Assembly: GCF_009749405.1 (NCBI RefSeq)
Contig: NZ_WBIQ01000009.1
Span: 1 to 64,000 of the forward strand
Source of the DNA: Agromyces lapidis
GTDB taxonomy: Bacteria > Actinomycetota > Actinomycetes > Actinomycetales > Microbacteriaceae
DNA length: 64,000 nt
Direction of reading: 5' to 3'
Shown: piece by piece, positions 1 to 64,000 of the stretch
Position numbering within the stretch: the stretch's first letter is position 1
How the letters are laid out: each line of letters starts with the position of its first letter
The notes under the pieces: generated by a model
Told to the model about the DNA's origin: nothing
Databases searched by the model: none
What the model saw: only the letters and a program-made list of their open reading frames with translations
Position numbers and translations under genes: made by a program

Positions 1-696
1 GTGTTGATCGCGACCGGCGTCAACGCCGACGGCCGACGTGAGGTGCTCGGGCTGCGCGTGGCGACCAGTGAGACCGGCCCGGCGTGGAACACGTTCTTCG
101 CCGACCTCGTCGCCCGCGGCCTGTCCGGTGTCCGGCTCGTGACCAGTGATGCGCATGCCGGGCTGGTCGAGGCGATCGCGGCGAACCTGCCCGGCGCAAC
201 CTGGCAGCGCTGCAGAACGCACTACGCAGCGAACCTGATGAGCGCGACGCCGAAGAGCATGTGGCCGGCCGTGAAAGCGATGCTGCACTCGGTCTACGAC
301 CAACCCAACGCCCAAGCGGTGCACGCCCAGTTCGACCGGCTCCTGGACTACGTCGACGGCAAACTGCCTGACGCGTTCGAGCACCTCGACGCAGCACGGG
401 CCGACATCCTCGCGTTCACCGGGTTCCCCGAAGGGCTCTGGGCGCAGATATGGTCCAACAACCCGAACGAGCGCCTCAACCGTGAGATCCGCCGCCGCAC
501 CGACAGCGTCGGGATCTTCCCCAACCGCGACGCGATCATCCGCCTCGTCGGCGCCGTCCTGGCCGAGCAGACCGATGAATGGGCCGAAGGCCGCCGCTAC
601 CTCGGGCTCGACATCCTCGCCAGAAGCCGCCTCACCCTCGTCCCCGACACCCGAAACGAGGTAAGCACCGACACCGTCCTCGAACTCAGCGCCTAA
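1..696 (+). CDS. IS256-family transposase, C-terminal part (5' end outside window)
   Basis: DDE transposase of the IS256 (mutator-like) family, which cuts and pastes its own element. The 231 visible residues cover the second half of the catalytic core. A catalytic Asp sits in VTSDAHAGL (about residue 50), the family's Cys/His motif in WQRCRTH (about 69-74), and the catalytic Glu in NNPNERLNRE followed by an arginine run (about 153-166). The reading frame is open at the left edge, so the GTG at base 1 is not a real start; family members are about 400 residues. The stop is TAA at 694-696. No frameshift is seen in the visible part, so the gene may be intact. Confidence 0.93.
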   Translation: MLIATGVNADGRREVLGLRVATSETGPAWNTFFADLVARGLSGVRLVTSDAHAGLVEAIAANLPGATWQRCRTHYAANLMSATPKSMWPAVKAMLHSVYDQPNAQAVHAQFDRLLDYVDGKLPDAFEHLDAARADILAFTGFPEGLWAQIWSNNPNERLNREIRRRTDSVGIFPNRDAIIRLVGAVLAEQTDEWAEGRRYLGLDILARSRLTLVPDTRNEVSTDTVLELSA

Positions 697-745
697 CCCA
701 TCAGAACGAAGGACACCGCGCTACACCACCACCAGGGACTTGACC
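1..745 (+). mobile_element. IS256-family insertion sequence, right-hand part
   Basis: The window opens inside an insertion sequence. It holds the 3' part of an IS256-type transposase gene and, beyond its stop, a short tail ending near ACAGGG/ACTTGACC-like sequence at about 721-745. That tail resembles the right terminal inverted repeat of actinobacterial IS256 elements. The left end lies outside the window, so neither the full length, nor the partner repeat, nor a target duplication can be checked. The exact outer boundary (about 745) is inferred from the point where the neighbouring reading frame stops looking like protein. Confidence 0.75.
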
Positions 746-1140
746 GGAAGGGAGCTTCGCAACAGAAATCGTCGGCGCAGTCCGTTCAGCTCAGCGAGGA
801 CAGTCGAACGCTGTACCCAAAGTTCACGGTGGTGGGAATGATCGTTCCATGCGAGCAAGACCGCGATGACCGCGGAAGTGAGCGTCGTTGCGACGGCCAA
901 GACGCCGCTCGTCACGTCATCGGATAGAACTGCACTTACTGCGCCGAGCACCGCGACGCCTCCGGTCAACACCGCTACCGCAATCGTGACACGCGAGGCT
1001 CGACGCTTGGCAGTCCTTCGTGCCTTCTTGTATTGGGCCTCGTATCCCGCCAGATAGTGTTCGACTAGCTCAGTCGGGGTGGAACCCCCCGGAGGCAGCG
1101 GGACGGAATCGATCCCACTCGGTTCCGATGCTCTGACCAT
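721..1140 (-). pseudogene. SLATT/DUF4231-like two-helix membrane protein, 3' end replaced by IS sequence
   Basis: Small membrane protein with an N-terminal soluble part, a basic stretch (about 37-50), two hydrophobic helices (about 51-72 and 77-97) and a short amphipathic C-terminal helix carrying W, R and AELNGLRRR. This layout resembles SLATT-fold proteins, known as candidate pore-forming effectors in nucleotide-signalling conflict systems. The last seven residues (VKSLVVV) and the stop are encoded by the end of the adjoining IS256 element, so the natural C-terminus is lost. The start at 1140 is chosen for an AAGGGA run 8 bases upstream; longer starts reach 1194. No nucleotide cyclase or sensor partner is visible. 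The SLATT assignment is by fold pattern only. Confidence 0.55.
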
Positions 1141-1422
1141 CGCGTCATTCCCTTCTTGATCCGTGCGCCCAGACATACCTGTCACGCTGGCCACTTACGG
1201 GCGGAGAGTCCCCGGCAATCTTGGCACCCAAGTTGTCCCGGGCGATCCGCTTTTCGTCCAACATCGGGTGCTTCGACCATCACCGCCGGAGGTACCGCCA
1301 CCAGATCGTTACGTCGAACGTCAGCCTGGTCCCGACAGCTCGCTTCCGCTCGTCAGCATACGTAAGAGGAAATGGCCCATGCTCTGGGCTCCTCAATGCG
1401 CCGTCGATGCACCCCGTCCACC
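1141..1422. other. Intergenic stretch with no supported gene
   Basis: About 280 bases between the truncated SLATT-like gene and the duplicated ACT segment. Reading frames of up to 88 codons exist here on the + strand, but they overlap each other in several frames, lack a good ribosome binding site, and read as proline/arginine-rich composition noise. I see no promoter box, hairpin or repeat that I would defend. Confidence 0.5.
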
Positions 1423-1858
1423 GGCGTAGACCTGAGGCATCCCCGAGAAGTGAGGTGCCGTCATGGCCAAGGATCTCTTGATCACCCTCGAAGACCAGCC
1501 CGGCGAGGGGGCTCGACTCGGCGAGGCGCTCGGCAACGCGGGCGTCAACATCGAGGGTCTCTGCGCGATCATGGAGGGCGGTCGGGGCGCCGCCCACGTG
1601 CTCGTCGACGACGTCGCGGGCGCCAGGGCGGCGCTCGAGGGCGTCGGCATCACCGTCGATGCCGAGACCGACGTCATCGTCAGCCCGGCGCTGCCCGAGC
1701 CCGACCTCGACACACCGGGCGTGTTCGGCGGAATGGCTCGAGCCCTCGCCGAAGCCGGCATCAACATCTCGCTCGTCTACGTCGCCTCCCTAAACCGGAT
1801 CGTGCTCGCGACGAGCGACAACCAGCGGGCCACGCAACTGCTGCCGTCGATGATGCAG
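1423..1858 (+). repeat. Duplicated ACT segment, copy 1
   Basis: This segment is nearly identical to 16994-17427. Homology begins at GGCGTAGACCTGA in the leader, runs through the Shine-Dalgarno and the whole ACT gene, and stops at the last codon. The leader differs by a 2-base indel; the coding part has the same length in both copies and only scattered substitutions. Confidence 0.9.
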
Positions 1859-1924
1859 TCCCCGCTACTGAGAGCGATACCGATCGCCCTCGCAGACTCA
1901 GTCAGCCCGGCTGGGCACGCTTGA
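1463..1924 (+). CDS. ACT-domain protein, copy 1, with read-through C-terminal extension
   Basis: Small ligand-binding regulatory protein of ACT type: DLLITLEDQPGE starts the first beta-alpha-beta unit, and a second similar unit follows around GVFGGMARALAEAGINI. Residues 1-131 are almost identical to the paralog at 17032-17427. Copy 2 ends with TAG right after SMM; here the same codon is CAG, so translation continues for 22 more residues to a TGA at 1922-1924. The extension overlaps the 3' end of the opposite-strand gene at 1898. GAGG sits 7 bases before the ATG. The ligand is unknown. The extension looks accidental and may destabilise this copy. Confidence 0.8.
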   Translation: MAKDLLITLEDQPGEGARLGEALGNAGVNIEGLCAIMEGGRGAAHVLVDDVAGARAALEGVGITVDAETDVIVSPALPEPDLDTPGVFGGMARALAEAGINISLVYVASLNRIVLATSDNQRATQLLPSMMQSPLLRAIPIALADSVSPAGHA

Positions 1925-2563
1925 CGCGTCCCGCAATGCTTCGACATAACGGGCGATGATCTCCGGCCGCTCTTCGCCGAAGTATCGGGTCGGCATTGTC
2001 AGCGGCCGGAACGAGACGCGGATGGGCCGACTTTCAGATGTGATCAGGAGGTCGACCGACTGCGCCGTGCCGAGTGGATACTCGATCGTGCCGAGCTCGA
2101 CGCCTTCGATAGCCGAACGAGGGATGGCCACGGCAGTCGAAAAGGCCCAACCCGAGAGGACGCGAATGCCGCTCGTGTCGGCGACGAGCAGACCATAGCC
2201 CTGGTTCGGCACATACGGTGCACGATGCCCAACAGCCTCGCCGGCCGCATCGAGTTGGTCCCGCAAACGAGCCGGCACGACGAACGGCATCACTGCTGCA
2301 GCCGGTGCGACTCGCTCAGCCGCACGAACTCGCGCCGCATGCTGCAACTCGAACCACATCAAGACCGCCGCCACGACGAACGTGAGGAAGCCCACCAGGC
2401 CGAGCGGCCAACCGCCTTCCCCCAGCGCGACAACGGCACCCGCCGCGATGACGCCGATGACGGCGGCGCCCACCCAGCCCGTCCACCACCATCCGCCACG
2501 CAGATACCTCGCGTGCGCGTCGATCTCCCTGACGGCGGCGTCACGCTTCGGGTCGGGTGTCAC
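1898..2563 (-). CDS. Membrane protein with N-terminal TM pair and PH-like domain
   Basis: A 221-residue protein of unknown function. Residues about 29-48 and 52-71 form two transmembrane helices after a charged N-terminus. The remaining 140 residues are beta-rich and lack catalytic motifs, in the manner of bacterial PH-like domains fused to a TM hairpin (YcxB/DUF3093-like layout). It is probably anchored in the cytoplasmic membrane with the domain inside. Its last codons overlap antisense with the read-through tail of ACT copy 1. Nothing in the context suggests a partner. The domain call is an inference from layout. Confidence 0.65.
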   Translation of the reverse strand: MTPDPKRDAAVREIDAHARYLRGGWWWTGWVGAAVIGVIAAGAVVALGEGGWPLGLVGFLTFVVAAVLMWFELQHAARVRAAERVAPAAAVMPFVVPARLRDQLDAAGEAVGHRAPYVPNQGYGLLVADTSGIRVLSGWAFSTAVAIPRSAIEGVELGTIEYPLGTAQSVDLLITSESRPIRVSFRPLTMPTRYFGEERPEIIARYVEALRDASSVPSRAD

Positions 2564-2692
2564 GCGATCACACTAATGCGGAGCCGATGTACTGAGGAAT
2601 CTCCGCCGATTGGTGCGCTGGTCCCGCAGGCCGATTCAACGATTCCGCCGAAGGATTTCTGCACGGCGAGCACCCAAGCATTCGGCTCATCG

Positions 2693-3520
2693 TCAGACCT
2701 CGACGGCGACCCCGTCCACCAGCCACACCGCCCGGTCGTGCACTGACGCCGCCGACGCATCGAGTGCGTCGCGCAACCCCTGCTCGCCGTCGACGAAGTG
2801 CGACCAGCCGTCGTAGTGCGCGAACGTCGCGACGCGGGGAGCCGCGAGGCCGACGAGCTCCACGGCGTCGCGACCTCTCATCGTGTAGCGCAGCGGCCCG
2901 GTGACACCGAAGCGCACACCGCCCACGTTGGCGAGCATGACGTCGATCGAGAGCTCATCGGCGACGCGACGCAGCGGGCCGAAGAGCACCGTGTCGCCCG
3001 TGATCCAGATCGCGACCCGGTCTTCGCCCTGCCTGCGCACGGCGAACCCGATGACGTCGCCGACGATGGGGTGTGTCAGCGGCGGCCCGTGCCGGCACGG
3101 CGTCGCCGTGATCACGAGCGTTGGCAGCCCGGGGCGGGTGCCCGACAGCGTGACCGACTCCCCCGCCTCGAGCCCGTGCAGCCGATCGGCGGGCACCGCG
3201 CGCCCGGAGGCCGAGCCGCCGGGCCCGCCCGCCCCGAGTCGGCCGGCACCGCTCGCCGTGGTGACGACGGCGCCGACCGAGGGTAGCATCGCGCGGCCTG
3301 CGTCGTCGAGGTTGTCGGCATGATGGTCGTGGCTGACGAGGGCGACGTCGATCGGCCCGAGCTCGTCGACGCCGATCGCCGGGCCGGCCATCTTCGTCGA
3401 ACCGGTGCCCCAGCCGAACGAGTAGTGCCGGCCGGCCGGGTCGAACGTGGGATCGACGAGCAGGCGCCAGCCGTCGAGCTCGACCAGCACGGTCGGGCCG
3501 CCGATGCGCGTCAGCTTCAT
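2693..3520 (-). CDS. MBL-fold metal-dependent hydrolase (UlaG/NAPE-PLD-like)
   Basis: A 275-residue metallo-beta-lactamase-fold hydrolase, probably cytoplasmic, substrate unknown. The N-terminus has the usual strand-turn IGGPTVLVEL and LLVDPTF. The metal site is SHDHHADNLD (about 63-72), with a further ligand region at WITGDTVLF and a late His in TFAHYDG. This SHDxHADNLD variant is common in actinobacterial members of the family. Length is normal for the single-domain type. It stands alone on the minus strand with no clear operon partner. Confidence 0.85.
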   Translation of the reverse strand: MKLTRIGGPTVLVELDGWRLLVDPTFDPAGRHYSFGWGTGSTKMAGPAIGVDELGPIDVALVSHDHHADNLDDAGRAMLPSVGAVVTTASGAGRLGAGGPGGSASGRAVPADRLHGLEAGESVTLSGTRPGLPTLVITATPCRHGPPLTHPIVGDVIGFAVRRQGEDRVAIWITGDTVLFGPLRRVADELSIDVMLANVGGVRFGVTGPLRYTMRGRDAVELVGLAAPRVATFAHYDGWSHFVDGEQGLRDALDASAASVHDRAVWLVDGVAVEV

Positions 3521-3717
3521 GCAGCCAATTCCTTCATGCCACCGAATCCCCTCGGGTCCCTCATGCCGCGAAGTCCCTCATTGCGCGGACTCTACCGCCG
3601 GCTCCGCGCCCGCCGCCACGATCGACCCGGTCGAACCGGCGTGGGCGAGCGCCCACTCGAGCGCGTGGTCGGCGACCCCTCCCCACCGGGCCCCGCGCAG
3701 ATCCGCCGTGGTGCCGC

Positions 3718-3969
3718 GTGGTCGTGGTGCCGTGGCCGGTGTGGGCGCAGTTCGCGCTCGCGCAGCTGACCGAGTGGACCATGAAGGTGCCGCTCGTCGC
3801 GAAAGCCCAGGTGCGCATGCTCGCCGAGGGCGTGACCGATGCCGCGCCGCCCGCGGCATCCGTGCCCGACGATCTGCGACCGCGGCGCAAGTTCACGGCC
3901 GAGCAGATTCGCGAGAGCCTGCCCGAGGCTGGCGGGTTCGGGTGGAAGGATCTGCGGGTCAGTCGCTGA
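3718..3969 (+). pseudogene. NAD(P)-dependent epimerase/dehydratase, C-terminal remnant
   Basis: An 83-codon frame that reads like the C-terminal end of an NDUFA9-type sugar-nucleotide epimerase/dehydratase: a PWPVWAQFALAQ helix, KVPLVAKAQVRML, and the closing FTAEQIRESLPE ... GWKDLRVSR. The N-terminal Rossmann part is missing. The 150-200 bases upstream stay open but no longer resemble the family. It therefore looks like the stump of a deleted gene rather than a small gene. The GTG at 3718 has no good ribosome binding site. Confidence 0.5.
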
Positions 3970-3975
3970 GCGCCG

Positions 3976-4419
3976 TCAGCGCGGCTCGTGAACCCTCGCC
4001 AGAATCTCCAGGCTCTCCAAGAGTCGCTCGCGTTGTGCATCGCTCAACGGTGACAACAGTGCCGCCTGGGTCTCATCGATCGCGGCATCCAACTGATCGA
4101 GCGTACGTCTTCCGGCCCGCGTGATGGCGATCACCATGCGGCGTCGATCGTCGCTGCTCGGCCGTCGAGTGAGATCTCCGGCCGCCTCGAGATCACGAAC
4201 GGTCTGGGTGACGTCACTCGGATCGAGGCCGGCATGGCGGCCGATCGCTGCCTGATGGAGTTCACCGAAGTGGTCGAGCGCCGCGAGCACGCGGAAGTCG
4301 TAGCCGCGTCTGCCACGTTCGGCGAACGCTGCCGCGAGCAACTGGTGCGAACGTTGCGTGACCATCGAGAGCCGCCATGTGGCGCGATGCGCGAAGCGAG
4401 GAGCGAGTTCGTCGGCCAT
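3976..4419 (-). CDS. MarR-family transcriptional regulator
   Basis: A 147-residue winged-helix regulator of MarR type. The recognition region is AAIGRHAGLDPSDVTQTVRDLEAAGDLTR (residues 57-85), followed by the wing SSDDRRRMVIAIT, where the D-x-R-R-x signature is intact. It is transcribed away from the haloalkane dehalogenase gene at 4504. The shared 84-bp gap carries CGTTGG/CCAACG inverted repeats that suit a dimeric MarR protein. The likely role is substrate-responsive repression of the dehalogenase and of itself. The start at 4419 is fixed by alignment of the N-terminal helix; longer frames are antisense noise. Confidence 0.9.
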   Translation of the reverse strand: MADELAPRFAHRATWRLSMVTQRSHQLLAAAFAERGRRGYDFRVLAALDHFGELHQAAIGRHAGLDPSDVTQTVRDLEAAGDLTRRPSSDDRRRMVIAITRAGRRTLDQLDAAIDETQAALLSPLSDAQRERLLESLEILARVHEPR

Positions 4420-4437
4420 GGCCTCACCGTAGCAGTT

Positions 4438-4486
4438 CGTTGACGCGGCCAACGTTTTTGAATATCGTTGGCGGCGCCAACGATAT
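4438..4486. promoter_or_regulatory. Probable MarR operator array in the marR/dehalogenase divergent promoter
   Basis: A perfect inverted repeat of 11-bp arms (ATATCGTTGGC, 3-bp gap, GCCAACGATAT) lies at 4462-4486, directly before the dehalogenase Shine-Dalgarno. Further half-sites CGTTG (4438-4442) and CCAACG (4449-4454) lie next to it. The sites would cover the promoters of both divergent genes. The operator role is inferred from position and symmetry. Confidence 0.75.
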
Positions 4487-4503
4487 ACGCCCAAGGAGAT
4501 GCA

Positions 4504-5361
4504 ATGCCATCGATCCCAGTACTCGACTCCACCATGCACTTCGAAGAGAGCGGCGAGGGCACGACGTTCGTGTTCCTCCACGGCAACCCCGGTTCCTCTC
4601 ACCAATGGCGGAACGTCATCGATCGCGTCGGCGACGGGCATCTGCTCGCACCCGACCTCATCGGCATGGGGCGATCCGGCAAGCCAGACCTCGACTACCG
4701 ATTCGCCGACCACGCGCGCTACCTCGACGAGTGGTTCGACGCCGTCGGCATCGAACGAGCGGTGCTCGTCGGCCACGATTGGGGCGGCGCGCTCGGGTTC
4801 GACTGGGCCACGCGGCATCCCGAGCGGGTACTCGGCGTCGCGTTCTTCGAGAGCATCGTGAAACCCATGGACTGGAGCGATCTCTCGCCGCAGGCGCGAG
4901 CCCGCTCCGAGTCGGTGCGCACACCGGGCGTCGGCGAGGAGCGCGTGCTGAGCACCGACGCCTTCATCCGTCAGGCCTTCACCGGTGGCGTGCTGGCGCC
5001 GGTCGAGGGTGCCGAGCTCGACGCATACCTGGCACCCTTCCCCACCCCCGAAAGCCGCATTCCCGTGCTCGCGTGGGCACGGCAAATGCCACTCGGCGGC
5101 GAACCGGCCGAACTCGTCGAGCGCATCGAGGCCTACGACCGGTGGCTCGCAACGAGCACCTCGGTGCCGAAGCTGCTGCTGACCTTCTCAGGCTCGCCGA
5201 CCCTGCTCATCGACACTGCGATGACCGAGTGGTGCGCGGCCGCGATCGCCTCGCTCGAGATCGCCGACGGGGGGCGCGCCGGCCACCACGCACAGGAGGA
5301 CCAGCCGGATGCGATCGCGGCCGCGATCGGGCAGTGGGCCGATCGGCACCGGCTGCGCTGA
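4504..5361 (+). CDS. Haloalkane dehalogenase-like alpha/beta hydrolase
   Basis: Predicted hydrolase of the haloalkane dehalogenase family (HLD-II type), which replaces a halogen by hydroxyl on haloalkanes in the cytoplasm. Family hallmarks visible: HGNPGSS (26-32) with the halide-binding Asn28, nucleophile Asp92 in HDWGG with halide-binding Trp93 next to it, acid Glu116 in AFFESIVKP, and base His261 in GHHAQEDQPD. At 285 residues it is close to family length. AAGGAG precedes the ATG by 5 bases. It is divergent from a MarR gene with a strong operator between, suggesting substrate-induced expression. Some family members act on other esters, so the substrate is uncertain. Confidence 0.85.
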   Translation: MPSIPVLDSTMHFEESGEGTTFVFLHGNPGSSHQWRNVIDRVGDGHLLAPDLIGMGRSGKPDLDYRFADHARYLDEWFDAVGIERAVLVGHDWGGALGFDWATRHPERVLGVAFFESIVKPMDWSDLSPQARARSESVRTPGVGEERVLSTDAFIRQAFTGGVLAPVEGAELDAYLAPFPTPESRIPVLAWARQMPLGGEPAELVERIEAYDRWLATSTSVPKLLLTFSGSPTLLIDTAMTEWCAAAIASLEIADGGRAGHHAQEDQPDAIAAAIGQWADRHRLR

Positions 5362-5560
5362 CGCGACACTCCCTTCCCGATCGACGACGCCGAGCAGCTC
5401 ATGCCGTCGAAAGCGGTGCGGCGCGACATCCGTTCTCGGACGCCGGAAGGACCTGCGCATCAGCGGCTGAGGGCGCTCGATGCCGAGAACGAGGTCATGG
5501 TCAGTCCCGCAGCGCCCGCCCACCCGCCGACCGCACAGCCTCGCCTCGTAGGCTGAGAGC

Positions 5561-6151
5561 GTGCCCCGTCTTCACGCAGAACCCGATCGCTCCAAGTGGG
5601 TGCCCGTCACCGACTCTCTCGGTTTCCGCGGTCGCCGCGCCCGCAAGCAGGCGATCGGCATGCTGCTGTCGCAGGCCAAGGGTCCGGATGCCACGGGGTC
5701 GAAGCGCGGCGGCGGTTTCAGTGCTTGGGCGATGAGTCAGGCCGTGCCGTTCCTGATGCGCAAGGCAGCGGGGCGTGTGCTCGTGTGGGTCTGGAAGGCC
5801 GAGCCCGATCTGCTCGTCGTGATGGCCCAGGTGCAGGCGGCGACACCCGAGATCCGCATCGCGCGAGCCTCGATGCCGATCGAGTACGACGACACCGAGG
5901 AGTTCCGTGGCACCTACCTCGGCGTGGGCGAGAAGCTCGTCATGCCGCTGCCGTCGGGTGGCCGCCCGCCGTTCGCCACGTACACCTGGGATCTCGGCAC
6001 GCACCTCGTGACCGTCACGGCCGTGTGCAGCGACCGCGAACGATTCGGCACCGTCGTCGGTGCGGTCGACGAGCTCGCACGAGGCATCCGCATCGTCGAC
6101 GACCTCACCGTCGGCGAATCGGCGCCCGTGCTGCGCATCGACCCCGCCTGA
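5561..6151 (+). CDS. Conserved hypothetical protein
   Basis: A 196-residue protein that I do not recognise. It starts with GTG and has a basic N-terminus (RRARKQ around 26-31), a hydrophobic but not clearly transmembrane stretch (AVPFLMRKAAGRVLVWVW, about 61-78), and then a mixed alpha/beta part ending in regular strands (TYTWDLGTHLVTVTAVC). No catalytic motif is seen. Codon use and GC3 pattern fit a real gene. It stands alone between the dehalogenase and the AraC gene. Confidence 0.6.
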   Translation: MPRLHAEPDRSKWVPVTDSLGFRGRRARKQAIGMLLSQAKGPDATGSKRGGGFSAWAMSQAVPFLMRKAAGRVLVWVWKAEPDLLVVMAQVQAATPEIRIARASMPIEYDDTEEFRGTYLGVGEKLVMPLPSGGRPPFATYTWDLGTHLVTVTAVCSDRERFGTVVGAVDELARGIRIVDDLTVGESAPVLRIDPA

Positions 6152-6306
6152 ATCGCGTCGATGTCAGGTGCTCCGCCGCGGATCGCAGCGGAGCAGTATC
6201 GCGACGCGACCTCGCTCACAGCCGAACCCGCGGGGCGATGCAGTGCACGAGCACGGCGACGAAGCCGCCGACATCCGGACCGGCGAACTCGATGCGCCCC
6301 GGGGAC

Positions 6307-7338
6307 TCAGCCGGCGTGACCCGCCCGCACCGCGGTCGGACGCTGAGTCGCTGCGGCCGAGTGCCGCACCGAACCCGGCGTCGTGCCGTGGTACCGCTTG
6401 AAGGCCCGACTGAACGCGGCCTCCGACGAGTAGCCGACCCGGCTCGAGATCACGGCGATCGGATCGATCGTGTGCACGAGTTCGGCGTGCGCCTGCTCGA
6501 GTCGCCACCCGGCGAGGTAGCGCATCGGCGGCTCGCCGACGAGCGTCGTGAACCGCTCGGCGAATGCCGACCGCGACATGTTCGACTGCCTGGCCAGCTC
6601 GACGAGCGACCAGTCCTCGTCGGGTCGAGCATGCATGCGCGCGAGCGCGTGACCGATCTGTCGGTCGCGCAGCCCGGCGAGCCACCCGGTCGCGTCGTGG
6701 TCGGCGTTGCGCAGCCACCATCGCAGCACCTGAATGACGAGCACGTCGGCGAGCCTGGTCATCACCGCCTCGCCGCCGGGCTCGATGACCTCGGCTTCAC
6801 GCGCCAACAGCCGCAGCACCGCCTGGAAGGCGCCCGCCTCGCCGTCATCCCACGCGTCGACGCGAATGAGGTCGGGAAGCTCGGCGATCAAGCGCGCGGC
6901 GAGCGGGGCATCCACCCGAAGCGCCGCATAGGCGACCTGCGCCCGCTCGCCGCCACCGCCGAAACGCATGTGCTCGTACGTTTCGCTCAGCTGCTCGACG
7001 GGGATCTCGAAGAGCGGCGTCGACGCGGCATCGGCTTCGCTCAGCATTCGGTGCGGAAGTCCGCGTGTGATGAGCGCTGCGCTGCCGGCCTCGAGCAGGT
7101 GCCGCTCGTCGCCGATCTCGAGCACGCACCTGCCGGCCAAGACGACGGGCAACGTCATGTAGCCGTCGAGGCGTGGGAACTCGACGCCCCACGGGGCGGA
7201 GAGCTCGGCGCGGCAGTAGAGCGCGCCGGTGAACCGGAGCAGGTGCAGACCGTCGCCGAGTGGTTCGCCGGCGCCGGCGGCGCCGGCGTTCACGGCTGCT
7301 GCGGGTGCGCCTTCCCTCGTGCTGCGCGGATTGACCAT
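6307..7338 (-). CDS. AraC-family transcriptional regulator (cupin_6 N-terminal domain)
   Basis: A 343-residue regulator. The N-terminal 190 residues look like the AraC-binding-like cupin: strands around LDGYMTLPVVLAGR, then ALITRGLPHRML. The C-terminal 110 residues carry two helix-turn-helix motifs, SLVELARQSNMSRSAFAERF and IAVISSRVGYSSEAAFSRAF, ending in the typical YHGTTPGSVR. It is divergent from the NmrA-type reductase at 7474 and probably controls it. The start at 7338 is the first ATG that gives a normal family length; the frame stays open much further upstream only because it is antisense to the reductase gene. Confidence 0.9.
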   Translation of the reverse strand: MVNPRSTREGAPAAAVNAGAAGAGEPLGDGLHLLRFTGALYCRAELSAPWGVEFPRLDGYMTLPVVLAGRCVLEIGDERHLLEAGSAALITRGLPHRMLSEADAASTPLFEIPVEQLSETYEHMRFGGGGERAQVAYAALRVDAPLAARLIAELPDLIRVDAWDDGEAGAFQAVLRLLAREAEVIEPGGEAVMTRLADVLVIQVLRWWLRNADHDATGWLAGLRDRQIGHALARMHARPDEDWSLVELARQSNMSRSAFAERFTTLVGEPPMRYLAGWRLEQAHAELVHTIDPIAVISSRVGYSSEAAFSRAFKRYHGTTPGSVRHSAAATQRPTAVRAGHAG

Positions 7339-7473
7339 GCGTCCACGCTGGCATGCCGAGGTCCCAGAAGTCCGAGTCCCTGGACGATCGGCATAGAAAT
7401 GCGTACCCACAGCCATTGTTCGTCTCATTGGATGCCGCGAGGGTGGACGCACACCGACCGAAAGGACACCACC

Positions 7474-8310
7474 ATGACCTCCACCACGACCTCCACCACG
7501 ACCTCCACCACCGCCGTGATCGGCGCCACCGGAAAGACCGGGCGTCGCATCGCCGACCTGCTCGACGAGCGCGGCCAGACCACGCGCCGCCTCGCTCGCG
7601 GCACGAGCCCGGCCTTCGACTGGGAGCAGCCGGAGGGGTGGGCCCGCGCGCTCGAAGGCGTCGAGGGTCTGTATGCGGCCTACGTTCCCGACCTCGCCGT
7701 GCCCGGAGCCGACGACGACATCGCGCGTCTCATCGAGGTGGCACGCGGCGCCGGCGTTCGCCGCGTCGTACTGCTCTCGGGCCGTGGCGAAGACGGCGCC
7801 CGCGCCTGCGAAGAGCTCGTGCTGAACGCCCCGGGCATCGCGGGCACGGTCGTGCGCGCCAGCTGGTTCACGCAGAACTTCACCGAGGGGATGCTGCGTG
7901 GCGCGGTGGCGACCGGAGTGCTCGCGATGCCCGCCGGCGACGTGCGCGAGCCGTTCATCGACGTCGACGACATCGCCGCAGTCGCCGTCGAGGCACTCAC
8001 CGGCGACGGCTACGCGGGTCGCGTGCTCGAGGTGACCGGGCCCGAGTCGCTGACGTTCGCCGAGGTCGCGAGCCTGCTCTCCACGGCCACCGGGCGAGAG
8101 ATCGTCTACGTGCCCGTCACGTTCGACGAGTTCTTCGCCGCCGTCGCCGAAGAAGACGGCCCCGAGGTGGCGACGATGCTCACCGAGCTTTGCCGCGAGG
8201 TGCTCGACGGCCGCAACGAGGCCGCGACCGCCACGGTGGGCGAAGTGCTCGGGCGGCCGGCGCGCGAGGTGCGCACGGTGCTCGCCGAGGCATCCTTCGC
8301 CGGCGCGTGA
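7474..8310 (+). CDS. NmrA-like NAD(P)-binding reductase (atypical SDR)
   Basis: A 278-residue atypical short-chain dehydrogenase of the NmrA/azoreductase type. The Rossmann motif is VIGATGKTGRRIA, followed by VRRVVLLSGRGED and the RASWFTQNFTEGML helix that is typical of NmrA-like quinone or azo reductases. It probably binds NAD(P)H in the cytoplasm. The first 12 residues are a (TSTT) low-complexity run coded by three tandem 12-bp units at 7477-7512. It is divergent from an AraC gene that likely regulates it. The substrate is unknown. Confidence 0.85.
   Translation: MTSTTTSTTTSTTAVIGATGKTGRRIADLLDERGQTTRRLARGTSPAFDWEQPEGWARALEGVEGLYAAYVPDLAVPGADDDIARLIEVARGAGVRRVVLLSGRGEDGARACEELVLNAPGIAGTVVRASWFTQNFTEGMLRGAVATGVLAMPAGDVREPFIDVDDIAAVAVEALTGDGYAGRVLEVTGPESLTFAEVASLLSTATGREIVYVPVTFDEFFAAVAEEDGPEVATMLTELCREVLDGRNEAATATVGEVLGRPAREVRTVLAEASFAGA
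7477..7512 (+). repeat. Three 12-bp tandem units at the 5' end of the NmrA-like gene
   Basis: Unit ACCTCCACCACG repeated three times (the last ends in C), directly after the ATG. Each unit adds TSTT in frame, so copy-number change would lengthen the N-terminus without a frameshift. Confidence 0.85.
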
Positions 8311-8390
8311 GGCGATGCGGCGTTCGTTGACGACCTCCGAGGCCGCGCCATTCCTGCTCGAACAGGAGACCTCTCCGAACGAGTACCTCG

Positions 8391-8978
8391 TCAGGCCCGG
8401 CGCAGGCCCATCGACACGTAGTCCGTGAAACCCGCGCGCTTGGCGAACCTCACCGCACGACGGCGGGTCTCGATGAAGCCGAGCTTGCGGTAGAGCCCGA
8501 GTGCGGGGGCGTTCGTGTCTTTGATGTCGCGCAGCACGAACTCGTCGTACGGCAGCTCCAGCAGCTTGCGCATGAGTGCGGTGGCCACGCCCTTGCCCTG
8601 GTGCTCGGGCGCGGTCGTGACGAACCCGATCTCGGCGAGCCCGGCACGTGCACCGTCGTAGGCCCCGACGAACTGACTCCGGACGATCCGATAGCTGATC
8701 GCGCCACGTATCCGCCCGAGCGCTCGCTGGAACGGGCGCTTCTCGGGGGCGAAGCATTCCTGCGCGCCTTCGGTGACCGACGCGATCGCGGCCGGCTCAC
8801 CGTCGACGAGCGCGACGTGGAACCGCTCCAAGATGACCATGTGCTCGAAGGCGTCGGCGAGCACACGCGGATCCTTGGAGAAGAACTCGAAGTCGTCGGC
8901 GAAGCCGTTCACGAGCACCTCGGTGATCTTTCGCCGGTACTCCTCGCCGAGTTCGTCGCCCCGCGTGATCTCGATCAT
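8391..8978 (-). CDS. GNAT-family N-acetyltransferase
   Basis: A 195-residue acetyltransferase. The acetyl-CoA loop is visible as GFVTTAPEHQGKGVATALM (Q/R-x-x-G-x-G/A motif), and the C-terminal part is NAPALGLYRKLGFIETRR, the usual motif B with GLYxxLGF. The acceptor substrate cannot be told from sequence. Its ATG overlaps the TGA of the upstream TetR gene by four bases, so the two are one operon and the enzyme is probably under TetR control. Confidence 0.85.
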   Translation of the reverse strand: MIEITRGDELGEEYRRKITEVLVNGFADDFEFFSKDPRVLADAFEHMVILERFHVALVDGEPAAIASVTEGAQECFAPEKRPFQRALGRIRGAISYRIVRSQFVGAYDGARAGLAEIGFVTTAPEHQGKGVATALMRKLLELPYDEFVLRDIKDTNAPALGLYRKLGFIETRRRAVRFAKRAGFTDYVSMGLRRA

Positions 8979-9583
8979 CTCTCTGCTCCTCCTCTGAGTG
9001 TGCGCAGCACCAGGTCGATGTCGGGCTCGGGCAGCGCGTCGCCCAACGCGAAACTCATCATCGTGAGCCCGGTGAGCAAGGCGAAGTAGTTCGCCGTGAC
9101 GCGAGCAGGATCGCCCGCCGCGAACTGCCCCGAGCGCTGTCCGCGGCGGACGAGGGCCGCGACCGCGTCCCAGAGCTCGCGCTGCGCCACGGCGAGCCGG
9201 CCGGCGGTTCCGACCGGGGTGTCGGTCGCGAAGCCGTGGTGCACCACCATGAAGAACTCGGCCGCCCCCTCGCCGTTCGCGAGATCGGCGAGGAACACCT
9301 CGGTGAACCCACGGATCTGCTCGAGCGGGTCGCCGTCGCCCGACAGGTGGGTCGCAGTCGCCCGGAGCCCGTCGGATGCCTGACCGAGGAGCGACTCGAA
9401 CAGCTCCTCTTTGCTTGCATAGTGCCGGTAGATCGATCCGGCGCTGAACCCGGCCTCGGCGGCGATCTGGCGCATGTTCGAGTCTGCGAAGCCTCGTCGG
9501 GCGAAGACCCGAACGGCGGCGGTCTCGATCGCCTCGCGGGTCGTGGCCCTCATGGCCTCGTTCTGCTCCGCCGTCCGCGCCAT
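8975..9583 (-). CDS. TetR-family transcriptional regulator
   Basis: A 202-residue repressor. The N-terminal HTH reads ETAAVRVFARRGFADSNMRQIAAEAGFSAGSIYRHYASKEEL in short: helix-turn-helix of residues about 20-60 with the classic IYxHFxxK-like IYRHYASKEEL. The C-terminal ligand domain is not assignable. The start at 9583 follows a GAAAGGG run. A perfect inverted repeat of AATGAAC/GTTCATT lies just upstream and overlaps a TATAAT box, which points to autorepression. It is co-transcribed with the overlapping GNAT gene. Confidence 0.9.
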   Translation of the reverse strand: MARTAEQNEAMRATTREAIETAAVRVFARRGFADSNMRQIAAEAGFSAGSIYRHYASKEELFESLLGQASDGLRATATHLSGDGDPLEQIRGFTEVFLADLANGEGAAEFFMVVHHGFATDTPVGTAGRLAVAQRELWDAVAALVRRGQRSGQFAAGDPARVTANYFALLTGLTMMSFALGDALPEPDIDLVLRTLRGGAER

Positions 9584-9598
9584 CCGATGCACCCTTTC

Positions 9599-9620
9599 AA
9601 TGAACTTTCGTTCATTATAT
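9599..9620 (-). promoter_or_regulatory. TetR operator overlapping a TATAAT -10 box
   Basis: AATGAAC, 4-bp gap, GTTCATT at 9599-9616 forms a perfect 7-bp inverted repeat. On the minus strand, TATAAT (9620-9615) overlaps it 32 bases before the TetR start codon. This placement fits autoregulation of the tetR-acetyltransferase operon. Confidence 0.75.
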
Positions 9621-9622
9621 GC

Positions 9623-9659
9623 GAAGCCGCCGACACCCGGTGAGGGCATCGGCGGCTTC
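9623..9659 (-). terminator. Hairpin downstream of the DUF4097 gene
   Basis: An 11-bp perfect stem (GAAGCCGCCGA / TCGGCGGCTTC) with a 15-base loop, 31 bases past the DUF4097 stop on the minus strand. No U-tract follows, which is usual in high-G+C actinobacteria. Confidence 0.6.
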
Positions 9660-9689
9660 GTCGCGAGCGGCGAGCGGCGGGCGACGGGC

Positions 9690-10361
9690 TCAGAGGCTGC
9701 GTGCCTCGATGTCGCCGTACGCGGTGGTCGCCGTGATGGCGAGCTCGGCGTCGGCGCCCTTGGTGTTGGTGAGCGAGTTCTGCACGCGGCCGTAGGTGGT
9801 GCCCGCATCGAGGGTCGCGGATGCCCCGCGCACGGCACCGACCGACAGGTTGCCGGCCTGCGCGCTCAGCACGACCGAGCCGCGCACGGCCTCGGCGATG
9901 CGGATGTCGCCCTTCTGGGTGCTGATCTCGGCCGGGCCGTTGAGGCGGCCGACCACGACGTCGCCGGCGAGTGCGGAGAGGCGCACGCTGTCGGCCTCGT
10001 CGATCTTGATCGCGCCGTTCGCGCCGTCGAACACGACCTCGCCGAGGCGACCGACTCCGCGGAACTCGGCGGCGGCCGCCTTCGCCTCGACGCGGGAGCC
10101 GGCGGGCAGCTGCACCGTGACCTCGACCGAGCCCGAGGGGCCGAGCAGCTGGTTGCCCGAGGGGGTCGCGATGCGCAGCACGCCGTCGCGGTAGTCGACG
10201 GTGGTCTCTTCGGCGACCTTGACGTCGCGGCTCTTCGAGGCGTTCGCGGGGCGGATCTCGACCGCGGTGTCGGCCCGGTCGGCGGCGATGACCTGCACGC
10301 GGCCTGCCGAGATGTCGAGCACTGCGGCGATGGGGGCGGGGGTGTCGAACTTCTGGACCAT
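9690..10361 (-). CDS. DUF4097-family beta-repeat protein
   Basis: A 223-residue protein made of short repeated strands (patterns such as DGVLRIAT, GAIKIDEADSVRL, GDVVVGRLNG, GDIRIAEAVRGSVVL, GNLSVGAV). These are typical of the DUF4097 (putative adhesin) right-handed beta structure. It has no signal peptide or TM segment, so it is probably cytoplasmic despite the adhesin label. It is divergent from the HTH/MarR fusion gene at 10597, an arrangement that suggests control by that regulator. Biochemical function is unknown. Confidence 0.85.
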   Translation of the reverse strand: MVQKFDTPAPIAAVLDISAGRVQVIAADRADTAVEIRPANASKSRDVKVAEETTVDYRDGVLRIATPSGNQLLGPSGSVEVTVQLPAGSRVEAKAAAAEFRGVGRLGEVVFDGANGAIKIDEADSVRLSALAGDVVVGRLNGPAEISTQKGDIRIAEAVRGSVVLSAQAGNLSVGAVRGASATLDAGTTYGRVQNSLTNTKGADAELAITATTAYGDIEARSL

Positions 10362-10448
10362 GATGATTCCTCTGCTGTCGGTGTTGCTTCCGTCGGTGTT
10401 TCTGATGTTGGTAACGCTACGTTGCGTTCACACATTGCACAACAACCG

Positions 10449-10545
10449 AATTGCAATTGTCGTAGGAAATCCCAGTTCATACGACATAAATCGTTGCAAC
10501 GGTGCAGAATCTAATGCAACTCCCGTCGTCCTCATCGTTGCAATG
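10449..10545. promoter_or_regulatory. Palindromic TTGCAA-type sites between DUF4097 and the HTH/MarR gene
   Basis: The 235-bp gap is unusually A+T-rich and carries AATTGCAATT (10449-10458), CGTTGCAACG (10492-10501) and CGTTGCAATG (10536-10545). The first two are perfect palindromes. They are candidate operators for the divergent regulator. Their arrangement (no spacer) differs from the 6-6-6 sites near 38.5 and 62.2 kb. Confidence 0.5.
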
Positions 10546-10596
10546 GATAGGGAACGAACGTCATACTGGGGCATCCAGCCGACGAAGGAGGCCGAC

Positions 10597-11382
10597 ATGC
10601 CGGGAGGCAGGCTCACCCAGCACGAACGCCAGCAGATCTCGCTGGGCCTCGCCGACGACCTCGCGTACGCCGAGATCGCCCGGCGCCTCGATCGCCCCAC
10701 CTCGACGATCACCCGCGAGGTGATGCGCAACGGCGGGCCGGCGGCCTACCGCGCCGACCTCGCCCAGCGGGCGACCGAGCGACGCACGCACCAGCGCAAG
10801 CCTGCGGCACCGCGCGGCCAGCAGGCGCCCCCGCAGGCCCACGGCCGCGACGCCGAGGCCGTGCACGAGTACGAGGAGGCGTTCATCACGATCCTCATGC
10901 AGTCGGGGCTCCCCCGCATGGCTGCCTCGGTGCTGACCTGCCTCTACACCTCCGACGCCGGCAGCCTGACCGCGGCCGAGCTCGTGCAGCGGCTCCAGGT
11001 GAGCCCTGCGTCGGTCTCGAAGGCGGTCGCGCTGCTCGAGAACGTCGGCCTCGTGCGCCGGGTCGTCGAGTCCGGCCGCCGCGAGCGCTACTCGGCCGAC
11101 AACGACGCCTGGTACCAGTCGATGCTCGCCGCGGCGCGATCGAACGCCGAGCTGGCCGAGACCGCCCGCCGCGGTGTCAACGTGTTCGGACGCGAGACCC
11201 CGGCCGGCAACCGGCTGCAGAACATGGCCCGCTTCGTCGACTTCGTCGGCGAGAGCATCGCCCGCGCGGCCGAGCAGGCCAGGGACATCCTCTCGACGAT
11301 GCCGGCGCCCGCGCCCGAACCCGAACCGACGTCGCGCGCCGATGCAGACCGGTCCGCCCCACCCGCCCGAGCCGAAGCCTAA
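10597..11382 (+). CDS. Regulator fusing an IS30-type HTH to a MarR/GbsR-like domain
   Basis: A 261-residue DNA-binding protein. Residues 1-60 resemble the N-terminal HTH_38 of IS30 transposases (GGRLTQHERQQISLGLA, YAEIARRLDRPTSTITREV). Then comes a basic Pro/Gln linker and a MarR/GbsR-like winged helix (AAELVQRLQVSPASVSKAVALLENVGLVRR). The C-terminal tail is acidic/proline-rich. It keeps no transposase catalytic domain, so it looks like a domesticated fusion. GAAGGAG lies 6 bases before the ATG. Its stop overlaps the response regulator stop (CTAA shared by both strands). It probably controls the divergent DUF4097 gene. Confidence 0.8.
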   Translation: MPGGRLTQHERQQISLGLADDLAYAEIARRLDRPTSTITREVMRNGGPAAYRADLAQRATERRTHQRKPAAPRGQQAPPQAHGRDAEAVHEYEEAFITILMQSGLPRMAASVLTCLYTSDAGSLTAAELVQRLQVSPASVSKAVALLENVGLVRRVVESGRRERYSADNDAWYQSMLAAARSNAELAETARRGVNVFGRETPAGNRLQNMARFVDFVGESIARAAEQARDILSTMPAPAPEPEPTSRADADRSAPPARAEA

Positions 11383-12056
11383 GGACTCTCCGCCCCGTCC
11401 CCGTCCTGCAGGAACGCAAGCACCGCCGCGACCCGGCGATGCACGCCGGTCTCGGGCAGCCGCAGCTTCGTGAAGATCGCGTTGACGTGCTTCTCGACCG
11501 TCGACGTCGACAGGAAGAGCGCCTGCTCGATGCCCGCGTTCGTCTTGCCCACCGCCATCTCGCGCAGCACGTCGAGCTCGCGCGGCGACAGCGTCGCGAG
11601 CGGGCTCGACGCCCCGGCCGCGCTGCGGCGGCGCACCAGGGTGTCGACGATCAGCGGGTCGATCACCGAACCGCCCACGCACACCTCGCGCAGCGCGTGC
11701 ACGAGGTCTTCGAGATCGCCGATGCGATCCTTCAGCACGTACCCGAGGCCTGCAGAGCCGTCGGCGAACAGGGCGAGCGCGTAGCTTTCGTCGGCGTGCT
11801 GCGACAGCACCACCACCCCGGTCTCGGGGTGCGCGGCGCGAATCGCGCGCGCCGCCTCGATGCCCTCCATGTGATGGCCGGGCGGCATGCGGATGTCGGT
11901 GAGCACCGCGTGCGGCGCAAGCCGCCGCACGGCGTCGAGCAGCTCGGTCGCGTTGCCGGTCGAGGCGACCACGTCGATCTCGCCCGAGTCCTCGAGCAGG
12001 CGCCGCAGCCCCTCGCGCACGAGGTAGTTGTCCTCGGCGATCACGACGCGCAGCAC
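11379..12056 (-). CDS. NarL/LuxR-family response regulator
   Basis: A 225-residue response regulator, the output partner of the histidine kinase at 12064. Receiver domain: acidic pair in VVIAEDNY, phospho-acceptor Asp54 in LTDIRMPP, Ser/Thr at VVLSQ and Lys109 in YVLKD. The C-terminal LuxR HTH (LSPRELDVLREMAVGKTNAGIEQALFLSTSTVEKHVNAIFTK, given here in short as about 160-205) is complete. It starts with GTG 8 bases after the kinase stop. A fragment of a paralog of this gene lies at 37245-37487. The likely targets are the divergent DUF6220/oxidase genes. Confidence 0.92.
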   Translation of the reverse strand: MLRVVIAEDNYLVREGLRRLLEDSGEIDVVASTGNATELLDAVRRLAPHAVLTDIRMPPGHHMEGIEAARAIRAAHPETGVVVLSQHADESYALALFADGSAGLGYVLKDRIGDLEDLVHALREVCVGGSVIDPLIVDTLVRRRSAAGASSPLATLSPRELDVLREMAVGKTNAGIEQALFLSTSTVEKHVNAIFTKLRLPETGVHRRVAAVLAFLQDGDGAESP

Positions 12057-12063
12057 TCCCGAC

Positions 12064-14208
12064 TCATCCAACGGCGGCGACCTCCGCTCCCGTCGCGGGG
12101 GCCACGCCGTCGACCGGCAGCTCGACGAGCAGGGTCGTTCCCGTCGGCTCGCCGGGCGAGACCCGCATCGTGCCGCGCAGCGCCGCGACCCGGTCGCGGA
12201 TGTTCGCGAGCCCGCCGCTGGCCACCGACGCCGGCACCACCTCGCCCATGCCGCATCCGTCGTCGCTGATCGCGATGCGCAGGTGCCCGTCGTCGCGCGC
12301 CAGCCCGACCGAGGCGTGCGACGCGTTCGCATGCTTGGCCGTGTTCGCGAGCGCCTCGCGCACCACGTAGTAGGCGGTCGTCTCGACCTCGTCGGAGAAG
12401 CGCTCGGCGCGCACGCCCTCATCGGCCTCGACCGTCAACGGGATCGGGTACCGCGCGACCCCCGACTCGACCGCCGCGACGAGCCCGTTGTCGCTCAGCA
12501 CCGGCGGGTGGATGCCCCGCGCGAGCTCGCGCAGGTCGGTGAGGGTCTCGCGGGCCTGATCCTGCAGTTCGGCCAGCTCGTCGGGCGTCAGCTCGCCGCG
12601 CTGCAGCCGGTTGCGGGCGAGCCGCAGCGCGGCGATCTGCGCCACCACGTCCTGCTGGATGCCGTCGTGCAGGTCGCGCTCGAGGCGTCGGCGCTCGTCG
12701 TCCTGCGCGGCGACGAGGCGCTCGCGCGACGCGGTCAGCTCGTCGAGCTGCTCGGCGAGCTGCTCGGTCAGGCGCACATTGGCCACGGATGCCGCGGCCT
12801 GGCCCGCGACCGTGCGCAGCAGCGCGCGTTCGGCGTCGCTGTACTCGCCGCGTCGCCGCGGGCCGAGCTCGATGCGGCCGAGCCGCTCGTCGCCGCGCAT
12901 CAGGTCGCACGACTCGGCCGGCTCGGCGGCGAAGGCGCCCGAACCGCCGGAGCCGCCCGAGCCGCCCGGGCCGCCGGCGGTGACAGATCCGCCCGAGGCA
13001 TCCACGTCGCCCGCGACGCCGACGGGCGCCGCGGCGAGCGCGCCGTCGGCCGTGGCGAGCCGGATCCGCACCCACGACGCGCCGAGCCCCTCGCGCACGG
13101 CCTCGGCCAGCCGGGTGAGCAGGTCGCGGGGCTCGACCGCCTGCTCGAGTCGAGCGCCGAGCTCGCTGAGCATCGTGAGCTGGCGGTCGCGGTCGCCGAA
13201 GACGGCGCGGAGGATCCACCGTTGCATCCAGGTGCGCAGCGGCAGCAGGCAGACGGCGAGGATGGTCGTGATGAGCACCGCCGGCACCACGCGCAGCTGC
13301 CCCGACAGCAGGATGGCGGGCGTCGCGACGGCGGCGGCGTAGACGACCGTGATGAGCAGGTTCGACGAGCGGGCGACGAGGCGACCCCGGTCGCCCGGCG
13401 CGATCTCGAACGCGCCCGAGCGCAGGATCCCGTGGATCGCGGCGATCGGCACCGCGATGAGCGAGGCGTAGACGAACAGGGCGATGATCCCGACGTCGGG
13501 CAGGAACGTCCACAGCGCGAACGCCACGACGGCGCCGGCGACGGTCAGCGCCATCACCCGCGTGCGTGCGCGCACCTCGGGCTCGCCGAAGAGGGCGCGG
13601 GAGGCGAGCACCGCCAGCCCGAGGGCGACGGCGGGCCAGGCCTGGTAGACGAGCAGGTGCACCGCGGGGGCGGCCCACTCGAGCCAGGGCACCACGTACG
13701 GGTTCGGGATTCCTTCGCCGCTGAAGCCGGCGTACGGCGACATCACCACGTGCGGCGTCGTGAGCAGCGTGAGCGGGCCGACGAGCATCGGCACCCAGAG
13801 GGTCGCGACGGCGACGCGCTGCCAGCGCCGCTCGACGACCCCGTCGGGGAACGTCGCGAAGACGATCAGGAACGCCGAGGTCGCCGTCGCGTCCGCCGTC
13901 AGCCCGAGCACGTTGAACAGCGGGAACCACGGCTCGACGACGATCTGCATGTTGCGCTGGATGAAGGTCTCGTACGCCGAGCCGACGAGCATCGCGGTCG
14001 CGGCGAGCGCGACGAGCACCGCGATGCGCGACGACGACACGGTGAGCAGCCACATGCCGAACACGAACAGCGGCAGCACGCCGAGCAACGGCCAGGCGAG
14101 GGCGTGATCGGCGTCGGCCTCGAGAAACCCGAGAACGACGACGACGTACCCCAGCGCGGCGACCCCGATCGGGCCGAGCGTCGCGAGGCACACCCACCTG
14201 CGTTGCAC
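12064..14208 (-). CDS. Sensor histidine kinase, HisKA_3 type
   Basis: A 714-residue membrane sensor kinase. The first 370 residues hold about ten hydrophobic segments in two blocks. A GAF-like part follows, containing a Gly/Ser-rich linker (GGPGGSGGSGGSG), then the dimerisation helix with the phospho-His in ERDLHDGIQQD, and a C-terminal ATPase with NTAKHANA and SDDGCGMGE. The start is the GTG at 14208, 11 bases after AGGAGG; an out-of-frame ATG lies between. It signals to the adjoining regulator and is divergent from DUF6220 and the multicopper oxidase, so copper or redox stress is a plausible but unproven signal. Confidence 0.9.
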   Translation of the reverse strand: MQRRWVCLATLGPIGVAALGYVVVVLGFLEADADHALAWPLLGVLPLFVFGMWLLTVSSSRIAVLVALAATAMLVGSAYETFIQRNMQIVVEPWFPLFNVLGLTADATATSAFLIVFATFPDGVVERRWQRVAVATLWVPMLVGPLTLLTTPHVVMSPYAGFSGEGIPNPYVVPWLEWAAPAVHLLVYQAWPAVALGLAVLASRALFGEPEVRARTRVMALTVAGAVVAFALWTFLPDVGIIALFVYASLIAVPIAAIHGILRSGAFEIAPGDRGRLVARSSNLLITVVYAAAVATPAILLSGQLRVVPAVLITTILAVCLLPLRTWMQRWILRAVFGDRDRQLTMLSELGARLEQAVEPRDLLTRLAEAVREGLGASWVRIRLATADGALAAAPVGVAGDVDASGGSVTAGGPGGSGGSGGSGAFAAEPAESCDLMRGDERLGRIELGPRRRGEYSDAERALLRTVAGQAAASVANVRLTEQLAEQLDELTASRERLVAAQDDERRRLERDLHDGIQQDVVAQIAALRLARNRLQRGELTPDELAELQDQARETLTDLRELARGIHPPVLSDNGLVAAVESGVARYPIPLTVEADEGVRAERFSDEVETTAYYVVREALANTAKHANASHASVGLARDDGHLRIAISDDGCGMGEVVPASVASGGLANIRDRVAALRGTMRVSPGEPTGTTLLVELPVDGVAPATGAEVAAVG

Positions 14209-14403
14209 GGTTCCATGCTCCTCCTGTCGGGTCGATCGCGGGAGGGGGTCTTCCCCGGCATCCCTTGGCAGGCAGCCCCCATGCGCGGTGCGGCGCGCCG
14301 CCATGCGGCATCCGGCTGCCACCGTTCCGGCGCGCTCCGCGACCCGACAGCGTGAAGGGCGAGCGGATGCCACGCACCGGCGCCGCACGAAGGAGAAGGC
14401 ATC

Positions 14404-14931
14404 ATGCGCAAGCTCTACACCGGCCTCGCCTGGACCGTCGCGGGCGCCGTCGTCGTGCAGGCCGCCGCCATCGCGTTCGCGTTCGGCGGCATGCTGAACC
14501 TCGTCTCGGAGGGCGGGGTCGTCGACAAGGCGCTGCTCGAGAGCTTCCAGGCTGCGGGCGTCGGCGAACTCGGGTTCATGATCCACGGCCTCGTCGGAGG
14601 CATCCTCATCCCCCTCATCGCGCTCACCCTGCTCGTCGTCTCGTTCTTCGTGCGGGTGCGCGGCGCGAAGCTGTGGGCGGCGACGGTCTTCGGGCTCGTC
14701 GCCCTGCAGGTGGTGCTCGGGTTCTCGATCACCGACGTGCCGTACCTCGGGCTGATCCACGGGGCGAACGCCCTGGCCGTGGTGGCCGCGGCCTCGGTCG
14801 CCGCGCTGCGCGTTCGGCGCGGGCGCACGACCGACGCGGGCGAGGCGAGCGGCGCCCGCGCCACAGCCGAGTCGGCCGACGCGCCACCGGCATCCCCCGA
14901 GGGGGCGAGCCCCGATGCCGTCACGGCGTGA
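14404..14931 (+). CDS. DUF6220-like four-helix membrane protein
   Basis: A 175-residue membrane protein with four predicted helices (about 7-31, 56-80, 88-108, 114-133) and a hydrophilic Ala/Glu/Ser-rich C-terminal tail. Histidines lie within the helices (MIHGLVGG, LIHGAN), as in DUF6220 and heme-handling membrane proteins. It overlaps the start of the multicopper oxidase by 17 bases, so they are translationally coupled. It probably works with the oxidase at the membrane. Heme or copper binding is inferred from the helix histidines only. Confidence 0.8.
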   Translation: MRKLYTGLAWTVAGAVVVQAAAIAFAFGGMLNLVSEGGVVDKALLESFQAAGVGELGFMIHGLVGGILIPLIALTLLVVSFFVRVRGAKLWAATVFGLVALQVVLGFSITDVPYLGLIHGANALAVVAAASVAALRVRRGRTTDAGEASGARATAESADAPPASPEGASPDAVTA

Positions 14932-16432
14932 GCTCATCAGGCGGGTCGCCGTCGGCGTCGCGGTGGCGACCGCGCTCGGCGCCGGCGTGCTCGCGTGGAG
15001 CTCGACGCTGCTCGGCGAGTACTCGGTGATGTCGATGGGCGACGGCGCGGGCGGCGAGCACGACGGGCACTCGAACCACGTGCAGCGCGGCGGCGCGGTC
15101 GGCGGGGCGGCCGAGGCATCCGGAGCCTTCGCGGCCGGCGAGGTCGGCGTGACCTCGCTCACCGCCGACCCCGACCGCGCCGCCGACGTGCAGGTCGAGC
15201 TCGTCGCCCGGCAGCAGACCATCGACGTGCCGGGCGGACGCTCGGTCGAGGGGTACACCGTGAACGGCTCGTCGCCGGGGCCCGAACTGCGGGCGCGGCA
15301 GGGCGACCTCGTCGAGGTCGCGTTCGTGAACGAGTCGGTGGCGGCGGGGGCGACCCTGCACTGGCACGGCGTCGACGTGCCGAACGCGGCCGACGGCGTC
15401 GCCGGCATCACCCAGGACGCCGTACCGGTCGGCGGCCGCCATGTGTACCGCTTCATCGCCGAGGACGCCGGCACGTACTGGTACCACTCGCACCAGGTGT
15501 CGCACGAGCAGGTGCTGCGCGGACTGCTCGGCGCGCTCGTCATCGACCCCGCGACGCCGCCCGAGGCCGCGGCCGAACTCGACGTGACCGCACTGCTGCA
15601 CGTCTACGGCGGCCAGCACACGCTGAACGGCCGCGTCGCCGACGAGCGCGTCGACGCGCCGCCCGGATCGACCGTGCGCGTACGCGTCATCAACACCGAC
15701 CAGGGCACGGCGGCCGTGTGGTCCGAGGCGCAGTTCCGCGTCGTCGCGACCGACGGGCACGAGGTCACCGGGCCGACCGAGGTGGCCGGGCAGCGGCTGC
15801 TCATCCCCGCCGGCGGGCGAGCGGATGTCACGGTGCGGGCGCCGCAACATGGTGCGACCGGTGTGCACGTCGGCGGTGCGCGCCGCGTCGTGATCGGCGA
15901 CCCCGAGGCATCCGCGCCGTCGGCGGTGCAGCCCTCGACGACCCTCGACCTGCTCGCCTACGGCACGCCGGCGCCGCTCGGGTTCGACCCGTCGTCACCC
16001 GACCGCGCCTACGACTACGCGATCGCCCGCCGGTTCGGCATCATCGACGGCCGCCCGGGCAACTTCTGGACGATCAACGGCCGCATGTTCCCCGACGTGC
16101 CCATGTTCCACGTGACCGAGGGCGACGTCGTCAGGATGCGCGTCGTCAACGAGTCGGGCGAGGTGCACCCGATGCACCTGCACGGACATCACATCGTGGT
16201 GCTCTCACGCGACGACGAGCCCGCCTCGGGCAGCCCGTGGTGGGTCGACTCACTCGACGTGCACCCCGGAGAGTCGTACGAGATCGCCTTCGTCGCCGAC
16301 AACCCGGGCATCTGGAGCGACCACTGCCACACCCTCCCGCACGCGGTCGACGGCCTCATCGCCCACCTCATGTACGACGGCGTCACGACGCCGTTCACCA
16401 TCAACGGGCGCGCGGGCAATCATCCCGAGTGA
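14915..16432 (+). CDS. Multicopper oxidase (secreted or membrane-anchored)
   Basis: A 505-residue three-domain multicopper oxidase. All four copper motifs are present: HWHG (149-152), YHSHQ (190-194), HPMHLHGH (418-425) and HCHTLPHAVDGL (470-481). The axial position of the type-1 copper is Leu481 rather than Met, which is usual for high-potential oxidases. The N-terminus has twin arginines (RRELIRRVAVGV) and a hydrophobic helix, then a His/Asp/Gly-rich stretch (GGEHDGHSNH) that could bind copper. The likely role is cuprous ion or phenol oxidation outside the membrane. It forms an operon with DUF6220 and is divergent from a two-component system. Pieces of a paralog remain at 37488-37680. Confidence 0.93.
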   Translation: MPSRRELIRRVAVGVAVATALGAGVLAWSSTLLGEYSVMSMGDGAGGEHDGHSNHVQRGGAVGGAAEASGAFAAGEVGVTSLTADPDRAADVQVELVARQQTIDVPGGRSVEGYTVNGSSPGPELRARQGDLVEVAFVNESVAAGATLHWHGVDVPNAADGVAGITQDAVPVGGRHVYRFIAEDAGTYWYHSHQVSHEQVLRGLLGALVIDPATPPEAAAELDVTALLHVYGGQHTLNGRVADERVDAPPGSTVRVRVINTDQGTAAVWSEAQFRVVATDGHEVTGPTEVAGQRLLIPAGGRADVTVRAPQHGATGVHVGGARRVVIGDPEASAPSAVQPSTTLDLLAYGTPAPLGFDPSSPDRAYDYAIARRFGIIDGRPGNFWTINGRMFPDVPMFHVTEGDVVRMRVVNESGEVHPMHLHGHHIVVLSRDDEPASGSPWWVDSLDVHPGESYEIAFVADNPGIWSDHCHTLPHAVDGLIAHLMYDGVTTPFTINGRAGNHPE

Positions 16433-16450
16433 TGCAGCCCGAAGCCGGCC

Positions 16451-16816
16451 TCAGCGAGCGTGCTCCCACGCCTGCTTCGCCCAGCCGATCAGTTCACGGT
16501 CGACGTCCTCGACCAGCCGGAGCTCGACGTGATGCATCCACGTCGACGCCGCAGGGTGCGCGACCTCCTTGAACCGCTCCGAATCCACGCGGTGCGGCAA
16601 CGCGATCGACACCACCACCGGCACGTCCGACGCGAGGTACTGCTTCGGCGCCCAGGCGTAGGCGAAGCCCCGTCTGGCGCGAAAGGCGACCTGGCTCTTC
16701 GAGACCCGCACCTCGACCCCTTCGAGGCGCACGAGCGGTCGGGCGAACGCGCGGTAGATGGCCCGCGCCGTTTCGTCATCGGCGAAGAAGTCCTCGCCCT
16801 CGACCGGCTCGCTCAT
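16451..16816 (-). CDS. DUF5655-like protein
   Basis: A 121-residue protein matching the DUF5655 pattern: FFADDETARAIYRAF at the start, VEVRVSKSQVAFRARRGFAYAW in the middle (seen as a strand pair followed by FxRARRxFA), then SERFKEVAHP and a closing helix with REL and GWAKQAW. Function is unknown in the family; it is a small soluble domain. The start at 16816 gives the family length; a longer start at 16840 is possible. It converges on the multicopper oxidase with a 15-base gap. Confidence 0.75.
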   Translation of the reverse strand: MSEPVEGEDFFADDETARAIYRAFARPLVRLEGVEVRVSKSQVAFRARRGFAYAWAPKQYLASDVPVVVSIALPHRVDSERFKEVAHPAASTWMHHVELRLVEDVDRELIGWAKQAWEHAR

Positions 16817-16891
16817 GTCGACCACGATATGCCGCCGCACGTGGTCGACGTCGTGCTGCCGTGGTGTTCACCCGCGGCCGAACCGTTCGAG

Positions 16892-16979
16892 CCGGCGAGC
16901 CGCTGAGCCGTTGGGCCGTTGAGCCGCTGAGCCGTTGGGCCGTTGAGCCGTTGAGCCGTTGAGCCGTTGGGCCGTTGAC
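16892..16979. repeat. Eleven 8-bp tandem units (CCGYTGRG) before ACT copy 2
   Basis: Units such as CCGTTGAG, CCGTTGGG and CCGCTGAG follow each other without gaps, with a partial 24-bp higher-order period (CCGCTGAG-CCGTTGGG-CCGTTGAG twice). The array ends 14 bases before the duplicated ACT segment starts. It does not code for anything sensible on either strand. Confidence 0.9.
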
Positions 16980-16993
16980 GCGTCGCGGACGCA

Positions 16994-17427
16994 GGCGTAG
17001 ACCTGAAGCACCCGAGAAGTGAGGTGCCGTCATGGCGAAGGATCTCTTGATCACCCTCGAAGACCAGCCCGGCGAGGGGGCTCGACTCGGCGAGGCGCTC
17101 GGCAACGCGGGCGTCAACATCGAAGGGCTCTGCGCGATCATGGAGGGCGGTCGGGGCGCCGTCCACGTGCTCGTCGACGACGTCGCGGGAGCCAGGGCTG
17201 CGCTCGAGGGCGTCGGCATCACGGTCGATGCCGAGACCGACGTCATCGTCAGCCCGGCGCTGCCCGAGCCCGACCTCGACACACCGGGCGTATTCGGCGG
17301 CATGGCTCGAGCCCTCGCCGAAGCCGGCATCAACATCTCGCTCGTCTACGTGGCATCCCGAAACCGGATCGTGCTCGCGACGAGCGACAACCAGCGCGCC
17401 ACGCAACTGCTGCAGTCGATGATGTAG
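16994..17427 (+). repeat. Duplicated ACT segment, copy 2
   Basis: Near-identical partner of 1423-1858, same orientation, 15.6 kb away. Homology covers a 38-base leader and the whole ACT gene and ends at the stop codon. Confidence 0.9.
17032..17427 (+). CDS. ACT-domain protein, copy 2
   Basis: A 131-residue ACT-type protein, almost identical to residues 1-131 of the gene at 1463. Two beta-alpha-beta-beta-alpha-beta units can be traced: LLITLEDQPGEGARLGEALG and GVFGGMARALAEAGINISLV. No enzyme domain is attached, so it probably senses a small molecule or regulates a partner by contact. The TAG directly after SMM gives the normal length, so this copy is likely the functional parent. GAGG lies 7 bases upstream of ATG. 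The leader directly follows an 8-bp tandem repeat array that could affect its promoter. Confidence 0.85.
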   Translation: MAKDLLITLEDQPGEGARLGEALGNAGVNIEGLCAIMEGGRGAVHVLVDDVAGARAALEGVGITVDAETDVIVSPALPEPDLDTPGVFGGMARALAEAGINISLVYVASRNRIVLATSDNQRATQLLQSMM

Positions 17428-17456
17428 CGACACGTCATCCCGTGGGGTGCTACCGC

Positions 17457-18599
17457 TCACCCCCGCAACCACCGCTGCCGCAACCACGCGCCGATCACGA
17501 ACCGCGCGTCGTCGGCGTCGATGTCGATGCCGATCGACGCGGCGGCCCGCTTGAGGCGGTAGTGCACGGTGGCCCGGTGCACGCCGAGCTGCTCGGCGAC
17601 CTCGGTGATGCGTTCGCCGTGGGCGACGTACGCCTCGAAGAGTTCGATGGTCTCGGGCGGCGCCGCGGCGAGGCGGCGCAGCGGATCGGGCAGCAGGTGC
17701 GGCGGCGGCTCCTGCGCGAGCAGGGTCGCGACGGAGGCGGCGATGGGGTCGGCAGTCCACGACGCCGATCTCCTCCCCCGCGATCGCGCCACCCGCACCG
17801 CCACAAGCGCCTGCTCGTACGACTCCCAGGCGTCCGCGAGCCCGTCGACCGGCGCACCGATGCCGACGACCGCGTCGAGCGGCTCGTGCACGTCCGCGGC
17901 ATCCGCCTCGCGTACGATCGCCGCGACCATGCTGTCGATCGCCTCGGGCGTCGGCTCGTTGCGGAACCCGATGAGGATGAACGTGTCGGGCGTGCTCGGC
18001 ACGAAGCTGTAGGCGTCGATCATCGGCGTCGTGATCGCGCGCAGCAGCACGCGCGAGATCACCTCGCGCGGCGGAGGTCCGCCCCACGGCGCCCACTCGG
18101 CGCCGAGCGAGAGGCAGAGCGCCACGAACCGGCGCGAGCGCGTGTACATGCCGAGGTCGACGAGCTCGCTCGCCGCATTGCTGCGGCTCGGCGCATCGGG
18201 GGTGAGCAGCCCGAGCATCTCCGACTCGACCTCAGCGTTCACGGCCTCGATCGACTGCGAGACGTTGACGAGCAGCGAACGCAGCGTCTCGACGGTCTCG
18301 GCGATGACGGATGCCTCGCTCGGCGTGAGCGGGCGCACGAGCGTGACCCAGAGAAAGCCGAGCACACCGTACCGCGACCGCAGCGTGATCGCGAGGCGCG
18401 CGTGCAGGCGGCGGGCGCGCAGCTCGGCCGCCAGTGCTTCGGTCGGGCACCGGGCGGTCAGGGTCTGCAGCCGGGCCGGGTCGAGGTCGTCGTAGTGCGC
18501 GCTGCTGGCGAGCAGCACGAACTCGGCGTCTTCGAGCACCACCGAGCGGTTCAGCGCCATCGCGAGCCGATCGACGGTCTCCTGCACGGTGTCGAACAT
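17457..18599 (-). CDS. PucR/CdaR-family transcriptional regulator
   Basis: A 380-residue regulator. The N-terminal half is a GAF-like sensing region, the middle a GGDEF-like CdaR domain (TFILIGFRNE ... LDAVVGIGAPVDGL). The C-terminal HTH_30 reads RITEVAEQLGVHRATVHYRLKR, where the regulator binds DNA. It lies 65 bases downstream of the amidohydrolase on the same strand, so it is probably the last gene of a transporter-amidohydrolase-regulator operon. The expected inducer is a substrate of that pathway. Confidence 0.88.
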   Translation of the reverse strand: MFDTVQETVDRLAMALNRSVVLEDAEFVLLASSAHYDDLDPARLQTLTARCPTEALAAELRARRLHARLAITLRSRYGVLGFLWVTLVRPLTPSEASVIAETVETLRSLLVNVSQSIEAVNAEVESEMLGLLTPDAPSRSNAASELVDLGMYTRSRRFVALCLSLGAEWAPWGGPPPREVISRVLLRAITTPMIDAYSFVPSTPDTFILIGFRNEPTPEAIDSMVAAIVREADAADVHEPLDAVVGIGAPVDGLADAWESYEQALVAVRVARSRGRRSASWTADPIAASVATLLAQEPPPHLLPDPLRRLAAAPPETIELFEAYVAHGERITEVAEQLGVHRATVHYRLKRAAASIGIDIDADDARFVIGAWLRQRWLRG

Positions 18600-18664
18600 C
18601 GGGCCTCCGCTACCTGGCCGGCGGGACGCCTCCGATCCTATGCCGCGCGCGTCGCCCGCCGCCG

Positions 18665-19903
18665 TCACACGACGAGCGCTCCGCCCTTCACCACGGCCGC
18701 GACCTCGGTGAAGCGGTGCACGTCGTCGAGGTGCGCGCCGGGCACGGCGACGAGGTCGGCGTAGCGGCCGGGCGCGAGGGCACCGACATCCATCGACCGG
18801 CCGAGGCAGTCGGCCGCCACGGACGTCGCGGACTGCAGCGCCTGCATCGGCGTCATGCCGAACTCGACGAACTCGGGCAGCTGTCCGGCGTTGAGCCCGT
18901 GCGGGAAGACGATCGCGTCGGTGCCGTACGCGATGCGCACCCCGGCCTCGATCGCGAGTCGAACTGACGCACGGGCCGACTCGCCCACGAGCGCGGTCTT
19001 CTCGCGAACGCCCGCCGGGTAGCCGTCGAGGTCGCCGTGGGCGTCGTCCCACTGCAGCAGGTAGGTGGTCGGCACGTAGTACGTGCCGTGCTCGAGCATG
19101 GCCGACATCGCGGCCTCGCCGAGCATGGTGCCGTGCTCGATGGTGCGGGCGCCCGCACGGATGGCCCGGAGCGCGCCCTCTTCGCCGTGCGCGTGCGCGG
19201 CGACGTAGAGGCCGTACAGCGCGGCCTCGTCGACGCACGCCCGCAGCTCGGCCTCGGTGTACTCGGGCGCGCCGGGCACGGTGCCCGCGGCGTAGACGGC
19301 GCCGGTCGCGATGACCTTGATCACGTCGGCGCCGCGGTGCGCGATGCGGCGCACCGCCGACCGCACCTCGTCGACCGAATCGGCCACGCCGAATCGGAAC
19401 GACCGCGGCAGCTCGATGTCGACCGCGAGGTCGGTGATCTCGCCGCCGCCCGACGAGCACGTCACGTAAGCGCCGGCGCACACCATGCGCGGACCCTCGC
19501 AGATGCCGGAGTCGATCGCGTCGCGCAGGTCGCAGTCGACGAAGGCGCGGAAGCTGCCGACGTCGCGCACCGTCGTGAACCCGGCGCGCAGCGTGGCACG
19601 GGCGTTGCGCACGCCGAGCAGCGCATCGCGGGCGGGCGAACCGGTGAGGTACGGGCTGTAGCTGCCGCGCTCGAGCTCCCCGACGAGGTGGGTGTGCAGG
19701 TCGATGAGGCCGGGCGCGACGAGGTGGTCGCGCAGGTCGAGCACCTCGTTGCCGCTGCCGTGGCGCGAGGCCGACCAGGGCTCGACGGCGGCGATCCGCT
19801 CGCCGTCGAGGACGATCGCGTGGTCGGCGAGCACCTCGCCGGTGATCACGTCCGCGACGGCGCCGGCGCGGATGACACTGATGTGGTTCGTCGTGGTGGT
19901 CAT
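18665..19903 (-). CDS. Metal-dependent amidohydrolase (prolidase-type, imidazolonepropionase-like)
   Basis: A 412-residue TIM-barrel amidohydrolase. Metal ligands: LIDLHTHLVG (first HxH), the Lys in DVIKVIATG, AAHAHGEEG, IEHGTMLG and the Asp in AYGTDAIV. This set matches the subfamily containing Xaa-Pro dipeptidases and imidazolonepropionase-related proteins. The start at ATG 19903 shares a base with the TGA of the upstream transporter (TGATG); a GTG one codon earlier is possible. It is co-transcribed with a POT peptide transporter, so hydrolysis of an imported dipeptide or dipeptide-like amide is likely. Confidence 0.87.
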   Translation of the reverse strand: MTTTTNHISVIRAGAVADVITGEVLADHAIVLDGERIAAVEPWSASRHGSGNEVLDLRDHLVAPGLIDLHTHLVGELERGSYSPYLTGSPARDALLGVRNARATLRAGFTTVRDVGSFRAFVDCDLRDAIDSGICEGPRMVCAGAYVTCSSGGGEITDLAVDIELPRSFRFGVADSVDEVRSAVRRIAHRGADVIKVIATGAVYAAGTVPGAPEYTEAELRACVDEAALYGLYVAAHAHGEEGALRAIRAGARTIEHGTMLGEAAMSAMLEHGTYYVPTTYLLQWDDAHGDLDGYPAGVREKTALVGESARASVRLAIEAGVRIAYGTDAIVFPHGLNAGQLPEFVEFGMTPMQALQSATSVAADCLGRSMDVGALAPGRYADLVAVPGAHLDDVHRFTEVAAVVKGGALVV

Positions 19904-21387
19904 CACAGCACCTCCACACCGTCGGTCGTGCCATCCGTCGCGATCAGTCGCTTGCCGAACGCGAACCGCACGAAGATCATGGCGACCGCCACGACGGCGC
20001 CGACCACGGCGAAGGCGGCGAAGTAGGCGGTCTCGTTCTCACCGGGCGAGAAGCCCTCGCCCGCGACGCCCGCTGCGGCGATGCCGATCGCGGCGCCCAG
20101 ATAGTGCAGCGAGAGCATGCGCGTCTCGAAGCCGGCCGGAGCGACCGCGCTCGCGAGCGACAGGCCCGACGGCGACACCACCACATCGGAGGCGCCGAAG
20201 ACGAACACGATGACGACGAGCACGATGATCGGCGTGAGCTCGCCCGTGCCCGAGGCCGCGGCGAGCCATCCCATCGCGAGTGCGCAGCCACCGAATGCGA
20301 TGGCGAACTTGACCGCGAGCGACGGCTGGCGGTCGCCGAGAGCGCCCCACAGCGTCGCGAGGATCGGCGCGACGATGATCGTGCAGAGCGGCGCGATGCC
20401 GAGCACGGTCGACGGCGGCAACTCGATGCCGAAGACGACGCGGTCGGTGCTCGCCTCGGAGTGGATCGCGACCGTCGTATAGAGCTGCTGGTAGAGCATC
20501 GCGAACACAGCCGTCGCGCCGAAGAACGGCAGGTAGTGCAGGACTCGCCGCTTGTGCTCGCGGTCGAGGTCGCGCCGAGAGAACAGCTTCACGAACATTC
20601 CGGCGGCCAGCACGAGCGCGCCGAGTCCGACGATCGTCGACGGGTTCGATCCCGCCGCGACGGTGCCGATGATCGCCGCGACTCCGAGGGCGACGGCGAG
20701 GATCGGCCAGGCGAGCGCCCAGCCCTTCACGCCGTGGCCGTGCACGACGGGCGCGGTCGCCTCGGTGGAGCGGCGGAAGGGCAGGTACACGAGCAGCCCG
20801 ATGAGGATCGCGACCGCCGAGGCGAGGAAACCGAGGCGGAATCCGACCTCCGACTGCAGCACTCCCGTGAGGGTGATGCCGACGAGGGCGCCGCCCGCGC
20901 TGCCGAGGTAGTAGACGGTGAAACCCGACTCGCGCTTCGATTCATGCGCGTTCAATGTGCCGCCGAGCACAGCGCCCTCGCTGACCCACATCGAGGCGGC
21001 GCCGAACGCGATGGCGATGAGGCCGGTCGCGAGACCGACCTCGCCGGGCACGGCGGCGAGCACGAGGTACCCGGCGAGCGCGAGCACCGCACCCCAGCGC
21101 AGGCCGCGGCCGGCGCCGAGCACGTTGTCGGCGAGCCAGCCCATGAAGATCGTCGCGAGGAACGTCGCGGCGCTGTACGTCGACACGATCGCGATCGCCA
21201 CGTCGGTCGACAGCGCGAGGCCGCCCTCGGCGACGGCGAAGTACACGTAGTAGACGAGGATCGTCTGCATGCCGTAGAAGGCCAGTGCGTCGAACGCGGC
21301 GAAGCCGGCGACCGGGTACATGGTGCGCGGCAGTCCGAAGAACGTTCGCTGCGTCGGTGGGGCTGTCGGCGGGCTGCTGACGGTCAT
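19903..21387 (-). CDS. POT-family (proton-dependent oligopeptide) MFS transporter
   Basis: A 494-residue transporter with about 14 hydrophobic helices. The start FFGLPRTMYPVAGFAAFDALAFYGMQTIL fits the first POT helix with its F-x-x-F-Y-G motif (quoted in part). FTVYYLGSAGGALVG matches the second POT signature region, and YQQLYTT the later Q-Q-x-Y region. It should import di- or tripeptides, or similar compounds, with protons. GGAGG precedes the ATG. It is the first gene of a minus-strand operon with the amidohydrolase and PucR genes, and is divergent from the M24-like gene. Confidence 0.87.
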   Translation of the reverse strand: MTVSSPPTAPPTQRTFFGLPRTMYPVAGFAAFDALAFYGMQTILVYYVYFAVAEGGLALSTDVAIAIVSTYSAATFLATIFMGWLADNVLGAGRGLRWGAVLALAGYLVLAAVPGEVGLATGLIAIAFGAASMWVSEGAVLGGTLNAHESKRESGFTVYYLGSAGGALVGITLTGVLQSEVGFRLGFLASAVAILIGLLVYLPFRRSTEATAPVVHGHGVKGWALAWPILAVALGVAAIIGTVAAGSNPSTIVGLGALVLAAGMFVKLFSRRDLDREHKRRVLHYLPFFGATAVFAMLYQQLYTTVAIHSEASTDRVVFGIELPPSTVLGIAPLCTIIVAPILATLWGALGDRQPSLAVKFAIAFGGCALAMGWLAAASGTGELTPIIVLVVIVFVFGASDVVVSPSGLSLASAVAPAGFETRMLSLHYLGAAIGIAAAGVAGEGFSPGENETAYFAAFAVVGAVVAVAMIFVRFAFGKRLIATDGTTDGVEVL

Positions 21388-21548
21388 TGCGCCTCCATTG
21401 GAGCATCGGGGCCGCGGCGCGGCATCGGGGGTTGCCGAGAGTCAATCCGATCGTGATCGGCGCAGGTTTCGACATCCGTGGAAGTTCGCGCGCTGATCTG
21501 CGACGGATGTCGCAGGCGCGACCGCCGCCTCACGGCGACGATGGTCGG

Positions 21549-22751
21549 GTGACCAACGACGCCACCGAACTCCCCTTCACCCGTGCAGAGTACGACGATC
21601 GGCTCCGCCGTCTGCGCCGCGCCATGGCTGACACCGACGTCGACGTCGCGATCATCACCGCGCCCGACACGATGGCCTGGCTCACCGGCTACCGCAGCCG
21701 TTGGTACCGCCAGCACACCTCGACGTCGATGCCGCCGGCGCAGTGCATCGTCGTGCACGTCGAGGAGGGGCATCCCTTCATCATCGACGCCGGCTACCAC
21801 GAGGAGCTCGCCCGCACCTCGACCGTGCTCGACGACATCCGCACCCTGCCGACCTCGAGCGAGACGCATGAGGCCTCGCTCGACGACTACGTGTCGTTCC
21901 TCGCCGAGCAGCTCCGCCCGTGGGCGGGCAGCCGCGTCGGCCTCGAGCGGTGGAGCTGCATCCCGAGTCCCGCGGTCGCCGACGTCGTCGACGCCATGCT
22001 CGAGGGCATCGGATGCCGGGTGGTCGATGTCACGCTGCCGTTCCGCGGCATCCGGCGTCTGAAGAGCCCCGCCGAGCTCGCGAAGATCGAACTCGCCCAG
22101 GCGGCGTGCGACGCCGGCATCCGCGCGATCCTCGCCGAGGCCACGCGCGACACGACCGAATTGGAGGCGTGGGCGCTCTACTCGCTCGGTATGGTGCGGG
22201 CGGGCGGCGAACCCGCCGTGCTGCATGAGACCGTCGCGGCCGGATCGTCGGTCTCGGCGCTGCACCGGCTGAGCGGGCGAACCCGACTCGGCTCAGGGCC
22301 GGTCGTGCACCCCGACATGGCGTCCGCGGTCGACGGCTATCACGCCCGTGCGACCCGACCGCTGATGTTCGGGGGCGTCTCCGACGAGAGCCGACGGCAG
22401 ATCGCCATCGCCGCGGGGTCGTACGAGGTGGTCGCCGAGCACGGCACCGTCGGAGCATCCTGGCGGGGGCTGCTGACCGCGCTGCGCCGGTACTTCGTCG
22501 AGGCCGGGGTGTCGCCGGGTGCGGAGGGCGGCGTCGGCGGGTACGAGCTCGGGCTCTCGGTCGCACCCGGTGACTGGGTCGGCGAGTTCGCGTGGGCGAT
22601 GGACGACGAGCGCGACGACGTGATCGAAGCCGGGCTCGTCACGAACTTCGAGTCGTGGACGTCGCTGATCCTCGTCGACACCGTCGTGTTCGAGGCATCC
22701 GGCCCGCGATTCTTGTCATCATTGCCGCGCGACGTGCTGGAGTTCGCGTGA
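21549..22751 (+). CDS. M24 (aminopeptidase P/creatinase fold) protein lacking metal ligands
   Basis: A 400-residue protein with a creatinase-type N-terminal domain and a C-terminal pita-bread domain. The DGYHARATRP segment corresponds to the D-G-Y-x-x-D-x-T-R metal motif, but the second Asp is Arg. The usual GHGIG histidine region reads GVGGYELG, and the closing Glu region reads LILVDTVVF with no Glu. Only the first Asp (PDM) is kept. So it is unlikely to be a metallopeptidase; creatinase, which works without metal, is a precedent. It starts with GTG; an ATG at 21510 is an alternative. Its TGA overlaps the GTG of the next hydrolase, and it faces the peptide transporter operon. Confidence 0.8.
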   Translation: MTNDATELPFTRAEYDDRLRRLRRAMADTDVDVAIITAPDTMAWLTGYRSRWYRQHTSTSMPPAQCIVVHVEEGHPFIIDAGYHEELARTSTVLDDIRTLPTSSETHEASLDDYVSFLAEQLRPWAGSRVGLERWSCIPSPAVADVVDAMLEGIGCRVVDVTLPFRGIRRLKSPAELAKIELAQAACDAGIRAILAEATRDTTELEAWALYSLGMVRAGGEPAVLHETVAAGSSVSALHRLSGRTRLGSGPVVHPDMASAVDGYHARATRPLMFGGVSDESRRQIAIAAGSYEVVAEHGTVGASWRGLLTALRRYFVEAGVSPGAEGGVGGYELGLSVAPGDWVGEFAWAMDDERDDVIEAGLVTNFESWTSLILVDTVVFEASGPRFLSSLPRDVLEFA

Positions 22752-23620
22752 ATGCCCCCTGGACGCGGCAGTTCGACCTGCCCACCGCGACCGGATCGAT
22801 CCGCGTGCGCGAATGGGGCGACCCCGCTGGCCCGCTCGTCGTCTTCCACCACGGCACGCCGAGCAGCTCGATCGCCGTGCCCGGCGGCTGGGCCGGGCCC
22901 GCGACCGCCGGCGTGCGGCTGTGCTCGTACGATCGCCCCGGCTACGGCGGCTCGCCGTCGACACCGGGGCGCACCGTCGCGGATGCCGCGGAGTGGAGCC
23001 GGCTCATCGCCGACGCGTGCGGGGCCGACCGCTTCGCGGTGATCGGCACCTCGGGCGGCGGACCGCACGCCGTCGCGACGGCGGCGCTGCTGCCCGATCG
23101 CGTCACGGCGCTCTGCGTCGACGTGGGGCTCGGGCCCGCCGGGTTCGGGTTCGACGGCGCGACGGAGATGGTGGCCGAGACGGTCGCCGAGATCTCGGCC
23201 GCCCGCGATGGTGATGCCGTGCTGCGCGAGCACCTGAGTTCGCTCGGCGACGGCGCTGACGCACTCGTCGACTGGTTCGAGCGGCTGCCCATGAGCGACC
23301 GCGAGGTGCTCGGCCGGCCCGAGGTGCAGCACGAAGAGGCCGTCGAGGCGACCGAGTGGGGCGCGCACGGCATCGACGGCTGGGTCGACGACGACCTCGC
23401 ACTGTTCGCGAGGGAGTGGTCGTTCGACCCGAACAGAGTACGAGCGGCGACGCGACTCGTCTATGGCGGCGCCGACGTGCTCGTGCCCGCCTCGCACGGG
23501 CGCGCGTGGCTGATGCTGCTGCCGCACGCGGAGTTGCAGGTGGTGCCCGACGGCGGGCACTGGATGCGCGACCACGAGGTCGAACTGCTGCGATGGTGCG
23601 GGGCGGCGGTCGCCGTGTGA
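22748..23620 (+). CDS. Alpha/beta hydrolase
   Basis: A 290-residue alpha/beta-fold hydrolase, probably cytoplasmic. Oxyanion region VVFHHGTPSSS, nucleophile Ser in IGTSGGGPH, acid Asp in YGGADVLVP and base His in VPDGGHWMRD. The GTG start overlaps the previous stop (GTGA), so it is coupled to the M24-like gene; an out-of-frame ATG lies 4 bases later. With the divergent transporter and amidohydrolase it may belong to a catabolic locus for a peptide-like compound. The substrate (ester, amide or lactone) cannot be read from sequence. Confidence 0.85.
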   Translation: MNAPWTRQFDLPTATGSIRVREWGDPAGPLVVFHHGTPSSSIAVPGGWAGPATAGVRLCSYDRPGYGGSPSTPGRTVADAAEWSRLIADACGADRFAVIGTSGGGPHAVATAALLPDRVTALCVDVGLGPAGFGFDGATEMVAETVAEISAARDGDAVLREHLSSLGDGADALVDWFERLPMSDREVLGRPEVQHEEAVEATEWGAHGIDGWVDDDLALFAREWSFDPNRVRAATRLVYGGADVLVPASHGRAWLMLLPHAELQVVPDGGHWMRDHEVELLRWCGAAVAV

Positions 23621-23632
23621 GGGGCACGTGCG

Positions 23633-23788
23633 TCAGCGTTCGGTCGGGACCGCGTAGAGCGAGGCATCCGCTGCCGACCACATGAAGACCCCGGCCGTCG
23701 CCACCGACAGCCCGAAGGGGATCGCGAGCAGCACGGCCGCCGTCTCGTCGCCGGACCCTGCGCGCGGAGTCGCCCATCGCCATGCCAC
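23633..23788 (-). CDS. Possible 51-residue membrane protein
   Basis: Within the otherwise empty 377-base gap 23621-23997, one minus-strand frame encodes a hydrophobic segment (AAVLLAIPFGLSVATAGVFM) flanked by charged ends, starting with GTG at 23788. The composition fits a small one-helix membrane protein. The ribosome binding site is weak, and other frames overlap. The rest of the gap, up to the HNH gene, shows nothing I can defend. Confidence 0.3.
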   Translation of the reverse strand: MAWRWATPRAGSGDETAAVLLAIPFGLSVATAGVFMWSAADASLYAVPTER

Positions 23789-23997
23789 CCGATTCAGATT
23801 CTGCCCCCATGCTGGCCCCGATCTCGTCGGATCGTCAACGGCGAGGCACGTCGGCCCCGGGTTCGATGGCGGATGTCGCGGCGCGCGACTTCTCCTCCAC
23901 AGGGCGATTTGCGTCCGAACCATCCATAGGCAGAATGGCCGATCGTCAGCCATTTCCGACGCGCTGGAATGTCGGTGGGTGCGTGCAGGATGGAGAC

Positions 23998-25485
23998 ATG
24001 GAAGAGCCCCCGACCACCGCGCAGTCTGCGCAGTCTGCGCATGCGGCGCAGTCTGCGCATGCGGCGCAGTCTGCGCATGCGGCGCAGTCCGCGCTGCATG
24101 CGTTGCACGCGCTGGCCGCCCTCGAGCGCGACGTGGCGACGCTCCGCGAGGCGTGGGCCGGTGCGATGCCGGCATGGGGTGCGAACTTCGGGGCGGCGCA
24201 GGTCGACCTCGAGCAGATGAGCGATCCGGGCCTCGTGCGGGTCACCGATGCGCCCGCAAAGACGCGGCGCGACATCGACGCCGTGCTCGCCCGCGCCGCC
24301 GCAGAGGTCGCGAGACGATCCGGGCCCGAGTTCGGCGAGACCGGGCTCGCGAAGGCACAGGGATTCCACAATCCGACGCGGCTCCTCGCCGCGTCCACCG
24401 GGGCGTCGCGCACCGACGCGCAGCGGCTGATCGCCGTCGGTACCGCAACCGCCGAGCGGCCGACCTTCAGCGGCGAACGCGCGCCCTCACGGCATCCGCA
24501 TGTGGCCGCCGCCCTCGCGACCGCGGCGATCGGACTCGAGGCGGCCTCCGCGATCACGTCCATGCTCGATCGTGCCTGGGCGCGGGCGGAGGCGTCGAGG
24601 GTCGACATCGTCGAAGCGGCGCTCGTCGACCTGGCGGCGCAGGTACCGCTCGAGACTCTCATCCGCGGAGTTCGCGAGGCCGAGGCGCGCCGCGATCCCG
24701 ACGGCGGCGAACCCCGCGACGACGAGCTCCGCTCCGAGCGCTCACTGACGATGCGCGAAGACCGTCACGGCATGGTTCACTTGCATGCCCGACTCGACCC
24801 CGAGAGCGCTGCACCGGTCAAGGCCGCGATCGAGGCGCTCGTCAGCGACGCGCTGCGCCGACGCGATCCGGCCGGCGACCCCGCACCGGTCGTCGACGAC
24901 CAGCGATCGATCCCTCAGATCCAGGTCGACGCGCTCGCCGCGCTCGCCCGCCACACGCTCGGGTGCACGCAGACCCTCGCGCCGCTCGCGAAGACCACGG
25001 TCGTCGTGCGGGTCGACCTCGACACGCTCGTGAACGACCTCGGGCATGCCCGCATCGACGGGCTCGACCAGCCCGTCTCGGCGTCCACGGCTCGCCGCAT
25101 GGCCGCCGATGCCGAGCTCATCCCGGCCGTGCTCGGCGGCGAGAGCCTCCCGCTCGACCTCGGAAGAGCCGCCCGACTCTTCACCAGAGCGCAGCGCCTC
25201 GCCCTCGGCGAGCGCGACGGCGGCTGCGCCTCCTGCGGCCAGAACATCGCCTACGTCGAGGCGCACCACATCGACTGGTGGCAGCGAGATACCGGCCCGA
25301 CCGACCTCTCGAACGGGGTGATGCTGTGCAGTTTCTGCCACCACCGCATCCACCGCGACGGGTGGCGGATCGACGCGGGCCCGAGCGAGGTGTGGTTCAT
25401 TCCGCCACCGCACATCGACCCCGACCAGCTGCCCAGGCTCGGCGGGCGGGCGCGATTCGAGCTGCGCGAGAATCGGGCGGCGTGA
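23998..25485 (+). CDS. 13E12/DUF222-family HNH endonuclease-like protein
   Basis: A 495-residue member of the actinobacterial 13E12 repeat family: a helical DUF222 domain (about 60-330) followed by an HNH nuclease domain. The HNH part shows CASCGQ, the catalytic AHHIDWW, the Asn in DLSNGVML, and CSFCHHRIHRDGW, so both zinc-knuckle CxxC pairs and the HNH triad are present. Its role is not established; such genes are often found in many copies and may be mobile homing-like nucleases. Codons 9-30 are a (QSAHAA) run coded by 18-bp tandem repeats. It is flanked by unrelated genes. Confidence 0.88.
   Translation: MEEPPTTAQSAQSAHAAQSAHAAQSAHAAQSALHALHALAALERDVATLREAWAGAMPAWGANFGAAQVDLEQMSDPGLVRVTDAPAKTRRDIDAVLARAAAEVARRSGPEFGETGLAKAQGFHNPTRLLAASTGASRTDAQRLIAVGTATAERPTFSGERAPSRHPHVAAALATAAIGLEAASAITSMLDRAWARAEASRVDIVEAALVDLAAQVPLETLIRGVREAEARRDPDGGEPRDDELRSERSLTMREDRHGMVHLHARLDPESAAPVKAAIEALVSDALRRRDPAGDPAPVVDDQRSIPQIQVDALAALARHTLGCTQTLAPLAKTTVVVRVDLDTLVNDLGHARIDGLDQPVSASTARRMAADAELIPAVLGGESLPLDLGRAARLFTRAQRLALGERDGGCASCGQNIAYVEAHHIDWWQRDTGPTDLSNGVMLCSFCHHRIHRDGWRIDAGPSEVWFIPPPHIDPDQLPRLGGRARFELRENRAA
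24022..24084 (+). repeat. 18-bp tandem repeat inside the 5' end of the HNH gene
   Basis: Three perfect copies of CAGTCTGCGCATGCGGCG (24031-24084), preceded by a half copy and followed by a degenerate one. Each unit adds QSAHAA in frame, so slippage would change length by six residues without breaking the frame. Confidence 0.9.
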
Positions 25486-25602
25486 TTGCGTGCGGTTGCG
25501 ACCGGTGGCTCCTGTGCGCCGAGTGCGCTGCGCTCCTGGGCGCGGCTTCCTTCGATCGCGCGCGGATGTCGCGGACTCGCCGAGCCGACCTCAGTGCCCA
25601 GG

Positions 25603-26544
25603 TCAGGTCATGGCGGCCGCCGACTCGGTGGCGACGCTGCGCACCGCGTCGAGCACCACCTGCAGCGCCGGCGAATCCGCTTGACTGCGCCGATGCACCG
25701 CCGAGACCCCGCGCGTCGAGGCGGGCCGTACCGTCGGAATCGCCACGAGATCGTCATGCAGCACCGGCCGCCCCATCCGAGGCACGAGTGCTACCCCGAG
25801 GCCGGCGCGCACGAGCTCGAGGTGGTTCTCGAACTCCATCGATTCGTGCACGATGCGCGGCGCATTCGAGACGCCGTCGAACAGGCGTCGCAGCCACTGC
25901 CGGCAGATCGTCGAGTCGAAGGTCGCGATCCACTCCTCGTCGGCGAGATCGACGGGTTCCAGTTCAGTGCGCCCGGCCAGCCGATGGTCGCGTCGCACGA
26001 TCACGTCCGCGACATCCGTGAACAGGGGCGTCTCGACGAGGTGATCGGGCATCGCGAGGGCGACGCCGCCCCATCGGTGCACGATACCGAGGTCGCGCTG
26101 CCCCGACGCGACGAGCGCGATGGTCTCCCACGGCTCGCTCTCGCGCATCGGCACCCGCAGCTCGGGATGCTCCGCGCGCAGGCGCGGCAGCACCTCGACG
26201 AGGAGGCCGCGCACCGCGGTCGAGAACGCGCCGATGCGCACCTCGCCCGTGACCCTGCGGTCGGCGCTCCCGGTGCCACCGCCGCCGGCGAGGTGCAGGT
26301 CGGCCTCGAGGCGCTCGAGGTCGGCGAGCACGGTCGCCGACGAGGTGACGAGCTGCCGCCCGGCATCGGTGAGCACGACGCCGCGGCCGGCGCGCTCGAG
26401 CAAGGAGACGCGGGTGCCGCGCTCGAGCCGCTTGATCTGCTGCGACACCGCCGAGGGCGTGAAGCCGAGCGCGTCGGCTGCAGCCGCGACACTGCCGTTG
26501 GTGGCCACGGCGCGCAGCGCGACCACGGCCTCGAGATCGATCAT
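25603..26544 (-). CDS. LysR-family transcriptional regulator
   Basis: A 313-residue LysR regulator. The N-terminal HTH reads VALRAVATNGSVAAAADALG then TPSAVSQQIKRLERGTRVSLLER (shown in parts). The C-terminal co-inducer domain has the usual two subdomains (ELRVPMRESEP ... GLGVALVPRMG). It is divergent from the EamA transporter at 26617. The 72-base gap holds an AGCGATG/CATCGCT inverted repeat. It most likely activates the exporter in response to the exported compound. Confidence 0.9.
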   Translation of the reverse strand: MIDLEAVVALRAVATNGSVAAAADALGFTPSAVSQQIKRLERGTRVSLLERAGRGVVLTDAGRQLVTSSATVLADLERLEADLHLAGGGGTGSADRRVTGEVRIGAFSTAVRGLLVEVLPRLRAEHPELRVPMRESEPWETIALVASGQRDLGIVHRWGGVALAMPDHLVETPLFTDVADVIVRRDHRLAGRTELEPVDLADEEWIATFDSTICRQWLRRLFDGVSNAPRIVHESMEFENHLELVRAGLGVALVPRMGRPVLHDDLVAIPTVRPASTRGVSAVHRRSQADSPALQVVLDAVRSVATESAAAMT

Positions 26545-26546
26545 GC

Positions 26547-26582
26547 AGCGATGCTACCGAATCAGAGATAGAAATCATCGCT
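26547..26582. promoter_or_regulatory. Inverted repeat in the lysR/eamA divergent promoter
   Basis: AGCGATG (26547-26553) and CATCGCT (26576-26582) form a perfect 7-bp inverted repeat with a 22-base spacer, filling most of the gap between the two divergent genes. A LysR recognition role is a guess from position. Confidence 0.45.
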
Positions 26583-26616
26583 GGTGTTTCCGGGTTCCCC
26601 GCGGTGAGGTGGAACC

Positions 26617-27582
26617 ATGACGAGACGCGACATGCTGCTGGCCGCCATGGTTGCGACGCTGTGGGGCGTCAACTTCGTCGTGATCGACTGGGGCATGAAA
26701 GGCATCCCACCGCTGTTCTTCGTCGCGGTGCGATTCGCCCTCGTCGCGCTCGCGGTGGTCGTCGTGCCCCGTCCGCTCGCGAGCTGGAAGACCGTCGTCG
26801 GCGTCGGCCTGTTCATGAGTCTCGGCCAGTTCGCCCTGCTCTACACGTCGATCGCGCTCGGGCTGCAGCCCGGCATCGCGGCCCTGCTGCTGCAGGCGCA
26901 GGTCGTGCTGACGATCGTGGTGGCGGCGCTCGCCCTGCGCGAGCGCCCGAGCCGCATGCAGACGATCGGCGCGCTGGTCGGCACCGTCGGGCTCGGCGTC
27001 GTCGCGCTCGGTCGCGGCGGCGACGCACCGGCGATCGCGGTCGTGCTGTGCCTGCTCGCCGCGCTGTCGTGGGCGATCGGCAACGTCATCTCGCGCAAGG
27101 CCGGCCCGGTCGCTCCGGCGAAGCGCTTCGGCGCGCTGTCATTGACGGTGTGGTCGTCGCTCGTCGTGCCGCTGCCGGCGCTCGCGCTGTCCGCACTCAT
27201 CGAGGGCCCCGACGCGATCGCCGGGGGCATCGCGGCGTTCGGCTGGCGCCCCATCGTCTCGACGCTCTATACGGCGGGGCTCTGCACCCTCGTCGGCTAC
27301 GCGATCTTCAACGCGCTGCTCGCGCGCAATCGCCCGGCGTCGGTGGTGCCGTGGGTGCTGCTCGCGCCGGTGGTGGCGATGGCGTCGGCGGCGCTGCTGC
27401 TCGGGCAGATCCCGAACGTGTGGGAGACCGTCGGCGGGCTGGTGCTCGTCGCCGGGGTGTTCGTCGCGAACGCGCCGCTGCGGCGGCGCGCGGCGTCAGC
27501 GCTTGCCGCCGTCGACCCACCTCGTGTGCGCGCGAAGCCCGTGGAAGACGCCCTGACGGATCACCACGTAGAGAAGCAGTAG
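26617..27582 (+). CDS. EamA/DMT-family transporter (RhtA-like exporter)
   Basis: A 321-residue protein with ten transmembrane helices in two EamA repeats, the first starting MLLAAMVATLWGVNFV and the second around LCLLAALSWAIGNVISRK. This is the drug/metabolite transporter layout of amino-acid or metabolite exporters in the cytoplasmic membrane. It is divergent from a LysR gene. The hydrophilic C-terminal tail overlaps antisense with the small membrane protein gene at 27496-27657, so the true end could lie near the last helix only if that small gene is dominant; the reading frame itself is intact. Confidence 0.88.
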   Translation: MTRRDMLLAAMVATLWGVNFVVIDWGMKGIPPLFFVAVRFALVALAVVVVPRPLASWKTVVGVGLFMSLGQFALLYTSIALGLQPGIAALLLQAQVVLTIVVAALALRERPSRMQTIGALVGTVGLGVVALGRGGDAPAIAVVLCLLAALSWAIGNVISRKAGPVAPAKRFGALSLTVWSSLVVPLPALALSALIEGPDAIAGGIAAFGWRPIVSTLYTAGLCTLVGYAIFNALLARNRPASVVPWVLLAPVVAMASAALLLGQIPNVWETVGGLVLVAGVFVANAPLRRRAASALAAVDPPRVRAKPVEDALTDHHVEKQ

Positions 27583-27657
27583 GCCGATGACGGTTGCAAG
27601 AATGATTGCCGCCCATGACGCGACCGTGACAAGAATCAACTGCTGTTCGACATCCAC
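27496..27657 (-). CDS. Small one-helix membrane protein
   Basis: A 53-residue frame with one transmembrane helix (LILVTVASWAAIILATVIGL...) followed by YVVIRQGVFHGLRAHTRWV, ending DGGKR. The tail pattern (a helix, then VFHGLRAHxxWV) is reminiscent of small actinobacterial membrane proteins of unknown role. It starts with GTG at 27657 without a clear ribosome binding site. Its 3' half is antisense to the EamA gene, so one of the two ends may be misjudged. Confidence 0.5.
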   Translation of the reverse strand: MDVEQQLILVTVASWAAIILATVIGLLLLYVVIRQGVFHGLRAHTRWVDGGKR

Positions 27658-27728
27658 AACTGCCACCGTAGTGGCCCGAGGACTTCGCGTCCGACGCGTG
27701 TCCCGAGCCCCGAACGGAGGAGGACGCA

Positions 27729-28370
27729 TTGCCCGATCGCCCCCGAGGCATCCCATCGGATACCGCGGCGGGTGCCGCACTGCTCGCGATCGCGCGAGGC
27801 GAGCGCGTTCCGTCGCACGCGATTCGCGAGCGCGGCCTCGTCGAGGCTGTTCCCGAGCTCGCCGCACTCGCGACGACCCCACAAGATCCGGAGTGGCATC
27901 CCGAGGGCGACGTACTCGTGCACTCATTGGGGGCGGCCGATCTCGCGGCCGCATACGCCGTCGAGCACGGGGTCGACGACGACCGCCGCGCGCTGCTCGT
28001 GTTCGCCGCGCTCTTCCACGACATCGGCAAGCCCGACACCACCCGCCGCAGAGACGGGCGCATCATCTCGTACGGCCACGCCGAGCGCGGCGCCCAGGTG
28101 ATCCGGTCGATGGGGCGACGGCTGCGGCTCCCCCAGCCGCTCGTGATCGCGGCCGCCGCCATCGCCGAGACCCACATGGCGCCCGCCTCGGTGCAGGGCG
28201 AGCCCTCGGCGCGGGCGGTGCGCCGGCTCCGAGCACGTCTCGAGGAAGCCGGCACCTCGCTCGACGACTGGGCGGTCGTCGTGCGCTGCGACGGCGAGGC
28301 GCGCGGCTCGGCGGCGCGACCGGATGCCTCGGTGCCGTGGTTGCGCGTCGCGGGCACGCTCGATTGCTGA
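27729..28370 (+). CDS. HD-domain phosphohydrolase
   Basis: A 213-residue HD-superfamily protein. Metal ligands: the first His in VLVHSLGAADLA, the central FHDIGKP pair and the later YGHAERGAQV. This pattern matches small HD proteins acting on nucleotides or RNA ends (similar to the HD domain attached to CCA-adding enzymes). It starts with TTG at 27729, justified by a GGAGGAGG run 7 bases upstream and by the absence of an in-frame ATG/GTG before the fold. It stands alone. The substrate is unknown. Confidence 0.82.
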   Translation: MPDRPRGIPSDTAAGAALLAIARGERVPSHAIRERGLVEAVPELAALATTPQDPEWHPEGDVLVHSLGAADLAAAYAVEHGVDDDRRALLVFAALFHDIGKPDTTRRRDGRIISYGHAERGAQVIRSMGRRLRLPQPLVIAAAAIAETHMAPASVQGEPSARAVRRLRARLEEAGTSLDDWAVVVRCDGEARGSAARPDASVPWLRVAGTLDC

Positions 28371-28413
28371 GACCCGGTTCCGAACCGTCGCCACCGCTTG
28401 CTAGCGTGGCCGG

Positions 28414-29205
28414 ATGGAGGAGCAGCTCGCACCCGTCCTCGACCACCTCGACCGGGCCGACCCCGGCGAGATCGTCGGCGTCTACCGGTACGGCTCGGCC
28501 GAGTCGGGCGGGCTCCGCCCCGACAGCGACCTCGACGTCCTCGTGCTGACACGGCGCGCGCTCACCGCCGACGAGCGCGCGGCGCTGACGCGGGCACTGC
28601 TCGACGCGTCGAGCGGTTCGGCGCACCCTCTCGCGCTGTCCGACGGCAGCACGGGCCGCCCGCTCGAGCTCACGTGCGTGATCGTCGACGAGCACCGACG
28701 GTGGCCGGTACCGGCCGAGCACGACTTCCAGTACGGCGAGTGGCTGCGCGCCGACATCGAGGGCGGGCAGACGCTGGAGCCGACCAACGACCCCGACGTG
28801 CCGATCCTGCTCGCGACGGCGCAGACCGCGCACCGGGTGCTGCGCGGTCGCCCGCTCGCCGAGGTGCTCGACCGGGTGACGCAGGCGGAGCTGCGCGAGG
28901 CGATGCTCGCGAGCATCCCCGACATCCTCGGCGAGATCGTCGGCGACGAGCGCAACACGCTGCTCGCCTTCGCCCGCATCGTCACGACGCTGCGCACCGG
29001 CGAGATCGTGCCGAAGGATGTCGCGGCCGCGGCGGTGGCGGCCACGCTGGAGCCGAGCGACCGGGCACTGCTCGACCGCGCACGGGCGGGCTACCTCGGT
29101 GAGGCCGACGACGACTGGACCGGCCTCGGCGACGAGGTCACCGCGCTCGCCCACACGCTCGCGGCGCAGGCGCAGCGACTCGCAGCGGCCGACGGGATCG
29201 CGTAG
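28414..29205 (+). CDS. AadA-like aminoglycoside (3'')(9) nucleotidyltransferase
   Basis: A 263-residue nucleotidyltransferase resembling ANT(3'')(9), which adenylylates streptomycin and spectinomycin. Metal-binding motif: YGSAESGGLRPDSDLD with Asp39 and Asp41; the catalytic Glu85 in LELTCV; C-terminal DUF4111 helical domain with DERNTLLAFARI, TTLRTGEIVPKDVA and ARAGYLGE, which are typical AadA positions. Length equals AadA (about 260). There is no integron attC, IS or transposon close by, so it appears to be a resident chromosomal gene. Activity on antibiotics is inferred from family only. Confidence 0.83.
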   Translation: MEEQLAPVLDHLDRADPGEIVGVYRYGSAESGGLRPDSDLDVLVLTRRALTADERAALTRALLDASSGSAHPLALSDGSTGRPLELTCVIVDEHRRWPVPAEHDFQYGEWLRADIEGGQTLEPTNDPDVPILLATAQTAHRVLRGRPLAEVLDRVTQAELREAMLASIPDILGEIVGDERNTLLAFARIVTTLRTGEIVPKDVAAAAVAATLEPSDRALLDRARAGYLGEADDDWTGLGDEVTALAHTLAAQAQRLAAADGIA

Positions 29206-29330
29206 CGGTATCAGGCTCTCGCGACCACATAGATGCTCGCGACGCGAGCGGGCCGACACCCGGGTGTAGCCTGCGAGCACCGCTGCGACCGGGCCTCGGC
29301 GCATCGAACCCCGCCACCGAGGAGCGACCC

Positions 29331-29741
29331 GTGCGCCTACGTGCCGTCGACATCGTCGACGTCTTCGTCTACCTCGTCGTGCTCGGGCTGTTCACCCAGT
29401 TCTTCCCCGCCGTCATCGCCGAGTCGTTCATCGTCTCGCTGCTCACGGCGGTGCTGTTCAAGGTCGCGCTCGAGGTCATCGCGGTCTTCAAGACGCGCAT
29501 CCTCGATCGGGTGCGCACGTCGCGCACGCCCGCGCTCAAGACGCTGAACGCGGCCCATCTGCTGCTGCTCGGAGCGGGCAGCAAGTTCCTCATCCTGTGG
29601 CTCACCGGCCTGCTGTTCGGCGACGCGGTGCAGCTCGGCGGGTTCTTCTCGGTCACGCTGCTCATCATCGTGCTCATGGTCGCGCGTCTCGGCATCCGCC
29701 TGCTCATCGACGGCACCCGACCGCGCGACGGGAGCGCGTAG
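29331..29741 (+). CDS. Four-helix membrane protein of unknown function
   Basis: A 136-residue integral membrane protein with four hydrophobic segments (about 7-28, 33-50, 70-92, 100-124) and a basic loop between helices two and three (KTRILDRVRTSRTPALK). It starts with GTG after a GAGGAG run. No motif gives a function. It lies alone between the AadA-like and ASCH genes, all on the plus strand but with separate leaders. Confidence 0.65.
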   Translation: MRLRAVDIVDVFVYLVVLGLFTQFFPAVIAESFIVSLLTAVLFKVALEVIAVFKTRILDRVRTSRTPALKTLNAAHLLLLGAGSKFLILWLTGLLFGDAVQLGGFFSVTLLIIVLMVARLGIRLLIDGTRPRDGSA

Positions 29742-29776
29742 CCGCACGCGGCGAAGCGGCCTGCCACACTGGCAGG

Positions 29777-30283
29777 ATGCCGAACGCACCGATCGACCAC
29801 GACGCCGCGCTCACGATGTGGGCCGAGTACCGCGCCGCGCACCCGACGGTCGCGACCGACGCCGAGGCGCCGTCGGTCGAGCGGTTCGGCGACCACCCCG
29901 AGCTGACCGACGAACTGCTGAGGCTCGTGCGCGACGGCACGAAACGCGCGACCGCGACGCTCGTCGCCGAGTTCGAGGCCGAGGGGCAGGCGCTCCCCCG
30001 CGTCGGCAGCCACTGGATCGCGTGCGACTCGACCGGCGCACCCCGGGTCATCCTGCGCAGCACCGAGCTGCGCATCGGGCCGTTCACGAGCGTCGACGCG
30101 GAATTCGCGTACGACGAGGGCGAGGACGACCGCTCGCTCGACTCCTGGCGCGAGAACCACGCGCGGTACTGGCGACGCACGGCAGACGCCATCGGCATCG
30201 AATGGACCGAGCAGCACGAGGTCGTCTTCGAGCGCTTCGACGTGGTCTGGCCGCCCGAGGCCGCGAGCGCCGGGGCGGCGTAG
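29777..30283 (+). CDS. ASCH-domain protein
   Basis: A 168-residue protein with an ASCH fold (RNA-binding-like PUA-related domain). The GxKxxT signature appears as RDGTKRATATLV, with the following strands PRVGSHWIACDSTGAPRVILRS and the closing WRENHARYW ... VVFERFDVVW (shown in pieces). Such proteins bind modified nucleosides or RNA, and some hydrolyse N4-acetylcytidine; the Lys and Thr in GTKRAT are the family's catalytic positions. Cytoplasmic. The start at 29777 follows GGCAGG. Confidence 0.82.
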   Translation: MPNAPIDHDAALTMWAEYRAAHPTVATDAEAPSVERFGDHPELTDELLRLVRDGTKRATATLVAEFEAEGQALPRVGSHWIACDSTGAPRVILRSTELRIGPFTSVDAEFAYDEGEDDRSLDSWRENHARYWRRTADAIGIEWTEQHEVVFERFDVVWPPEAASAGAA

Positions 30284-30539
30284 TCGAGGCCCGCGCCGCT
30301 CGATCAGCCCACGGGCGAGCGCGCAGACCCGCCCCCAGTACAGGGGAAGCGACGGCCGCCCCGCGCCTCACTCGGGGCCCGCAGATGCCCCGTATCACGC
30401 GGGAATGCGGACTTCGAGGGCGGTCAGAGCCCGATGCGGCGCCGCGAACATTGCTCTGACCGGCGCGCGCCCCGAGGTGTAGATTCCGGTCATCGCACCC
30501 GGTGGCGGGCGCGGAACGCATCCGAACTGGGGGGTCACG

Positions 30540-31439
30540 ATGCGAGACATCGACGAAGCTGTGGCGCGCTCGCGCGAGGTCGAGGACGAGGTGCTCGGCC
30601 GTCCCGACGTGCTGCGAATGGGCGTGGGATATCGCGAGCGGGGAGGCACGACGACCGATGAGGTCGTGATCCGCGTATACGTCGAGAAGAAGCTGCCGCT
30701 CGACGAACTGCCCGAGGAGCGGCGGATCCCGGCCGAGGTGAACGGCGTGCCGACCGACGTCATCGAGGCCCGGCCCGTGACCCTGGCCGACGTCAAGGGC
30801 TTCAAGGAGCGCCCGGTGCCGTGCGGCCTCGAGATCTCGCTCGTCGGCGCGAACACCGACCTCTACAGCGGCACGAGCGGCTGCTTCGTGAACAAGAACG
30901 GCAGCGACGGCGTCTACCTGCTGACCGCGGCCCACGTGCTGAGGAACCTGCACCACCAGATGATGGACGGGATCGTCTACCAGGCCGTGCCCGTCGGCTG
31001 GATCAACCGCGTCGCGCTCACGACCGACTCGATCTTCGGCGGCACCGTCGACGCGGGCGTCGCGAAGATGGACAGCGATGTCGGACACACGAACTACGTG
31101 TGGAAGATCGGCAACCTCACCGGATCGGCCGACCCCGTGCTCGGCAGTGCGGTCAAGAAGCACGGGCGCACCACCGACTACACCGCGGGCACCGTCAGCG
31201 CGGTCAACCTCACGATGGAACTCGAGGGCAAGACGTTCCGCGATCTCATCGAGGTCAGGCCGGATGCCGCGTACCCGACGTTCTGCGACGAGGGCGACTC
31301 GGGCTCACCGCTCGTCAACGGCCCGAACCAGATCATCGGCATCGTGATGGCGACCGATCGCTACTACGGCTACGCCTGCAGGATCGACCACGTCTTCGAC
31401 GAGCTCGGTGTGACGCTCGCCGCCCTGCCGGGCGAGTGA
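30540..31439 (+). CDS. Trypsin-like serine protease without signal peptide
   Basis: A 299-residue protein with a chymotrypsin-fold core. The triad is readable: His132 in LLTAAHVL, Asp171 in VDAGVAKMD and Ser254 in CDEGDSGSPLV. About 90 residues precede the protease domain (EVVIRVYVEKKLP, then DVIEARPV), resembling the pro-region of bacterial NAL1-like or S1-type proteases. There is no signal peptide or TM helix, so it is predicted to be cytoplasmic, or exported by an unknown route. It has its own 250-base leader, which shows no clear promoter. Confidence 0.83.
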   Translation: MRDIDEAVARSREVEDEVLGRPDVLRMGVGYRERGGTTTDEVVIRVYVEKKLPLDELPEERRIPAEVNGVPTDVIEARPVTLADVKGFKERPVPCGLEISLVGANTDLYSGTSGCFVNKNGSDGVYLLTAAHVLRNLHHQMMDGIVYQAVPVGWINRVALTTDSIFGGTVDAGVAKMDSDVGHTNYVWKIGNLTGSADPVLGSAVKKHGRTTDYTAGTVSAVNLTMELEGKTFRDLIEVRPDAAYPTFCDEGDSGSPLVNGPNQIIGIVMATDRYYGYACRIDHVFDELGVTLAALPGE

Positions 31440-31454
31440 GGCGGTTCGCACGCG

Positions 31455-32162
31455 TCACCCGGAGCGCAGTTCTTCCGCGATCGCTTCGCCGAGCACTCGC
31501 GCGCCCTGCTCAGTCGGATGCAACCCGTCGTACGACATCCCGTCGGCGAACCCGCCGTCGGCGCTGCGCAGGCCGGCCGACGCGTCGACGAACCGCCAAC
31601 CCCGATCATCGGCGAGCGCCTCGAGTTGCTCGTTGTAGTTCACGGCAGCCTCGGGAAACACGCCCGCCGGCGGAATCGACGAGACAACGACCTCTGCGAT
31701 GCCGACGGTCGCCACGATGCGATCGAGATTCGCCGCCGTCTCGGTGAACGGAACGCCGAAGGCGAGGTCGTTCGTTCCCGCGAGCACGACGAGCACGTCG
31801 GCGTCGTACGCGGTGACCGAGTCGGCCATGAGCGAGGTCTGCGCGCCCCACTCGGCCCAGCCGCCGGCGAACCCCACGCCCTCGTCGACCACGTACGCGG
31901 CCCACGACTCGCTGCCGAGGTCGCCGTTCGCGAGGTCGGGGCTGTTCGCATCGGTGATCGAGTCGCCGACGACGGCGAACGTCGCCGGCGTCTCGGTGCG
32001 GTCGGGCGAGGCGGATGCCACGGCAGAGCTCGTTCCACCCGTCGGCCCTGGACCCCCGCTCGACGAGCACGCGGCCAGGGCGAGGCACGCCAGCGCTGTT
32101 GCGGCGGCCGCGCGCCCGTGCCGCGCGACACGTCTCACCACGCGATCTGCCGAATCGCCCAT
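31455..32162 (-). CDS. SGNH/GDSL hydrolase, lipoprotein
   Basis: A 235-residue secreted esterase/lipase-type enzyme. The N-terminus has a basic part, a hydrophobic core and the lipobox LALAAC with Cys32 as lipid anchor, then a Ser/Gly/Pro linker. Catalytic blocks: VVGDSIT (Ser68), a Gly around GGWAEWG, AGTND (Asn131) and DGLHPTEQG with the Asp/His pair. It is attached to the outside of the membrane and probably acts on esters of cell-wall or external sugars or lipids. It converges on the protease gene. Confidence 0.88.
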   Translation of the reverse strand: MGDSADRVVRRVARHGRAAAATALACLALAACSSSGGPGPTGGTSSAVASASPDRTETPATFAVVGDSITDANSPDLANGDLGSESWAAYVVDEGVGFAGGWAEWGAQTSLMADSVTAYDADVLVVLAGTNDLAFGVPFTETAANLDRIVATVGIAEVVVSSIPPAGVFPEAAVNYNEQLEALADDRGWRFVDASAGLRSADGGFADGMSYDGLHPTEQGARVLGEAIAEELRSG

Positions 32163-32317
32163 GCTGCGAGTCTACGAATCAGCGGGCCGACGATCGGGTG
32201 AACGCTCGGCGGCCGATGCGCGCCGTGATTCGCGGCCGGTGTCGTCTGCTGCTGGCGGGCGGTCGCCGTCGCCACCGAGAAGGCGCCCGCCGACCGGGAC
32301 CTCCCCATGGGCAGCCC

Positions 32318-32352
32318 TGCCCATTCTGGTGCTGCCGCCCCGTCGCTAGCCT
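32318..32352 (+). promoter_or_regulatory. Conserved promoter block of small secreted protein A
   Basis: TGCCCATTC (32318-32326), 20 bases, TAGCCT (32347-32352). The same two boxes with the same 20-base gap occur before paralog B (39158-39192), while the gap sequence differs. TAGCCT fits an actinobacterial -10. Distance to the ATG is 58 bases here and 55 there. Confidence 0.6.
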
Positions 32353-32410
32353 CGGGACGAGTCGGCGGGGGCAACCGCTCCTGACGGAACCGCGATGAAG
32401 GGGAACACAG

Positions 32411-32653
32411 ATGCGCGCACGAGTGATGAAGGCGTTGGCCGCAGTGGGGCTGAGCGTGGCGATGGTCGCGGGCGGTGCCGCGGTGTCGGCGAGCGCGACG
32501 CCCGACGTCTGGTACAAGATCACCGGGTACAGCCAGACCGAATGCCAGCGCATCCAGACCCAGTACCGCGGCTGGGGCGCTCGCATCTGGACCGCCTGCC
32601 ACTACCGCTCGTACGACCAGAAGTGGGCGTTCTCGTACTACTGGATCAGCTGA
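32411..32653 (+). CDS. Small secreted two-cysteine protein A
   Basis: An 80-residue secreted protein. Residues 1-29 form a signal peptide (MRARVMKALAAVGLSVAMVA then GGAAVSASA). The mature 50 residues contain WYKITGYSQTEC, QIQ-rich middle QRIQTQYR, and TACHYRSYDQKWAF. Two cysteines (45 and 63) could form one disulfide. I know no named family. A close paralog lies at 39248, with conserved leader and promoter. It may be a small inhibitor, toxin-like or surface protein; function is unknown. AAGGGGA lies 7 bases before the ATG. Confidence 0.75.
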   Translation: MRARVMKALAAVGLSVAMVAGGAAVSASATPDVWYKITGYSQTECQRIQTQYRGWGARIWTACHYRSYDQKWAFSYYWIS

Positions 32654-32662
32654 GCGATCGGT

Positions 32663-32706
32663 GGATGCCGCGGTGCATTCGGTCATGACCGAACGCCGCG
32701 GCATCC
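32663..32706. terminator. Long two-step hairpin between secreted protein A and DUF3995
   Basis: An outer 11-bp stem (GGATGCCGCGG / CCGCGGCATCC) encloses the 16-base palindrome TTCGGTCATGACCGAA. It lies 10 bases after the stop of secreted protein A and just before the convergent DUF3995 stop, so it can end transcription from both sides. Confidence 0.75.
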
Positions 32707-32712
32707 GCGTGC

Positions 32713-33162
32713 TCAGGCCTGCCGACCCGACGGGCGCCGCGCGCCGAGGATCGCAGCGACCCCGAGCACGACGCAGAGCGGTCGGTAGACCCGCGCGTCG
32801 AGGTCGCGGAACCGGTCGCTCGGCTCGGGCAGGCCGAGCACGCGGCAGGCGGCAGGGCCGCCCACGACCGCTCGCGCGAGCAGGGCCGCTCCCGCGGCTC
32901 GGCGACCGGCCACGGCGATCGAACGGTCTCCCAGTGCACCACCGGCGACGATGCCGGCCGCCGTCGCGGCGACCGCCACCACCGCTGTCGGCAGCGGCGC
33001 CGGCGCGGCATCCGAGCCGACGACCGCCTCGGCGAGCTCGCGGCGGCTGCGGGCCGGCCAGCTCGATCCGCTCGCCCATGCGGCGTGCAGCGCACCGACC
33101 CCCACGAGCCCGAGCGCTGCGATGACTCTCGACGTTCCGACGACCGCTCCGGCGAACCTCAC
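32713..33162 (-). CDS. DUF3995-like membrane protein
   Basis: A 149-residue membrane protein with four helices. The pattern LHAAWASGSSWPARSRRELAEAVVG (given here as HxxWAxGxxWP followed by ELAxxVVG) and the later TAVVAVAATAAG match the DUF3995 family of small actinobacterial membrane proteins. Function is unknown. It converges on secreted protein A and is followed upstream, on the other strand, by the PspA operon. Confidence 0.75.
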   Translation of the reverse strand: MRFAGAVVGTSRVIAALGLVGVGALHAAWASGSSWPARSRRELAEAVVGSDAAPAPLPTAVVAVAATAAGIVAGGALGDRSIAVAGRRAAGAALLARAVVGGPAACRVLGLPEPSDRFRDLDARVYRPLCVVLGVAAILGARRPSGRQA

Positions 33163-33310
33163 GGGTCCAGCCTAGGGGCGGGTGTGCGCCGCCTCACGCT
33201 CCGAATTCGCAGTGAGCGCTAGGGCTTCCGGCGAGTCGAGCGTAGATTGCGTTATATCGCGTTTCAGACCTGGCGGCGGCGTCGGGTCACGGCTCGACGA
33301 AGGCGGAGAC

Positions 33311-33418
33311 ATGAACGTGGATCACGAACGACGGCTCGTCGCGCGCGACGCACTCGGACGCACCGACGGGAGGTGGGAACCGTGGAGGTGCTGCTCTGGA
33401 TGTTCATCGCGTTCCTGA
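33311..33418 (+). CDS. Possible 35-residue upstream ORF of the PspA operon
   Basis: ATG at 33311 after GGCGGAGA, reading MNVDHERRLVARDALGRTDG and then a cysteine-rich tail, ending 37 bases inside the next gene. The frame overlaps the Shine-Dalgarno and start of that gene, so its translation could open or block it. This is an arrangement seen, not a proven peptide. Confidence 0.3.
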   Translation: MNVDHERRLVARDALGRTDGRWEPWRCCSGCSSRS

Positions 33419-34038
33419 TCTTCGTCGCCGTCTCGATCACGACGGTCGTGCTCGTCCTGCGGGCGATCTACCGGCGGATCCGCCGGAACCGCGCGGTCGC
33501 CGCGACGGCGCTGCGCACGCGGGCCGGCTTCAGCCGGGGTCCGCGCCGAAAGGTGCTCGCGCTGCGCGTGCAGCTCGCCGACACGCTCGACAGCGGGCGG
33601 GCCGCGATCGATCTCGCCTCGCAGAGCGGCGGAGCGCACGGCGAACTGCCTCGGCTCTTCGCCCGCATCAGGGCCGAGGGCGAGGCGCTCGACCTGCAGC
33701 TGCGGCTGCTCGAGAGCGAGACCGACACTGCGGTGCTCGCGGGCGAACTGCCGCTCGCCGCCGATCGCGTCGAGCAGGTCGGCGCTCTCGTGCGCCGCCT
33801 GCGCGCTGCGGTCGCTTCGGGCCTCGCCGGCTCCACCGACGACACGCTCGGCACCCTCCACTCCGAGATGGAGCGGGAGGTCGCCGCGCTCGCCGCCGGG
33901 GTTCAGGAGCTGCAGCGCCTCAACCGCCGCGACGAGGTCGTCGCACCGCCCAGGCCGCCGGCACGACCGCAGACGCGTCCCGCGAGCGCCGTGCGCCGCC
34001 AGAATCCGACGTTCGACCTGAAGGAGAACCGACCATGA
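33382..34038 (+). CDS. Membrane-anchored coiled-coil protein coupled to PspA
   Basis: A 218-residue protein. One N-terminal transmembrane helix (MFIAFLIFVAVSITTVVLVL) is followed by a basic stretch, then about 130 residues of mostly helical, Glu/Arg/Leu-rich sequence likely to form coiled coils, and a Pro-rich end. The start is the GTG at 33382, 8 bases after GGGAGG. Its stop overlaps the pspA start (ATGA), so it is translationally coupled and probably helps PspA at the membrane. I do not recognise a named family. Confidence 0.75.
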   Translation: MEVLLWMFIAFLIFVAVSITTVVLVLRAIYRRIRRNRAVAATALRTRAGFSRGPRRKVLALRVQLADTLDSGRAAIDLASQSGGAHGELPRLFARIRAEGEALDLQLRLLESETDTAVLAGELPLAADRVEQVGALVRRLRAAVASGLAGSTDDTLGTLHSEMEREVAALAAGVQELQRLNRRDEVVAPPRPPARPQTRPASAVRRQNPTFDLKENRP

Positions 34039-34808
34039 GCGACAACACCTCGCGCGTCCGCACCATCTTCCGCAGCAAGACCAAGAAGGCCCTCGACAAG
34101 ATGGAGGACCCGCGCGAAACCCTCGACGACAGCTACGAGCAGCAGCTGAAACTGCTTCAGCAGGTGCGCCAGGCGGTCGCCGACGTCGCGACGGCGAAGA
34201 AGCGCGTCGATCTGCAGGGGCAGGAGATGGGCACCCGGTACCAGCGCCTCGGCGAGCAGGCCCGCGAGGCGATGGCGCAGGGGCGCGAGGACCTCGCCCG
34301 GGCGGCCCTCGAGCGTCGGGCCCTGCTCGAGTCCCAGGTCGCAAAGCTGCAGGACCAGTACAGCGCGATGCAGCAGCAGACCGCGCAGCTGCAGCAGCGC
34401 GAGCGCCAGCTCTCCGAGCAGGTCGCCGCGTTCCGCATCGAGAAGGAGACGATCAAGGCGACCTACACCGCCTCCGAAGCGCAGGTGAAGGCGAACGAGG
34501 CCGTCGCCGGCATCGGGTCGAGCATCGACGACGTCGGCGCCAGCCTCGAGCGCGCACGCGACCGGGTCTCGCAGATGCAGGCGCGCGCCGCCGCGACCGA
34601 CGAACTGCTCGCGAGCGGGGCGCTGAAAGATCTCACCGCCGCCCCCGACGCCGACATCGAGCGCCAGCTCGCGGTGCTCTCGGCGAAGGCCGAGGTCGAC
34701 CGCCAGCTGCAGGCGATGAAGCAGGACGCTCCGTCGGGTCGCAGCTCGCAGCAGCATCGCGAGGGCCCCGACGGGTGGTTGAGCATCGGGCAGGCGCCGA
34801 GCCAGTAG
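34035..34808 (+). CDS. pspA: PspA/IM30-family membrane stress protein
   Basis: A 257-residue PspA/Vipp1-type protein, which assembles into rods or rings on the inner membrane surface and protects it under envelope stress. It starts with an amphipathic region (RVRTIFRSKTKKALDKMEDP, where DKMEDPRETLDDSYEQQ is the family hallmark, quoted in parts), followed by a long coiled coil from about 35 to 180 with many Gln/Glu/Arg heptads. A Pro/Ser/Gln-rich tail ends the protein. It is translationally coupled to a membrane-anchored coiled-coil protein upstream. No PspC-like or ClgR regulator is seen nearby. Confidence 0.9.
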   Translation: MSDNTSRVRTIFRSKTKKALDKMEDPRETLDDSYEQQLKLLQQVRQAVADVATAKKRVDLQGQEMGTRYQRLGEQAREAMAQGREDLARAALERRALLESQVAKLQDQYSAMQQQTAQLQQRERQLSEQVAAFRIEKETIKATYTASEAQVKANEAVAGIGSSIDDVGASLERARDRVSQMQARAAATDELLASGALKDLTAAPDADIERQLAVLSAKAEVDRQLQAMKQDAPSGRSSQQHREGPDGWLSIGQAPSQ

Positions 34809-34880
34809 CGAATCGCGGGGGTTGCCCCGCCGCCGTCCGGGCTGCCACGATGCCAGAAACCTGACGTGACAGGAGACCCG

Positions 34881-35375
34881 ATGCCCGACACGCTCGACCG
34901 GCCGACGGCCGCTGCACCCTCGACCCTGCCGGGTGCGGCGATCATCCGCCGAATCCGGGGAATGATCTTCTCGGCGCTGGGCACGGCGCTCGTCTACTCG
35001 ATGATCGGCGCTGCGAGCAGGGGCGGCTGCGTGGGCGGCTCCGCCGCCGACGGCTTCATGGAGGTGAACGGCAGCCCCGCCGACATCACTCCGACGTGCG
35101 TGCAACTCAACCTGCGACCGAGCGCGATCGTGTTCGTCGCGATCGCGGTGACCGTCATCGTGGCGATCACGCTCGTCCTCCGACCCGCACGGACGGAGGC
35201 GTCCGCCCTCCGCATCATCGACCGCGCGGTCGTCGTCATGATCGCCGGCACACTCGTCTGGGCGGCGCTGACGATGGTCTCGTTCTTCGCGATCCCGCTC
35301 GACCCGCCGAGCCCGGGCGAGCCGTTCATGATCCCGTTCACGCTCGGCCATGTCGAGGTCGACCTCACTCCGTAG
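34881..35375 (+). CDS. Three-helix membrane protein of unknown function
   Basis: A 164-residue membrane protein with helices at about 28-45, 80-102 and 112-135. The loop after the first helix has two cysteines (RGGCVGG and PTCVQL) and faces one side, possibly disulfide-linked outside. No known family is recognised. The ATG at 34881 follows CAGGAGA. It lies 70 bases after pspA, on the same strand, but with its own leader. Confidence 0.65.
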   Translation: MPDTLDRPTAAAPSTLPGAAIIRRIRGMIFSALGTALVYSMIGAASRGGCVGGSAADGFMEVNGSPADITPTCVQLNLRPSAIVFVAIAVTVIVAITLVLRPARTEASALRIIDRAVVVMIAGTLVWAALTMVSFFAIPLDPPSPGEPFMIPFTLGHVEVDLTP

Positions 35376-35451
35376 CCGGCTCGACGCGGTTCGACCGAGG
35401 GAGCGAGCCGAGGGTCTCGACGTGCGGCGCGCGCGGGCGCATCATGGCCCC

Positions 35452-36810
35452 ATGACGACGCCGACCCTCACCGCGCAGCTCCGGCTCGACCTCAGGCATC
35501 GCCTGCGACCCATGTCGGGCCGCAACCCCGACGAACCGCATCGCGCCGTCACCCCGCTCGAGCTGCTCTACGACCTGACGTACGTCATCGCGTTCGCCGC
35601 CGCGGCCGACGAGCTCGCGCACGCGCTGTTCGTCGGCGAGGTCGGGTCCGGCATCGGCGCGTACCTCTTCGCCGTGTTCGGGGTGTCGTGGGCCTGGCTC
35701 AACTTCACGTGGTTCTCGTCGGCCTACGACAACGACGACGCGCTGGTGCGGGCGGCCGTCGTCGCGCAGATGGTCGGCGTCGTCATCTTCGTCTTCGGGC
35801 TGCCCGTCAGCTTCGAGGATGCCGCGCACGGAGGCAGCCCGAACAACATGCTGCTCGTCGCCGGCTACATCGTCATGCGCGTGCCGCTGATCGCGCTCTG
35901 GCTGCGCGCGGCGCGCGAGGATCCGACCCATCGGCGCACGTCCGTCGCGTACGCGGTCGTGATCACGGTGGCACAGCTCGGTTGGCTGCTCACGACCGTC
36001 CCCGGCATCCCCGCCGGTGCGACCGTCGTCGCGATCGTGGTGCTCGCGGCCGCCGAGCTCATCGCACCGCTCGTCATCGAGCGCCGCTACGGTCGGGCAC
36101 CGTGGAACGCGGGCCACATCGCCGAGCGGTTCGGCCTGCTCACGCTCATCACGATCGGCGAGGTCATCGCGGGAACGGTCGCGGCGGTCGGCGCCCTGGT
36201 GGCGGAGCAGGGGTGGTCGGTCGCGGCGGTCGCCATCGTCGCGGCCGGGCTCGTGATCGCCGCCGGGCTGTGGTGGGCGTACTACCTGATTCCGTCGCGC
36301 ACCATCCTCGAGCGCTGGCCCGAGCGCACCTGGGGCTGGCGCTACGTGCACCTGCCGCTCTTCGGGGCGATCGCCGCAGTCGGCGCCGGGCTCCACGTCG
36401 CCGCGCTCGGGGTCGAGCACCAGGAGCTCAGCCTGCTGCAGATCACCCTCGCACTCGCGGTGCCGGTCGCGTGCGTGGTCGTGCTCGTCTTCCTCATCTG
36501 GAGCGTGCTGATGCACTCGATGGACTTCACGCACGTGCCGCTGTTCATCTGCAACCTCGTGCCGCTCGTCGCCGCGGTGATCATCGCGGCCGTCGTCGAC
36601 GCGGGGGCCCCGATCGACCTCGAGCCCGGCGGCGACCTAACCGCCCTCGTGACGGTGATCGGGCTGGTGTCGCTGTCGTGCGTCATCGAGGTCGTCGGCC
36701 ACGAACTCGTCGGCTACTCGCACACACTGCAGGCGGCGAAGCGGCACCTGCTCGAGCCCGAGATCGACGAACGGCACGCCGAGGCCGAGGGCGCCGAGCC
36801 ATCCGCCTGA
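35452..36810 (+). CDS. Low-temperature-requirement A (LtrA) family membrane protein
   Basis: A 452-residue protein with about twelve transmembrane helices. LELLYDLTYVIAFAAAADELAH near the start (shown in part) is the LtrA hallmark E-L-x-Y-D-L-x-x-V, and RFGLLTLITIGEVIAGT with an EGE-like GEVIAG motif is the second conserved site (R-x-x-L-x-x-I-x-x-G-E). Members are named after a cold-growth mutant of Listeria; the molecular role is unknown. A perfect hairpin follows the stop. Confidence 0.88.
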   Translation: MTTPTLTAQLRLDLRHRLRPMSGRNPDEPHRAVTPLELLYDLTYVIAFAAAADELAHALFVGEVGSGIGAYLFAVFGVSWAWLNFTWFSSAYDNDDALVRAAVVAQMVGVVIFVFGLPVSFEDAAHGGSPNNMLLVAGYIVMRVPLIALWLRAAREDPTHRRTSVAYAVVITVAQLGWLLTTVPGIPAGATVVAIVVLAAAELIAPLVIERRYGRAPWNAGHIAERFGLLTLITIGEVIAGTVAAVGALVAEQGWSVAAVAIVAAGLVIAAGLWWAYYLIPSRTILERWPERTWGWRYVHLPLFGAIAAVGAGLHVAALGVEHQELSLLQITLALAVPVACVVVLVFLIWSVLMHSMDFTHVPLFICNLVPLVAAVIIAAVVDAGAPIDLEPGGDLTALVTVIGLVSLSCVIEVVGHELVGYSHTLQAAKRHLLEPEIDERHAEAEGAEPSA

Positions 36811-36813
36811 TCA

Positions 36814-36834
36814 CTCGGCGCCCTCGGCGCCGAG
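36814..36834. terminator. Hairpin terminator between ltrA-like and zincin genes
   Basis: CTCGGCGCC, loop CTC, GGCGCCGAG: a perfect 9-bp stem located 4 bases after the LtrA stop and 3 bases before the convergent zincin stop, so it can serve both transcripts. Confidence 0.75.
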
Positions 36835-36837
36835 CCC

Positions 36838-37188
36838 TTAGGCCCAGCCGAGCTCGCCGAGCTTCGCGTCGTCGAGCCCGAAGTAGTGCCCGATCTCGTG
36901 CACGAGCGTGATGCGCACCCGCGTGCGCAGGGCGTCGAGGTCGGCGCTGTGCGCCTGCATGTTGTTCTTGAACAGCGTGATGCGGTCGGGCAGTTCGCCG
37001 TAGCCGTAGACCCCACGCGTCTTCAGCGGGCGCCCGCCGTAGAGGCCGTAGAGCCGGGGACGCTCCCCCGGCGGCTGGTTCGCGATGAGGATCGCGACGT
37101 TCTCGACGCCGCGCACCATGTCGTCGGGCAGCGCGTCGAACACCTCGGAGACCATCTGCTCGAAGTCGTCGTCGGAGATCTCCACCAT
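36838..37188 (-). CDS. Small zincin-like metallopeptidase
   Basis: A 116-residue metallopeptidase of the zincin_1 (DUF1025) type. The active site HEIGHYFGLDD (97-107) follows the HExxHxxGxxD metzincin pattern with His97, Glu98, His101 and Asp107. The N-terminal part GVENVAILIANQPP and the GVYGYGELPDRITLFKN strand are typical of the family, which is small, soluble and of unknown substrate. Length matches. It converges on LtrA. Confidence 0.9.
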   Translation of the reverse strand: MVEISDDDFEQMVSEVFDALPDDMVRGVENVAILIANQPPGERPRLYGLYGGRPLKTRGVYGYGELPDRITLFKNNMQAHSADLDALRTRVRITLVHEIGHYFGLDDAKLGELGWA

Positions 37189-37244
37189 CTGCTCATTGTG
37201 CGCGCCCGGCGAGGGCGCGCGGCATCCGTTCTCTTGCAGCGAAG

Positions 37245-37487
37245 TCAGGCCGGGTCGCCCTGGGCCGGATGCCCTGTGCCCGCGTCGCTCTGCAGGAACG
37301 CGAGGACCGCGGCCACCCGCCGGTGCACACCCGACTCAGGGAGGCGCAGCTTCGTGAAGATCGCGTTCACGTGCTTCTCGACGGTCGAGGTCGACAGCAA
37401 CAGCGCCTGTTCGATTCCGGCGTTCGTCTTGCCTGCAACCATCTCGCGCAGTACCTCGAGCTCGCGCGCCGAGAGCGTCTCGGAAGC
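37245..37487 (-). pseudogene. C-terminal remnant of a paralogous NarL-type response regulator
   Basis: This frame reads LSARELEVLREMVAGKTNAG, then a complete recognition helix STSTVEKHVNAIFTKLRLPE and VHRRVAAVLAFLQ. It matches the C-terminal LuxR domain of the intact regulator at 11379-12056 almost residue for residue. The receiver domain is missing: upstream of LSARELEV the sequence switches directly into multicopper oxidase sequence on the other strand. No start codon precedes the HTH except the internal ATG at 37442, so it is judged a pseudogene. Confidence 0.85.
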
Positions 37488-37680
37488 CGAAGGTGCCGCG
37501 CCGTCCGTACGCCAGCCCGCGAAGACCCTCGACCTGCTCGCCTACGGATCACCAGCGCCGCTCGACTTCGACCCGGCTTCGCCCAATCGCTCCTGCGACT
37601 ACGTCATCGCCCATCTCATGTACGACGGGGTCACGACGCCGTTCACCATCGACGGCGACGCCGACAACCGCCCCGATTGA
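37488..37680 (+). pseudogene. C-terminal remnants of a paralogous multicopper oxidase
   Basis: On the plus strand, starting where the regulator remnant ends, the frame reads KTLDLLAYGSPAPLDFDPAS, SCDYVIA, then HLMYDGVTTPFTIDG and stops. These match residues about 346-370 and 483-500 of the intact oxidase at 14915-16432. The copper-binding segments between them are gone; the junction lies at ATCGCCC, a 7-bp repeat present at both deletion ends in the intact gene. No start codon or signal peptide remains. Confidence 0.85.
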
Positions 37681-37703
37681 CCGCGCCGGTGCGGCTGCCC
37701 GGC

Positions 37704-38498
37704 TCAGTCGACGAGCGCCCCCGCTGAGAGGTTCGCGATCGCTCCGGTCATCGAGCGGGCACGGTCGGATGCCACGAACGCGAGGTAGTCCGCGACCTCT
37801 TCGAGCGTCGGCAGGCGGCCCAGCACCGTCATGCCCACCAGCCCGGTGAGCCATTCATCCATCGGGATGCCACCGGCCGCCGCGGTTCGGCCGAACATCG
37901 CTCCCGTGTACGACGTCGCGAGCGCGTCGGACATGGCGTGCGGCCGCACGCAGACCACCCGCACCCCGTCGGGTCCGAGCTCGCCGGCGAGCGCGCGCGA
38001 GAATCCCTCGAGCCCGGCCGACTGCGCCGCGTTGCCGAGGAGCCCACGCCCGGTGAGCCGCGCGCCCGGCGTCGAGATCGTGAGGATCACCCCGCTCCGC
38101 TGCGCGATCATGTGCCGCGCCACCGCCTTCGCGGTCGCGAAGTTCGTCTGCAGGTACCCGACCACGGGGTGCAGGTAGTCGTCGAGGGAGGTCTCGGCGA
38201 TCGGCAGGCCCTGCACGTGGTCGAAGCCGACGGCATTGAGGGCGATGTCGATGCGGCCGGCGGCCTCGGCGACGTCGTCGACATGCCGCTCGACCGCGTC
38301 GGGGTCCATCGCGTCGACCACCGCGACCTCGACCTCAGCACCCTCTGCTCTCGCCGCGGATGCCGCAGCCTCGAGCCGAGGCAGGCTCCTCCCCGCGAGG
38401 TACAGCCGGGCGCCCTCGCGGGCGAACACCCGCGCTGCCGCGCCTCCGATCGAACCGCCACCGCCGTGGATCACGGCCACCTTGTTCTCGAGCAGCAT
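37704..38498 (-). CDS. SDR-family protein with a non-canonical active site
   Basis: A 264-residue Rossmann-fold protein of the short-chain dehydrogenase type. The cofactor loop is VIHGGGGSIGGAAA near the N-terminus, with NAVGFDHV replacing the usual NNAG. At the position of the catalytic Y-x-x-x-K it reads GNAAQSAGLEGF, so both Tyr and Lys are absent. It may bind NAD(P) without classical oxidoreductase activity, or use a different mechanism; relatives with the same change exist in actinobacteria as far as I recall. Its promoter carries two TGCAAC-type operators shared with the SRPBCC-arsR operon. Confidence 0.82.
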   Translation of the reverse strand: MLLENKVAVIHGGGGSIGGAAARVFAREGARLYLAGRSLPRLEAAASAARAEGAEVEVAVVDAMDPDAVERHVDDVAEAAGRIDIALNAVGFDHVQGLPIAETSLDDYLHPVVGYLQTNFATAKAVARHMIAQRSGVILTISTPGARLTGRGLLGNAAQSAGLEGFSRALAGELGPDGVRVVCVRPHAMSDALATSYTGAMFGRTAAAGGIPMDEWLTGLVGMTVLGRLPTLEEVADYLAFVASDRARSMTGAIANLSAGALVD

Positions 38499-38522
38499 GT
38501 CGCACCTCCCCTTCGCCTGAAT

Positions 38523-38573
38523 TGCAACTCAATGGTTGCATATTGCGAAAAGAAGTGCAATCAATCGATTGCA
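38523..38573 (-). promoter_or_regulatory. Two 6-6-6 operators 33 bp apart before the SDR gene
   Basis: Site 1: TGCAAC-TCAATG-GTTGCA (38523-38540). Site 2: TGCAAT-CAATCG-ATTGCA (38556-38573). Both are perfect 6-bp inverted repeats with a 6-base spacer, and their starts are 33 bp apart. They lie 25-75 bases before the SDR start. The same pair with the same spacing precedes the SRPBCC-arsR operon at 62199-62249. Confidence 0.85.
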
Positions 38574-38575
38574 GA

Positions 38576-39034
38576 TCAACCCGAGCGCGGCCGGAGCACG
38601 ATCACCGGGATCTCCCGATCGGTGATCCGCTCGTATCTCGAGAAACCCCGGGCCGTCGCCGTGATCTGCGCCCATGCGGCGGCACGCTCGGCACCGTGCA
38701 GCTGCTCGGCGACGACGTCGATGCGCCGCCCCGCGAACTCGATGCGCACCTGGTCGGGGTGCCCGGCGATGTTGTAGTACCAGGCGGGGTTCTGCGCGGC
38801 GCCGTTCGCCGACGCGACGATGTACCTCGCGCCGCCGCCCGCGGGGAACCATCGCACCGGCGTCACCCGCTCGAGGCCCGTCCGGCGACCGATCGTGACG
38901 AGCGCCAGCTTGGTGCCGCGACGATCGCCCTTGCGGCGGATGCGCTCGGCCATGCGCAGGTTGGCCCACCGCTCGAATCGGTTGCGGGCCGGCTGGTGCG
39001 CCCCGTGGGTTCCGTTCGACGTGTCGAATGCCAT
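38576..39034 (-). CDS. F420-type (DDN/DUF385) nitroreductase-family protein
   Basis: A 152-residue member of the deazaflavin-dependent nitroreductase family: TKLALVTIGRRTGLERVTPV, WFPAGGGARYIVASANGAAQNPAWYYNI in pieces (the W-Y-x-N-L-like motif reads PAWYYNIAGHPD), then VRIEFAGRRIDV and a closing helix. Proteins of this type bind F420 or related cofactors and reduce quinones or nitro compounds. Its stop is 3 bases from the operator pair of the downstream SDR gene, so the two are probably separate transcripts. Confidence 0.85.
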   Translation of the reverse strand: MAFDTSNGTHGAHQPARNRFERWANLRMAERIRRKGDRRGTKLALVTIGRRTGLERVTPVRWFPAGGGARYIVASANGAAQNPAWYYNIAGHPDQVRIEFAGRRIDVVAEQLHGAERAAAWAQITATARGFSRYERITDREIPVIVLRPRSG

Positions 39035-39041
39035 GGGATCG

Positions 39042-39130
39042 CCTCCTCCCGGTGGCGAATGCCGCTCACCCCAATCATCCCGCCGATTCCGCCTTGCCGC
39101 CGCACCGAGTTCCGCCGATTCGGCGTGCCG
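39042..39130. repeat. Imperfect direct repeat flanking secreted protein B, left copy
   Basis: About 90 bases similar to 39499-39592. The last 23 bases (AGTTCCGCCGATTCGGCGTG...) are identical in both; upstream similarity (CCTCC...GGTGGCGA, TCATCCCGCCG) is interrupted by substitutions and small indels. Confidence 0.65.
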
Positions 39131-39157
39131 CTGCTCGCGCCGCGCGATGGGGAGCGG

Positions 39158-39192
39158 TGCCCATTCGTCTCCCGCTCCATCATCACTAGCCT
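39158..39192 (+). promoter_or_regulatory. Conserved promoter block of small secreted protein B
   Basis: TGCCCATTC (39158-39166), 20 bases, TAGCCT (39187-39192), the same boxes and spacing as at 32318-32352. The leader from TAGCCT to the ATG is also largely conserved (CCGCGATGAAGGGGAACACA). Confidence 0.6.
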
Positions 39193-39247
39193 CGGGTCGA
39201 ACCGTCGGGGCGCCGCTCCGCACGGAAACCGCGATGAAGGGGAACAC

Positions 39248-39484
39248 ATGCGTGCACGGGTGACGAAGGCGCTGGCTGCCGTCGGGCTGAGCGTGGCGAT
39301 GATCGCAGGCGGGGCTGCGATGTCGGCCAGCGCCGCCGAGGTCTGGTACAAGGTCACGGGATACAGCCAGTCCGAATGTCTGCGAGTCCAGAACCAGTAC
39401 CGCGCCTCGGGAGCGCACATCGTGACGGCGTGCCACTACCGCTCGTACGACGGGAAGTGGGCGTTCGAGTATTCCGTGAGCTGA
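39248..39484 (+). CDS. Small secreted two-cysteine protein B
   Basis: A 78-residue paralog of the protein at 32411. The signal peptide is nearly identical (MRARVTKALAAVGLSVAMIA, GGAAMSASA). The mature part keeps WYKVTGYSQSEC, YRASGAHIVTACHYRSYDGK and both cysteines (44 and 62), but the C-terminus differs (EYSVS against SYYWIS). Substitutions cluster outside the Cys/Trp/Tyr core, which suggests that the fold is kept. Function is unknown. It sits in its own transcription unit, flanked by imperfect direct repeats. Confidence 0.75.
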   Translation: MRARVTKALAAVGLSVAMIAGGAAMSASAAEVWYKVTGYSQSECLRVQNQYRASGAHIVTACHYRSYDGKWAFEYSVS

Positions 39485-39498
39485 CGACGAGCGACGGA

Positions 39499-39592
39499 AG
39501 GCCGCCTCCCGCTGGTGGCGAGTGCGGTCGCGTCGGTCATCCCGCCGTCGACGCGTGCCCGGCGCACGAAGTTCCGCCGATTCGGCGTGCCG
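39499..39592. repeat. Imperfect direct repeat flanking secreted protein B, right copy
   Basis: Partner of 39042-39130, same orientation. The identical 23-base core ends at 39592, 20 bases before the next gene. The pair brackets secreted protein B and its promoter, as expected after a tandem duplication. Confidence 0.65.
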
Positions 39593-39611
39593 GGCCGCCT
39601 AGACTCGCCGG

Positions 39612-39935
39612 ATGACCGCCCCCGCCACCCGCCGCATCGAGCTGACGCTGCACAAGCCCTGGTTCGCGCTCTACTGGGGCGTCAAGCCGACCCTCGTCGT
39701 CGACGGCCGCGGCCAGCCGAGCCAGTGGGGCGTCGGCACCTGGCAGGTTCGCGCCGACGAGCGGGCCGTCATCGGCGCCTATCTCTTCAACCGGGTGTGG
39801 CGCTTCGGCGCGGCCGAGTTCGCGCTCGCGCCGGGGCATCCCGCTGCGCTCGTCTACCGGGCGCCCGCGCTGCCGTTCCTTCGCGGGCGCATCCGTCCCG
39901 CTGAAGAGGACCCGGGCGTAGGCTCGCCCACATGA
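39612..39935 (+). CDS. Conserved hypothetical protein
   Basis: A 107-residue basic, beta-rich protein without a signal peptide or TM helix. Features: ELTLHKPWFALYWGVKPTLVV at the start (seen as two strands), WGVGTWQV, then RAVIGAYLFNRVWRFG. I do not recognise the family; actinobacteria have similar short proteins of unknown function. Its stop overlaps the start of the VOC gene (ATGA), so the two are co-translated. Confidence 0.6.
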   Translation: MTAPATRRIELTLHKPWFALYWGVKPTLVVDGRGQPSQWGVGTWQVRADERAVIGAYLFNRVWRFGAAEFALAPGHPAALVYRAPALPFLRGRIRPAEEDPGVGSPT

Positions 39936-40372
39936 CCATTCAACGGATGGACAACGTCGGCATCGTCGTCGACGACCTCGATGCCGCGGTCGCCTTCTTC
40001 GTCGAACTGGGCATGGCCGTCGAGGGCCGCGCCCCCATCGAGGGCCCCTGGGCCGATCAGACCGTGGGGATCGACGGCGTCCGCAGCGAGATCGCCGTGC
40101 TCGTCACGCCCGACGGCCACGGCCGGCTCGAGCTCGCAAAGTACCTCGAGCCCGTGGCATCCGAGATGTCGCCGCCCAACCCGCCGCCGAACACCCTCGG
40201 ACTGCACCGCGTGATGTTCGCCGTCGACGACGTCGACGACGCCGTCGCCCGCCTGCGCGGGCACGGCGCCGAGGTCCTCGGCGAGATCGCGAACTACGAG
40301 AACATCTACCGTCTCTGCTACCTGCGCGGCCCGGCCGGCATCATCGTGGCGCTCGCCGAACGGGTGGGCTGA
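39932..40372 (+). CDS. VOC-family (glyoxalase/dioxygenase superfamily) protein
   Basis: A 146-residue vicinal-oxygen-chelate protein with two beta-alpha-beta-beta-beta modules. NVGIVVDDLDAAVAFFVELG opens the first (shown to 20 residues), GLHRVMFAVDDVDDAVARLR the second. Candidate metal ligands are His in LHRVMF and Glu in LELAKY. It may act as a glyoxalase-like isomerase, dioxygenase or binding protein; no specific substrate can be assigned. It is coupled to the upstream hypothetical gene. Confidence 0.85.
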   Translation: MTIQRMDNVGIVVDDLDAAVAFFVELGMAVEGRAPIEGPWADQTVGIDGVRSEIAVLVTPDGHGRLELAKYLEPVASEMSPPNPPPNTLGLHRVMFAVDDVDDAVARLRGHGAEVLGEIANYENIYRLCYLRGPAGIIVALAERVG

Positions 40373-40375
40373 GGG

Positions 40376-41272
<897 letters not shown>

Positions 41273-41332
41273 CCGTTCATCGTAGGGAGCCGCGGCCCCC
41301 GCGCCCCCGCCATTCCGGCGGGTCGCGACGGG

Positions 41333-42208
41333 CTACCGCGTGAGTTCGGCCTCCTCGTCGAGGTGACCGAGCTTGTACGGGTTCGCGATCGAGAAGATGC
41401 GGGTGATGCGCCCGCCCTCGACCTCGAAGCAGATCGCGCCCGCCAGCGCCCCGTCGATCTCGCCGCGGATCGCCGGATGCCCGTTCACCCAGGTCGGTCG
41501 CGCCTCGAACGGCAGGCCGAGCTTCGCGAGACCGCCGAGCAGGTAGCGGGCGATCTTGTCGGCGCCGACGATCGGCCGACGTGCGGCGCCCTTCACGAAG
41601 CCGCCGCCATCGGCGACGGAGACCACGTCGGGCGCGAGCACGTCCATGAGGCCCTGCAGGTCGCCCGAGTTCACCGCGGCGACGAAGCGGGCGACCACGG
41701 CCTCCTGCTCGGCGCGGTCGACCGCCACCCGCGGCCGCCGGGCGGCGACGTGCGCTTTCGCGCGGTGGGCGATCTGCCGCACGGCGGCGAGCGACTTGCC
41801 CACCGCATCGGCGATCTCGTCGTACGACACGTCGAACACCTCGCGCAGCACGAACACCGCGCGCTCGGTCGGCCCGAGCGTCTCGAGCACGGTCAGCATC
41901 GCGATCGACACGCTCTCGGCGAACTCCACGTCCTCCGCGACGTCGGGGCTCGTGAGCAGCGGCTCGGGCAGCCACTCCCCCACGTACGACTCGCGCCGGC
42001 GCGACCGGGTGCGCAGCTGGTTCAGCGCCTGGCGGGTGACGATCCGCACGAGGTACGCGCGCTCGTCGCGCACCTCCGTACGGTCGACGGTGTTCCACCG
42101 CAGCCACGACTCCTGCAGCACGTCCTCGGCGTCGGCCGCCGAGCCGAGCATCTCGTACGCGACGGTGAAGAGCAGGGCGCGGTGGGTGACGAACGGGTCG
42201 TCGGTCAT
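41333..42208 (-). CDS. ECF41-family RNA polymerase sigma factor, module 1
   Basis: A 291-residue ECF sigma factor with sigma2 (FTVAYEMLGSAADAEDVLQE), the linker motif WLPEP, sigma4 (GPTERAVFVLREVFDVSYDE, IADAVGKSLAAVRQIAHRAK) and a C-terminal SnoaL-like domain ending in NPYKLGHL. WLPEP and the NP-x-KL box are marks of the ECF41 group, whose C-terminal domain controls activity instead of an anti-sigma factor. Its ATG overlaps the TGA of the upstream AhpD-like gene, the classic ECF41 partner type (carboxymuconolactone decarboxylase), so both are made from one mRNA. Confidence 0.93.
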   Translation of the reverse strand: MTDDPFVTHRALLFTVAYEMLGSAADAEDVLQESWLRWNTVDRTEVRDERAYLVRIVTRQALNQLRTRSRRRESYVGEWLPEPLLTSPDVAEDVEFAESVSIAMLTVLETLGPTERAVFVLREVFDVSYDEIADAVGKSLAAVRQIAHRAKAHVAARRPRVAVDRAEQEAVVARFVAAVNSGDLQGLMDVLAPDVVSVADGGGFVKGAARRPIVGADKIARYLLGGLAKLGLPFEARPTWVNGHPAIRGEIDGALAGAICFEVEGGRITRIFSIANPYKLGHLDEEAELTR

Positions 42209-42834
42209 GACGCCGAGCCTACGACCTCGGGCGCGGCATCCGCGGTCGCCGAGGCGATCGCGGTCGCCCGGGTCGCGAGCGGCGGCAGCTCGCACGAATC
42301 GGCGTAGCCCTCGGAGTGGATGCCGAGGGCGACGTTCATGCGCGAGCTCATGTTCATGAAGGCGACCTTCGCGGTGAGCTCGATGAGCGCGGCCGGGCCG
42401 AGTTCGTCGAGGAGCGCCGCCGACAGCTCGTCGGTGACAGCGGGCGGGGTCTGGCTCATCGCCTCGGCGTACTCCATGACGTTGCGTTCGAGCGGCGTGA
42501 ACACGGATGCCTCGCGCCAGGCCGGCACCTGCCGGGCCTTCGCCTCGTCGAGGCCCTCGTTGTGCGCCTTGTAGTAGTTGAAGTCGAGGCACCAGCTGCA
42601 GCCGATGTACGCCGCCGTCGCCATCACCGCGTAGCTCGCGAGGTTCTCGTCGAGCTCGTCGAGCGCCTCGATCTTGCGGCCGATGCCCATCGACGCCCGC
42701 ATGAGGGCGGGGTGGTGTGCGAGCACGCCCATCGAGTCGGGCACCCGGCCGATCATGCGCTTCGCTGCGACCTTCACGACCGTGCCGAAGACGCCGGTGA
42801 GCTCGGTCGGCGGAATGCGGGTCTGGGTGGTCAT
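42205..42834 (-). CDS. AhpD-like carboxymuconolactone decarboxylase-family protein
   Basis: A 209-residue AhpD-like protein with the redox pair in GCSWCLDFNYYKA (CxxC plus the nearby His region AHNEG). Members act as peroxidase-linked thiol proteins or decarboxylases, but the exact reaction here is open. It is the first gene of an operon with the ECF41 sigma factor and has an ECF41-type promoter upstream (42926-42900), so the pair forms a self-reinforcing circuit. GGAGGA lies just before the ATG. Confidence 0.9.
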   Translation of the reverse strand: MTTQTRIPPTELTGVFGTVVKVAAKRMIGRVPDSMGVLAHHPALMRASMGIGRKIEALDELDENLASYAVMATAAYIGCSWCLDFNYYKAHNEGLDEAKARQVPAWREASVFTPLERNVMEYAEAMSQTPPAVTDELSAALLDELGPAALIELTAKVAFMNMSSRMNVALGIHSEGYADSCELPPLATRATAIASATADAAPEVVGSAS

Positions 42835-42899
42835 CGTGTCCTCCTGCGTTCGTCGACGGCCCGGGGTTCGGTTCCCGGGATCATCCCGTCGCACATGAA

Positions 42900-42926
42900 G
42901 ACACCGGCCGGCGGGCGGGTGTGACA
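42900..42926 (-). promoter_or_regulatory. ECF41-type promoter of the ahpD-like/sigma operon
   Basis: On the minus strand: TGTCACA (42926-42920), 16 bases, TGTC (42903-42900). The -35 is the ECF41 consensus and the spacing is exact; the -10 is TGTC in place of CGTC. The distance to the ATG is about 65 bases. Confidence 0.7.
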
Positions 42927-42976
42927 TCCCTGCCGAAATCGATCCGGAGGTCGCACGAGCACCCGTCCTGCGGCGC

Positions 42977-43414
42977 CTACTCGACCGGCGGAACGGCCAG
43001 GTCGAGCACGATCGCCGCGGGGATCCGCTCGACCACCCGACGGAACGGCGCCTTGGCGAGGCCCTGCGCCTCGGTGCCGTCGATGATGCGCGGATGCACG
43101 AGCTCGACGTCGCGCGCCTTCCACCGCAGCGATGCGCCACCGGCCGCGACGACGTTGCGCGCCCAGTTCGTGCGGGCACCCCACGGCAGCCCGATCAGCA
43201 CGATCGCCGTGCTCGTCGTCGGCACGACCGCGATCGGTGTCACGTAGGCGGTGCCGCTCTTGCGCCCCCGGTGACGGATCACCGCCCACAGCGGCATCCA
43301 CCGCCGGCCGGCGAGCGCGCGGGCGACGGGCGCCGTCGCGTTCACCAGCCGACGCGGCGGTCCGCCCGAGGCCTTGGCACGGGGTGATCGTGGGTCGGAA
43401 CGCAGTTCGTTCAT
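42977..43414 (-). CDS. F420-type (DDN-like) reductase, second ECF41 partner
   Basis: A 145-residue protein of the deazaflavin-dependent nitroreductase family: WAVIRHRGRKSGTAYVTPIAVVP (shown in parts), TAIVLIGLPWGARTNWARNVVAAGG with the W-x-R-N-x motif, and RVVERIPAAIVL at the end. It likely uses F420 or a related cofactor. It is divergent from the second ECF41 sigma gene, and each gene has an ECF41-like promoter in the 81-base gap, so it is a probable target of that sigma factor. The predicted transcript starts within a few bases of the ATG (leaderless or nearly so). Confidence 0.82.
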   Translation of the reverse strand: MNELRSDPRSPRAKASGGPPRRLVNATAPVARALAGRRWMPLWAVIRHRGRKSGTAYVTPIAVVPTTSTAIVLIGLPWGARTNWARNVVAAGGASLRWKARDVELVHPRIIDGTEAQGLAKAPFRRVVERIPAAIVLDLAVPPVE

Positions 43415-43422
43415 GCAGAGGA

Positions 43423-43487
43423 GACGATCGAGCGGCCGTGAACGTGACATCCGCACTTGCCGTCACACCCGGCGCGGGTGGATCGTC
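43423..43487. promoter_or_regulatory. Back-to-back ECF41-type promoters
   Basis: Plus strand: CGTCACA (43461-43467), 16 bases, CGTC (43484-43487), ending 8 bases before the sigma gene ATG. Minus strand: TGTCACG (43449-43443), 16 bases, CGTC (43426-43423), 8 bases before the reductase ATG. Both match the ECF41 -35/-10 pattern with the right gap, and both imply leaderless or near-leaderless mRNAs. Confidence 0.82.
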
Positions 43488-43495
43488 TCAGTGAG

Positions 43496-44359
43496 ATGAC
43501 CGAATTCTCCGAACTGTGGACCGCGCACCGTCGCGTCGTGCGCGACGTCGCCTACCGGGTGCTCGGCTCCGTCGCCGACGCCGAGGATGTCACGCAGGAG
43601 ACGTACCTCCGGCTGCTGGCCCGCGGAGACGAACCGCTCGACGACCCGCGCGCCTGGCTCGTGACGGTCGCGTCGCGACTCTCGATCGACCGGCTGCGGG
43701 CGCACGAGCACTCCCGCCGGGCGTACGTCGGCCCGTGGCTGCCCGAACCGATCGTGACCGACGAACGCACCCTGCCCGAGGACCGCGTCACGCTCGACGA
43801 CTCCGTTCGCATGGCGCTGCTCGTCGTGCTCGAGCAGCTGACACCCGGCGAGCGCACCGCATTCCTGCTGCACGACGTGTTCGACCTCGGCTTCGCCCAG
43901 GTGGCCGAGGTGCTCGGGGTGAGCACGGCGAGCGCACGCCAGGCGGCCTCGCGGGCCCGCCGGCGCATCGCGGCGCATGGCGAGGCGAGGTTCTCGGTCC
44001 ACGCGGCCGACGCCCGCCGGCTGTCGGAGCGGTTCGCACGCGCCGCCGCCGATGGCGACCTCGACGGCCTCATCTCGGCGCTCGCGGTCGACGCGCGGGG
44101 TCACTTCGATTCGGGCGGCTTCTACCCGGATGCCTCGACCGAGGTGCTCATCGGCGCCGAAACGATCGCACGGCGACTGCTCGCCGCCGTCGGCGGGCGG
44201 GGTCTCGACTTCGAGGCGGCCGAGGTGAACGCCGCCCCGGGCGTCGTCGTGCGACGACGCGGCCGAGTGGTCTCGGTGCTCGCGCTCGAATTCAGCGGCG
44301 AGCGGATCTCGGTCATCCATGGCATCGGCAACCCGACGAAGCTGGGGCACCTGCGCTGA
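43496..44359 (+). CDS. ECF41-family RNA polymerase sigma factor, module 2
   Basis: A 287-residue paralog of the sigma factor at 41333. Sigma2: DVAYRVLGSVADAEDVTQET; linker WLPEP; sigma4: TPGERTAFLLHDVFDLGFAQ, VAEVLGVSTASARQAASRA; C-terminal SnoaL-like domain ending NPTKLGHL. It starts at ATG 43496, directly after its own ECF41-type promoter, so it is probably autoregulated and translated from a leaderless mRNA. The divergent DDN-like reductase is a likely target. Whether the two sigma factors cross-talk depends on their -10 preferences (TGTC against CGTC). Confidence 0.92.
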   Translation: MTEFSELWTAHRRVVRDVAYRVLGSVADAEDVTQETYLRLLARGDEPLDDPRAWLVTVASRLSIDRLRAHEHSRRAYVGPWLPEPIVTDERTLPEDRVTLDDSVRMALLVVLEQLTPGERTAFLLHDVFDLGFAQVAEVLGVSTASARQAASRARRRIAAHGEARFSVHAADARRLSERFARAAADGDLDGLISALAVDARGHFDSGGFYPDASTEVLIGAETIARRLLAAVGGRGLDFEAAEVNAAPGVVVRRRGRVVSVLALEFSGERISVIHGIGNPTKLGHLR

Positions 44360-44402
44360 GCCCGGGCACGCGGCGAGCTCACCCGCCGAGCGACCCGCGC
44401 CC

Positions 44403-44825
44403 TCACGCCGCGGCGTGGCAGAGGCGGCGACGCATCCACCCCGCGGCATCCGCCTGCGCGAGCTCGCCCGAACGGATCGCGCGGGCGAACTCGATCGCCT
44501 GCTCGCTCAGCCGGCCGTCAGCGGTGTCGGGCGTATCGCGCAGCACAATGACGGTCAGCCACCGTGCGAGCCGGCCGCCGATGCGGGCCGTGACGGCCAC
44601 GGTGCCGGCGAAGTGGCGCGCCTGACCGTCGGTCTGGTCGTCGACCGCCCGATGGAAGCCGCGGCCGCGCAGGTGGTTGCGTCCACCGCGCGCCGCGTCG
44701 AACACCCACAGCGGCCCCCGCCGCACGCCGGCGATCCGCCCGAGCTCCGTGAGGAACCGCCGATTCGAGTAGCCGCGTACAGCAAGACGGGCGATCGAGT
44801 CGGCGAGGGCGGCGCAGGCGTCCAT
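44403..44825 (-). CDS. Conserved hypothetical protein
   Basis: A 140-residue soluble, Arg/Ala-rich protein that I do not recognise. Recognisable parts: FLTELGRIAGVRRGPLWVFD, HLRGRGFHRAVDD and a helical C-terminus (SEQAIEFARAIRSGEL). It begins 5 bases after the stop of the alpha/beta hydrolase on the same strand, so it is probably in that operon. The ATG at 44825 is preferred over an earlier one inside the hydrolase gene. Confidence 0.55.
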   Translation of the reverse strand: MDACAALADSIARLAVRGYSNRRFLTELGRIAGVRRGPLWVFDAARGGRNHLRGRGFHRAVDDQTDGQARHFAGTVAVTARIGGRLARWLTVIVLRDTPDTADGRLSEQAIEFARAIRSGELAQADAAGWMRRRLCHAAA

Positions 44826-44829
44826 CCCC

Positions 44830-45567
44830 TCACTGTACGAGGGCCGCCGAGGCGATGACCTGCGCAAGATCTGCGGGGCGACTCCACATGGGCCAGTGGC
44901 CGGTGGGGAGGTCGACGAACTCGACCTGCGTCAGCCTGCCCACCTCGGCGAACATCGGATGGCCCGCGGCGGCCAGCTCCCGGATCTGGCCGCTCGAGAT
45001 GGAGCAGCACACCAGCGTGGTGGGCACCTCGAGGCGCTCGTCGTCGCTGAGCGCGACGGCCTGGCGCAGCACGGGGCCGGGCTCGGGAACGGCCCGGCGA
45101 CGGAACCGCTCGAGGTCGTCGGGGCTCAGCCCGTCGAGGCTCGCTTGCTCGGCGAGCGCCTCGAACGGGGGCAGGGGGAGCTCGTCGATCTCAGCGGTCG
45201 CATCGGGGGCGAAGACGCTGCCCGGCGCGAGCGGGCCGCTGTCGACCCACACCATGCGGCGCACCAGCTCGGGGTGCCGGTCGAGCACCATGCTGACCGG
45301 CGCGTTGGCGCCGCTGTGCGCGACGATCACCGCCGACCGCTCTCCGGTCGCGGCGTCCTGTGCCAGTGCCTGTTCGATCGCGTCCGCCTGCTCGTCCAGG
45401 GTCCTCGAGGAGCGCTGCGCGTCCTCGGGATCGAGCCCGGGCAGGGTCAGGCCGGTGGCGCGGTGTCCGGCTGCGCGCAGGTGTTCGACCACGTCGTCCC
45501 AGGCCCAGGCCCCAAGCCAGTGGCCGGGGATTAGGAAGATGGTCGGGTTCTGCTCTTCACTCGTCAT
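44830..45567 (-). CDS. Alpha/beta hydrolase (esterase-like, hydroxynitrile lyase/salicylate esterase shape)
   Basis: A 245-residue alpha/beta hydrolase. The start TIFLIPGHWLGAWAWDDVVEHL (oxyanion region with GHWLGAWxW) is like the plant-type esterase/hydroxynitrile lyase branch. The nucleophile lies in IVAHSGANAP (Ser in H-S-G), the acid in the late Asp/Glu region, and the base His in DLPTGHWPMWSRP. It is divergent from the WYL regulator at 45641, with 73 bases between, and is likely its target. The substrate is unknown. Confidence 0.85.
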   Translation of the reverse strand: MTSEEQNPTIFLIPGHWLGAWAWDDVVEHLRAAGHRATGLTLPGLDPEDAQRSSRTLDEQADAIEQALAQDAATGERSAVIVAHSGANAPVSMVLDRHPELVRRMVWVDSGPLAPGSVFAPDATAEIDELPLPPFEALAEQASLDGLSPDDLERFRRRAVPEPGPVLRQAVALSDDERLEVPTTLVCCSISSGQIRELAAAGHPMFAEVGRLTQVEFVDLPTGHWPMWSRPADLAQVIASAALVQ

Positions 45568-45640
45568 GTCTTCGAGTCTTGCGGGCCGCACGGACAGCAG
45601 AGTGTCACTATTTCTGGCATGAATTTGAGATGATTCACTG

Positions 45641-46339
45641 GTGAAGCGAGCTGAGCGCCTCCACGCACTCTCGGAGATGTTGCGCCGCCAAGGGTCTCGC
45701 GGGTCGACCGCGGGTCGGATGGCGGCCGAGTTCGGCGTGTCGGTCCGCACCATCAAGCGAGACCTGGCCTCCCTCGAACGCAGCGGTGCGCCCCTGTGGT
45801 CCCGCCCGGGCCCCGGTGGGGGCTACGGTCTGGCCGAGATCGCCTCGCTTCGACCGGTCAGCCTGAGCCCCGCGCAGGCCGTCGCGATCCTGGCGGCGGT
45901 GTCCGCCGCGCCGGATGCCCCCTACGCCGACCTGGCCTCCGCTGGAATGCAGAAGATCCTCGACGTGCTCGATCCGGCCACCCGGGCCAGAGTTCGACGG
46001 CTGGCGGATCGTGTCTGGGTCGACGCGCCGCCCACGCCGAGGCGGGCGGTCAGGTCGGCGCTCGAAGAGGCCATGACCGAACAGCGGGTGGTCCGCATCC
46101 GCTACAGCTCCGCAGACGGCACGAACACGTCGCGCGACGTCGAACCGGTGCTGTTCGCATCGACCGGCGGACGGTGGTACCTGATCGGCTGGTGCCGACT
46201 GCGCAACGCGATGCGCTGGTTCGTGGTCGCGCGAGTCCAGCAGGCCCGGGTCACCGCGATGCCCTGCACGAGGCACACCGTCGAGGAGATCGGAGATCCA
46301 CCCGAAACGGCGCGTCCGGTGCACGGACGCGGCGCCTGA
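45641..46339 (+). CDS. YafY-type WYL-domain transcriptional regulator
   Basis: A 232-residue regulator with an N-terminal DeoR/HTH_11 domain (RLHALSEMLRRQGSRGSTAG, MAAEFGVSVRTIKRDLASLE) and a C-terminal WYL domain (RVVRIRYSSADG, VEPVLFASTGGRWYLIGWCR). WYL domains bind small ligands, often nucleic-acid derived. It starts with GTG. It is shorter than most YafY proteins because the usual C-terminal extension is missing. It is divergent from an esterase-like hydrolase, which it probably represses or activates. Confidence 0.88.
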   Translation: MKRAERLHALSEMLRRQGSRGSTAGRMAAEFGVSVRTIKRDLASLERSGAPLWSRPGPGGGYGLAEIASLRPVSLSPAQAVAILAAVSAAPDAPYADLASAGMQKILDVLDPATRARVRRLADRVWVDAPPTPRRAVRSALEEAMTEQRVVRIRYSSADGTNTSRDVEPVLFASTGGRWYLIGWCRLRNAMRWFVVARVQQARVTAMPCTRHTVEEIGDPPETARPVHGRGA

Positions 46340-46361
46340 CCGACTCGAGCGACGTCGGCGG

Positions 46362-47594
46362 TCAGTCCCTCTCGCCGACCACCGGGGCGGGGCCCGCGGG
46401 CGGGGCCTCCGTGAGCGGCAGCGCATCGCCGAGGATCGGCGCGAGCGCCGATCGCGCGGGGCCGAGGTACCGGCCGAGTTCGGGCCGGCCGTAGCGGATC
46501 GGCACCGCGGCGGTGCCCTTCGCCGGGTACATCTCGAACTCGTCGCGCAGGGTGCCGAGGAAGTGCGGGCCGAGAGCTGGGGCAGCACCGGCGATGACGA
46601 CCTCCTGCGGGTCGAGGAGCGCCGCCATGATGCGCAGTGCGCGCGAGAGGGCGCGGGCGCCGAACGCCATGCGCTCACGGGAATCGGCGGTCGAGGCGAG
46701 CAGACTCGTGTCGTGGCCGTCGAGTTCGTCGGTGTAGGCGTCGCCGAGCATCGCGCTCATCGAGGCCGCCGATTCGAGGCATCCCGACAGACCGCAGCGG
46801 CATGTCGCCCGTGCGCCCTCGAAGACGACCCGGACGTGACCGATCTCGCCCGCCCGACCGGTCGCACCCGACATGAGCGTGCCGCCGTTCGTGACCGCGG
46901 CGCCCACGCCCTCGCCGAGGTGCACCACCAGCCGGATCACTCCCTCGCCCGCATCGGCCGCCTCGGTCAGCGCCTCGGCGTCGACGTCGTTCACGACCGA
47001 GGTCGGGGCGTCGATGGCCTCCTCCAGCAGGCTCGCGAGCGGCACCCCGAACCAGCCGAGCTGCACGCTGTCGACGACGACGCCGTCGGCGGTGACCCCG
47101 GGCACCTGCACGCAGGCGGCGAGCACCCTCGGCTCGACGCCCTGCGTGATCTCGCGGACCGCGTCGACGACCGCCGAGACCTCGACCCCGTCCGAATGAT
47201 CGACGCGGCGGCTCGCGACGGTGCGGCCGGTGAGGTCGACGAGGGCGGTGTCGATCGCGCGCGTGCGCACGACCGCGACGACGATGAGGTGGGTGTCGCC
47301 GTCGATCGCGAGGCGGGTCGCCCGCTTGCCGCCGGTGCTCTCGGCGGGGCCGGTCTCGGTGACGAGGCCGACCTCGATGAGCTCGGCGACGAGCGACGAC
47401 GCGGTCGCCGAGGTGAGCCCGGTGCGCCGGGCGATCACCGCGCGGGTGACGGGGGCCGGTTCGCGTGCGATGAGGGCAAGCGCCCGCAGCAGGTTGTCGC
47501 GGCGGATCGCCGTCTGCGCGTCGAGCAGCCCGGTGCTCGCGAATCGACGCAGGAGAGCTGATCGGCGCTGCGGGCTGGCGGTGCTCACGGTCAT
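46362..47594 (-). CDS. ROK-family transcriptional regulator (NagC/XylR type)
   Basis: A 410-residue ROK repressor. N-terminal MarR-like HTH: TRAVIARRTGLTSATASSLV, then an ASKHA sugar-binding fold with GEIGH and the zinc cluster CRCGLSGCLE. The sugar ligand is unknown, but it is divergent from a secreted GH84 N-acetylglucosaminidase, so GlcNAc or a GlcNAc-derived sugar is likely. A perfect ACTTAG/CTAAGT inverted repeat near the hydrolase transcription start is a probable operator. Confidence 0.9.
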   Translation of the reverse strand: MTVSTASPQRRSALLRRFASTGLLDAQTAIRRDNLLRALALIAREPAPVTRAVIARRTGLTSATASSLVAELIEVGLVTETGPAESTGGKRATRLAIDGDTHLIVVAVVRTRAIDTALVDLTGRTVASRRVDHSDGVEVSAVVDAVREITQGVEPRVLAACVQVPGVTADGVVVDSVQLGWFGVPLASLLEEAIDAPTSVVNDVDAEALTEAADAGEGVIRLVVHLGEGVGAAVTNGGTLMSGATGRAGEIGHVRVVFEGARATCRCGLSGCLESAASMSAMLGDAYTDELDGHDTSLLASTADSRERMAFGARALSRALRIMAALLDPQEVVIAGAAPALGPHFLGTLRDEFEMYPAKGTAAVPIRYGRPELGRYLGPARSALAPILGDALPLTEAPPAGPAPVVGERD

Positions 47595-47657
47595 CGTCTC
47601 CTCGATCGGGCGAAGCGGTCGCCGGCCGCGCTGCCGGGCACGAGAACATCTTGCCCC

Positions 47658-47709
47658 TTGACGCGTCCACAGCGATCGCCTAGGTTCGTCCCAACTTAGT
47701 TTACTAAGT
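47658..47709 (+). promoter_or_regulatory. Promoter and ROK-type operator of the GH84 gene
   Basis: TTGACG (47658-47663), 17 bases, TAGGTT (47681-47686) fits a housekeeping promoter. Directly after it, ACTTAG-TTTA-CTAAGT (47694-47709) is a perfect inverted repeat placed at the expected transcription start, where a bound repressor would block initiation. Confidence 0.75.
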
Positions 47710-47893
47710 CAATAAAGTGGGCCAGATGCACGGATCTCCTCCGTCGCACGAGTCCCGCGGTCGGGGATTGGCCGCGGGACTCCCGGCTCCGTCTGCGCGC
47801 CCTGCCGCCGATGCGCGGTGCTGCGCGCCGTCGGCGTGGCGACGACTCCGTGACTCGGTCGACACAACGATCGTCGAGAAGTTGGAGGCAATG

Positions 47894-50251
47894 ATGCAAT
47901 CAATTCGCAAGACGTTGGCCACGGCCGGAGTCTGCGCCGTCGCCCTGGCCGGGGTGCTCGTGCCGCTGCCGGCCGCTGCGACCCCGCCCGCGGGTGCGCT
48001 GCCGACCGTGAGCCCGACTCCGCAGTCGATCGACCGCGCCGGCAGCGACCTCAACGTGCCCGGACGGGTCGAGATCGTCGTCGACGACGGCACCGATGCC
48101 GCAGCGCTGGCGGAGCTGCGCGAGACCCTGACCGCGCACGGCGTCGACCGCATCGACGAACGCGCCAGCCGATCGGGCCGGGCCCCGCTCACGATCGAGC
48201 TGGGTGCGGCCTCGCGCAGCGACATCCGCTCGGTGCTCGGCGAGACGGAGGTCCCGACGCACGCCGAGGGCTACGCGATCCGCGCCGACGCGTCGGACGG
48301 CCCGCTCGGCACTGTCGCGCTCGGCGGCGTCGACGCGGCCGGCCAGTACTACGCCGTCAAGACCCTCGAGCAGCTCTTCGTGCCCAACGACGACGGCGGG
48401 TATCGCATCGCCGGCGCCTCGGTGAGCGACTTCCCCTCGATGCCGCTGCGCGGAACCATCGAGGGCTTCTACGGCAACCCGTGGACCCACGAGGAACGCC
48501 TCGACCAGCTCGAGTTCTACGGAGACGTCAAGGCGAACACCTACATCTACGCGCCGAAGGACGACCCCTACCACCGCGACAAGTGGAAGGAGCCGTACCC
48601 CGCCGACAAGCTCGCCGAGCTCGGCGAACTCGTGCAGACCGCGACCGACAACCACGTGCGGTTCACCTTCGCCCTCTCCCCGGGCAACACCGTCTGCTAC
48701 TCGAGCGACGCCGACTACCAGGCGCTGACGGGCAAGCTGCAGCAGATGTACGACCTCGGGGTGCGGGCGTTCAACATCCCGCTCGACGACATCGACTACG
48801 GACGCTGGCACTGCGACGGCGACCGCACCGCGTTCGGCGCGCCGAGCGGGCGCACGGCCGGCATCGCCCAGGCGAGCTTCCTCGACCGGGTGCAGCGCGA
48901 GTTCGTCGAGACGCACGAGGGCGTGCAGCCGCTGCAGATGGTGCCGACCGAGTACTACAACACGAGCGACTCGGGCTACAAGACGGCGCTCCGCGGCATG
49001 GACGAGGACGTCGTCGTGATGTGGACCGGCGAGGGCGTCGTACCGCAGGAGGTCACCGTCGCGCAGGCGCAGAAGGCCGCGACCATGTTCGGCGGGCCGA
49101 CCTTCCTCTGGGACAACTACCCGGTGAACGACTACGGCCAGACTTCGGGCCGCCTGCTGCTCGCGCCCTACGACAAGCGCGAGGCCGGCCTCGGCGAGTA
49201 CCTCTCGGGCATCGTGTCGAACCCGATGAACCAGGCGGCCGCGAGCAAGATCGCGATCTTCGGCGTCGCCGACTTCACCTGGAACGACGAGGCGTACGAC
49301 GCAGGGCACAACTGGTCGCAGGCGCTCCGCTACGTCGCGAACGGGGATGCCGCGACGACCGCTTCGCTGCGCGTCTTCGCCGACCTCAACCACCTCGCAC
49401 CGAGCTTCGGGGCGCCGTGGCAGCCCCAGTCGCCCGGGCTGAACGCCCGGATCGCCGCATTCTGGGAGAGCTGGGAGGCCGGGGACAAGACCGGCGCGGT
49501 CGCCGAGCTGCGCGAGTACGCCGTCGCCATCGCCGACGCGCCCGACGCGATCCGCACCGGACCGACAGATGTGGCGTTCCTCGCCGACGCGAGCCCGTGG
49601 CTCGACGCGACGGCCCTCTGGGGCGCGTCGACCGTCGAACTGCTCGACGCCGTGCAGGCGAGGATCGACGGCGACGAGGCCTCCTCGACCGAGCTCGCGG
49701 CGTCGGCCAAGGCGACCGCCGCCGAGGCCGCAGCCGTCGTCGTCGACCCCGTCGACAACGCGTGGGGCAAGGCCAAGGTTCGTATCGCCGACGGCGTGCT
49801 CGACGTCTTCCACGGTCGCATCGCGTTCACGCTCGCGATGTGGGAGGCCGGCGACGTCGTCAACGTCGCCCCGAAGGGCACCGCGACGGCGTCGAGTGTC
49901 GAGGTGCCGCAGTTCGGCGCGCAGAACGTCAACGACGACAAGGCGACGACGCGCTGGGCCTCGGGCTACAGCGACGATTCGTGGGTGCAGGTGAAGCTCG
50001 CCGAGCCGACCGTCGTGCGCGGCGTCACGCTCAACTGGGAGTCGGCCTGCGCGAACGCGTACGAGCTGCAGACCTCGAACGACGGGGTGACGTGGACGAC
50101 GATCCGCACGGTCGACGACTCGAGCTGCGGGCTCGACCTCTTCACCATCGACGAGGCCGACCCGGTGCAGTACGTGCGCATGCAGGGCATCGACCGCAAG
50201 ACCACCTGGGGCTACTCGATCTGGGAGTTCGGCATCTATGCGGCGAGCTGA
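47894..50251 (+). CDS. Secreted GH84 beta-N-acetylglucosaminidase with C-terminal F5/8C (CBM32) domain
   Basis: A 785-residue exported glycosidase. The signal peptide occupies about 1-32 (AGVCAVALAGVLVPLPAAA). A GH20b-like domain precedes the GH84 barrel: GTIEGFYGNPWTHEERLD and YIYAPKDDPYHR are family hallmarks, and the catalytic pair is Asp298-Asp299 in NIPLDDIDYG. A helical part follows, and the last 130 residues form a discoidin/F5-8C domain ending in WGYSIWEFGIY. It removes terminal GlcNAc from glycans, for example chitin fragments, peptidoglycan or hyaluronan. The second ATG (47894) is preferred since GGAGG lies 5 bases before it. Confidence 0.92.
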   Translation: MQSIRKTLATAGVCAVALAGVLVPLPAAATPPAGALPTVSPTPQSIDRAGSDLNVPGRVEIVVDDGTDAAALAELRETLTAHGVDRIDERASRSGRAPLTIELGAASRSDIRSVLGETEVPTHAEGYAIRADASDGPLGTVALGGVDAAGQYYAVKTLEQLFVPNDDGGYRIAGASVSDFPSMPLRGTIEGFYGNPWTHEERLDQLEFYGDVKANTYIYAPKDDPYHRDKWKEPYPADKLAELGELVQTATDNHVRFTFALSPGNTVCYSSDADYQALTGKLQQMYDLGVRAFNIPLDDIDYGRWHCDGDRTAFGAPSGRTAGIAQASFLDRVQREFVETHEGVQPLQMVPTEYYNTSDSGYKTALRGMDEDVVVMWTGEGVVPQEVTVAQAQKAATMFGGPTFLWDNYPVNDYGQTSGRLLLAPYDKREAGLGEYLSGIVSNPMNQAAASKIAIFGVADFTWNDEAYDAGHNWSQALRYVANGDAATTASLRVFADLNHLAPSFGAPWQPQSPGLNARIAAFWESWEAGDKTGAVAELREYAVAIADAPDAIRTGPTDVAFLADASPWLDATALWGASTVELLDAVQARIDGDEASSTELAASAKATAAEAAAVVVDPVDNAWGKAKVRIADGVLDVFHGRIAFTLAMWEAGDVVNVAPKGTATASSVEVPQFGAQNVNDDKATTRWASGYSDDSWVQVKLAEPTVVRGVTLNWESACANAYELQTSNDGVTWTTIRTVDDSSCGLDLFTIDEADPVQYVRMQGIDRKTTWGYSIWEFGIYAAS

Positions 50252-50287
50252 GGCTCGTCGCCCGATGAACGGCTGACCGGCTGACCC

Positions 50288-50322
50288 GGTGCCCTCCCGC
50301 TCGCTGCGAGCGGGAGGGCACC
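50288..50322. terminator. Strong bidirectional terminator
   Basis: A perfect 16-bp stem (GGTGCCCTCCCGCTCG / CGAGCGGGAGGGCACC) with loop CTG between the convergent GH84 and LysE genes. Confidence 0.9.
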
Positions 50323-50330
50323 GCGCCGTC

Positions 50331-50981
50331 TCAGACCCACCCCGCCAGGTGCGGAACCTGCTCGACCACGAGCACGGCGGCGAGCACGATCATGGCGGCG
50401 CCCGACACCCGTGAGACGATGCGCATCGCCGCGGGACGGAGCCGCAGCACCGCCCGCGCACCGAGTGCGACGACCGTGTAGACGACGGCGCAGCAGGCCA
50501 CGAAGATGAGCCCGAGCACCGCGAGCTGCACCGGAATGGGCCACGACCCCGAGGCATCCGTGAACTGGGGCAGCAGCACCACGAGCACGAGCAGGCCCTT
50601 CGGGTTGAGGCCGCTGACCCCCGCACCCTGCGCGAGACGGCGCCACGGGTGCTCGCCGCCGACCGGCGCGTCCACCGCGCCGGTGCCGGCGCCAGCGACG
50701 ACCGGCGGATCGCGCAGCACGCGCACGCCGAGGTAGCCGAGGTAGGCGGCGGCGGCGAACGTCAGGGCGACGATCACCCAGGGCACCGCGGCGACCGCGG
50801 CGCCCACGCCGACCGCGACGGCGGCCACCGTCACGAGGTAGCCGAGCAGCACCCCGCCGAGCGAGGGCAGGATGCTCCGCCCGCTCGTGCCGGCCGCGAT
50901 GAGATACGCCCAGTCCGGCCCCGGCAGGATCACCATGAGCGTCATCATGACCGAGCACGCGAGCAGCAGTTGCAGGTCCAC
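50331..50981 (-). CDS. LysE/RhtB-family amino acid exporter
   Basis: A 216-residue membrane protein with six helices. MMTLMVILPGPDWAYLIAAG carries the LysE hallmark P-G-P-D/N in the first helix region, and GVSGLNPKGLLVLVVLLPQF the second conserved N-P-K motif. It should export an amino acid or a derivative by proton exchange. It is divergent from an Lrp/AsnC gene, the usual regulator of such exporters, with about 100 bases between. Confidence 0.9.
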   Translation of the reverse strand: MDLQLLLACSVMMTLMVILPGPDWAYLIAAGTSGRSILPSLGGVLLGYLVTVAAVAVGVGAAVAAVPWVIVALTFAAAAYLGYLGVRVLRDPPVVAGAGTGAVDAPVGGEHPWRRLAQGAGVSGLNPKGLLVLVVLLPQFTDASGSWPIPVQLAVLGLIFVACCAVVYTVVALGARAVLRLRPAAMRIVSRVSGAAMIVLAAVLVVEQVPHLAGWV

Positions 50982-51082
50982 GGCACCCCCTTCGGTCGAA
51001 CAGCTCGACGGTACGTGAATCGTCGAGGCAGCCGCTGCCGAGTTCTACCTCTCAACGGGGGTGTTGTGGAATAATCTGCCCA

Positions 51083-51535
51083 ATGGACGCCATAGATCGG
51101 AGAATCCTTGCCGAACTGCAGCGCGACGGCCGGCTGAGCCTCACCGAGCTCGCCGAGCGGGTGCAGCTCAGCATGTCGCCGACGCACCGGCGGCTGCGCG
51201 CCCTCGAGGAGTCGGGCGCGATCACCGGCTACCGGGCGAACATCGACGCCGAGCAGGTCGGGCTCGGCTTCGGCGCGCTCGTCTTCGTGACGATGGAGCA
51301 GGCGAATCGCGCCACCGTGCCGGCGTTCGACGCGGCGGTCGCCGAGATCCCCGAGGTGATCCAGGCGCTCCGCCTGTTCGGCGACCCCGACTACCTGCTG
51401 CGCGTCGCGGTCCGCGACCTCCAGGCGTACCAGCGACTGTGGGACGAGCAGCTCTCCGCATTGCCCGGAGTGCGACGCGTCGAGTCGACGCTCGTCATGA
51501 AGACGATCGTCGACGACCGACCGCTGCCGATCTGA
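51083..51535 (+). CDS. Lrp/AsnC-family transcriptional regulator
   Basis: A 150-residue Lrp-type regulator: HTH in MDAIDRRILAELQRDGRLSL and LAERVQLSMSPTHRRLRALE, then a RAM (ACT-like) effector domain with FVTMEQANRATVPAF and the GDPDYLLRVAVRDL hallmark. It forms amino-acid-binding oligomers. It is divergent from the LysE exporter and most likely activates it. AATAAT lies 10 bases before the ATG, so the mRNA leader is very short. Confidence 0.92.
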   Translation: MDAIDRRILAELQRDGRLSLTELAERVQLSMSPTHRRLRALEESGAITGYRANIDAEQVGLGFGALVFVTMEQANRATVPAFDAAVAEIPEVIQALRLFGDPDYLLRVAVRDLQAYQRLWDEQLSALPGVRRVESTLVMKTIVDDRPLPI

Positions 51536-51551
51536 ACGCCCGTTCTGCCGG

Positions 51552-52088
51552 TCAGTCGAGCGGTGCGTACTTCGCGGCGATGATGCCCGAGTCGTACACC
51601 TCCGTGCTGAGCAGCCGCAGCCCGACCGGGTGCGGCGATCGCAGCCGGTCCTCGGCGTTGCCGACGATGAACGGGTGGATGCCGACGTGCACCTCGTCGA
51701 CGAGCCCGGCGTCGACGAGGGCGGCCGCCACTCCCCCGTAGCCGTGCGAGACGATCGAGGAGTACCGGCCGCGGAGGCCCCGCACGGCCTTGGCGAGGTC
51801 GCCCTCGATGAGGGTGCAGTTCCAGTCGAGCGGGCCGGTCAGCGTGGTCGAGGCGACGAACTTCGGCAGCGCGTTGTAGTGCGCGGCGAAGCCGCGGTCG
51901 TCGGTCTGCGCCGGCCAGTACTCGCGGAAGAACTCGTAGCTGCGTCGCCCGAGCAGCACGGCGTCGGCGCCGAACACGAGTTCGTCGCTCGCTCGCTGCA
52001 GCCCCGGATCGTTCTCGTCGAACCAGTGCTCCATCTGGTCGAAGGCCCCGTCGAGCGTCATTTCGAAAGAGATCGTCACTTTGCCCAT
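51552..52088 (-). CDS. RibD C-terminal/dihydrofolate-reductase-like protein
   Basis: A 178-residue single-domain protein of the RibD_C/DHFR superfamily: MTLDGAFDQMEHWFDENDPG at the start, AVLLGRRSYEFFREYWP (the G-R-x-T/S-Y-E motif), then VSHGYGGVAAALVDAGLVDE and VHVGIHPFIVGN. It probably binds NADPH and reduces an unknown small substrate; it is not folate-specific as far as sequence shows. It converges on the Lrp gene, 17 bases away. Confidence 0.87.
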   Translation of the reverse strand: MGKVTISFEMTLDGAFDQMEHWFDENDPGLQRASDELVFGADAVLLGRRSYEFFREYWPAQTDDRGFAAHYNALPKFVASTTLTGPLDWNCTLIEGDLAKAVRGLRGRYSSIVSHGYGGVAAALVDAGLVDEVHVGIHPFIVGNAEDRLRSPHPVGLRLLSTEVYDSGIIAAKYAPLD

Positions 52089-52177
52089 GCGTTCCAGCCT
52101 GCCCCGGCGTCAGGGTGATGTCACGGACGATCGGCCGAACTCCTCGCGCTGCCCGAAGAGTCCGTTCGGCGATCCCG

Positions 52178-53770
52178 CTACAGCGCCCCGGTCGCGGGCT
52201 TCTCGACGACCCTGCCGTCGCCCTCGAACACGAGCAGCCGGTCGGCGAGCTTGTCGACGAAGAAGCGGTCGTGCGACACGACGACGACCGCACCCGGGAA
52301 GTGCGTGAGGGCCCGCTCCATCACCTGCGTCGAGGTGATGTCGAGGTGGTTCGTGGGCTCGTCGAGCACGATCACCGCGGCGCCCGAGAGCAGGCACTGG
52401 GCGATCGCGACGCGGGCCCGCTGGCCGCCCGAGAGCGTGCCGATCTTCTGCTTCAGGTCGGCCTCCGAGAACTGCAGCATCGCGAGGAAGCGGCCGACGC
52501 TCTTCTTCGTCGCCGTGAACGCGAGCGAGTCGGGGTAGGCGTTCACCGCGTGACCGACGGTGTCGGTCAGGTCGAGCTCCGCGTACACACGGTTGTACGA
52601 CACGAAGCGGGCGCCCTTCGCCCAGCGCACGCTGCCCGCATCGGGCGTCGTCTCCTCGGTCAGCACGTCGAGCAGCGTCGACTTGCCCGAGCCGTTCGAG
52701 CCGATCACGGCGACGCGGTCGCCGCGCTGCAGGTCGAACGAGACGCCATCGAAGAGCGGCGCGCCGCCGAAGCCCTTGCTGAGCCCGGTGACGGTGAGCA
52801 GGTCGTTCGAGACCTTCAGCCCGTCGTAGATCGAGGTGATGATCTGGTCGATGGGGCGCGGGGCCTGACGCTTCTTGATGTCGGCGAGCCGTCGGGCGAC
52901 GGCGTTCGAGGGATTGCGGGCCGCCTCGCGGCGCGCGGTCGAGGCCGCCTGCTCGTAGGCGAGCAGTTCCTCCTCGTGGGCGAACTGCTTCTCGAGCATC
53001 TTCAGGCGCGACTGCTTCGCGTGCACGTACGCCGAATAGTCGCCCTCGTACTCCTGCAGGCGGTAGTTCTCGAGCTCGATGATGCGATCGACGACCCCGT
53101 CGAGGAACTGCCGGTCGTGCGAGACCACCAGCACGGCGCCCGCGAAACCCTGCAGCCAGTTCTCGATCCACTTCACTCCGTCGAGGTCGAGGAAGTTGGT
53201 GGGCTCGTCGAGCAGCAGCACGTCGGGCGCCTGCACGAGGATCTGCGCGAGCGCGGCCCGGTTGCGCCAACCGCCCGAGAGCCGGTCGACGGGCAGTCGC
53301 CGTCGCTCGGCGTCGAAGCCGAGCCGGGTGAGCACGGTGTCGATCGTCGTCTCGTAGGTCCATCCGCCGATGTGGTCCATGCGTTCGAACAGCTCGCCCT
53401 GCTCGGTGAGCAGGCGCGTCATCTCGTCGTCGCCCATCGGCTCGGCGAGCGCGAGCCCGATCTCGTCGAGGCGCGCCTGCGTCTCGTGCACGTCGGCGAA
53501 GTGCGCGCTCAGCGTCTGCTGGATGCTCTGCTCCCCGTCGAGCTCGGAGAACTGCGAGAAGTACCCGATCGTCGTGCCGAGCGTGACGTCGCGGGTGCCG
53601 CCGGTCGGCTCGCGCCGGCCGAGCACGACCTCGAGCAGGCTCGTCTTGCCCGTGCCGTTCTTGCCGATGAGGCCGACGCGGTCGCCCTGCTTGAGCTTCA
53701 GGAACGCCTCTTTCAGCACCGGTCGCCCGTCGAACTCGATGCTCACGTCGTTCAGGCGGATCAGGCTCAC
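52178..53770 (-). CDS. ABC-F family ATPase (ribosome-associated type)
   Basis: A 530-residue protein with two ABC domains and no membrane part. Walker A: GKNGTGKTSL and GSNGSGKSTL; signatures: LSGGWRNRAALAQ and LSGGQRARVAIAQ; Walker B: DVLLLDEPTNFLD and VIVLDEPTNHLD. The linker between them (about 230-310) is rich in Lys/Arg/Glu and is the ribosome-reaching PtIM of ABC-F proteins. It acts on stalled or antibiotic-bound ribosomes, or on initiation. It starts with GTG at 53770; the leader has a TCGCGC-GAA-GCGCGA hairpin (53804-53818) that could be an attenuator. Confidence 0.92.
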   Translation of the reverse strand: MSLIRLNDVSIEFDGRPVLKEAFLKLKQGDRVGLIGKNGTGKTSLLEVVLGRREPTGGTRDVTLGTTIGYFSQFSELDGEQSIQQTLSAHFADVHETQARLDEIGLALAEPMGDDEMTRLLTEQGELFERMDHIGGWTYETTIDTVLTRLGFDAERRRLPVDRLSGGWRNRAALAQILVQAPDVLLLDEPTNFLDLDGVKWIENWLQGFAGAVLVVSHDRQFLDGVVDRIIELENYRLQEYEGDYSAYVHAKQSRLKMLEKQFAHEEELLAYEQAASTARREAARNPSNAVARRLADIKKRQAPRPIDQIITSIYDGLKVSNDLLTVTGLSKGFGGAPLFDGVSFDLQRGDRVAVIGSNGSGKSTLLDVLTEETTPDAGSVRWAKGARFVSYNRVYAELDLTDTVGHAVNAYPDSLAFTATKKSVGRFLAMLQFSEADLKQKIGTLSGGQRARVAIAQCLLSGAAVIVLDEPTNHLDITSTQVMERALTHFPGAVVVVSHDRFFVDKLADRLLVFEGDGRVVEKPATGAL

Positions 53771-53943
53771 GAGGGTCCTCGGTTTCGGGGTGCGGTGCGG
53801 GTTTCGCGCGAAGCGCGAGAGACGGCGAGACGGATGCCTCGAGCCGGCGTCGAGTCTACCGAGCGGGCCTGCACTCCCGGCCGGACGTCTCACGCGGCCT
53901 CTCCGCGCGCTCCGCCGACCGGCCGGGTTGGCTAACGTGAGCA

Positions 53944-55947
53944 GTGACGGTCGCCGGGCCGCAGACGGGGGTCGGGATGGACGTCGCCGAGGTGCTGCTC
54001 AACGTGGGGCTCATGATCGCGCTCACGCTGGTCTTCCTGGCCGTGCTCACAGCGTTCGTGCGACGTGTGCTCGGGGTGCGCGTGGGGATCGTGCGCATCG
54101 TGATCGCGGGCTTCGTCGGCCTCGCCGCCGAGGTCGGGTTCGAGTCGCAGGTCGTCTGGGGCAAGCAGGAGTACAGCGCCGCGCTCCTGCCCGTTCAACT
54201 CGGCATCGTCATGTTCGCGTCGGTCGCGTTCCTCGTGCTCGCCGAGATCATCGTGCCGCCCGGCACGATCCAGCGGCCCGACCAGTGGCTGCCGTCGCTG
54301 CGGCGGAGCGCGGCGCGGACGCGGCGCTACAGCGAGATCTCGCGCATCGCGGTGCGCCACGGGCTCGTGCCCTTCCGGCCGAACACCGAGCCGACGGTCG
54401 CCGGCCGCGCCGAGCGCACCCGTCAGGCCGTCGCCCTGCGGGCCGCGCTCGAAGACGCCGGCGGTGCGTTCGTGAAGCTGGGTCAGGTGCTCTCGACCCG
54501 CAGCGACGTGCTGCCGCCCGAGTTCGTCGCCGAGCTCAGCCGGCTTCAGCAGCGAGTGCCGCCGGCCGAGTGGGGCGAGGTCCGCGCAGCGCTCGAGGCC
54601 GAGCTGGCCAGGCCGATCGGCGAGGTCTTCGCCGACTTCGACGACGTGCCGCTCGCCGCGGCATCCATCGGGCAGGTGCACCGCGCGACGCTCGCCTCGG
54701 GCGAGCCGGTCGCCGTGAAGGTGCAGCGGCCCGGCATCGTGCCGCTCGTCGACCGCGACCTCGACATCGTGCTGCGCGTCGCCGACCAGCTCGACAAGTC
54801 GACCGAGTGGGGGCGGTCGCTCGGCGTGCGCGGGCTCGCCGAAGCCTTCGCCGCGAACCTCCGCGAGGAGCTCGACTACCGCATCGAGGCGGCGAACATG
54901 GCGGCGATGCGCGCGACGCTGTCCGGGCATCCGGCGCCCGAGCGCGTCACCGTGCCCAGACACCATGCCGAGCTCAGCGGTGAGCGCGTGCTCGTCATGG
55001 ACCTCGTCGAGGGCCGTACGCTGAGCGACCCGGGCACGCTGCAGGGCCGCTCCGACGACGAACGCGCCGAGCTGGCCGATCGCCTCTTCTCCTCGGCGAT
55101 GTCGCAGATCATCGACGACGGCGTCTTCCACGCCGACCTGCACCCCGGAAACATCGTGGTCGCCGAGTCGGGTGAGATCGTGCTGCTCGACTTCGGGTCG
55201 ATCGGACGTCTCGACTCCGAGCTCCGCCGCCAGATCGGCGAGGTGCTCCTCGCGTTCTACCGGGGCGACTCCCGCAGCTTCGGCGACGCGCTGCTCGGGC
55301 TCATCGAACTGCCCGACGACATCGACGAGGTCGCGCTCCGGCGGCAGATCGGGGCGTTCATGTCGCGCCGGCTCGGCCCCGGGGGCACGGTCGACGCGAC
55401 CGTGGTGACCGAGATGGTGCGCCTCCTCGCCGAGAACCGCATCGCGGTGCCCGGCGACCTCGCCGCGGCCTTCCGCGCCGTCGGCACCCTCGAGGGGACG
55501 CTCCGGCTCATGAGCCCCCGGTTCAACCTCCTCACGGAGGCGGAGGGCTTCGCCAAGACCCGGGTTGCCGAGGCTGCTCGCCCGTCGGCGCTGTTCTCGA
55601 CCGCCATCGACGAGATCGGCGGCCTGCTCCCGATCCTCCGCCGGATGCCGCGTCGCGCCGACCGCATCAGCGCGGCGCTCGCCGACGGACGTCTCTCGTT
55701 CAACGTGCGCCTGTTCGCCGACCGTCGCGACCGGTCGCTCGTGCGCGAACTCGTGAACCTCGTCGCGGTCGCATTCCTCGCGGGGGTGTTCGGCATCATG
55801 GCAGCGATGCTGCTCATCAGCGAGGGCGGGCCGCAGGTCGCGACCGACTTCTCGCTGTACCAGCTCTTCGGCTACCTCCTCGTGATCGTCTCGGGGCTGT
55901 TGACGCTCAAGGTGCTGTTCGACGTCTTCCGGCGGCGCTCGCCCTGA
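53944..55947 (+). CDS. ABC1/AarF/UbiB-family atypical kinase, membrane-bound
   Basis: A 667-residue protein. Three TM helices lie at the N-terminus and two at the C-terminus, around a UbiB/ADCK core. Hallmarks: GGAFVKLGQVLSTR (K-x-G-Q loop), AAASIGQVHRA (A-rich loop), VAVKVQRPG (ATP lysine), FHADLHPGNI and LLDFGSIG. The family supports isoprenoid-quinone or lipid metabolism and works as an ATPase. It starts with GTG 53944, where TAACGT lies 10 bases upstream; a later ATG at 53977 is possible. It is divergent from the ABC-F gene. Confidence 0.9.
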   Translation: MTVAGPQTGVGMDVAEVLLNVGLMIALTLVFLAVLTAFVRRVLGVRVGIVRIVIAGFVGLAAEVGFESQVVWGKQEYSAALLPVQLGIVMFASVAFLVLAEIIVPPGTIQRPDQWLPSLRRSAARTRRYSEISRIAVRHGLVPFRPNTEPTVAGRAERTRQAVALRAALEDAGGAFVKLGQVLSTRSDVLPPEFVAELSRLQQRVPPAEWGEVRAALEAELARPIGEVFADFDDVPLAAASIGQVHRATLASGEPVAVKVQRPGIVPLVDRDLDIVLRVADQLDKSTEWGRSLGVRGLAEAFAANLREELDYRIEAANMAAMRATLSGHPAPERVTVPRHHAELSGERVLVMDLVEGRTLSDPGTLQGRSDDERAELADRLFSSAMSQIIDDGVFHADLHPGNIVVAESGEIVLLDFGSIGRLDSELRRQIGEVLLAFYRGDSRSFGDALLGLIELPDDIDEVALRRQIGAFMSRRLGPGGTVDATVVTEMVRLLAENRIAVPGDLAAAFRAVGTLEGTLRLMSPRFNLLTEAEGFAKTRVAEAARPSALFSTAIDEIGGLLPILRRMPRRADRISAALADGRLSFNVRLFADRRDRSLVRELVNLVAVAFLAGVFGIMAAMLLISEGGPQVATDFSLYQLFGYLLVIVSGLLTLKVLFDVFRRRSP

Positions 55948-55991
55948 TCGGCTCCCGCCTCGAACCCCACCGGGATGCGAGGATCGAACGC

Positions 55992-56030
55992 ATGCCGACT
56001 CCGATGCCGACTCCGATGCCGACCCCGATC
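55992..56030 (+). repeat. 12-bp tandem units with in-frame ATGs at the CAT start
   Basis: ATGCCGACTCCG twice, then ATGCCGACCCCG, then a degenerate ATCCCGATC part. Each full unit brings its own ATG, so unit loss or gain would not stop translation. Confidence 0.85.
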
Positions 56031-56672
56031 CCGATCGACCTCGACACCTGGCCCCGTCGCGAGTCCTTCGACCACTACCGCCACCGGGTGCCGTGCACCT
56101 ACGCGATGACGGTCGAGCTCGAGGTGACCGCCTTCGTCGCCGCGCTGCGCACCTCGACCCGCAAGACCTACCCGGCGCAGATCTGGGCGATCGCGAACGT
56201 CGTCAACCGGCACCCCGAGTTCCGCATGACCCTCACCGACGACGGCGCACCGGCGACCTGGCCGGTCGTGCACCCCGCGTTCACCGTGTTCAATCCCGAA
56301 CGCGAGACGTTCGCGGCGGTGTCGGCGCCGTACGACGCCGACTTCGCGCGCTTCCACGAGACGGCGGTCGAGGTGCTCGCCGACGCGGCGGCGGCCACCG
56401 AGATGTTCCCGCAGGGCGGCCTGCCCGCGAACGGCTTCGACGTGTCGAGCATCCCGTGGGCGAGCTTCACCGGCTTCACCCTGCAGATCGACGGCGGCAC
56501 GAACCACTTCGCGCCGATCTTCGCGCTCGGTCGCTACGTCGAGCGCGACGGGCGCACCTTCCTCCCGTTCGCGGTGCAGATCCACCACGCCTCGGCCGAC
56601 GGGTTCCACACCGCCCGCCTCATCGGCGAGCTCGAGCAGCTCTTCGCCGACCCCTCGTGGGTCGACGCCTGA
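55992..56672 (+). CDS. Type A chloramphenicol acetyltransferase-like protein
   Basis: A 226-residue CAT-fold enzyme with clear CatA landmarks: FDHYRHRVPCTYAMT near the start, PYDADF, FPQG, the SSIPWASF region with the oxyanion serine, and the catalytic QIHHASADGFH with His in H-H-A. It should acetylate chloramphenicol or a related hydroxyl substrate. The first 15 residues are MPTPMPTPMPTPIPI from 12-bp tandem repeats, so three in-frame ATGs (55992, 56004, 56016) compete as starts. No mobile element is near; it looks resident. Confidence 0.88.
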   Translation: MPTPMPTPMPTPIPIDLDTWPRRESFDHYRHRVPCTYAMTVELEVTAFVAALRTSTRKTYPAQIWAIANVVNRHPEFRMTLTDDGAPATWPVVHPAFTVFNPERETFAAVSAPYDADFARFHETAVEVLADAAAATEMFPQGGLPANGFDVSSIPWASFTGFTLQIDGGTNHFAPIFALGRYVERDGRTFLPFAVQIHHASADGFHTARLIGELEQLFADPSWVDA

Positions 56673-56682
56673 GGCCTCCGGT

Positions 56683-57753
56683 TCAGGCGGCCTCGAACGT
56701 CACGCGCGGTTCGAGCCCGAGGAAGGCGGCGTAGCGCGACGCGGCATCCTCGATCGCCTGCCGCTCGCGCGCCGCGAGCTCCCGGTGAGGACGCAGCGAG
56801 AACGTGACCGCCTTCGCCGCGATCGTGCGCTTCATCGCGGCGACGAGCTGCGCGTCGACGAGGGCCATGCCGATCGCCGTCTCGCGAGCCCGCGGCACCA
56901 CGCCCTCGGAGTCGATGACCCACCGCGAGTCCTGGTAGCCGCGGTACATCTCGTCGAGCACCTGCAGCAGGTGGCCGGCCGGTTCGGCCGCCTCGGCCGG
57001 CGCCGCCCCCGGAGCGTGCCAGAAGGTGCGCCCGTCGTGCTCGATCGACTCGAGCCGGTCGTCCGCGGCGGCGATGCCACGCCGCGCATCGGTCACCGTG
57101 AGCGTCGCCCAGTAGGCGAGGTCGCGTTCGGTCGCCGGCCCGTGCGAGGTGCAGTAGCGCGATGCGAGCTCGGCGAGCGCCTCGTCGCGATCGAACGGCC
57201 GGGCCGCCGGCACCCGCTCGCTCATGAGGGCGTAGCTGTGCTCGCCGCCGCGCGGTGCACCGCTGCACACGAGCCCCACCATCTCGAGCCGGCCGACCAC
57301 CAGCATGAGCTGCTGCCCGGTCAGTTCGAACCCGCGGTCGGCGAGCGCTGCGGCGAGGTCGGCCCGCGTCTGATCGGGTGCCTCGCCGAGCGCCGACTCG
57401 ACCGCGTCGGTGATCGCCGTCATGCGGTCGTCGAGCGCTTTCAACTGCTGGTCGAACACGGGCAGCACCCGGGGCGCCGTGAGTTCGAGGAGCCAGCGCA
57501 CGTCGTCGGCGTGTACGTAGTGCCAGGTCGGACGGAGCACGTGGGTACGGATGACCCGACCGCTCTCGAGTGCTCGGGCGAGGTCGCTCGCCTCGGGTGA
57601 CGGTGTGCGGGTCGCGACCGCCCATGCCGACTGCGACGGGTTCTCGGCCTGCACCGCGAGCAGCGACCGCACGACCTGCTCGGCATCGTCGGCCGGGGCG
57701 GTGAGCGACTGCGAGCGCAGCCGCCAGCGGGCGAGTTCGCGGTCGGTCGTCAT
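56683..57753 (-). CDS. HTH_42 (AlkX/AlkZ-like) winged-helix protein
   Basis: A 356-residue member of the HTH_42 superfamily of tandem winged-helix proteins, which includes DNA glycosylases that unhook interstrand crosslinks. The conserved site near the N-terminus reads LLAVQAENPSQSAWAVATRT, where family members carry Q-x-Q or Q-x-D; here it is QAE, and so may be a non-standard glycosylase or only DNA-binding. LRPTWHYVHADDVRWLLEL and the later helix DSRWVIDSEGVVPRARETAI are typical. It converges on the CAT gene. Confidence 0.75.
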   Translation of the reverse strand: MTTDRELARWRLRSQSLTAPADDAEQVVRSLLAVQAENPSQSAWAVATRTPSPEASDLARALESGRVIRTHVLRPTWHYVHADDVRWLLELTAPRVLPVFDQQLKALDDRMTAITDAVESALGEAPDQTRADLAAALADRGFELTGQQLMLVVGRLEMVGLVCSGAPRGGEHSYALMSERVPAARPFDRDEALAELASRYCTSHGPATERDLAYWATLTVTDARRGIAAADDRLESIEHDGRTFWHAPGAAPAEAAEPAGHLLQVLDEMYRGYQDSRWVIDSEGVVPRARETAIGMALVDAQLVAAMKRTIAAKAVTFSLRPHRELAARERQAIEDAASRYAAFLGLEPRVTFEAA

Positions 57754-57891
57754 CTCTGCAGCGTAGGGCGGGCCGCCGTCATGGGCCCGGTCACGCTCGG
57801 TGCCCACCCGCCTCGACCCGATTCCTCTGGGACGCTTGACTGGGACGCACGACCCACAATACGCTGCGAGCCATCGAGCAAGGAGGCTCAC

Positions 57892-59985
57892 ATGGCGCAC
57901 CACGTTCACTCGAGATCCGCCGCAACACCGCTCGCCGACGGTCGGCGACGACGCTCCACCCGCTCCACCCGCTCCATCCTCGGCATCGCCGCGATCGGCG
58001 CACTGCTCTTCACCATTCCCGTCGCCCCGGCATCAGCCGCCGACGACTGGTGGGATGCCCCCAACCGCCCGGCCGTCGAGGTCGAGCTGAACGTCACCGG
58101 GGCCCCGATCACGTCCGCTCCCGGCGAAGAGGTGCGCGGCTTCATCGACTCGCACACGCACCTCAACTCGAACGAGGGCTTCGGCGGGCGCATGATCTGC
58201 GGCGCCCCGTTCTCGCCGAACGGCGTCGCCGACGCCCTGAAGGACTGCCCCGAGCACTACCCCGACGGCAGCGGCGCCCTGTTCGAGATGCTCACGAGCG
58301 ACCCCGACGGCAAGCACGACCCCGTCGGATGGCCGACGTTCACGGACTGGCCGAAGACCACCTCGATGAGCCACCAGGCCTCGTACTACGCCTGGGTCGA
58401 ACGTTCGTGGCGCGCGGGGCAGCGCGTGCTCGTCAACGACCTCGTCACGAACGGCGTGATCTGCTCGCTGCCGATCATGCCGAAGGACCGCTCGTGCGAC
58501 GAGATGAGCGCGATCCGGCTCGAGGCGCAGAAGGTGCGCGAGATGGAGTCGTACATCGACGGCATCTACGGCGGGCCGGGCAAGGGCTTCTTCCGCATCG
58601 TGACGACGCCCGAGCAGGCGCGCGCGGTGATCGCGGAAGGCAAGCTCGCCGTCGTGCTCGGCGTCGAGATGAGCGAGCCGTTCGGCTGCAAGATGATCCT
58701 CGACGTCGCGCAGTGCTCGAAGGCCGACATCGACCGAGGGCTCGACGAGTTCGAGGCGCTCGGCATCTCGAGCATGTTCCTCTGCCACAAGTTCGACAAC
58801 GCGCTCTGCGGGGTGCGCTTCGACACCGGCACGCAGGGCACGATCATCAACGTCGGCCAGTTCTACTCGACCGGCACCTACTGGCAGACCGAGGCGTGCA
58901 CGGGCCCGCACCACGACAACCCGATCGGCAACGCCGAGGTGCCCGAAGAGCTGCCCGGCGCCGACCCGCCGACCTACCCCTCAGGGGCGCAGTGCAACAC
59001 CCGCGGGCTCACCTCCCTCGGCGAGTACGCGCTGCGCGCGGTGATGTCGCGCAACATGATGGTCGAGATCGACCACATGAGCGTGAAGGCCGCGGGCCGC
59101 GCACTCGACCTTCTCGAGGCCGAGGACTACCCGGGTGTGCTGTCGAGCCACAGCTGGATGGACTCGAACTGGTCCGAGCGCCTGTACCGGCTCGGCGGGT
59201 TCAAGACCGGCTACCCGCACGACGCCGCGGGCTTCCTCGACGAGTGGCGCGACGGCGCCGCACTCCGCGAGCAGTACGGCAAGGCCTACGGCTTCGGCCT
59301 CGACTTCAACGGGGTCGGCAGCCATCCCGCCGGCGGCACCGCGCCGGTCGCGGTCTCGTACCCCTTCACCGCGGCCGACGGCAGCACCGTCGTCGACCGG
59401 CAGGTCAGCGGCCAGCGCACCTTCGACGTCAACACCGACGGGTTCGCCCACGCCGGCCTCACGCCCGACTACATCGAGCAGCTGCGGCTCGCCGGCGGCG
59501 GCGACGAGCTCGTCGACGAGCTGATGTCGGGCGCCGAGTCGTACCTGCAGACCTGGGAGGCGACGCGCACGCACGAGAGCGCGCAGAACCTCGCGACCGG
59601 CAAGGCGGCGACGTCGAGCTCGAATGAGTGGAACCCGTTCACGAGCTACGCCCCCGGGCGGGCGGTCGACGGTCGGAGCGACACCCGTTGGGCGAGCGGC
59701 AACTGGGGCACGAGTCCGCAGTGGCTGCGCGTCGACCTCGGCGAGTCGCAGCCGATCAGCCGGGTGACGGTGACGTGGGAGCGGTCGGCCGCGAAGGCGT
59801 ACGAGGTGCAGCTCTCCGACGACGGCCAGAGCTGGCGCACCGTCTGGTCGACGACGAGCGGCGACGGCGGCCTCGACACCGCCGCGTTCGCGGCGACGAG
59901 CGCGCGGTACGTGCGCGTGCACTGCACCGATCGCACCACGAACTACGGGTACTCGATCTGGGAGCTCGGCGTCTTCGGCAGCTGA
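57892..59985 (+). CDS. Secreted TIM-barrel metal hydrolase with C-terminal F5/8C domain
   Basis: A 697-residue exported protein. A long, Arg-rich signal peptide ends after PVAPASA. The hydrolase part resembles membrane dipeptidase/amidohydrolase barrels: GFIDSHTHLNSNEGFGG with the first His-x-His, VVLGVEMSEPFG (Glu ligand), MMVEIDHMS and LSSHSWMDS (later His ligands) and GLDFNGVG (Asp). The last 130 residues are a discoidin/F5-8C domain ending in YGYSIWELGVFG, similar to the GH84 protein's end. It may cleave a wall- or glycan-bound amide on surfaces. GGAGG precedes the ATG. Confidence 0.8.
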   Translation: MAHHVHSRSAATPLADGRRRRSTRSTRSILGIAAIGALLFTIPVAPASAADDWWDAPNRPAVEVELNVTGAPITSAPGEEVRGFIDSHTHLNSNEGFGGRMICGAPFSPNGVADALKDCPEHYPDGSGALFEMLTSDPDGKHDPVGWPTFTDWPKTTSMSHQASYYAWVERSWRAGQRVLVNDLVTNGVICSLPIMPKDRSCDEMSAIRLEAQKVREMESYIDGIYGGPGKGFFRIVTTPEQARAVIAEGKLAVVLGVEMSEPFGCKMILDVAQCSKADIDRGLDEFEALGISSMFLCHKFDNALCGVRFDTGTQGTIINVGQFYSTGTYWQTEACTGPHHDNPIGNAEVPEELPGADPPTYPSGAQCNTRGLTSLGEYALRAVMSRNMMVEIDHMSVKAAGRALDLLEAEDYPGVLSSHSWMDSNWSERLYRLGGFKTGYPHDAAGFLDEWRDGAALREQYGKAYGFGLDFNGVGSHPAGGTAPVAVSYPFTAADGSTVVDRQVSGQRTFDVNTDGFAHAGLTPDYIEQLRLAGGGDELVDELMSGAESYLQTWEATRTHESAQNLATGKAATSSSNEWNPFTSYAPGRAVDGRSDTRWASGNWGTSPQWLRVDLGESQPISRVTVTWERSAAKAYEVQLSDDGQSWRTVWSTTSGDGGLDTAAFAATSARYVRVHCTDRTTNYGYSIWELGVFGS

Positions 59986-59998
59986 TCGCGCGAGCACC

Positions 59999-60029
59999 GC
60001 GGGCCCGGCGACGTCGTCGTCGGGCCCGC
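59999..60029 (+). terminator. Hairpin terminator after the metal hydrolase gene
   Basis: GCGGGCCCG ... CGGGCCCGC with a further CGAC/GTCG inner stem and a G-T bulge: a stem of about 14 bp, 14 bases past the stop. Confidence 0.8.
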
Positions 60030-60074
60030 AGTGCATCTCGTCGATCTCCGCGCCAGCACGGATGCTCCGCACTG

Positions 60075-61370
60075 ATGCCGAACCCTACGCTGCCACCCAT
60101 GAGCGGCTCGCCGTCGCACCACTACCTCGTCGCGCTCGCCGACGGGGGCGGCACCGTGCCCGTCGAGCTCGGCGTGGTGCGCCGGCTCGTCGAGCGCGGC
60201 CATCGGGTCACCGCGCTCGTCGACGAGTCGATGGCCGCGCCCAGCCGCGCGACGGGTGCGGCAGTGCACCCCTGGAGCGCCCGGCCGGGCACCGAGTTCC
60301 GCGACTGGGCGATCAGGAACCCCCTCGAGCTCGCGAAGAGCATGTCGGAGCACTACCTCTCGGGTCCGGCCGCCGGCCACGCGGCGGACACGCGCGCCGC
60401 CATCGACGCCGCACGCCCCGATCTCGTCGTGACGACGTTCTTCACCCTCGGTGCGATGATCGCCGCCGAGGCGCACGAAGTGCCGTTCGACGTGCTGATG
60501 CCCAACGTCTACATCGCGCCGGTGCCGGGTCGCCCGCCTGGGGGCGCGGGCATGCGGCCGATGCGCGGACCGCTCGGGGCGATGCGGGATCGCATGGCGA
60601 GCGCCGCGACCACGCGGCTGCTCGACCGCTACACCGTGGATCCGCTGAACGCGGTGCGGGCGCGGCACGGCCTCGACCGAATCGGGCACGTCTGGGATCA
60701 GGTGCACCGCGCGCGACGCGAACTCGTGCTGACGACCGCCGAGTTCGAGTTCGGCGGCGACTTCCCGCCGAACGTGCGCTTCGTCGGCCCGGTGCTCGAC
60801 GACCCGGCCTGGGCCGCGCTCGTGCAGTTCGATCCGCCCGCGGGCGACGCCCCGCTCGTGCTGGTGTCGCTCTCGTCGACGTTCCAGAACCATGCCGACT
60901 GCCTGCAGCGCATCGCCGACGCGCTCGGCATGCTGCCGGTGCGCGGGGTCATCACGACGGGGCCGTCGATTCCGCCCGAACTCATCGAGGCGCCCGGCAA
61001 CGCCGTCGTCGTGGCCTCCGCGCCGCATCGCGTGGCGATGCGCCATGCGAGCCTCGTCGTGACCCACGGCGGTCACGGCACGGTGATGAAGGCGCTCGCG
61101 GCCGGCCTGCCGCTCGTGGTCCTCCACCACGGACGCGATCAGGCCGACAACGCCGCCCGGGTCGTGACGCGGGGCGCCGGCGTCGCCGTGCCGCGTCGCG
61201 CGCCCGCCGACGAGATCGCCGCGGCGATCGAACGGGTGCTCCGCCACGAGCGCTACCGGGCGGCTGCGGTCCGACTCGGCGCGGCGATCAACCGGGATGT
61301 CGCGGCGAACACCCTGCTCGACGAACTCGAGCAGCTCGCCCCGCTCACAACCCCTCCGCGATCTCCTTGA
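60075..61370 (+). CDS. GT1-type (UGT/MGT-like) glycosyltransferase
   Basis: A 431-residue GT-B glycosyltransferase. The N-terminal acceptor domain has DGGGTVPVELGVVRRLVERG, and the C-terminal donor domain has the hallmark VVTHGGHGTVMKALAAGLPL and LHHGRDQADNAARV, where the sugar nucleotide binds. It likely moves a sugar onto a small lipophilic or macrolide-like acceptor. The ATG at 60075 is taken; a second at 60099 is possible. Its 3' end overlaps the convergent arsR gene by 26 bases. It is not in an obvious biosynthetic cluster. Confidence 0.87.
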   Translation: MPNPTLPPMSGSPSHHYLVALADGGGTVPVELGVVRRLVERGHRVTALVDESMAAPSRATGAAVHPWSARPGTEFRDWAIRNPLELAKSMSEHYLSGPAAGHAADTRAAIDAARPDLVVTTFFTLGAMIAAEAHEVPFDVLMPNVYIAPVPGRPPGGAGMRPMRGPLGAMRDRMASAATTRLLDRYTVDPLNAVRARHGLDRIGHVWDQVHRARRELVLTTAEFEFGGDFPPNVRFVGPVLDDPAWAALVQFDPPAGDAPLVLVSLSSTFQNHADCLQRIADALGMLPVRGVITTGPSIPPELIEAPGNAVVVASAPHRVAMRHASLVVTHGGHGTVMKALAAGLPLVVLHHGRDQADNAARVVTRGAGVAVPRRAPADEIAAAIERVLRHERYRAAAVRLGAAINRDVAANTLLDELEQLAPLTTPPRSP

Positions 61371-61662
61371 TCGCGGCCAGTCGGCGCTCCCACTCGCGGC
61401 CGACGGCGTCGAGGCGGGCCGCGGTCGCACTGAGTTCCGACCCGAGCACGCGGTAGCGCACCTCGCGGCCGACGCGCACCGGCTCGACGACGCCGACCTC
61501 CGCCAGCACGGCGAGGTGCTTGGCAATGGCCTGCCGGGTCACCGGCAGCCGCTCGGCGAGGGCGGACGCCGAGGCATCCCCCTCGCCGAGCGCCGCGAGG
61601 ATGCTCCATCGCGTCTCGTCACCCAGGGCGGCGAACACGGGAACCAGCGTCGCAGTGCTCAT
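61345..61662 (-). CDS. ArsR-family transcriptional regulator
   Basis: A 105-residue winged-helix repressor: FAALGDETRWSILAALGEGD, ASALAERLPVTRQAIAKHLA, then VEPVRVGREVRYRV as the wing. No Cys metal motif is present, so it is of the non-metal type found with SRPBCC/AHSA1 partners. Its ATG overlaps the stop of the SRPBCC gene. The operon promoter carries two TGCAAC-type operators, and the same operator pair precedes an SDR gene 24 kb away, so its regulon probably covers both. Confidence 0.9.
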   Translation of the reverse strand: MSTATLVPVFAALGDETRWSILAALGEGDASASALAERLPVTRQAIAKHLAVLAEVGVVEPVRVGREVRYRVLGSELSATAARLDAVGREWERRLAAIKEIAEGL

Positions 61663-62141
61663 GCGTCGCCCTCGAGCAGGGCGACGAGCTTGTCGAGTTC
61701 GAGGACCCAACCCTCGGCGTGGTCGGCCATGTTGGCGGCCGGGTCGCTCGTGCGGTCGAACCCGGTCTCGACGACCGTGAGTTCGGTGCCGCCGTCGACC
61801 TCGTCGAGGGTGAAGGTGAAGACGGTCGTCGTCGTCTCGTCGATCGCGCCGTGCGCGCGACGGGCCGCGTCGTCGTTGCCCCAGCGGTACGACACGCTGC
61901 GCGGGGGGTCGATCGTCTCGACGCGGATCGGGATCACGCCGTACCCGTCGAACGTCATCGTGCCGGCCGCGCCGACGCCGGCGCCGTCGAGCACCGTCTC
62001 CCCGAACCAGCGGGAGATGTGCTCGGGCTCGGTGACGGCGCGCCACACCTTGTCGACGGGGGCGCCGATGCGGATCGTGCGCCGTACCGTGAAGGCCCCT
62101 TCATCGACGACGGATGCCTCGTTGCGGGTCTGACTCACCAT
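61659..62141 (-). CDS. SRPBCC/AHSA1-family protein
   Basis: A 160-residue helix-grip (START-like) protein: FTVRRTIRIGAPVDKVWRAV, ISRWFGETVLDG, then strands and the closing helix HAEGWVLELDKLVALL. AHSA1-type proteins bind hydrophobic ligands or chaperones and are often encoded with an ArsR regulator, as here by ATGA overlap. AAGGAG precedes the ATG. The ligand is unknown and may be the signal for the regulator. Confidence 0.9.
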   Translation of the reverse strand: MVSQTRNEASVVDEGAFTVRRTIRIGAPVDKVWRAVTEPEHISRWFGETVLDGAGVGAAGTMTFDGYGVIPIRVETIDPPRSVSYRWGNDDAARRAHGAIDETTTTVFTFTLDEVDGGTELTVVETGFDRTSDPAANMADHAEGWVLELDKLVALLEGDA

Positions 62142-62198
62142 GATCGCGCTCCTTCCAGCGGGTGGTGCGGTGGATGTCTCGGCGATCGATCGATCACC

Positions 62199-62249
62199 TG
62201 CAACTCGATAGTTGCATAGCATCGAGACGAGCGCAACCCTTTGGTTGCA
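62199..62249 (-). promoter_or_regulatory. Two 6-6-6 operators 33 bp apart before the SRPBCC-arsR operon
   Basis: Site 1: TGCAAC-TCGATA-GTTGCA (62199-62216). Site 2: CGCAAC-CCTTTG-GTTGCA (62232-62249; one mismatch in the first base). The starts are 33 bp apart, exactly as in the pair at 38523-38573. They lie 58-108 bases before the SRPBCC start and just after the end of the upstream quinone-oxidoreductase gene. Confidence 0.85.
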
Positions 62250-62255
62250 TCCCGC

Positions 62256-63308
62256 TCAGCCCACCCGGAGCACCACGCTCCCCCGCTTGTGCCCGCCGTC
62301 GACGTGGCGATGCGCGTCGACGATCCCGTCGAAGCCCACGACGCGATCGACGACCGGCCGCAGCACCCCCGCCTCGGCGAGCGCGGCGAGCCGCTCCATG
62401 CCGGCGGCATCCATGCGGCCGCCCTCGTGATCGACGACGAGGCCGCTGCGGCGAGACTGCCGCTTCGCCCAGACCAGCCCGTGCAGGTCGAGGATGACGA
62501 GGAGCAGGGTGCCGCCCGGGCGGAGGAGGTGCGCGACCCGCTCGAAGGGGGCGTTGCCGACGCACTCGACGATCACGTCGTAGCGGGCCGCCTCGCCCGG
62601 CGCCGCGAAGTCCTGCTGCGTGTAGTCGATGACGCGCTCGGCGCCGAGCGAGCGCACGAGCTCGGCGTTGCGGCCGCTCGTCACCGCCGTCACCCGTGCG
62701 CCGCGGGCGGCGGCGAGCTGCACCGCCGCCGAGCCCACCGCACCGGAGGCGCCGTTCACGAGCACCTCGCTGCCCGGGACGATCTCGACGCGATCGAGGT
62801 AGCGCAGCGCGGTGTGCCCGCCGAACACGATCGCGGCGGCCTCCTCGAACGAGAGGTTCGCCGGCTTGCGCGCGACCTGGCCGTCGGCCGCGATCGTCAC
62901 GAACTCGGCATGGCAGCCCATGCGCGAACCGCGCATGACGATCACCTCGTCGCCCACGGCGAAGCGCCCGACGCCCGAACCGACCGCCGCGACGACCCCC
63001 GCGGCATCCATGCCGAGCACCCGCACCTTCGGCCGGAACAGTCCGACCGTCGGCGCCACGAGCAGGCTGAAGCCGCGCGGCAGGCGACGCGAGCGCATCC
63101 GCTCGTCGGCGACGCTGACCGTCGAGGCGCGCACACGCACGAGCAGCTCGCCTGGGCCCGGCTCGGGGCGGGGCAGTTCGACGAGGCGCACGACCTCGGG
63201 CCCCCCGAATCGCTCGATGCGGGCGGCGCGCATCACCGTGCTCGATTCGGCGCGGGGCTCGCCTCCGTGACGCGGGTGCGTGGTCTGGTGGTGCGATCCG
63301 ATGGACAT
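62256..63308 (-). CDS. Zinc-free MDR/quinone-oxidoreductase-family protein
   Basis: A 350-residue medium-chain dehydrogenase/reductase of the quinone oxidoreductase type. MRAARIERFGGPEVVRLVEL starts the catalytic domain; GMDAAGVVAAVGSGV follows; the NADPH site is GSEVLVNGASGAVGSAAVQL. No zinc-ligand cysteines are present. The first 25 residues (to STV) are an extension with several His; an ATG at about residue 26 is an alternative start. It is divergent from a TetR gene at 63410, with two abutting operators between them, so it is likely induced by a quinone- or drug-like compound. Confidence 0.87.
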   Translation of the reverse strand: MSIGSHHQTTHPRHGGEPRAESSTVMRAARIERFGGPEVVRLVELPRPEPGPGELLVRVRASTVSVADERMRSRRLPRGFSLLVAPTVGLFRPKVRVLGMDAAGVVAAVGSGVGRFAVGDEVIVMRGSRMGCHAEFVTIAADGQVARKPANLSFEEAAAIVFGGHTALRYLDRVEIVPGSEVLVNGASGAVGSAAVQLAAARGARVTAVTSGRNAELVRSLGAERVIDYTQQDFAAPGEAARYDVIVECVGNAPFERVAHLLRPGGTLLLVILDLHGLVWAKRQSRRSGLVVDHEGGRMDAAGMERLAALAEAGVLRPVVDRVVGFDGIVDAHRHVDGGHKRGSVVLRVG

Positions 63309-63318
63309 GCGAAGCTCC

Positions 63319-63346
63319 CTTACGTCGTAAGTCTTACGTTGTAAGA
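63319..63346. promoter_or_regulatory. Abutting TetR operators between qor-like and tetR genes
   Basis: CTTACG-T-CGTAAG (63319-63331) and TCTTAC-GTT-GTAAGA (63332-63346) are perfect inverted repeats lying side by side, 10 bases before the reductase start and 64 before the TetR start. Two dimers of a TetR protein could bind them together. Confidence 0.8.
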
Positions 63347-63409
63347 TACGCCGAGCGGGGAGGCGTGTCCAGACCTCCGCCGAGAAACCTGACGCTGTAC
63401 GGTGAATCC

Positions 63410-64000
63410 ATGCCGAGAACCGCCGAGCGCACCCCGCTCAGTCGCGAGCGCGTGCTGCAGACCGCCCTGCAGCTCGCCGACCGCGACGGCCTCGACCGGC
63501 TCACCATGCGTGCTCTCGCCGACGAACTCGGCGTCGAGGCGATGTCGATCTACTACCACCTGCCCAACAAGCCGGCGATCCTCGACGGCCTCATCGAGCA
63601 GGTCTTCGCCGAGATGGCGGCCGAGACGGGCGGCTTCGCGCCCCCGGCGACGAACGCCTCGAACTGGTCGGCCGTGCTGCGCTCGCGCATCCTCGACGCG
63701 CGCCGGGTGCTGCTGCGGCATCCTTGGGCCCCTGCCCTGATGAATGTGCGCGGCACCCCCGGCACCCTCGCGATCGGCTACGCCGACGGCATCGTCGGCA
63801 TCATGCGCGGCGGCGGGCTCTCGCACGACCTCATCCACCACGGGCTGCACGCGATCGGCAGCCGCATGTACGGCTACGTGCAGGAGCTCAACGACGACAA
63901 CGCCGCCGAGCCGCCCGCCGACCCCGTGCAGTTCGCCGCCCTCGCCCCGCACCTCGCCGCGATGCTCGCCGACGTCGTGCACGACGACCCCGACTCGACC
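63410..64000 (+). CDS. TetR-family regulator, 3' end outside window
   Basis: At least 197 residues are visible, and the frame is open at the right edge. The HTH region reads RERVLQTALQLADRDGLDRL, MRALADELGVEAMSIYYHLP, NKPAILDGL, the TetR-class type with I-Y-Y-H. The C-terminal part (GYADGIVGIMRGGGLSHDLI, HGLHAIGSRMYGY) resembles TetR_C of the tetracycline repressor group. It is divergent from the MDR reductase and almost certainly represses it through the CTTAC-type operators. The end of the gene lies beyond base 64000. Confidence 0.9.
   Translation, partial: MPRTAERTPLSRERVLQTALQLADRDGLDRLTMRALADELGVEAMSIYYHLPNKPAILDGLIEQVFAEMAAETGGFAPPATNASNWSAVLRSRILDARRVLLRHPWAPALMNVRGTPGTLAIGYADGIVGIMRGGGLSHDLIHHGLHAIGSRMYGYVQELNDDNAAEPPADPVQFAALAPHLAAMLADVVHDDPDST

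Follow-up and report, generated by a model that had tools for sequence, protein, structure and literature searches.

The window, that is, the whole stretch of 64,000 nucleotides of Agromyces lapidis DNA that was analysed, carries two minus-strand units preceded by similar pairs of inverted repeats. The first unit is an SDR-like gene (37704-38498, minus strand), which encodes a 264-aa protein lacking the Tyr-Lys pair that is typical of classical SDRs. The second is an operon in which the gene of a 160-aa SRPBCC (AHSA1) protein comes first (61659-62141, minus strand; PF08327, E 1.2e-19) and is followed by the gene of a 105-aa ArsR-family regulator (61345-61662, minus strand), whose start overlaps the SRPBCC stop.

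The regulator belongs to the ArsR family (HTH_20/HTH_5) and has a winged HTH (PF12840, E 1.4e-11); it scored 63.3 bits against NF033788, above the cut-off of 55. A metal-binding cysteine motif is absent, and as no cysteine is present in the window ArsR or in 90 of 91 distinct aligned relatives, the protein is predicted to have an ArsR-like fold but is unlikely to be a Cys-based metal sensor. The SDR-like protein has a glycine-rich cofactor motif, GGGGSIG, and residues G12, G13, G15 and G18 are present in all 34 aligned sequences, the window's included. The catalytic YxxxK motif was found in none of these 34 sequences, which have N156 and S160 at the aligned positions. Because the cofactor glycines are kept while Asn and Ser replace the catalytic Tyr and Lys, this protein may be a ligand or cofactor binder rather than a reductase.

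Four inverted repeats were read directly in the window, two upstream of each minus-strand unit (SDR ATG at 38498, SRPBCC ATG at 62141). In the SDR promoter, the proximal operator (38523-38540, minus strand, TGCAACTCAATGGTTGCA) is a perfect inverted repeat, TGCAAC/GTTGCA, as is the distal operator (38556-38573, minus strand, TGCAATCAATCGATTGCA), TGCAAT/ATTGCA. In the SRPBCC-arsR promoter, the proximal operator (62199-62216, minus strand, TGCAACTCGATAGTTGCA) is also perfect; the distal operator (62232-62249, minus strand, CGCAACCCTTTGGTTGCA) is the only one of the four with a mismatch between its arms (one mismatch, CGCAAC/GTTGCA). Site starts are 33 bp apart in both pairs (38523/38556 and 62199/62232). 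The original prediction, that twin pairs spaced by 33 bp lie at both promoters and that one of the four sites has a single mismatch, was exact on both counts.

The pattern TGCAAC-N6-GTTGCA with up to two mismatches matched exactly these four sites in the window; 100 shuffles of the window gave a mean of 0.94 matches and none reached four. In the whole genome (3,801,572 bases), the strict pattern YGCAAY-N6-RTTGCR occurred at these four places only, compared with one occurrence per strand for the reversed-pattern control. The same strict operator is thus present at both promoters, as had been claimed, and nowhere else in the genome, and the scan for unrelated 33-bp pairs yielded no strict site beyond the four. 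Judged over many relatives, the operator is better written TGCAACY-N4-RGTTGCA.

The ORF whose end lies just upstream of the SDR operators (38576-39436, minus strand) matches an F420H2-dependent quinone reductase (PF04075, E 2e-23), and a quinone-oxidoreductase-type dehydrogenase gene (62256-63308, minus strand) lies upstream of the SRPBCC-arsR operators; the latter adjoins the operators in two other genomes as well (G240 and G393, loci L033 and L058).

Occurrence of operator pairs and the genes downstream

Genomes of the same family, genus and class were searched for the pair; the genome draws overlap, the genomes are related and the pattern search detects strict sites only. The 33-bp pair, with one mismatch, was found in 27 of 299 family genomes, and the reversed control in 0/299. 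When the gap was left free (spacing 16-46), pairs were found in 53/398 family genomes and the reversed-pattern control in 2/398. Counted by hand, the 67 family pairs had spacings of 33 (43 pairs), 34 (12), 46 (3), 45 (1), 23 (2), 28 (1) and 39 (1); the two 23-bp pairs are third sites and the other four pairs are a coding tandem repeat in G226, which was set aside and is not among the fetched loci. A spacing of 33 or 34 bp therefore accounts for 55/67 family pairs, although any spacing from 16 to 46 was allowed. In the genus, where spacings of 31-35 were asked for, 42/60 genomes had pairs (60 pairs in total; control 0/60). Class-wide, a stricter pattern was found in 20/394 genomes, one pair each (control 0/394), with spacings of 33 (10), 34 (6), 46 (3) and 29 (1), that is, 33 or 34 in 16/20. 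Six of these class pairs are in the window's own family and 14 outside it, and SRPBCC or ArsR relatives were present in every fetched locus of the latter. Spacings of 23-29, 39 and 45 are rare, and the strict pair is absent from most genomes searched. At three loci (L017, L052 and L124), a third operator copy lies 23-26 bp from a pair.

The fetched loci contain 129 distinct pairs, 113 of them with a spacing of 33 or 34 bp. The pairs were found without use of gene type, and gene starts were extrapolated from tblastn. Within 170 bp downstream, a gene encoding SRPBCC (79 pairs), SDR (18), MFS (14) or a second AHSA1-like protein (1) is found, so that 112/113 pairs lie just before a gene of the set; the one pair left over has an ArsR relative further downstream. 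Two pairs with other spacings, in G213 (spacing 39) and G280:C12 (spacing 28), had none of the searched genes nearby and were counted as misses. No ArsR hit was obtained near SRPBCC at two loci, L012 and L188.

In the genus, a strict pair was found within 2 kb upstream of SRPBCC at 37/40 loci and within 200 bp at 27; at the ten loci with a pair beyond 200 bp, an MFS gene comes after the pair. The other three loci lack a strict pair, but one of them has a pair that departs from it by a single mismatch. The one MFS protein tested, from a relative, scored 219.4 bits against the NF033135 Cmx/CmrA equivalog, below the cut-off of 400, and is thus of a Cmx/CmrA-like type and not a member of that family. 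An MFS ortholog was sought in the window's own genome, which gave only five matches of 30-35% identity.

Predicted promoter boxes within the operators

In the SDR promoter, a predicted -35 box (TTGCAC, 38555-38560, minus strand) lies in the right half of the distal operator, and a predicted -10 box (AACCAT, 38532-38537, minus strand) follows after 17 bp, within the proximal operator; a TG at 38540-38539 is compatible with an extended -10. The SRPBCC-arsR promoter has the same arrangement, with a predicted -35 (TTGCGC, 62231-62236, minus strand) in the right half of the distal operator and, 17 bp from it, a predicted -10 (AACTAT, 62208-62213, minus strand) inside the proximal operator. The original prediction overlooked that the predicted promoter is contained in the operators, and that a pump gene is often in the set.

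Read in the direction of the downstream gene, each pair has a distal site ending with TTGC and a proximal site starting with TGCAAC. AACYMT or a close form is found exactly 17 bp from TTGCNN in the 33-bp pairs, with T at the sixth base in 88/88. In 33- and 34-bp pairs the TTG and the A at position 2 are set by the operator; T6 is independent of the palindrome and is the sole independent promoter test. At the corresponding position of the distal site, T occurs in 11/88 33-bp pairs; at the mirror position of the proximal site, A occurs in 16/88. T6 was present in 15/15 SDR, 12/12 MFS and 60/60 SRPBCC promoters, and in 62/62 once similar sequences were thinned out. The hexamer of the 34-bp pairs is found at 18 bp, and both of these pairs without T6 are SRPBCC promoters. 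In the 46-bp pairs, whose -10 is independent of the operator, a hexamer with A2 and T6 was found at exactly 17 bp in 5/6 and at the remaining offsets from 10 to 26 in 0/6. A sigma-A-type arrangement, that is, a -35 TTG followed after 17-18 bp by a -10 with A2 and T6, is thus present in 88/88, 22/24 and 5/6 of the 33-, 34- and 46-bp pairs, respectively. The single 29-bp pair does not fit this geometry, and AACYMT is a weak -10 match (A at position 1).

The original prediction gave three helical turns as the cause of the 33-bp distance. By this explanation, two dimers would bind cooperatively on one face of the DNA and the promoter overlap would be incidental. Indeed, 33 bp is 3.14 turns, and half-site cooperativity was suggested for another ArsR protein, Rv2034, by its authors (PMC3338718). 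At 10.5 bp per turn, however, spacings of 33, 34 and 46 bp correspond by arithmetic to phases of 51, 86 and 137 degrees: the 34-bp pairs (24 distinct) and 46-bp pairs (6 distinct) shift the phase but keep TTG and the -10 box 17 or 18 bp apart. As the three spacings differ in helical phase, phase alone is insufficient, and helical phasing as sole cause is weakened. The explanation also leaves the orientation-specific T of the proximal core unexplained. Three helical turns are probably not the reason for 33 bp, and a spacing set by helical phase is unlikely; cooperative binding at this distance may still occur. Instead, the distance would be a consequence of the 17-bp spacer that a sigma-A promoter has. 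The design looks like a composite operator-promoter of an ArsR-COG3832 module, in which the predicted -35 is half of one operator, the predicted -10 is part of the other, and operator spacing equals promoter spacer plus a constant.

Association of the SDR gene with SRPBCC-arsR

An SDR of at least 63% identity was found in 34 genomes of the genus; a 35th (G426, 42%) was left out of this set, and a second SDR copy of G400 is outside the counts. The twin operator lies directly upstream of the SDR gene in 18 of the 34 and before an MFS-SDR operon in G413, and a single strict site is found upstream in G432 (63% identity). In 14/34 the SDR gene belongs to another operon, ArsR'-SRPBCC'-SDR, whose ArsR' is about 30% identical to the window ArsR.

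Each of the 18 genomes with an operator-bearing SDR also has a P0003-type SRPBCC. In the five SDR genomes without P0003-type SRPBCC there is no operator at the SDR (Fisher p 0.016, uncorrected for kinship); these five carry the ArsR' operon instead, with the SDR inside it, and in four of them twin pairs are found elsewhere beside a distant ArsR of about 55% identity. In 10 genomes with the SRPBCC, the SDR has no twin operator before its gene or operon. The co-occurrence of operator-bearing SDR and P0003-type SRPBCC is weak support for a regulon. On a quick protein tree the twin-operator label must change three times, and well-supported branches force two of these changes. In Agromyces, 11 to 84 kb separate the SDR and SRPBCC-arsR units in 17/18 genomes, and in the remaining genome the two are on different contigs.

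Among 31 named genomes, which overlap with the remaining genome set, the SDR is associated with the twin operator in 21, with the ArsR' operon in 8 and with neither in 2, both Leifsonia; three distant loci of 34 (23-32% identity) were dropped, and the Agromyces ones repeat the genus set. The SDR of A. ramosus DSM 43045 is among those with the pair. In 9 of the 21 twin-operator SDR loci, from Microbacterium or MAGs, SRPBCC-arsR is the immediate upstream neighbour on the same strand, with an ArsR 82-87% identical to that of the window. In these nine loci, the SRPBCC-arsR promoter itself is without a twin pair; in eight of them it is preceded by one altered site, TGTAACCT-N4-GTTGCA. In this altered-site variant (L234, L241, L242, L246, L247, L248, L250 and L251), the -10 becomes TAACCT.

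One ArsR regulon over SRPBCC-arsR and SDR is strongly supported by these comparisons, because the SDR gene with twin operators adjoins SRPBCC-arsR in nine loci. The claim that SDR, SRPBCC and ArsR form one unit holds, both in these nine Microbacterium-type loci and in the 14/34 genomes with the SDR in an ArsR'-SRPBCC' operon. Control of both units by ArsR, also claimed, is supported as likely: the shared operators make ArsR the probable regulator, predicted to bind at both promoters. Could the SDR pair be read by a different DNA-binding protein? The genome has six other ArsR-like stretches, one of which is 49% identical with an internal stop; the next intact match, however, is 40% identical over 77 aa and the others do not exceed this identity. 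As the SDR operator is that of the ArsR operon, found nowhere else in the genome in its strict form, and as the SDR gene adjoins SRPBCC-arsR in the nine loci, another reader of the SDR pair has little probability.

The ArsR'-SRPBCC'-SDR operons (L158, L159, L161-L167, L169-L171, L089 and L091) mostly have TTGAC/TATATT promoters directly before the ATG. Counted by eye, TTGAC was present in 13/14 and TATATT in 12/14, 17 bp apart in those measured, consistent with such a spacing being usual for promoters in these bacteria. In the 110 bp upstream of the 14 ArsR' genes, no TGCAAC pair was found and no shared palindrome was seen by eye.

Proposed mechanism and known systems

We assign a probability of about 0.8 to a reading in which ArsR would be a repressor acting on paired operators that form both promoter boxes, with SRPBCC-arsR and SDR as targets. 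Observed in the sequences are the sites, their near absence elsewhere in the genome, their conservation, the gene association and the promoter-like geometry; from them we infer ArsR binding, repression and a ligand. ArsR (61345-61662), acting as a repressor and not as a Cys-based metal sensor, would bind TGCAACY-N4-RGTTGCA, presumably in dimeric form. The -35 (TTG) would be provided by the distal site, through its downstream half, and the (extended) -10 (TG-C-AACYMT) by the upstream half and core of the proximal site. Two bound ArsR dimers would then cover the -35 and the -10 and block RNA polymerase, leading to autorepression at the SRPBCC-arsR operon and, 24 kb away, to repression of the SDR gene in trans. 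ArsR would be released by a small organic ligand, perhaps one handled by SRPBCC, SDR and, in relatives, the Cmx/CmrA-like pump; a ligand of this kind would suit both the SRPBCC fold and the pump.

Repressors with operators overlapping the -35 and -10 occlude RNA polymerase by dimers placed over the promoter boxes. Compared with these, the present design has two full palindromes, one box each, and the spacing of the pair tracks the promoter spacer across the class.

The two-gene ArsR-COG3832 (AHA1/SRPBCC) module was listed by Makarova et al. (2009) as a toxin-antitoxin-like pair, with resistance as the most plausible role (PMC2701414). As in that module, which is mostly chromosomal, an ArsR HTH protein without metal-binding motifs is encoded in the window beside an AHSA1/SRPBCC gene, and the two genes overlap (61345-61662 and 61659-62141); the ArsR proteins paired with COG3832 were described there as missing these motifs. 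The passages of that article on ArsR-COG3832 make no mention of operators and present the module strictly as a unique pair, whereas here SDR and MFS genes, too, are preceded by the same operators, either in trans or within an operon. ArsR-AHA1 is mentioned as fusions only in the relevant text of PMC2577659.

Rv2034 of Mycobacterium tuberculosis is an autorepressing ArsR that recognizes a palindrome, CCGTAAGT-N4-ACTTACGG, at its gene start (PMC3338718). Like the window operon, Rv2034-Rv2036 combines an ArsR with a polyketide_cyc2 (SRPBCC-type) partner, and a palindrome with a 4-bp spacer is likewise present upstream of the window operon (TGCAACY-N4-RGTTGCA compared with CCGTAAGT-N4-ACTTACGG). 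It differs by its single palindrome, by other half-site bases, by its reported targets phoP and dosR, and by the ArsR gene being first (PMC3338718). The closest solved relative of the window ArsR is PDB entry 2oqg (E 9e-37, residues 4-104), whose molecule name gives neither function nor DNA site; a search for 2OQG with ArsR found no paper in open-licence PMC. Similarly, no paper on the twin-operator design was present among the matches listed in open-licence PMC.

It could be argued that ArsR and SRPBCC make up a toxin-antitoxin module and that the SDR site is a by-product, since the pair is a candidate of this kind in PMC2701414 and another START-domain protein, Rv0910, is described as having acted as a toxin in PMC2781298. 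The same operators are nevertheless found before the Cmx/CmrA-type MFS gene and the SDR gene, which fits a ligand-response regulon, and the authors of PMC2701414 themselves preferred resistance; a toxin-antitoxin module has very little probability. Finally, chance or repeat-borne pairs do exist (the G226 tandem repeat; the reversed control in G251 and G289), but a chance origin of the twin sites is rejected by the whole-genome and multi-genome reversed-pattern controls and by the gene association of the 33/34-bp pairs and is of negligible probability, and the claim that chance is unlikely is borne out by the shuffles as well as by these controls.

When the ArsR-COG3832 pair was listed in 2009, its role was left open (PMC2701414). 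The conserved operator signature would indicate its regulon, namely the pump, the SDR-like protein and SRPBCC, and would thereby make function and ligand directly testable. More tentatively, and with less than even odds, ArsR-COG3832 pairs in Actinomycetes might be the sensor of a widespread organic-ligand response with composite operator-promoters, and not toxin-antitoxin modules; the effectors would be an SRPBCC binder, a non-catalytic SDR-like partner and a Cmx-like pump, and targets would shift between twin operators in trans and a distant ArsR'-SRPBCC' operon in cis. With the rule that operator-pair spacing equals promoter spacer plus a constant, further targets could be found in other genomes.
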